IMG/VR virus record: IMGVR_UViG_3300027608_001872
Coordinates: 1-20,077 of that record
Length of the DNA stretch: 20,077 bases
Direction: 5' to 3' (one strand)
Source of the DNA: a virus
In this document: one piece after another, positions 1-20,077 of the stretch
Layout: each line of letters begins with the position of its first letter
Numbering within the stretch: the first letter of the stretch is position 1
The notes under the pieces: generated by a model
Told to the model about the DNA's origin: nothing
What the model saw: only the letters and a program-made list of their open reading frames with translations
The model's database searches: none
Position numbers and translations under genes: made by a program

Positions 1-1400
1 ACATTAAAGAAAAGATTGCCAAGGGTGCAAGTTTTGCGGCTGCATGGGAGGGCTTGTTTGGCAGTTTAGAATACACTGCGGTAATGGAACAACAACGTGG
101 CACAGAGATCACCATTGACTGGCAAGATGGCACAGAAAGCACACACTCGGCAGCAGAGATTTGGACTATCATGTTTGATAGCAATCAGCCCTGGATCATG
201 AGTGCAAATGGTACCATCCTTACATATGAGAAGAAGGGTATCATTCCGGGCTTGCTGGAACGTTGGTACTCAGAACGTAAAGAACTGCAGGCCAAGAAGA
301 AAACAGCCAAGGACAAAAAAGAAGAAGCATTCTGGGACAAGCGACAACTGGTCAAGAAAATTAATTTGAACAGTTTGTATGGTGCTATTTTGAATTCAGG
401 TTGCAGATTCTTTGATCACAGGATTGGACAGAGTACCACGCTAACTGGTCGTGCCATTGCCCGGCACATGGATGCACACATTAACGAATGCATCACAGGC
501 ATCTATGATCACACAGGCGAAGCTATCATTTATGGTGATACAGACTCCTGCTACTTTACTGCTTGGCCAGTGCTAAAGAAGGAAGTGGAAGAAGGTCGCA
601 TGGAGTGGTCAAAGGAAACTGCCATTGCATTATATGACTCTATTGCTGAACAAGTTAATGCTAGCTTCCCAGGCTTTATGGAACAGGCATTTCATTGTCC
701 AAGAGAGATGGGTGCGTTGATTGCGGCAGGCCGTGAACTGGTCGCGGATCGCGGATTGTTTATCACAAAGAAACGCTATGCTGTAAACATCATTGACTTA
801 GAAGGCAAAAGACTGGATGTAGAAGGCAAAAAAGGCAAGACCAAGGCCATGGGGCTGGACTTGAAGCGCAGTGATACACCCAAGGTTATTCAAGACTTCT
901 TGTTGGAAATTCTAAATAGTACATTGCATGGTGCCACACGTGAAGCAATCATTGAACGCATTCGTGAATTCAAGTACGAGTTTATGGAACGTCCAGGTTG
1001 GGAAAAAGGTTCGCCCAAGCGTGTGAATAACTTGACCAAGTATGCGGCAGAAGAAGCTCGCCTTGGCAAAGCCAACATGCCCGGGCATGTTAGGGCCGCA
1101 ATGAACTGGAATCAAATGCGTAGGATGAATGGTGACAACTACTCAATGCAGATTGTGGATGGTATGAAAACTATTGTGTGCAAGCTCAAGTCAAATGCAC
1201 TTGGCTGGACCAGCATCGGCTATCCCACTGATGAACAACGCCTACCAGATTGGTTTAAGGAATTACCGTTTGATGACGGACTAATGGAAGCAACTGTTGT
1301 GGACCAAAAGGTTGACAACTTGCTGGGTGTGTTGGAATGGGCTTTAGCAAGTGCTACCAACACAGAAAACACATTTACAAGTTTATTTGCATTTGAATGA
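1..1400 (+). CDS. 43: DNA polymerase, family B (T4 gp43-like), C-terminal part; 5' end outside window
   Basis: Replicative DNA polymerase. The frame is open to the left edge (first complete codon at position 3), so the gene starts upstream; the in-frame TTG at 54 is not a real start. About 465 residues are present. Polymerase motif B (KINLNSLYGA) is encoded at about 357-386 and motif C (YGDTDS), which carries a metal-binding aspartate, at 531-548. The T4-type finger region with EKKGIIPGLLERW precedes motif B. The exonuclease domain and motif A are off-window. The C-terminus ends in FTSLFAFE, resembling the short hydrophobic clamp-binding tail of T4/RB69 gp43, which fits the sliding clamp encoded one gene downstream. 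The stop overlaps the next start (ATGA). Confidence 0.95.
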   Translation, partial: IKEKIAKGASFAAAWEGLFGSLEYTAVMEQQRGTEITIDWQDGTESTHSAAEIWTIMFDSNQPWIMSANGTILTYEKKGIIPGLLERWYSERKELQAKKKTAKDKKEEAFWDKRQLVKKINLNSLYGAILNSGCRFFDHRIGQSTTLTGRAIARHMDAHINECITGIYDHTGEAIIYGDTDSCYFTAWPVLKKEVEEGRMEWSKETAIALYDSIAEQVNASFPGFMEQAFHCPREMGALIAAGRELVADRGLFITKKRYAVNIIDLEGKRLDVEGKKGKTKAMGLDLKRSDTPKVIQDFLLEILNSTLHGATREAIIERIREFKYEFMERPGWEKGSPKRVNNLTKYAAEEARLGKANMPGHVRAAMNWNQMRRMNGDNYSMQIVDGMKTIVCKLKSNALGWTSIGYPTDEQRLPDWFKELPFDDGLMEATVVDQKVDNLLGVLEWALASATNTENTFTSLFAFE

Positions 1401-2338
1401 AACTCAGTAGCATTATTGCCTATCGTAATCAACTCGAAAGTATGAGTCTTACCGCCATACGTGGTCAGGCAGAACACGAGCTGTCTGCTATAAATCATGT
1501 GGTTGCTAGCAACGAGTCAGACATTGGATTTTACAAACATCGTATTGAAAAACGATTCTCTGCTGTAAAGGATTCGTTTGATCAATTTGACAAAGTGTTC
1601 TCTGGACTCAAAAGCGATCTTGATCTACAGATCAAAAAGCAAGAAATTGCCTACTACAAAGAAAGCACACGATTCTATCAAGATGAAATGTGCTGGGAAA
1701 GCAACGAGTACCTGCTGAATAGAAAGCTAGCAATCGACGAAGAAAGCAATCTGATCCTGCGCACCCGTCTACGCAGTTATACTGACTGGCGTGTGCCTGG
1801 TATGATCATCAGGCCTAGCTGTGAAACATTCATACAAGAACTTGTGCCATTGGATCCTTTGTATATTGTGGATCAACACCGAGATCTAATGGATCCTGCA
1901 CTAAGCGAGTTCAATGACACATACCGGGCAAGACTGCGACCTTACGTGATCAACGAAACAGATGAACACATACTGGCCGCGTTGCCTAATAACCAGTTTG
2001 GATTGATCTTTGCCTATAACTATTTTAACTTCCGTCCTATTGAACTAATTACACGCTACCTTACGGAGCTGTATCAAAAACTACGTCCTGGTGGCGTGGT
2101 TATCATGACCATCAACGATTGTGATCGTGCGCACAGCGTACAATTAGTTGAACAAAAATTCATGTGCTACACACCTGGACGAGCAATCTGTCAGGCAGCC
2201 GAATCAGCAGGGTTTGATATCTTATATCAACACACAGGTCTTGGTGATTTATCATGGTTGGAACTGCAACGTCCTGGCCAAATTAGTTCGCTGAGAGGCG
2301 GACAAACTTTAGCCAAAATAGTTGCGCGATCTAAATAA
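1397..2338 (+). CDS. Methyltransferase-like protein with long helical N-terminus
   Basis: 313 residues, starting at the ATGA overlap with the polymerase stop. Residues about 1-115 are rich in charged and helix-forming residues and look like a coiled coil. The C-terminal half resembles the later part of a class I SAM-dependent methyltransferase: a strand followed by LPNNQFGLIFAYNYFNF, then YQKLRPGGVVIMTIND, the usual post-motif III region. The glycine-rich SAM-binding motif I is not recognisable; the matching place reads PLYIVDQHRDLM. It may be a degenerate or specialised methyltransferase fold rather than an active enzyme. Substrate unknown. Its position between polymerase and clamp suggests expression with the replication genes. 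The fold assignment is my inference from the pattern. Confidence 0.6.
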   Translation: MKLSSIIAYRNQLESMSLTAIRGQAEHELSAINHVVASNESDIGFYKHRIEKRFSAVKDSFDQFDKVFSGLKSDLDLQIKKQEIAYYKESTRFYQDEMCWESNEYLLNRKLAIDEESNLILRTRLRSYTDWRVPGMIIRPSCETFIQELVPLDPLYIVDQHRDLMDPALSEFNDTYRARLRPYVINETDEHILAALPNNQFGLIFAYNYFNFRPIELITRYLTELYQKLRPGGVVIMTINDCDRAHSVQLVEQKFMCYTPGRAICQAAESAGFDILYQHTGLGDLSWLELQRPGQISSLRGGQTLAKIVARSK

Positions 2339-2350
2339 ACCCTGTATACT
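2322..2350 (+). promoter_or_regulatory. Candidate promoter of the clamp-dpdA operon
   Basis: A -10-like TATACT at 2345-2350 lies 17 bases after a weak -35-like TTGCGC at 2322-2327. A TCTAAATA octamer (2330-2337), one base away from the T4 late consensus TATAAATA, overlaps the spacer, so the gene may have both host-type and late expression. It sits in the gap before the clamp, which also has a good ribosome binding site (AGGAG at 2360-2364, six bases before ATG 2371). Confidence 0.45.
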
Positions 2351-2370
2351 TAAACACTTAGGAGAAACTT

Positions 2371-3093
2371 ATGAGAGACTGTCTATTAGACTTGGTACAA
2401 CACACATATGATCTTGGTTGCATTGACCTGATCAAGATTGTAGGCGATGAGAACACTACGCAAATTGAGGGCTTGGCAGAAGATTTGAGCGTGATCGTCA
2501 AAGGCGAATATAAAAATCCCGTGCCAGACTTTGTTGGTACATTTGGTATGCCCAACTTGAGCAAACTCAAAACCTTGCTTAACTTGCAAGAGTATAAAGA
2601 GGATGCCAAACTTACTATCACACGCAAAACACCCACAGAGCCGGATGGCATTGACTTTGTGAACAAAACAGGCGACTTTAAAAACAACTATCGATTCATG
2701 ACATCGGGTGTTGTTAGTGAGAAATTGAAAACTGCTAGAATGAAATCTGTGCCTTGGCACATTGAGTTTGAGCCTGCAGTTGCCAGCATCATGCGACTGA
2801 AAATGCAAATGAGTGCCAACGCAGAAGAGCCAAACTTTCAAGTCAAAACTGATGGCACAGACTTGAAGTTTTACTTTGGTGATCACTCTACACACGCCGG
2901 CAACTTTGTGTTTCAATCAGACATCACAGGTCAATTGAAACGTGCTTGGAGTTATCCAGCCAAACAGTTTGCCAGCATCATGGACTTGGTTGGTGACAAA
3001 ACAATTCGCATCAGCGATGATGGCGTTGCACAAATCACAGTAGACTCCGGTGTTGCTGTTTACAACTATCTCTTACCGGCACAAAGCAAGTAA
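2371..3093 (+). CDS. 45: Sliding clamp (T4 gp45-like)
   Basis: DNA polymerase processivity clamp, expected to form a trimeric ring holding gp43 on DNA and, in T4, to activate late transcription. 240 residues, close to T4 gp45 (228). The pattern of alternating short strands matches the clamp family, including FGMPNLSKLKTLLNL (residues about 58-72), the counterpart of the gp45 segment around YDLNGFLGILSLV, and the terminal strand VAVYNYLLPA. The start is fixed by a strong AGGAG. The clamp-loader genes 44/62 that follow gp45 in T4 are absent here. Instead the TAA stop shares one base with the start of the DpdA-like gene (TAATG), implying translational coupling of clamp and base-exchange enzyme. 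Confidence 0.85.
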   Translation: MRDCLLDLVQHTYDLGCIDLIKIVGDENTTQIEGLAEDLSVIVKGEYKNPVPDFVGTFGMPNLSKLKTLLNLQEYKEDAKLTITRKTPTEPDGIDFVNKTGDFKNNYRFMTSGVVSEKLKTARMKSVPWHIEFEPAVASIMRLKMQMSANAEEPNFQVKTDGTDLKFYFGDHSTHAGNFVFQSDITGQLKRAWSYPAKQFASIMDLVGDKTIRISDDGVAQITVDSGVAVYNYLLPAQSK

Positions 3094-4676
3094 TGACCGA
3101 GCCTGTAGTTCAAGACAACTTAACTGCCAAGCAGAATGACTATGCTGTGTTCCTTCCGGCAATCTCGGGCTTCTACGCCACGTTTGTGGGCAAGCAACGT
3201 GATCCCGTAAATGGACCATATGTAGATCCTGCTAGATTGCCACAGGGACTAACTGACATGGAACAAATGAACTGGCTCAACAGTTCTAAAGGCTTGTTCC
3301 CTTACAAATGGTCGCTGTATTCTGGTGGTCATGCCAACTTGGACTTGACCAAGACGGACTGGTCGGAGGACATGGTTCGTAATCGTGATCCCAACACTAT
3401 CATGCTAGGAGACTCGGGTGGATTCCAGATTGCCAAAGGCTTGTGGGAAGGCGACTGGAAAGCCAACTCAGGTTGTGCCAAAGCACAAAAGAAACGTGAG
3501 TCTGTGCTTACTTGGTTGGACACTATCAGCAACTATGGTATGGGGCTGGATATTCCCACCTGGGTTATCCACGATAAGAAAGCTAGTGATGCGTGTCAAA
3601 TCAAAACACTAGACGAAGCAGTTGCGGCCACCAAGTTCAACAATGAATACTTTATCAAACACCGTAAGGGCAAAGATCAAGGTGGCGCACGTTTCTTAAA
3701 TGTGCTACAAGGCGATAACCATACATCAGCAGAAGAATGGTATCAGCAAATGAAACACTTCTGCGACCCTGCTGTGTACCCAGATCGACATTTTGATGGG
3801 TGGGGCATGGGTGGACAAAACATGTGCGATGTACACTTGATCCTCAAACGTTTAGTGACATTGCGCTACGACAATCTACTACAAGAGGGCAAACATGATT
3901 GGATGCACTTCTTGGGAACCTCCAAGTTGGAGTGGGCCGTTTTATTAACTGTAATTCAGAGAGCTGTAAGAAAATATGTCAACCCGCAATTCACTATCTC
4001 GTTTGACTGCGCCAGTCCGTTCCTTGCAACAGCCAACGGACAGGTGTATTTTGAAAATGTCTTCGAGCACAACCAAAAGTGGTCGTATCGCATGGCTCCT
4101 TCAGCCGACGACAAAAAATATGCCACAGACACACGCAAGTGGAGTGACGGAGTAGTAGCCGACGGGGTGTATCCGCGTTGGGAAGATAGTCCACTAAGCA
4201 ACTTGTTCAAGATGAAAGACATCTGCATCTACAAACCAGGGGACCTAAACAAGATTGGCAAAGAAGGCAAAACATCCTGGGATAGTTTTAGCTATGCTTT
4301 GCTCATGGGACATAATGTTTGGATGCACTTGACCGCGGTACAGGAAGCCAATCGACGATTTGATGCAGGATCACGTCCTGCTATGATGCAATATAGCAAA
4401 GGTGATTATGACAAGTTTGAGGACATTATTGATCGCATCTTTTCAGCTTCAACTAAAGAAAACAGCCTAGCCGAAATTGAAAAGTACGGTGGCGATACTG
4501 GATACTGGACTGAAATTATAGGCGGCCGTGGATTCAAAGGAAAGAAAGCGGTGAATGCCCGAACACAGTTCAACGCATTATTCTCGTTTGATGAACCAGA
4601 AGTTGACACCAAATCCGATGATAGTGTACAATTAGATACCTCAGCGTTAGATCAATTGGAACAGGAACAGCAATGA
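3093..4676 (+). CDS. dpdA: DpdA-like DNA 7-deazaguanine transglycosylase (TGT family)
   Basis: Member of the tRNA-guanine transglycosylase superfamily, 527 residues. Visible family signatures: LGDSGGFQ at residues 105-112 (D107 matches the TGT substrate-binding aspartate), LNVLQGDN at 202-209, GWGMGGQN at 236-243, HFLGTS at 272-277, and SFDCASPF at 303-310, where D305 is the likely nucleophile matching the TGT motif that holds the catalytic aspartate. The Cys/His zinc cluster of bacterial TGT is not obvious. In phages such paralogues (DpdA) swap guanine in DNA for a 7-deazaguanine. That role fits this window, which also has folE, queD and queE. The region after about residue 310 is extra relative to tRNA TGT and may bind DNA. 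The last ~30 residues are acidic and Gln-rich. A tRNA substrate cannot be excluded. Confidence 0.8.
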   Translation: MTEPVVQDNLTAKQNDYAVFLPAISGFYATFVGKQRDPVNGPYVDPARLPQGLTDMEQMNWLNSSKGLFPYKWSLYSGGHANLDLTKTDWSEDMVRNRDPNTIMLGDSGGFQIAKGLWEGDWKANSGCAKAQKKRESVLTWLDTISNYGMGLDIPTWVIHDKKASDACQIKTLDEAVAATKFNNEYFIKHRKGKDQGGARFLNVLQGDNHTSAEEWYQQMKHFCDPAVYPDRHFDGWGMGGQNMCDVHLILKRLVTLRYDNLLQEGKHDWMHFLGTSKLEWAVLLTVIQRAVRKYVNPQFTISFDCASPFLATANGQVYFENVFEHNQKWSYRMAPSADDKKYATDTRKWSDGVVADGVYPRWEDSPLSNLFKMKDICIYKPGDLNKIGKEGKTSWDSFSYALLMGHNVWMHLTAVQEANRRFDAGSRPAMMQYSKGDYDKFEDIIDRIFSASTKENSLAEIEKYGGDTGYWTEIIGGRGFKGKKAVNARTQFNALFSFDEPEVDTKSDDSVQLDTSALDQLEQEQQ

Positions 4677-5182
4677 ATAGACAAGGTCACAACAACGTCA
4701 AGTTCTTTACTGGAACAGAAGTAGAACACACTCCTGCATTCGGCAAGAAAACATTGTTTGTAGTAGGATTACAATCCGCAACAGATATACAAGATCAACT
4801 GGCTGACTGTGAGCACATTTACTTTGGTGCTAACATGAGCTTTCCGTCTAGCATACGCACCAACGATAGTGTGTTTTGGACACCTTGGGAAAACATGATT
4901 CAACAATGTTTGGATCAAGGATATCAATGTACATTGGACATTGATGTTTCGCAAGTGGAAGGTCTGTTAGAATCTGGCCTGTGTGAGCACAATAATTTTA
5001 TTCCCATGATCTCTGTCAAGATACCTTACATACGACAACTAGGGTACAATGCCACTGTCAAAATAGATGACAAGGACTTTGCGGCAACCAATCCTGGTGT
5101 ATGGTGTCATAGTCTGCACACATTACAAAAACGTTCGGTGTTTACAGATTGGTCTAAATATACAAAGGATACTGTACTATGA
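4673..5182 (+). CDS. Protein of unknown function between dpdA and a MutH-like nuclease
   Basis: 169 residues, not recognised. It starts in an ATGA overlap with the DpdA-like gene and ends in an ATGA overlap with the nuclease gene, so all three are probably translated together. The composition suggests a soluble alpha/beta protein: a strand KTLFVVGL (residues about 26-33), IYFGANMSF, a helix around WENMIQQCLDQ, strand CTLDIDVS, and strands IPMISVKIPYI and NATVKI. There is no signal peptide or membrane segment. Five cysteines are scattered with no clear metal motif. Its position suggests a partner or accessory subunit of the base-exchange enzyme, but nothing in the sequence proves this. Confidence 0.75.
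   Translation: MNRQGHNNVKFFTGTEVEHTPAFGKKTLFVVGLQSATDIQDQLADCEHIYFGANMSFPSSIRTNDSVFWTPWENMIQQCLDQGYQCTLDIDVSQVEGLLESGLCEHNNFIPMISVKIPYIRQLGYNATVKIDDKDFAATNPGVWCHSLHTLQKRSVFTDWSKYTKDTVL
5153..5160 (+). promoter_or_regulatory. TCTAAATA octamer, possible late promoter
   Basis: The octamer seen before the clamp (2330-2337) and before folE (12121-12128) also occurs here, 18 bases before the nuclease start at 5179. It is one base off the T4 late consensus TATAAATA. It lies inside the preceding coding sequence, so chance occurrence is possible. Confidence 0.25.
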
Positions 5183-5736
5183 AAGTAAAAGTCACTAAAA
5201 TCAAAGCGAATCTTGTGGGCGAGTCAGTGCCTCCAAAAACTCATGGTGCCGCTGGCAGAAATATTGAAAACCGTCTTCGTGCTCAAGGGTTTCCAATATC
5301 AAATCAATCTGGACCAGATCTACCCTCAGTTGGACTCGAAGTTAAGTCAAGAGATATAGATTCCACGTCTGCACAAAGTGTTGGCACGATGCTTCCAGAA
5401 GATATCATTCAAAAATCCTACCGCGAGTCTGTTATTTGTGAAAAACTTCAACAGCAACTTAGAGTCAAGACCAAAGATCAGAAGATTATTTCTTCAGAGG
5501 TTTATGATTTTTCTTCGCCTTACATACAAGAAAAATTTGAAGAGTCTTACGAAATCGCTAGACAAAAAATTATTGACGGTGATCGTGGCAACTACATCTC
5601 TGGTGGATCATATGGGTATTTTGAACGCACAGTCAAAGGATCTCGCTCGTACCAATTCAGAGTGTCAGATAGTGCAGTAAAACGGATAGAGGCTATGTCT
5701 ATGGCTACATCTAACAAACATATTACGTTTGAATAA
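5179..5736 (+). CDS. MutH/Sau3AI-like PD-(D/E)xK endonuclease
   Basis: 185-residue predicted nuclease. Residues 45-57 (GPDLPSVGLEVKS) carry D47, E54 and K56. The same DxxxxxxExK spacing occurs in E. coli MutH (D70, E77, K79, in a DFAALGVELKT segment), and the flanking residues are similar. E30 in the helix GAAGRNIENRL parallels MutH E56. The C-terminal GYFERTVKGSRSYQFRVS resembles the late MutH segment ending in YLQIRP. MutH and Sau3AI cut at GATC, but the recognition site here is unknown. It sits in the dpdA operon (ATGA overlap with the preceding gene), so a role in cutting unmodified DNA is attractive. A mismatch-repair-like or homing role is possible. Family call by motif only. Confidence 0.7.
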   Translation: MKVKVTKIKANLVGESVPPKTHGAAGRNIENRLRAQGFPISNQSGPDLPSVGLEVKSRDIDSTSAQSVGTMLPEDIIQKSYRESVICEKLQQQLRVKTKDQKIISSEVYDFSSPYIQEKFEESYEIARQKIIDGDRGNYISGGSYGYFERTVKGSRSYQFRVSDSAVKRIEAMSMATSNKHITFE

Positions 5737-5741
5737 CATAC

Positions 5742-6920
5742 ATGAGTGATACACAATACTGGAACAATGATGCATTTTGTCCATTGCCGTGGGGCAGTAT
5801 CTATGTAGAAACCGACGGCAGGGTAGACAGTTGTTGTATTGCTCATAACAATCTTGGTAATTTACACGAGACCAAACTACAAAATATTGTGGACGGTAGC
5901 AAGAATATTCAAATCAAGCAAGAGATGTTGGCAGGCCAACGTGCTCAAGGCTGTAAGGTTTGTTATGCACCCGGAAACAACGTTGATGAAGGTCGCAAGT
6001 ATCACCGAGACAATCAACTGGTTGAGTTTGATACATGGCAACCAGACAAAGCATTTTTTGATCGGCCTGAAAACTTTAAACTACAGTATGCTGACTTGAG
6101 ATTCAGAAATACCTGTAACTATGGATGCGTGTACTGCGGCCCTGATCTAAGTTCAACCTGGGCTAGTGAGCTAAAACAGTTTGTTAAGATTGACGAAAGC
6201 GCCATTGCCGATGTCACACAATACTTTGTGGACAATGCTGTAGACTTGCGCAAGATTTACATGGCCGGAGGCGAACCACTGTTGATCAAAGAGAACCAAG
6301 TGATCCTGGAAAAGCTGTTGGAGATCAATCCGCACTGCCATCTTGTTGTGAATACCAATCTCAGCATGATCCGTGGTAACAGAATCTTTGAGCTACTGAC
6401 CAAGTTTCCCAACGTGGATTGGTTGATCAGTGCTGAGGACATGGGCGACAGATACAACTACATTCGCTATCCTGGTGATTGGACAGTGTTTGCTGAAAAC
6501 TTAAACATACTCAAAGCCGCAATCCCCGCCACACACAAGGTCAAATTTAACATGGTGTTCTCTGCACTCAATGCCAAGACCATATGGGACTATGTTGATT
6601 TCTTATTTGACAATGGTCATGCACGTGATTATGATCACTTGAATCTTGCCTATATCAACAATGGACATCAGTTTATCTGGTGTGATGCCAGGGCATTACC
6701 TGCATCCTACATTGCAGAGGTCAAAGAAATCATTGCTCAAAGATCACCAACAGGCACTAGATTCGACCAGGAACTACAGTTTGTACTGGATTGTTTGGAT
6801 GTGCCTGTGTCAGACAACGGCTATCATAATCTGTTTGATCGATTGGCAGAACTTGATCAACGCAGACATCTGGACAGTCACACAGTGTTTTCGGACATAT
6901 ACACCCATAGACAAACATGA
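5742..6920 (+). CDS. Radical SAM protein with N-terminal twitch/SPASM-like cysteine region
   Basis: 392 residues. The radical SAM core has the canonical CxxxCxxC cluster C125, C129, C132 (CNYGCVYC) for the 4Fe-4S cluster, and AGGEP at 175-179 for SAM binding. Before it, CPLPWGSIYVETDGRVDSCC (C13, C31, C32) and GCKVC (C71, C74) form an N-terminal auxiliary-cluster region like the SPASM/twitch segment normally found at the C-terminus, a layout known for phage and environmental twitch-type radical SAM proteins. The substrate is unknown; relatives act on peptides, nucleotides and other small molecules. It follows the nuclease by five bases with no strong ribosome binding site. Context hints at base modification, but peptide modification is equally open. 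Confidence 0.82.
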   Translation: MSDTQYWNNDAFCPLPWGSIYVETDGRVDSCCIAHNNLGNLHETKLQNIVDGSKNIQIKQEMLAGQRAQGCKVCYAPGNNVDEGRKYHRDNQLVEFDTWQPDKAFFDRPENFKLQYADLRFRNTCNYGCVYCGPDLSSTWASELKQFVKIDESAIADVTQYFVDNAVDLRKIYMAGGEPLLIKENQVILEKLLEINPHCHLVVNTNLSMIRGNRIFELLTKFPNVDWLISAEDMGDRYNYIRYPGDWTVFAENLNILKAAIPATHKVKFNMVFSALNAKTIWDYVDFLFDNGHARDYDHLNLAYINNGHQFIWCDARALPASYIAEVKEIIAQRSPTGTRFDQELQFVLDCLDVPVSDNGYHNLFDRLAELDQRRHLDSHTVFSDIYTHRQT

Positions 6921-6936
6921 TTATTTGTAGTATTAT
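6908..6936 (+). promoter_or_regulatory. Sigma70-like promoter before the T-fold candidate gene
   Basis: TAGACA at 6908-6913 (5/6 to TTGACA), a 17-base spacer, then TATTAT at 6931-6936 (5/6 to TATAAT). The -35 overlaps the end of the radical SAM gene. AAAGGT at 6953-6958 serves as ribosome binding site for ATG 6964. Confidence 0.6.
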
Positions 6937-6963
6937 ACACTATGTTCTAACCAAAGGTAACAC

Positions 6964-7386
6964 ATGAATCAAGAGCAACGAGAAAAAATTGACAGAATTA
7001 AACAATATGCAGATAGAAAAATCTGGGTCACCTTCCGCAAAGAAGGCATCCACAAGTACCCTGCTGCCGCTAGTGATCCTGCTCTGGCAACCGGTGATGA
7101 ATACGATGTTAGTTTTCTTGGCGTGCCTCATCGTCATATATTCCATTTTCGAGTCTGGATCGACGTATTACACAATGATCGAGATATCGAATTCATTCAG
7201 TTCAAGCGATGGCTCGAGAATCTCTACCGCGATGGAGCACTCCAACTCGACTACAAATCTTGCGAAATGATGTCAGATGACCTGTACATTCAAATTGCAA
7301 ATCGATATCCAGACAGAGCTGTCTGGATTGAGGTCTCCGAAGATGGTGAAAACGGAGCTCTTATTAAGTATGAAATCAATAACTAA
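6964..7386 (+). CDS. Conserved small protein, candidate T-fold (QueD/QueF-like) protein
   Basis: 140 residues; no annotation comes directly to mind, but the pattern is that of the tunnelling-fold (T-fold) family. HRHIFHFRVWIDV (residues 56-68) resembles the zinc-binding HGHSF-plus-strand segment of QueD. DIEFIQFKRWLENLY (74-88) resembles both the DF..LK helix of QueD and the ELKSLKLYL helix of QueF. SCEMMSDDLYIQI (99-111) parallels CESLADMLYKYV in the QueD encoded at 13474. WIEVSEDGENGA (121-132) parallels the terminal strand with the V.ET motif. No cysteine lies where QueD or QueF carries its nucleophile, so it may be non-catalytic or do a different reaction. It has its own promoter. Fold call is inference. 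Confidence 0.6.
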   Translation: MNQEQREKIDRIKQYADRKIWVTFRKEGIHKYPAAASDPALATGDEYDVSFLGVPHRHIFHFRVWIDVLHNDRDIEFIQFKRWLENLYRDGALQLDYKSCEMMSDDLYIQIANRYPDRAVWIEVSEDGENGALIKYEINN

Positions 7387-7391
7387 ATTCT

Positions 7392-8864
7392 ATGACTGCA
7401 CAAATATCAAATCTGAGCGACCTTGTTAACAGCAATGCTCGATTTTTTCAAGCATCAATAGATGATGATGGTAATGGTCCCTTTATATACAGACACCATC
7501 ATTTAGAAAAAGGAATCACTAAGTGGATTAACATATATCGTTCGTTGAACCTGCAAAAAACCAATCCCTCCATTGGTTTGTTGCACGAACTTAATTTTGA
7601 ATACATTTGTATGTTGTATGCCGCTATAGGAATTGGTGCCAATTTTGTAGTGTTAGAGTCTAAGTTTGATGATAGCTCATCGCACAAAGATTTTATGCCA
7701 TTGGATATATTAGTGTATGATGACACGTTGGATAATATGTGTGATGACATGAGCTACTGGAATAATAATTCACAACATCGAATTGACTCTAGGCTGCTAC
7801 CAAAAATCAAAAGTTCAGACGAAAATACAAACACCAACGATATATCATCAATAGATCTTAATTTTGATTGGTCTAAAACACAAATGTTGTCGTCGGCTAC
7901 ATCAGGTAGCACCGGAGTGTCAAAAAAAATCACACACAACTATCAGTATATTTTAGATATATCTCAACGAAATGCTGAAGTTTTAAATTTTAATGGTCGT
8001 GTCGTTCATATTAAAAATTTGTATCATGGTAGTACCATGCCTGTTTTTTATTTGCCGGCGCTGTTAAAATCAGATTTTCATTTTTGCGCTCCGTGGATTG
8101 ATTCATCAAATCTTGAAGAAATTGAAAAATACATCAAAAATCAACTCTCGTGGACTGAATATCTTGACATAAATCATATTTTGTTTCCTTATACTTTTAT
8201 GATGGATAACTTCTTAAATTCAGTAGTTAAATTCAACATGAGTTTTACGGATCTTACTGTTTATACATTGTCTTATATTAAACCTCAGTACAAAAATTTA
8301 ATCAAAGGTCGCAACATTAAAATTGTAAGTATTTTTGGTTGTACTGAGACTAGCGGACCAGTAATGATAAATTCATTAACAGACAGCAATGCCGAAGAGT
8401 TTGATCCAACAATTTTTTACACACTAGACGATTATTTTACATTGACTTTGCTGCCAGATGGCACACGGGTACAAACAAAAAACGGATGGATTGATCATGT
8501 CATGGACGATAAGTTTAAAAAAATCGATCATAATTGTTATCAACATCTAGGAAAATCAAATCAGTATCGAATCAATGATGTAAAAATTGATTTAGCAAAA
8601 ATTTCTAACATAAGCAAGTTGATTGGGTTTGATGGTGACATCATAGTGGATGAACCACAACAATCATTGTATCTTGTGTTATGGAACAACGATGATCTAC
8701 AACATTTACAGGATGTTGTTAACCAGCAATTGAATTTGATGTTTGGCAGTGAGTTAGTACATATTTCTAAAGCAGCCAATTTAAACAAACTTGAGTTTAT
8801 TTCAGGTATTAAAATTAATCAAGATATGATACGAAAATATTTTCGAAACACCGAGGAACACTAA
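7392..8864 (+). CDS. ANL-superfamily adenylate-forming enzyme (acyl-CoA synthetase/adenylation domain-like)
   Basis: 490 residues, the usual ANL length. The phosphate-binding A3 loop is TSGSTGVSKK (170-179, usual TSGSTGxPK). FGCTETSGP (315-323) matches the A5 motif (YGxTE). LGKSNQYRINDVKIDL (386-401) matches the hinge A8 region (GRxDxxIKxxGxRIEL). ISGIKIN near the C-terminus is where the catalytic A10 lysine normally sits, slightly altered. Such enzymes activate a carboxylate with ATP and transfer it to CoA, a carrier protein or an amine. No carrier protein is seen nearby. The gene is far more AT-rich than its neighbours (a hand-counted 60-base sample at 8161 is about 22% GC, against about 47% at 3961), suggesting recent acquisition. 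It has no clear ribosome binding site, and its stop overlaps the next start (TAATG). Substrate unknown. Confidence 0.82.
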   Translation: MTAQISNLSDLVNSNARFFQASIDDDGNGPFIYRHHHLEKGITKWINIYRSLNLQKTNPSIGLLHELNFEYICMLYAAIGIGANFVVLESKFDDSSSHKDFMPLDILVYDDTLDNMCDDMSYWNNNSQHRIDSRLLPKIKSSDENTNTNDISSIDLNFDWSKTQMLSSATSGSTGVSKKITHNYQYILDISQRNAEVLNFNGRVVHIKNLYHGSTMPVFYLPALLKSDFHFCAPWIDSSNLEEIEKYIKNQLSWTEYLDINHILFPYTFMMDNFLNSVVKFNMSFTDLTVYTLSYIKPQYKNLIKGRNIKIVSIFGCTETSGPVMINSLTDSNAEEFDPTIFYTLDDYFTLTLLPDGTRVQTKNGWIDHVMDDKFKKIDHNCYQHLGKSNQYRINDVKIDLAKISNISKLIGFDGDIIVDEPQQSLYLVLWNNDDLQHLQDVVNQQLNLMFGSELVHISKAANLNKLEFISGIKINQDMIRKYFRNTEEH

Positions 8865-9121
8865 TGTTTAAACACCTACAGGATAGTCAAGAATCATATA
8901 GTAGTCATTGTCGATGGGCAGTGTCAGCAGGCTTTACAATGATATGGGCCGGAATTTTGTCTATTGTGCATGGATTAATTCCGTCATTGTTTCCCTTCAG
9001 ATCGGCAAAAACAGTGATAGACTTATATTACAAAAGACTGCATAATCATAAAAACAAGAGTTACAAAGACTACATTGAACACGTTTCAACAGTTGAATCA
9101 AGTAAACAGTCAGTATCATAA
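8864..9121 (+). CDS. Small membrane-associated protein (DUF6356-like)
   Basis: 85 residues. A hydrophobic stretch with the pattern AGFTMIWAGILSIVHGLIPS (about 27-46) probably lies in or on the membrane. It is followed by LFPFRSAKTVIDLYYKRLHNH, which I recognise from a family of small uncharacterised proteins of aquatic bacteria and phages (DUF6356 as I recall it). The start shares one base with the stop of the ANL enzyme gene, so the two are probably co-translated and may have arrived together. Function unknown. It may anchor or localise the product of the upstream enzyme, but this is inference only. Confidence 0.72.
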   Translation: MFKHLQDSQESYSSHCRWAVSAGFTMIWAGILSIVHGLIPSLFPFRSAKTVIDLYYKRLHNHKNKSYKDYIEHVSTVESSKQSVS

Positions 9122-9155
9122 CGTTGTAAATTATCTTAAATTTAAGGAAAATAAA

Positions 9156-9383
9156 ATGGCCAAGCCACAATTCAAATCCAATCCTCGCGTTCGTGAGATC
9201 TTTGAAGATCTTGAGAAACTCTACGAATTCTGCCAGGACTATGGCTACCGCTATAACGAAGCGGACTTATATAACTTTAAAAGTTATGCATTCCAACAGT
9301 TCAACAAATACATGTTGGGCAAGAATGCCAAGAACATGTGGTGGGAAGATGCTCGACGCTTTGCTGGATATCGTCCAGCATGA
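9156..9383 (+). CDS. Conserved small phage protein
   Basis: 75 residues, soluble, rich in aromatic residues (Phe, Tyr, Trp), no known domain. I recall similar short proteins with a core like NPRVREIFEDLE...FCQDYGY in aquatic T4-like phages; function unknown. The start at 9156 is chosen over an in-frame ATG at 9075 because AAGGA at 9144-9148 lies seven bases upstream, and because the upstream start would overlap the membrane protein gene by 47 bases. The stop overlaps the next start (ATGA at 9380). Confidence 0.75.
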   Translation: MAKPQFKSNPRVREIFEDLEKLYEFCQDYGYRYNEADLYNFKSYAFQQFNKYMLGKNAKNMWWEDARRFAGYRPA

Positions 9384-10582
9384 GAAAGCTGTTTTACATG
9401 GGCTTAGAGAGCTATGAAGCCCGATACACATTACAGCTCACAGAATGGAACCGGCGAGTGTTTGACCGCAGAGGTCTTGACGTTGTGTATGTTCCTGGAA
9501 CCACTATTGACAATAGCCAAGCTATTTCAGTAGGACAGGTGCTAGACGCACATGGACGCAGTTATTTTAGTATGAGCCAAATGATGAACTTGGTTCAAAT
9601 GATGAAGAATGGAGAGGTTACTAGTGCGGATGTTATCTACTTTGAAGACATGTTTCAACCCGGTATTGAAAGTTTACCCTACATCCTTAATCAGGTTCCT
9701 GCTGATCAACGTCCTCGCGTGTATGTGCGCTGTCTTGCTCAGTCCATTGATCCTGATGACTTCGTACACGTATGGGGTATGGCAAAATGGATGGGACTCT
9801 ACGAACAGATGGTTAATGAGTTCGTGGATGGAGTTCTCGCAACGAACGAAGAGATGGTTGCTCATATGCGCATTGCTGGATGGCGTGCTCCTATATACAA
9901 TATTAGTGGCCTAGCATTTGGCAAGGAAGAAGTACTAGGGCGCATCGGCGGTGCAGAAAACATTCGTCCGTTTGATCAGCGTCCACGTCGTGTGGGATTT
10001 GCCGCACGTTTTGATCAAGAGAAGCAGCCAGGTTTCTTCATGGACTTGATTGAGATGTATGGGCAGTTGACCAACCAACCATGTGAGTTTGCTATCTTCC
10101 AAGGTGGTCCGTTGCGTAGCAACAATCCAGAGTTTATTACTCGTGCTAGACAAATGGAAGCACAAGGCAAGCTCAAGATCTATGAGAACCTCAGCAAGAA
10201 CGATTACTATGCGTTATTAAACGACACCAGAGTGCTGTTCAACTGTGCCTTGCAAGATTGGGTAAGTAATACAGTATCCGAAGCAGATACATTGGGTGCA
10301 AATGTTGTGTATCCTGCATATCGCAGTTTCCCAGAGACTTTTGCCAACGACCCAGAACGCTTGTATGTGCCTTGGTCAATTGATGATGCTTATCACAAAA
10401 TGCAAAACATGTTGCACAAGCCACATCACAACATGGGACTTATCTCGGACTGGAACAACGGCACTATTGACCGTGTGATTGATATCATGCAAGGTCAAGG
10501 CGAGCAGTGGAATCGTGCAGGCAATCGCTATCGTGATCATGTTGCGCATGAAAAATATCAAGTTGTAAAGATTGAAACATGA
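9380..10582 (+). CDS. Glycosyltransferase, GT-B fold (GT4-like)
   Basis: 400 residues from ATG 9380, chosen because it forms an ATGA junction with the previous stop; an ATG at 9338 would add 14 residues read out of frame over the upstream gene. RVGFAARFDQEKQPGFFMDL (204-223) is the typical start of the second Rossmann domain in GT-B enzymes. Toward the C-terminus, WVSNTVSEADTLGANVVYP contains the glutamate-bearing sugar-nucleotide site (SEAD). The N-terminal half is more divergent. It is followed by GalE- and DegT-like genes, suggesting sugar decoration of DNA, virion or host surface. The acceptor is unknown. Confidence 0.8.
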   Translation: MRKLFYMGLESYEARYTLQLTEWNRRVFDRRGLDVVYVPGTTIDNSQAISVGQVLDAHGRSYFSMSQMMNLVQMMKNGEVTSADVIYFEDMFQPGIESLPYILNQVPADQRPRVYVRCLAQSIDPDDFVHVWGMAKWMGLYEQMVNEFVDGVLATNEEMVAHMRIAGWRAPIYNISGLAFGKEEVLGRIGGAENIRPFDQRPRRVGFAARFDQEKQPGFFMDLIEMYGQLTNQPCEFAIFQGGPLRSNNPEFITRARQMEAQGKLKIYENLSKNDYYALLNDTRVLFNCALQDWVSNTVSEADTLGANVVYPAYRSFPETFANDPERLYVPWSIDDAYHKMQNMLHKPHHNMGLISDWNNGTIDRVIDIMQGQGEQWNRAGNRYRDHVAHEKYQVVKIET

Positions 10583-11526
10583 ATGTAATAGTCACAGGCG
10601 TCGCCGGCTACATTGGCGGACAAATTGCCTTGCAGTTAAAAGGTGCGGGACATACTGTTATAGGTATTGACCGTAGACCTTTGCAAAAACATCAAGTAGG
10701 ACAACTTGATAATTTTCTTCAAGCCGACTTTGACAGCGACATTGCCTACAAGAAATTGTTAGAAACCCAGCCCGATGCCATTATACATTGTGCAGGCACC
10801 AGCTTGGTTGGTCCCAGTATCAAGAAGCCTTCGGACTACTACGGCAACAACGTGGCCAAGACCATGAACTTGCTGAACTTTATTGTGCAGGCCTTGCCTA
10901 AAGTTAGATTTATTTTCAGTTCCTCAGCGGCTGTGTACGGTGAACCAATTATGCCTCCTTGTCACGAAGTTGATCCCACCGAGCCTGTTAGTCCTTACGG
11001 CGAAAGCAAGCTCATGGTAGAGATGATGTTGGAAAGTTATCATAAGGCATACAACTTAGACTACGTGGCATTCCGATACTTCAATGCGTGTGGTGCAGAC
11101 ATGCAAGCTCGACATGGACAAGAGCCAGGTGCCACACATATCATTGCCCGAGTGCTAGAGAGTTTGCGAGACGACACACCATTTACATTGTATGGTACCG
11201 ACTATGCCACCGAAGATGGTACTTGTGTACGTGATTACGTTCACGTACAAGACATTGCCGATGCGCACGTGAGTGCGTTGTACGATAATCTTGCCCCTGG
11301 TGTGTACAATCTTGGAACCAATCAAGGTACCAGCAATGCAGAAATTATCAAGGCAGCCACACGTATTACAGGACGCCAGTTAAAAGTAGTAGTTGGCAAC
11401 AAGCGTGAAGGAGATCCTGCTGTGTTAACTGCTAGTGCAGACAAGTTTGGGCAAGTGTACAAAGACTGGCAAAAGTACACGCTAGACGATATGATCACTC
11501 ATGCCTGGGCTTGGTATGTTCGATAA
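10579..11526 (+). CDS. galE: NAD-dependent sugar epimerase (UDP-glucose 4-epimerase-like)
   Basis: 315-residue extended short-chain dehydrogenase. TGVAGYIG (6-13) is the NAD-binding glycine motif. D31 at the end of the second strand selects NAD. SSSAAVYG (114-121) supplies the catalytic serine, and YGESK (Y140, K144) is the catalytic pair. RYFNACGAD and the VRDYVHVQDIADAH segment are typical of GalE. It probably interconverts UDP-glucose and UDP-galactose or a related sugar nucleotide, supplying donor for the adjacent glycosyltransferase. It overlaps that gene by four bases (ATGA). Exact sugar specificity cannot be told from the sequence. Confidence 0.88.
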   Translation: MNVIVTGVAGYIGGQIALQLKGAGHTVIGIDRRPLQKHQVGQLDNFLQADFDSDIAYKKLLETQPDAIIHCAGTSLVGPSIKKPSDYYGNNVAKTMNLLNFIVQALPKVRFIFSSSAAVYGEPIMPPCHEVDPTEPVSPYGESKLMVEMMLESYHKAYNLDYVAFRYFNACGADMQARHGQEPGATHIIARVLESLRDDTPFTLYGTDYATEDGTCVRDYVHVQDIADAHVSALYDNLAPGVYNLGTNQGTSNAEIIKAATRITGRQLKVVVGNKREGDPAVLTASADKFGQVYKDWQKYTLDDMITHAWAWYVR

Positions 11527-12112
11527 AATACTACAGTTTGAACGAGCACTAGCGGAGTTTACAGGTGCTCCGTATGCAATCATGACCGATTGCTGTACCC
11601 ATGCAATCGAAATGTGCCTACGATATGATCAGGTCAAACATTGTAAGATGCAACCTTACACATACTTGAGTATACCAATGACCATGCACAAGTTAGGCAT
11701 TGAGTATGAATATCTTGATCATGCCTGGCAACGATGGGTTGGTGAATATCCCATACTTGAAACACGTATTTGGGATAGTGCTCGCCGACTCGAACAAGAT
11801 ATGTATCGCCCAGACACATTGACCTGCTTGAGTTTTGGGCATGGCAAACCATTACACATTGGTCGTGGTGGTGCTATCCTTCTTGATGATGTTGAAGCCT
11901 ACGATACCATGCTGGCTCAACGTTATGACGGCAGAGACTTGACCATCAAACCATGGGAATCACAACAGGTATTTCGAGTTGGCTATCACTACAAACCCAC
12001 AATTGAAGAAGCCATTCAAGGACTTGCCTTGTTAGAAGGAGTCAAGGTAAATCGGCCAAGTCCAATACCAGTAGATTATCCAGATCTACGTAAAATTAAA
12101 ATTATACCTTGA
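11516..12112 (+). CDS. Short DegT/DnrJ/EryC1-type aminotransferase
   Basis: 198 residues from ATG 11516; an in-frame ATG at 11501 would add five residues. It holds the PLP-binding large domain of sugar aminotransferases: MTDCCTHAIEMCL (23-35) in place of TNSGTAAL, IWDSARRL (85-92) with D87 for the pyridine nitrogen, and SFGHGKPLHIGRGGAIL (106-122) with K111 as probable PLP lysine. Full-length family members have about 370 residues; the small C-terminal domain is nearly all missing, ending with a natural stop and no visible remnant downstream. It may be a reduced phage form or inactive. It overlaps the end of galE by 11 bases. Confidence 0.75.
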   Translation: MFDKILQFERALAEFTGAPYAIMTDCCTHAIEMCLRYDQVKHCKMQPYTYLSIPMTMHKLGIEYEYLDHAWQRWVGEYPILETRIWDSARRLEQDMYRPDTLTCLSFGHGKPLHIGRGGAILLDDVEAYDTMLAQRYDGRDLTIKPWESQQVFRVGYHYKPTIEEAIQGLALLEGVKVNRPSPIPVDYPDLRKIKIIP

Positions 12113-12137
12113 CACAACGATCTAAATACATTACAAT
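12109..12137 (+). promoter_or_regulatory. Near-perfect sigma70 promoter before folE
   Basis: TTGACA (12109-12114, 6/6), a 17-base spacer, TACAAT (12132-12137, 5/6). The -35 overlaps the stop of the aminotransferase gene. The spacer contains TCTAAATA (12121-12128), one base off the T4 late consensus, so the site could be used both by the host polymerase and late. It would drive the operon folE to queE. Confidence 0.75.
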
Positions 12138-12165
12138 AGCACAAAGACATCCACGTCATTAACTC

Positions 12166-12170
12166 GGAGA
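12166..12170 (+). promoter_or_regulatory. Ribosome binding site that sets the TTG start of folE
   Basis: GGAGA lies six bases before TTG 12177. No ATG is nearby; the next in-frame ATG is about 100 bases further in and lacks a comparable site. Confidence 0.6.
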
Positions 12171-12176
12171 ACTAAA

Positions 12177-12989
12177 TTGACAAAAGACTTTATCCCGCAT
12201 CCCGTTATCCATTCGGATTCAAAAAACACATTCGTACCTGACAAACATCAGTCCCCAATTGAAAAAGCCAGCAAGGACATGAGCGACAAGGGCTACGAAG
12301 AAGGGTATCTAGCAGATGCCATTCGTACCAAGATGAAACGTGATAACAAACGTTTTTGGGCAGGCGACAACATTAGTGATTATGTGTCAGAAGAGATGAA
12401 ACATACCCTTATAGATGAAGCAACTGAAGCGTTTGAACTGGTGCTTGACCGCTTGCTAATTGATCGAGAAACAGATCCAAACTCGCATGGCACAGCAAGA
12501 CGACTTGCTAAAATGTACTTCAATGAAATTATGGAGGGTAGATATGAACCAGGACCTGACGCCACAGCGTTTCCAAATGATTCGGCGGATCGTTATGAGG
12601 GTATGCTTGTTGTACGTAGTGAGTTGCGCTCTATGTGTAGCCATCATCACCAACCTGTGGCTGGCGTTGCTTATATTGGCATTATTGCTGCCAATACACT
12701 TATTGGTCTTAGTAAGTATACCCGAATTGCTCAATGGTGCGCCAGACGAGGAACTCTCCAGGAGGAACTTTGTAACGACATTGCCCGTGAGATTAGTAAA
12801 GCTACTGACTCCGAAAACGTAGCAGTGTACATTCAGGCCACACATGGTTGCTGTGAGAATCGCGGCATCATGGCACACTCTAGTCTCACACAGACCACAG
12901 TACTCAAAGGTGCATTTAAGACTGATCCGTCGGTGAAGAAAGAGTTTTTTGACAACATTAAATTACAACAGGAGTTTGCCCCAAGATGA
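12177..12989 (+). CDS. folE: GTP cyclohydrolase I
   Basis: Converts GTP to 7,8-dihydroneopterin triphosphate, the first step to 7-deazaguanines and pterins. 270 residues with a TTG start. The catalytic domain occupies about 70-265. SMCSHHH (152-158) gives zinc ligands C154 and H157, and ATHGCCENRG (221-230) gives H223 and C225 with R229. IGLSKYTRIAQW (176-187) is the family signature. The first ~65 residues are an extra N-terminal tail. The glutamate next to the zinc cysteine in many FolE proteins is serine here (S155). It is the first gene behind a strong promoter. Given queD and queE downstream, its product most likely feeds DNA base modification rather than folate. Confidence 0.95.
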   Translation: MTKDFIPHPVIHSDSKNTFVPDKHQSPIEKASKDMSDKGYEEGYLADAIRTKMKRDNKRFWAGDNISDYVSEEMKHTLIDEATEAFELVLDRLLIDRETDPNSHGTARRLAKMYFNEIMEGRYEPGPDATAFPNDSADRYEGMLVVRSELRSMCSHHHQPVAGVAYIGIIAANTLIGLSKYTRIAQWCARRGTLQEELCNDIAREISKATDSENVAVYIQATHGCCENRGIMAHSSLTQTTVLKGAFKTDPSVKKEFFDNIKLQQEFAPR

Positions 12990-13387
12990 GATATGAAACA
13001 CTAGAAGAGGCAGCGGCAGCAGGTGCCGCACCATGGTCAGATGAGGCCACAGAGCATTCAGACTATCATGTGGCTGTGTTCCGTGATGCTTACCCAGTGG
13101 CCAAGGGACATTTGTTGTTTGTGCCACGGTGGAACAAGAATGAAATTATCGAAGAAGCCTTGAAGTATGCTTTCCGTTTTGGTCATCACAAAGTGGTAAC
13201 CGGCGAGTGGGAAGCCTACAACGTGGGTATCAACTGCGGCGAGGCAGCAGGTCAAACTGTGATGTATCCACACATACACTTGATTCCACGACGGGTAGGA
13301 GATTGTGCCAATCCCATTGGCGGTGTTCGAGGCGTGATCCACGGACAGGCCAACTATAAAGCTAGTGGTTACACAAAGCCAGCATAA
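12986..13387 (+). CDS. HIT-family protein with altered histidine triad
   Basis: 133 residues. The HIT signature is AAGQTVMYPHIHLIPRR (87-103). H96 and H98 are the second and third positions of the triad, while the first is Y94. VFRDAYPVAKGHLLFVPRW (31-49) matches the usual HIT strand region before it. HIT proteins cleave nucleoside phosphoramidates, dinucleotides or nucleotidyl-sugars. The catalytic middle histidine seems to be kept. It overlaps folE by four bases (ATGA), so it is co-expressed with the deazaguanine pathway genes. The exact substrate is unknown. Confidence 0.85.
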   Translation: MRYETLEEAAAAGAAPWSDEATEHSDYHVAVFRDAYPVAKGHLLFVPRWNKNEIIEEALKYAFRFGHHKVVTGEWEAYNVGINCGEAAGQTVMYPHIHLIPRRVGDCANPIGGVRGVIHGQANYKASGYTKPA

Positions 13388-13426
13388 GTAATGATCTCAG
13401 CGGCCTTTAGAGCATTCATCCCGCTA

Positions 13427-13434
13427 TATAAATT
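13427..13434 (+). promoter_or_regulatory. T4 late-promoter-like TATAAATT before queD
   Basis: TATAAATT matches the T4 late consensus TATAAATA at 7 of 8 bases and lies in the 86-base gap between the HIT gene and queD. A good ribosome binding site (TAGGAG, 13461-13466) precedes ATG 13474. No convincing -35 for sigma70 was found in this gap. Confidence 0.4.
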
Positions 13435-13473
13435 CTGCAAGCCTATGCTAAAATTTAACATAGGAGAATAATA

Positions 13474-14028
13474 ATGGCACTATCATCAACTCAGGATCTA
13501 ATTAAACACATGGAACAAAATCTTCCATATCGCGGACCTGTTCAATACAAGTTTACCAGTACCAAAGAGTACATTGACGCATTTCCTTGTGCTTATCGCC
13601 AATGGAGGGCTGACAGTCATTGTAACTTGAATCATGGTTACAGTTTCTCAATGAAGTTTTACTTTGGTACAAACGACCTTGATGTTCGCAACTGGGCCGC
13701 TGACTATGGCGGATTGAAAGAACTCAAGAAAATTTTAGAAGATCAATTTGATCACACAACCCTGGTCAGTGCAGATGATCCTGAATTAGAGTTCTACAAA
13801 GAAATGGAACGTCGTAAACTGGCTAAACTTACAATCTTGCCCAGAGTAGGATGTGAATCACTTGCTGACATGCTGTACAAGTATGTGAACGGTGTTTACA
13901 TTCCAGACTTTTGGGGCGAGGGTGAAGCACAACGCCTGTGGTGCTACCGAGTGGAAGTACGTGAAACACAAGCAAACATGGCGTTTAGAGAAGGCCATAG
14001 AGAATGGAATGAGGATTTATTTGAATGA
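13474..14028 (+). CDS. queD: QueD-like 6-carboxytetrahydropterin synthase (PTPS family)
   Basis: Expected to turn dihydroneopterin triphosphate into 6-carboxytetrahydropterin, the second step to 7-deazaguanine. 184 residues, longer than E. coli QueD (about 120). HCNLNHGYSF (49-58) matches KCGRLHGHSF: the nucleophile C50 and zinc ligand H54 are kept, but the second HGH histidine is Y56, and the upstream AAH histidine appears as Y41 in CAYRQW. FDHTTL (92-97) supplies the D93/H94 pair. CESLADML (127-134) and VEVRET (160-165, with E164) are the substrate-binding elements. A 50-residue stretch around 98-125 is inserted. It overlaps the glycosyltransferase gene by four bases. Confidence 0.85.
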   Translation: MALSSTQDLIKHMEQNLPYRGPVQYKFTSTKEYIDAFPCAYRQWRADSHCNLNHGYSFSMKFYFGTNDLDVRNWAADYGGLKELKKILEDQFDHTTLVSADDPELEFYKEMERRKLAKLTILPRVGCESLADMLYKYVNGVYIPDFWGEGEAQRLWCYRVEVRETQANMAFREGHREWNEDLFE

Positions 14029-14912
14029 CAACACCTGAATTTGATATTGCAATCTTGTTGCCCACTCGTGGGCGATCAGACTCACTAGAACGCAGTGTAA
14101 AAAGCGTGATTGAACTAGCGGCTGACCCAAGTCGCATTCAAATCATGTTTGGGTTTGACAACGACGATGATGTGGGCACACAATGTTTTGTTGATGAACT
14201 ACAGCCTTGGCTGGACGAACACAAGGTAAACTACACAGCAATGACGTTCAATCCCCTGGGATACATTCGTCTCAATGAATATGTGAATGAACTTGCTCGC
14301 AAGAGTGATGCACGTTGGTTGGTATTCTGGAACGATGATGCTGTGATGGAAACAGGTGGGTGGGATCAAGAAATTATGACTCACGATGGTGAGTTCAAGC
14401 TGTTGGCCTTTCATACACACAATGATCATCCTTACAGTATATTTCCTATTGTGCCACGCAAGTGGTTGGACTTGTTGGGATACCTAAGCCCGCATCAAAT
14501 CTCTGATGCATGGTTAAGTCAGCAGGCTTACATGCTGGACATCTGGGAACGTATTCCAGTTGATGTGTTGCATGATCGCCATGACCTTACAGGCAACAAT
14601 GGAGACGAAACATTCCAGAATCGTCCCATGTTAGAAGGCAATCCTCGAGATCCACGAGACTTTCACAGCGTACAGCAAATGGACGTTCGTCATACTGACT
14701 GTGCAAAAATAGCACAGTATCTCGAAACTGAATGTGGTCAAGACATGAGTTTCTTTGCCAACATCTTCCGTGGTACACAAGATCCCTGGGAAAAGTTAGC
14801 GTTAAACGATGTTAACAAACAAATGGTGCAGTTTAAAAATCCTCACAGCCACTTTGCTGAAAAGGCACGTCAACAGGAAGCAGAAAAAAACAATGCAACA
14901 ATTAAGTCTTGA
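14025..14912 (+). CDS. Glycosyltransferase, GT-A fold (GT2-like)
   Basis: 295 residues. The N-terminal nucleotide-sugar domain shows IAILLPTRGRSDSLERSVKS (8-27), the first strand and helix of GT-A enzymes. FGFDNDDDV (42-50) and FWNDDAVMETGGWD (101-114) follow; N103-D104-D105 is the DxD-like metal and sugar-nucleotide motif. The C-terminal third is unassigned and charged. It starts in an ATGA overlap with queD and is followed by a methyltransferase and queE, so it is embedded in the deazaguanine pathway. That raises the possibility that it glycosylates the modified base, but a surface glycan target is equally possible. Confidence 0.8.
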   Translation: MTTPEFDIAILLPTRGRSDSLERSVKSVIELAADPSRIQIMFGFDNDDDVGTQCFVDELQPWLDEHKVNYTAMTFNPLGYIRLNEYVNELARKSDARWLVFWNDDAVMETGGWDQEIMTHDGEFKLLAFHTHNDHPYSIFPIVPRKWLDLLGYLSPHQISDAWLSQQAYMLDIWERIPVDVLHDRHDLTGNNGDETFQNRPMLEGNPRDPRDFHSVQQMDVRHTDCAKIAQYLETECGQDMSFFANIFRGTQDPWEKLALNDVNKQMVQFKNPHSHFAEKARQQEAEKNNATIKS

Positions 14913-15681
14913 AGAACGTATTAAACGCTACTGGAACACACAACCGTGTAATATTAAACATGGACAAAGTGATCTTGGCACACCCGAGTTTTTTCGTGAA
15001 GTAAGCGAGCGACGCTATCGTGTAGAGCCGCACATTGCTGAATTTGCAGGGTTTCACTTGTGGGCTGGCAAACGTGTGTTGGAAATCGGTTGCGGCATTG
15101 GATCAGATGCAGAAGAATTTGCCAAGCATGGTGCTGAGTATGTGGGTATCGACTTGAGCGATCAAAGTATTGCATTAAGCAAGCAACGATTCGAAACACT
15201 AGGCCTTGAAGGCGAGTTCTACAATGTAGATGCAACTGATGGAGTAGCACTTGCCAAACTAGGTGAGTTTGATCTTGTTTACAGTTACGGTGTGATACAT
15301 CACTTCCCGGGCATTGACAAGATTATTGCCAATGTACATGAAGTGGTCAAATATGGTGGTGAATTCCGATTTATGGTGTATGCCAAAAACTCCTGGAAGT
15401 ATGCTATGATCCAAAAGGGTCTAGACCAATTTGAAGCACAAGCAGGTTGTCCATACGCACAGGCATTCAGCAAAGATGAAATTCACCAATTGATGAACAG
15501 AGACAATGGATGGTACATTGAGAGGTTGCGTCAGGACCACTGTTTCATGTATAATGTAGATTCGTACAAGGCAGGGCGTTATGAATTGGAACCGTGGTTT
15601 GAAGCCATGACAGAATCGCATCGTCAAGCTGTTAAAGAATATTTGGGTTGGCATCTACTAGTTAAAGCAAGAAAATTATGA
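14893..15681 (+). CDS. SAM-dependent methyltransferase, class I
   Basis: 262 residues from ATG 14893, which overlaps the glycosyltransferase end by 20 bases; GGAAG lies 12 bases upstream. Earlier in-frame ATGs read through the neighbouring gene. VLEIGCGIGSDAEEFA (62-77) is motif I, YVGIDLSDQSI (83-93) motif II, and FDLVYSYGVIHHF the motif IV/V region, as in small-molecule methyltransferases of the UbiE/glycan type. The N-terminal WNTQPCNIKHG and REVSERRYRVEPHI are shared by many environmental methyltransferases near glycan genes. The substrate is unknown. It may methylate a sugar or the modified base. Stop overlaps queE start (ATGA). Confidence 0.85.
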   Translation: MQQLSLEERIKRYWNTQPCNIKHGQSDLGTPEFFREVSERRYRVEPHIAEFAGFHLWAGKRVLEIGCGIGSDAEEFAKHGAEYVGIDLSDQSIALSKQRFETLGLEGEFYNVDATDGVALAKLGEFDLVYSYGVIHHFPGIDKIIANVHEVVKYGGEFRFMVYAKNSWKYAMIQKGLDQFEAQAGCPYAQAFSKDEIHQLMNRDNGWYIERLRQDHCFMYNVDSYKAGRYELEPWFEAMTESHRQAVKEYLGWHLLVKARKL

Positions 15682-16523
15682 AATTTAAAGTATCAGAACT
15701 ATTTTATTCAGCACAAGGTGAAGGTCGCTATGTTGGTGTGCCCAGCGTGTTTCTTCGTATGTTTGGGTGTAACTTCACCTGTTCAGGGTTTGGTTGCAAG
15801 CCAGGCGAGTCTAGCAAAGAAGCAGATGAAGTTGCCAAGAGTGTGCATCTCTACAAGACATTTGAAGAACTGCCACTGGTGAGCACTGGCTGTGACAGCT
15901 ATGCGTCATGGCATCCTGCATTCAAAGAACTCAGTCCTACCTACACAGAAGATGAGCTGGTGGAAAAGATGGCAGCATTGTTGCCGCATGGAAACTGGCA
16001 ACAGCCCAATGGTAATCCTGTACACTTGGTTATCACAGGTGGCGAGCCCTTGCTGGGTTGGCAACGTGCATATCCTGCATTGTTGGATAAACTACACGAG
16101 CGTGGCTTACGACACATCACATTTGAGACCAATGGTACTCAAGAATTATCAAGAGACTTCAAACTGTATTTGAATAACTGGCACGGTGAGATCACATTCA
16201 GTGTAAGTCCCAAGCTCAGTGTGTCAGGCGAGAAGTGGGAAGAGGCAATCAAGCCAGAGATTATTTTTGATCTTGAAACATATGGTATAACTTATCTCAA
16301 GTTTGTGGTTGAGAAGGTGCAAGACTTTGACGAATTGGATCGTGCTGTTGATGAGTACAGGCTTGCACAGTTTTCAGGTCCTGTGTTTGTAATGCCCGTG
16401 GGTGGTGTTGTCAGTGTGTACGATGGCAATCGTATCAACGTTGCTGACGAAGCACTCAAACGTGGCTACTGGTATAGCCCAAGATTACACGTTGATCTTT
16501 GGGGCAATGGCTGGGGTAAGTAA
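15678..16523 (+). CDS. queE: QueE, 7-carboxy-7-deazaguanine synthase (radical SAM)
   Basis: Rearranges 6-carboxytetrahydropterin to 7-carboxy-7-deazaguanine. 281 residues. YSAQGEGRYVGVPSVFLRMFGC (10-31) is the QueE N-terminal signature. The cluster cysteines are probably C31 and C35 (GCNFTC) and, after a ~37-residue insertion, C72 (TGCDSY); C40 is an alternative third ligand. ITGGEPLLGW (about 115-124) is the SAM-binding motif, FETNGTQ binds substrate, and SPKLS is also typical. The unusual split cluster resembles other QueE proteins with an enlarged cluster loop. It lies last in the folE operon, directly followed by the SGNH gene (stop TAA, then ATG). Confidence 0.92.
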   Translation: MKFKVSELFYSAQGEGRYVGVPSVFLRMFGCNFTCSGFGCKPGESSKEADEVAKSVHLYKTFEELPLVSTGCDSYASWHPAFKELSPTYTEDELVEKMAALLPHGNWQQPNGNPVHLVITGGEPLLGWQRAYPALLDKLHERGLRHITFETNGTQELSRDFKLYLNNWHGEITFSVSPKLSVSGEKWEEAIKPEIIFDLETYGITYLKFVVEKVQDFDELDRAVDEYRLAQFSGPVFVMPVGGVVSVYDGNRINVADEALKRGYWYSPRLHVDLWGNGWGK

Positions 16524-17258
16524 ATGTTTGACTGCATCTTGATCAATGGTGACAGCTATTCTGAAAAAAATAGACATAAGGTCTACTCAGATTTTTTGCA
16601 CAAGAAATCCAGATTGCCGGTGATTAATATTGCCAAGAGCGGCAGCAATAACGATCGTATTTGTAGAAGCACAATAGAAACATTAGCAGAGCTTAAACAA
16701 CAGTATACTAATCCATTAGTTATTGTTGGTTGGAGTTTTGTAAGACGGTTAGAAGTTTGGTATTACGGTGATAACCAACAAGTGATTAGTCGTATTCCAG
16801 ACCGAGAGCGTAAATTAGAACATTGCAAACCTTGTCTAGTAACTCTAGATGTACTGACAGGGTTAAATCAAGCTACTATAGAACAAAAGTGTTTGATTAC
16901 TGAAGATTTGTTTGTACACAAACAATTAACGGATTTCTATACATCATTGTATATGTTTGCTCATACCGTTGAGTCACTAGGTGCAACATTATTTTGTTTT
17001 TCGGCAGCAAAGAACACAGAAATTCCAGTACACTCTTTTCCATATATAGAATCATTGCACCAGGTGCAATGGTGTCAACAACAAAGTAATTTGTATCAAC
17101 TGCATGATTTTTATATTAAACAGTGGGCTGAACAACATGATCCATTGAGAAGATTAGAGACAGGACATTTAAGCGAATCTGGACATGCACAGTTTGCAGA
17201 TGTACTAACACAATGGCTTGATAACCTTGGATATAACATCAGAAAAGAATATGATTAA
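16524..17258 (+). CDS. SGNH/GDSL hydrolase-like protein 1
   Basis: 244 residues. LINGDSYS (6-13) is the block I GDS motif with S11 as probable nucleophile. AKSGSNNDRICRSTIETL (37-54) matches block II (G and N). GHLSESGHAQFADVL (214-228) is the block V helix with H221. VIVGWSF in the middle matches a core strand. It is one of three related proteins in the next 3 kb and the most AT-rich of them (about 33% GC in a 60-base sample at 16921). SGNH-like proteins of this type recur in aquatic T4-like phages. A role as esterase or de-acylase on surface glycans is inferred; the substrate is unknown. Start abuts the queE stop. Confidence 0.7.
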   Translation: MFDCILINGDSYSEKNRHKVYSDFLHKKSRLPVINIAKSGSNNDRICRSTIETLAELKQQYTNPLVIVGWSFVRRLEVWYYGDNQQVISRIPDRERKLEHCKPCLVTLDVLTGLNQATIEQKCLITEDLFVHKQLTDFYTSLYMFAHTVESLGATLFCFSAAKNTEIPVHSFPYIESLHQVQWCQQQSNLYQLHDFYIKQWAEQHDPLRRLETGHLSESGHAQFADVLTQWLDNLGYNIRKEYD

Positions 17259-17655
17259 AAACATCAAAAGTTGGTTTAGTAAACCCGCCAAAGAGGTTGA
17301 TAAAATAATACCTCCCCAAAAATCGGCACCTCCTAAGAAGAAGGAGCCCGATAAGACTGCCAAGCAGTTGGCTACCGAAGCCGGCGAGCCTTATGTGGCT
17401 GTGTTGGGCATGGACGTGGATCTTAATAATCTACATCAAGGTGCATTTGAACTAGACTGGAACGATATCTTTGTTGCCAGATTGATCAAGGCAGGCTATC
17501 AAGGCAAAGTAGATGCAGACATTGTGGACCAGTGGTTCCAGAACGTTTGTAGACATGTTGTTATGGAAACTTGGGAACAAGAACAAGCAATCAAGAATTC
17601 GGGCATCTGGGTGCAAAGCAAAGATATTGGCAATGGCAGGAGTGAAGTATCATGA
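17251..17655 (+). CDS. Conserved phage protein of unknown function
   Basis: 134 residues from ATG 17251, overlapping the upstream stop by eight bases; an ATG at 17218 would add 11 residues but lies deeper in the preceding gene. The N-terminal ~50 residues are a Lys/Pro-rich, probably disordered tail. The core GEPYVAVLGMDVDLNNLHQGAFELDWNDIF and VDQWFQNVCRHVVMETWEQE resembles a small protein I recall from aquatic T4-like phages, without known function. It forms an ATGA overlap with the cytidylyltransferase gene. Confidence 0.75.
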   Translation: MIKNIKSWFSKPAKEVDKIIPPQKSAPPKKKEPDKTAKQLATEAGEPYVAVLGMDVDLNNLHQGAFELDWNDIFVARLIKAGYQGKVDADIVDQWFQNVCRHVVMETWEQEQAIKNSGIWVQSKDIGNGRSEVS

Positions 17656-18125
17656 TTTTTAATCACATCAAAGAACTAAAAGCACAAGGTAAAAAGATTG
17701 GCATTACATTTTCAACCTTTGACATGTTGCATGCCGGCCATGTTGCTATGTTATCAGAGGCAAAGAATCATTGTGATTATCTAATTTGCGGATTGCAAAC
17801 TGATCCCACAATTGACAGACCCGATACTAAAAATCATCCTATTCAAAGCATAGTAGAACGACAAATTCAACTTAGTGCTTGCCGTTATGTGGATGAAGTT
17901 GTTGTATATCAAACTGAACAAGACTTGATTGACCTGTTGCTTATTTTACCACTGGATGTTCGAATTCTGGGCACAGAATATGAGGACCAAAACTTTACTG
18001 GACGCAACGAAGGTGCTGGTCGTGGTGTACAGGTAATATTTAACAAGCGTGATCATTCGTTTAGTTCCAGCAGTTTGCGCAAGCGAGTTGCTGAAGCAGA
18101 AACAATTAAAAGTATTAAAAAATGA
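17652..18125 (+). CDS. Cytidylyltransferase-like nucleotidyltransferase (TagD/GCT type)
   Basis: 157 residues. ITFSTFDMLHAGHVAML (18-34) holds the HxGH motif (H27, H30) of the nucleotidyltransferase superfamily. FSSSSLRKRV near the C-terminus corresponds to the ISSTxIR motif. The intervening VERQIQLSACRYVDEVVV is typical of glycerol-3-phosphate or ethanolamine-phosphate cytidylyltransferases. Expected to make a CDP-activated small alcohol or sugar from CTP. It lies between SGNH-like genes, fitting a role in cell-surface or glycan chemistry. The substrate cannot be fixed from sequence. ATGA overlaps on both sides. Confidence 0.85.
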   Translation: MIFNHIKELKAQGKKIGITFSTFDMLHAGHVAMLSEAKNHCDYLICGLQTDPTIDRPDTKNHPIQSIVERQIQLSACRYVDEVVVYQTEQDLIDLLLILPLDVRILGTEYEDQNFTGRNEGAGRGVQVIFNKRDHSFSSSSLRKRVAEAETIKSIKK

Positions 18126-18790
18126 ACATACTGTTTAACGGTGACTCCAACATGAATGGTGAGGAGTTGCAAGACCGCAGCCGTAGTATGATTGGTGAAC
18201 TATCAAGGCACTTAGGCGGCACAGGCACAAACTTGTCTGTAAGTGGTGCCAGCAATGACTTGATCTACAATTCAACACTTGAGTACCTCAAAGATAATCA
18301 GCCAGATCTGGTAGTGATTGGCTGGACCGAACATGGTCGTGAGCAGTGGTACTTTGAAGGTGCATTTCACGAAATCAATCAGTTGGATGTGGGACAACGT
18401 ATCCCTGAAGAGTTTCGCCGTCGCTATCAGTTCTGGAAGAATCACATTCAGAAAGAAGGCGAGTGGCATCGTGTGATGGGCTACTATTGGCACAATAAGA
18501 TTTACAACTTGCACTTGATTCTCAAAGAGCGTGGCATTCCGCACTTGTTCTTTAATGCGTTTAATGCGTTCCAAGTTGCCAACTCAGCTGAACAACTGGA
18601 TTGGAACGATTGCTTTTTCCATCCTTACCAGCAAAATCTTTGCTACATCAACTACTGTGTGGAACACGAGTTTGAAGAAATTACACCCGGCTGGCAACAC
18701 TACAATGAAGATGCGCATGCGGCATGGGCACAGACCTTGGTTGATTACATGAAACAACGTCAAGTCTATGATTCTGTATGTAAACGGTGA
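18122..18790 (+). CDS. SGNH/GDSL hydrolase-like protein 2
   Basis: 222 residues. ILFNGDSNMNG (3-13) gives block I with S9. LSVSGASNDLIYNST is block II, VVIGWTEHGREQWY the central strand with an aromatic-rich loop, and NEDAHAAWAQTLVDYM the C-terminal histidine helix. The same order of elements occurs in the genes at 16524 and 18768, so these are diverged paralogues. A 9-base tandem duplication at 18551-18568 encodes the repeated FNAFNA. It overlaps the cytidylyltransferase by four bases and the next gene by 23 bases. Function unknown; hydrolase by motif. Confidence 0.72.
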   Translation: MNILFNGDSNMNGEELQDRSRSMIGELSRHLGGTGTNLSVSGASNDLIYNSTLEYLKDNQPDLVVIGWTEHGREQWYFEGAFHEINQLDVGQRIPEEFRRRYQFWKNHIQKEGEWHRVMGYYWHNKIYNLHLILKERGIPHLFFNAFNAFQVANSAEQLDWNDCFFHPYQQNLCYINYCVEHEFEEITPGWQHYNEDAHAAWAQTLVDYMKQRQVYDSVCKR

Positions 18791-19496
18791 TAGTCATGCT
18801 GCCGCAGCCGAGGCAGTAAATCCTCACAGCTGGGCACAGGATGATGGGTTGTTCTATGGCCTAGGCCGTATGCCACATCCTGACAATGAACGTGCAAGTT
18901 TTGGATGCGAGCTTGCTAACTGGCTACGTGCTATCCTATACCTAGATGCACAGTCTGGATGTTCGAACACACGCATCATGCGTACCACAAGAGAATGGAT
19001 CAAGGCCAACCCAGATGCAGTCAACAATTGCTTTATGGTTATCCAATGGACCACCTGGGAACGAGAAGAGTGGTGGCATGAAGATCACGACTTTCAAGTG
19101 AATGCATCGGGGATTGACGATGTTCCAGAAGCACTACAACAACGCTACAAACAATTTGTCATTGATATAGATTGGGAAGAATGCAGGCAACGTGCCCATA
19201 AAGAAATTTGGGAATTTCATCAAGAACTGGAAGCACAGGAAATTCGGCACGTTATGTTCAATGGCAACAGTCATTTTGATGGCATCACAGACCAAAAAGC
19301 GTGGGGGTCTAGCTACATGCATCCATATGCCGACGATATGACTTACAATTCGGTGCTGAGAAGCAATGGATTCAAAACGGTTAACCCCAATAGTTGGCAT
19401 TTTGGGCCAGATGCCCATTGCTATTGGGCGGAATATGTGTTACAATACATTAAACGCAACCAACTATTGAGTCCAAATGAAATACCTACTTATTGA
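18768..19496 (+). CDS. SGNH/GDSL hydrolase-like protein 3
   Basis: 242 residues. LYVNGDSHAAAAEA (3-16) is block I with S9. AQSGCSNTRIMRTTREWI is block II, MVIQWTTWEREEWW corresponds to GWTEHGREQWY in the upstream paralogue, and HFGPDAHCYWAEYVLQYI is the terminal histidine helix. Unusually rich in Trp and His. The start lies 23 bases inside the previous gene, and the end overlaps the exonuclease gene by 20 bases, so it is translated in tight coupling with both. Substrate unknown. Confidence 0.72.
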   Translation: MILYVNGDSHAAAAEAVNPHSWAQDDGLFYGLGRMPHPDNERASFGCELANWLRAILYLDAQSGCSNTRIMRTTREWIKANPDAVNNCFMVIQWTTWEREEWWHEDHDFQVNASGIDDVPEALQQRYKQFVIDIDWEECRQRAHKEIWEFHQELEAQEIRHVMFNGNSHFDGITDQKAWGSSYMHPYADDMTYNSVLRSNGFKTVNPNSWHFGPDAHCYWAEYVLQYIKRNQLLSPNEIPTY

Positions 19497-20077
19497 CACA
19501 GCCAACATGTTTTTCCGAGCACGTCACGGTGCCCACAGAGCCAGTGACACTTGGACTAAACTAGGCTTTGCGCTACACGTTACAATGATGGCTGCCAATA
19601 AAGTAGCCAAGCGTTTTCAGGCAGATCACGTGGTTTTTGCACTGGAGGGTCGATCGTGGCGCAAAGACTACTACGAGCCCTACAAGAAAAACCGTGCTGT
19701 GGCACGTGGTAAAATGACTGAGGACGAAGCAGAAGAGGACAAAATGTTCTGGGAGACCTATGACAATCTGACTAAATACTTGTCAGACCGAACCAATTGC
19801 AGTGTGATCCGTTGCGCAACAGCCGAAGCAGATGACATCATTGCACGTTGGATATCATTACACCCCCAAGACGATCACGTAGTAGTTAGTTCAGACACAG
19901 ACTTTGTTCAATTAGTCGCAACTAACGTCACACAATACAACGGCATTACAGATGAACTGATCACACTGGAGGGCATATTTGATGCCAAGGGTAAGCCTGT
20001 TACAGATAAAAAAACTAAACAACCAAAAACCATCCCGGATCCGGCCTGGCTACTATTTGAGAAGTGCATGCGTGGTG
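19477..20077 (+). CDS. rnh: RNase H / 5'-3' exonuclease (T4 rnh-like, FEN family), 3' end outside window
   Basis: Removes RNA primers and flaps during lagging-strand synthesis. 200 codons are visible, and the frame is open at the right edge. LLIDTANMFFRAR (4-16) contains the first metal-binding aspartate D7. HVVFALEGRSWRKDYYEPYKKNR matches the T4 RNase H segment with WRRDF..YKKNR, AEADDIIARW carries the central acidic metal site, and VVSSDTDFVQL the following DxD pair. One acidic position differs from the usual D in ALEG, where many relatives have CIDN. The ATG at 19477 lies within the end of the SGNH gene. Confidence 0.9.
   Translation, partial: MKYLLIDTANMFFRARHGAHRASDTWTKLGFALHVTMMAANKVAKRFQADHVVFALEGRSWRKDYYEPYKKNRAVARGKMTEDEAEEDKMFWETYDNLTKYLSDRTNCSVIRCATAEADDIIARWISLHPQDDHVVVSSDTDFVQLVATNVTQYNGITDELITLEGIFDAKGKPVTDKKTKQPKTIPDPAWLLFEKCMRG

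Follow-up and report, generated by a model that had tools for sequence, protein, structure and literature searches.

A QueD-like T-fold protein family as an apparent substitute for QueC in phages making 7-carboxy-7-deazaguanine

Introduction

How does a phage that makes 7-carboxy-7-deazaguanine (CDG) and lacks QueC, the enzyme converting CDG to preQ0, finish its modified base? 7-Deazaguanines protect phage DNA, and the question is raised by a viral sequence of 20,077 nucleotides (IMG/VR record IMGVR_UViG_3300027608_001872, positions 1 to 20,077; hereafter, the window). The modification is unsettled in phages making CDG without QueC (Hutinet et al. 2019, PMC6884629). An original prediction, made from the window alone, described the 140-aa product of the gene at 6964 to 7386 as a cryptic T-fold protein and a possible undescribed member of the deazaguanine pathway, acting either as a noncatalytic partner or binding protein or as an enzyme with new chemistry. 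Here, we describe its family, a QueD-like subfamily that seems to replace QueC.

Results

The window encodes, all on the plus strand, GTP cyclohydrolase I (FolE, 12177 to 12989; PF01227, 1e-38), 6-carboxytetrahydropterin synthase (QueD, 13474 to 14028; PF01242, 1.7e-14; phrog_2389), and 7-carboxy-7-deazaguanine synthase (QueE, 15678 to 16523; phrog_2076, 1.1e-53, with the NCBIfam QueE models below their cutoff), and no QueC was seen in it. A 527-aa DpdA-like guanine transglycosylase (3093 to 4676, plus strand) had no sequence-level match and carries the motifs DSGGFQ and FDCASP. The best Foldseek matches of its AlphaFold2 model (pLDDT 87) were all TGT (E 6e-8, prob 1.00) with modest TM-scores of about 0.4/0.5, and DSGGFQ is kept and D305 is invariant within FDCASP. 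Because of this TGT-like predicted fold, the product is very likely DpdA.

Several other features of the window were recorded. The zinc site of its QueD looks noncanonical, with FPCAYRQW...HGY in place of the canonical AHR and HGH, and the Cys, the Asp-His pair, and the Glu are still present. A strongly conserved 169-aa protein (4673 to 5182), unmatched in Pfam, PHROG, and NCBIfam, is encoded close to the T-fold gene, at a median of 316 bp upstream, in 121 of 169 loci. The genes flanking the T-fold gene, a radical SAM/SPASM gene (5742 to 6920) and an AMP-binding-like gene (7392 to 8864), occur in 14 and 2 of the 169 related loci, respectively, and are variable cargo. Three consecutive proteins (16524 to 17258, 18122 to 18790, and 18768 to 19496) resemble one another in an NGDS motif at the start and are possible paralogues; the match of the first to DUF6071 is borderline.

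The gene at 6964 to 7386 (plus strand) belongs to phrog_17812 (E 2.8e-36), a phage family of unknown function that has no name in Pfam, NCBIfam, or PHROGs, and its conserved domain spans residues about 19 to 137. The product had no family match in Pfam or NCBIfam and no sequence match in the PDB; the PF01242 profile did not match it at E values up to 1, nor did the FolE profile PF01227. Three candidate relatives were rejected as chance: a copper amine oxidase match in Pfam (E 0.088), and the short, off-fold matches to 2hfq (phmmer E 0.019) and to bacterioferritin profiles. Relatives are encoded on at least 599 IMG/VR stretches, and a first search found 26 isolate-phage records, from phages of Pseudomonas, Acidovorax, Rhizobium, Sinorhizobium, Xanthomonas, Vibrio, Aeromonas, Synechococcus, Cellulophaga, and Chryseobacterium; a further isolate is Faecalibacterium phage Roos. 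Members include ASD50405.1 of phage ACP17 and AGO49045.1 of Cellulophaga phi13:1, and the gene is also carried by phage Paride, which grows on Pseudomonas aeruginosa PAO1. Viral scans with distant members as the query gave no matches. In the isolate phages, members are annotated throughout as hypothetical and at times bear a neighbor's name. The domain also forms the C terminus of longer proteins, namely, a 383-aa protein of Vibrio phage Bakedbeans (L087, 9212 to 10363) and a 293-aa protein of Chryseobacterium phage MA9V-3 (L092, 9431 to 10312), whose N-terminal parts match no family clearly. Two viral proteins in BFVD, A0A6J5LEZ6 (459 aa, annotated as an alcohol dehydrogenase) and A0A8S5V119 (300 aa, annotated as an AAA domain protein), carry it at 44% and 32% identity, respectively, and are apparent fusions.

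The fold was predicted by AlphaFold2 from an alignment of 60 diverse members, taken from the window and viral contigs, with identity down to 33%. The model (pLDDT 94.3, pTM 0.84) comprises strands at residues 19 to 30 and 56 to 67, helices at 77 to 89 and 100 to 114, and strands at 120 to 126 and 130 to 136; this order, beta-beta-alpha-alpha-beta-beta, is that of a T-fold unit, as predicted originally. Against the PDB, Foldseek placed Escherichia coli QueD (4ntk) at the top (E 2.6e-5, prob 1.00, TM 0.64/0.73), and the best 26 matches were all QueD/PTPS, so that the search pointed to no different family. Dihydroneopterin aldolase, FolE (E 0.03), and QueF-L (E about 0.08) came much lower. A resemblance of the helix region to QueF had also been proposed; QueF-L structures do appear among the matches, but this likeness is minor and well behind that to QueD/PTPS, and the protein has neither the catalytic Cys of QueF nor QueF as its nearest fold match.

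Comparison of family profiles agreed with the fold search. The T-fold family aligned with the phage QueD family by hhalign with a P value of 1.4e-5 and a score of 38.2, which none of 200 column-shuffled QueD profiles reached (maximum, 21.7), whereas the control profiles gave P values of 0.3 (FolE), 0.48 (DpdA), and 0.063 (an unrelated neighbor). The alignment pairs SCEMMSDDLY with GCESLADMLY and IEVSEDGENGA with VEVRETQANMA of phage QueD. The four motifs on which the original prediction rested, HRHIFHFRVWI, DIEFIQFKRWL, SCEMMSDDLY, and WIEVSEDGENG, do lie in that order, at residues 56 to 66, 74 to 84, 99 to 108, and 121 to 131, and correspond in the model to strand 2, helix 1, helix 2, and strands 3/4, so the proposed parallel with QueD holds. 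Thus, the likeness of the two families is above chance. A chance resemblance, with the gene being no more than an unrelated neighbor, has in its favor the lack of any sequence match in Pfam, NCBIfam, and the PDB, but the fold match, the profile match measured against shuffles, and the presence of folE and queE in all of the 29 family-positive records examined refute this explanation, to which we give practically no weight. Most likely, the protein is a QueD/PTPS paralogue of the zinc type in the phage deazaguanine DNA modification pathway.

In QueD, the zinc ligands are a His that ends strand 1 and an HxH that opens strand 2, and a Glu in strand 3 anchors the base; catalysis involves a Cys nucleophile four residues before the HxH and an Asp-His pair between the helices. 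Ten residues (H30, L52, H56, H58, F60, R73, E76, S99, E101, and E126) are invariant in 71 of 71 diverse members of the T-fold family, and H70 is kept in 70 of the 71. Of these ten, three are His, three are Glu, and one is Arg, as is typical of an enzyme. H30 (7051 to 7053) ends strand 1, and HRH (residues 56 to 58; 7129 to 7137) starts strand 2 and aligns with HGH of canonical QueD, although this profile alignment is weak (P 0.01). Because of these strand positions and the weak alignment, H30, H56, and H58 are likely a zinc triad equivalent to that of QueD. E126, within E126-D127-G128 (7339 to 7347), corresponds to the base-anchoring Glu and aligns in the profile alignment with the invariant E164 of phage QueD. 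In contrast, the catalytic residues of QueD are gone: L52 occupies the position of the Cys in all 71 members, bearing out the absence of a nucleophile noted originally, the Asp-His pair (D93-H94, invariant in phage QueD) is absent, and C100, in the SCE motif of helix 2, varies among members. H70-x-x-R73-x-x-E76 (7171 to 7191), between strand 2 and helix 1, is specific to the family, and its three residues are candidate catalytic or carboxylate-binding residues. Thus, the family has retained the binding apparatus of QueD, with the likely zinc His residues and the anchoring Glu, has lost the Cys and the Asp-His pair, and has acquired H70, R73, and E76 as new fixed residues just ahead of helix 1. 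From this conservation, we infer that the conserved residues serve in metal binding and catalysis.

Two other readings bear on these residues. The protein might be a spare or alternative synthase of CPH4, that is, a second QueD, since its fold and candidate zinc ligands are those of QueD; however, a true QueD is also present in 27 of 29 family-positive records, the Cys-Asp-His catalytic residues are absent, and phage Roos has the T-fold protein without FolE or QueE, so that we regard this as very improbable. Alternatively, a noncatalytic binding protein or DpdA subunit might hold CDG and pass it to DpdA, giving dCDG in DNA. The loss of the Cys, Asp, and His residues of QueD with retention of the anchoring Glu would fit such a carrier, as would the DpdA-like genes nearby (47 of 61 loci, at a median of 1.7 kb) and phage Roos, in which the T-fold member is accompanied by a TGT-like gene only. 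Nevertheless, even in members of only about 33% identity, a complete candidate metal site and the new conserved polar residues H70, R73, E76, E101, and D127 persist; this exceeds the needs of binding alone, which weakens the carrier reading and leaves it unlikely.

Co-occurrence was examined in 29 family-positive records (11 isolate phages and 18 long viral contigs) and in a contrast set of 12 phages, comprising the reference phage 9g and phages selected because they have QueE. The family-positive records have folE in 29 of 29, queE in 29 of 29, queD in 27 of 29, and full-length queC in none, whereas all 12 contrast phages have queC and none has the T-fold family. Campylobacter phage CP220 likewise has queC and no member, which brings the comparison phages with queuosine genes to 13 of 13 with queC and 0 of 13 with the family. 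Weak PF06508 matches in 6 of the 29 family-positive records, 3 of which pass the Pfam cutoff, were rejected as QueC, being partial PP-loop fragments; gp07 of phage 9g was also rejected, and the true Gat-QueC of this phage was found by profile. The T-fold family and QueC are thus mutually exclusive in this sample, the genomes of which are not independent of one another. The proposed membership in the deazaguanine pathway is supported by the co-occurrence with folE, queD, and queE and the exclusion of queC.

Three genomic contexts are informative. In three Amycolatopsis prophages (L217, 8799 to 12041; L218; L221), a cassette of DpdA, the T-fold protein, QueD, QueE, and FolE, in which no QueC was seen, represents a minimal system; in L217, it is bordered by a ParB-like gene and a terminase gene. 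The T-fold member has a 112-aa form in Amycolatopsis. A cellular origin of these copies is ruled out by the adjoining terminase, portal, and capsid genes. In phage Roos, which lacks queC, the T-fold member and the adjoining TGT-like gene with the motif DSGLF (L199, 8405 to 8740 and 8712 to 9620) also adjoin ParB-like genes; folE, queD, and queE were undetected by tblastn, and this member may depend on a precursor made by the host. In Mycobacterium phage Bipper, QueC was reported as the sole missing piece (Hutinet et al. 2019, PMC6884629), and we found neither queC nor, with the family profile, a detectable T-fold member. The slot of the T-fold gene between dpdA and queD is taken in Bipper by the unrelated-looking 141-aa gene gp4 (L225, 2047 to 2472), the product of which could match in strand-helix order and is possibly a very distant member or an analogue.

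The closest conserved neighbor of the T-fold gene in most phages is a GT4-like glycosyltransferase gene, found in the window at 9380 to 10582 on the plus strand (the frame opens at 9338, and the probable start is 9380) with a weak match to PF00534. Its family shares the motif EP-ETRYT-EW, also seen in L082 (12372 to 13463), L084 (8996 to 10024), and L090 (10349 to 11515). A homologue adjoins the T-fold gene on the same strand in 52 of 61 loci with wide flanks (median, 283 bp), and the L082 version was found in 14 of 30 records that carry the T-fold family and in none of 14 contrast phages, whether QueC positive or other, which suggests a sugar on the modified base. By this evidence, the T-fold enzyme might act on CDG other than as a decarboxylase, adding a handle for the neighboring glycosyltransferase and so giving a sugar-bearing 7-deazaguanine in DNA. 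Against this, the small T-fold has no cofactor motif, and the glycosyltransferase is absent near the gene in phages of Cellulophaga, Rhizobium, Vibrio, Aeromonas, and Chryseobacterium, in Roos, and in the Amycolatopsis prophages; the handle reading is thus a minor possibility. Because of these absences, we place the glycosyltransferase outside the core function, and it may decorate the base further or act separately.

Discussion

The T-fold protein probably finishes the modified base by a route other than that of QueC. Our preferred reading, to which we give a slightly better than even chance, is that it is a metal-dependent enzyme that replaces QueC in acting on CDG and most likely converts CDG to 7-deazaguanine by decarboxylation. 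CDG would be made by FolE, QueD, and QueE, and, with QueC missing, the T-fold protein would take the place of QueC. E126 would bind the guanine-like face of CDG, H30, H56, and H58 would hold the metal, and R73 and H70 would position and protonate the 7-carboxylated carbon with the release of CO2. DpdA would then exchange the resulting 7-deazaguanine into DNA. The core of the protein, of about 115 residues, has no nucleotide-binding motif and therefore suits a reaction free of ATP and NADPH that needs only a metal and acid/base groups; the simplest reaction of this kind is the removal of the carboxylate of CDG to give 7-deazaguanine. It is on these grounds that we infer metal binding, CDG as the substrate, and decarboxylation.

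Some observations speak against the preferred reading. Plain 7-deazaguanine would not explain the adjoining glycosyltransferase in most phages; Roos has no detectable folE, queD, or queE; and Bipper lacks queC and yet has no member. A bolder view, which we hold to be rather improbable, is that this unnamed zinc T-fold enzyme replaces QueC by new CDG chemistry and, with DpdA and the glycosyltransferase, puts a sugar-bearing 7-deazaguanine into the DNA of many large phages.

The T-fold family widely marks phages that make CDG and lack QueC, including hundreds of contigs as well as isolates that infect Pseudomonas, Acidovorax, Rhizobium, Cellulophaga, Vibrio, and other hosts, and offers in a single small gene a handle on their final base. 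It would also show plainly how a T-fold enzyme can be adapted to act later in the pathway to which it already belongs.

Among known systems, QueD/PTPS (PF01242; 4ntk) is closest, sharing the T-fold, the candidate zinc His triad, the anchoring Glu, and the pathway; however, the T-fold family lacks the Cys nucleophile, the Asp-His pair, and a PF01242 match, has the new H70/R73/E76 set, and usually occurs with a co-encoded QueD. QueF/QueF-L and FolE likewise belong to the T-fold superfamily and the deazaguanine pathway but are far weaker fold matches, with no family match. QueC resembles the family in its place after QueE, and nearly every tested genome carries QueC or the family, Bipper being without a detectable copy of either, whereas QueC itself has an unrelated PP-loop ATPase fold, uses ATP and ammonia, and yields preQ0. 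TubF of tubercidin biosynthesis is proposed to take the carboxylate off a CDG-derived compound after ribosylation and, unlike the T-fold family, is a 422-aa UbiD-family protein with a proposed prFMN cofactor (PMC6112128). This precedent suggests that such a carboxylate is indeed removed in nature. The family occurs in phages ACP17 and Cellulophaga phiST. Both phages were reportedly studied in 2023 by Cui et al., who are said to have found 2'-deoxy-7-deazaguanine and the carboxy base in phages and to have predicted a phage CDG decarboxylase, named DpdL. Like the T-fold protein, DpdL would act on CDG in QueC-lacking phages, and the setting expected for it (CDG made, QueC lacking, and a transglycosylase) is the one found here, with folE and queE in 29/29 records, queD in 27/29, full-length queC in 0/29, and a DpdA-like gene in 47/61 loci and in the window. 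The T-fold family, a natural candidate, may be DpdL.
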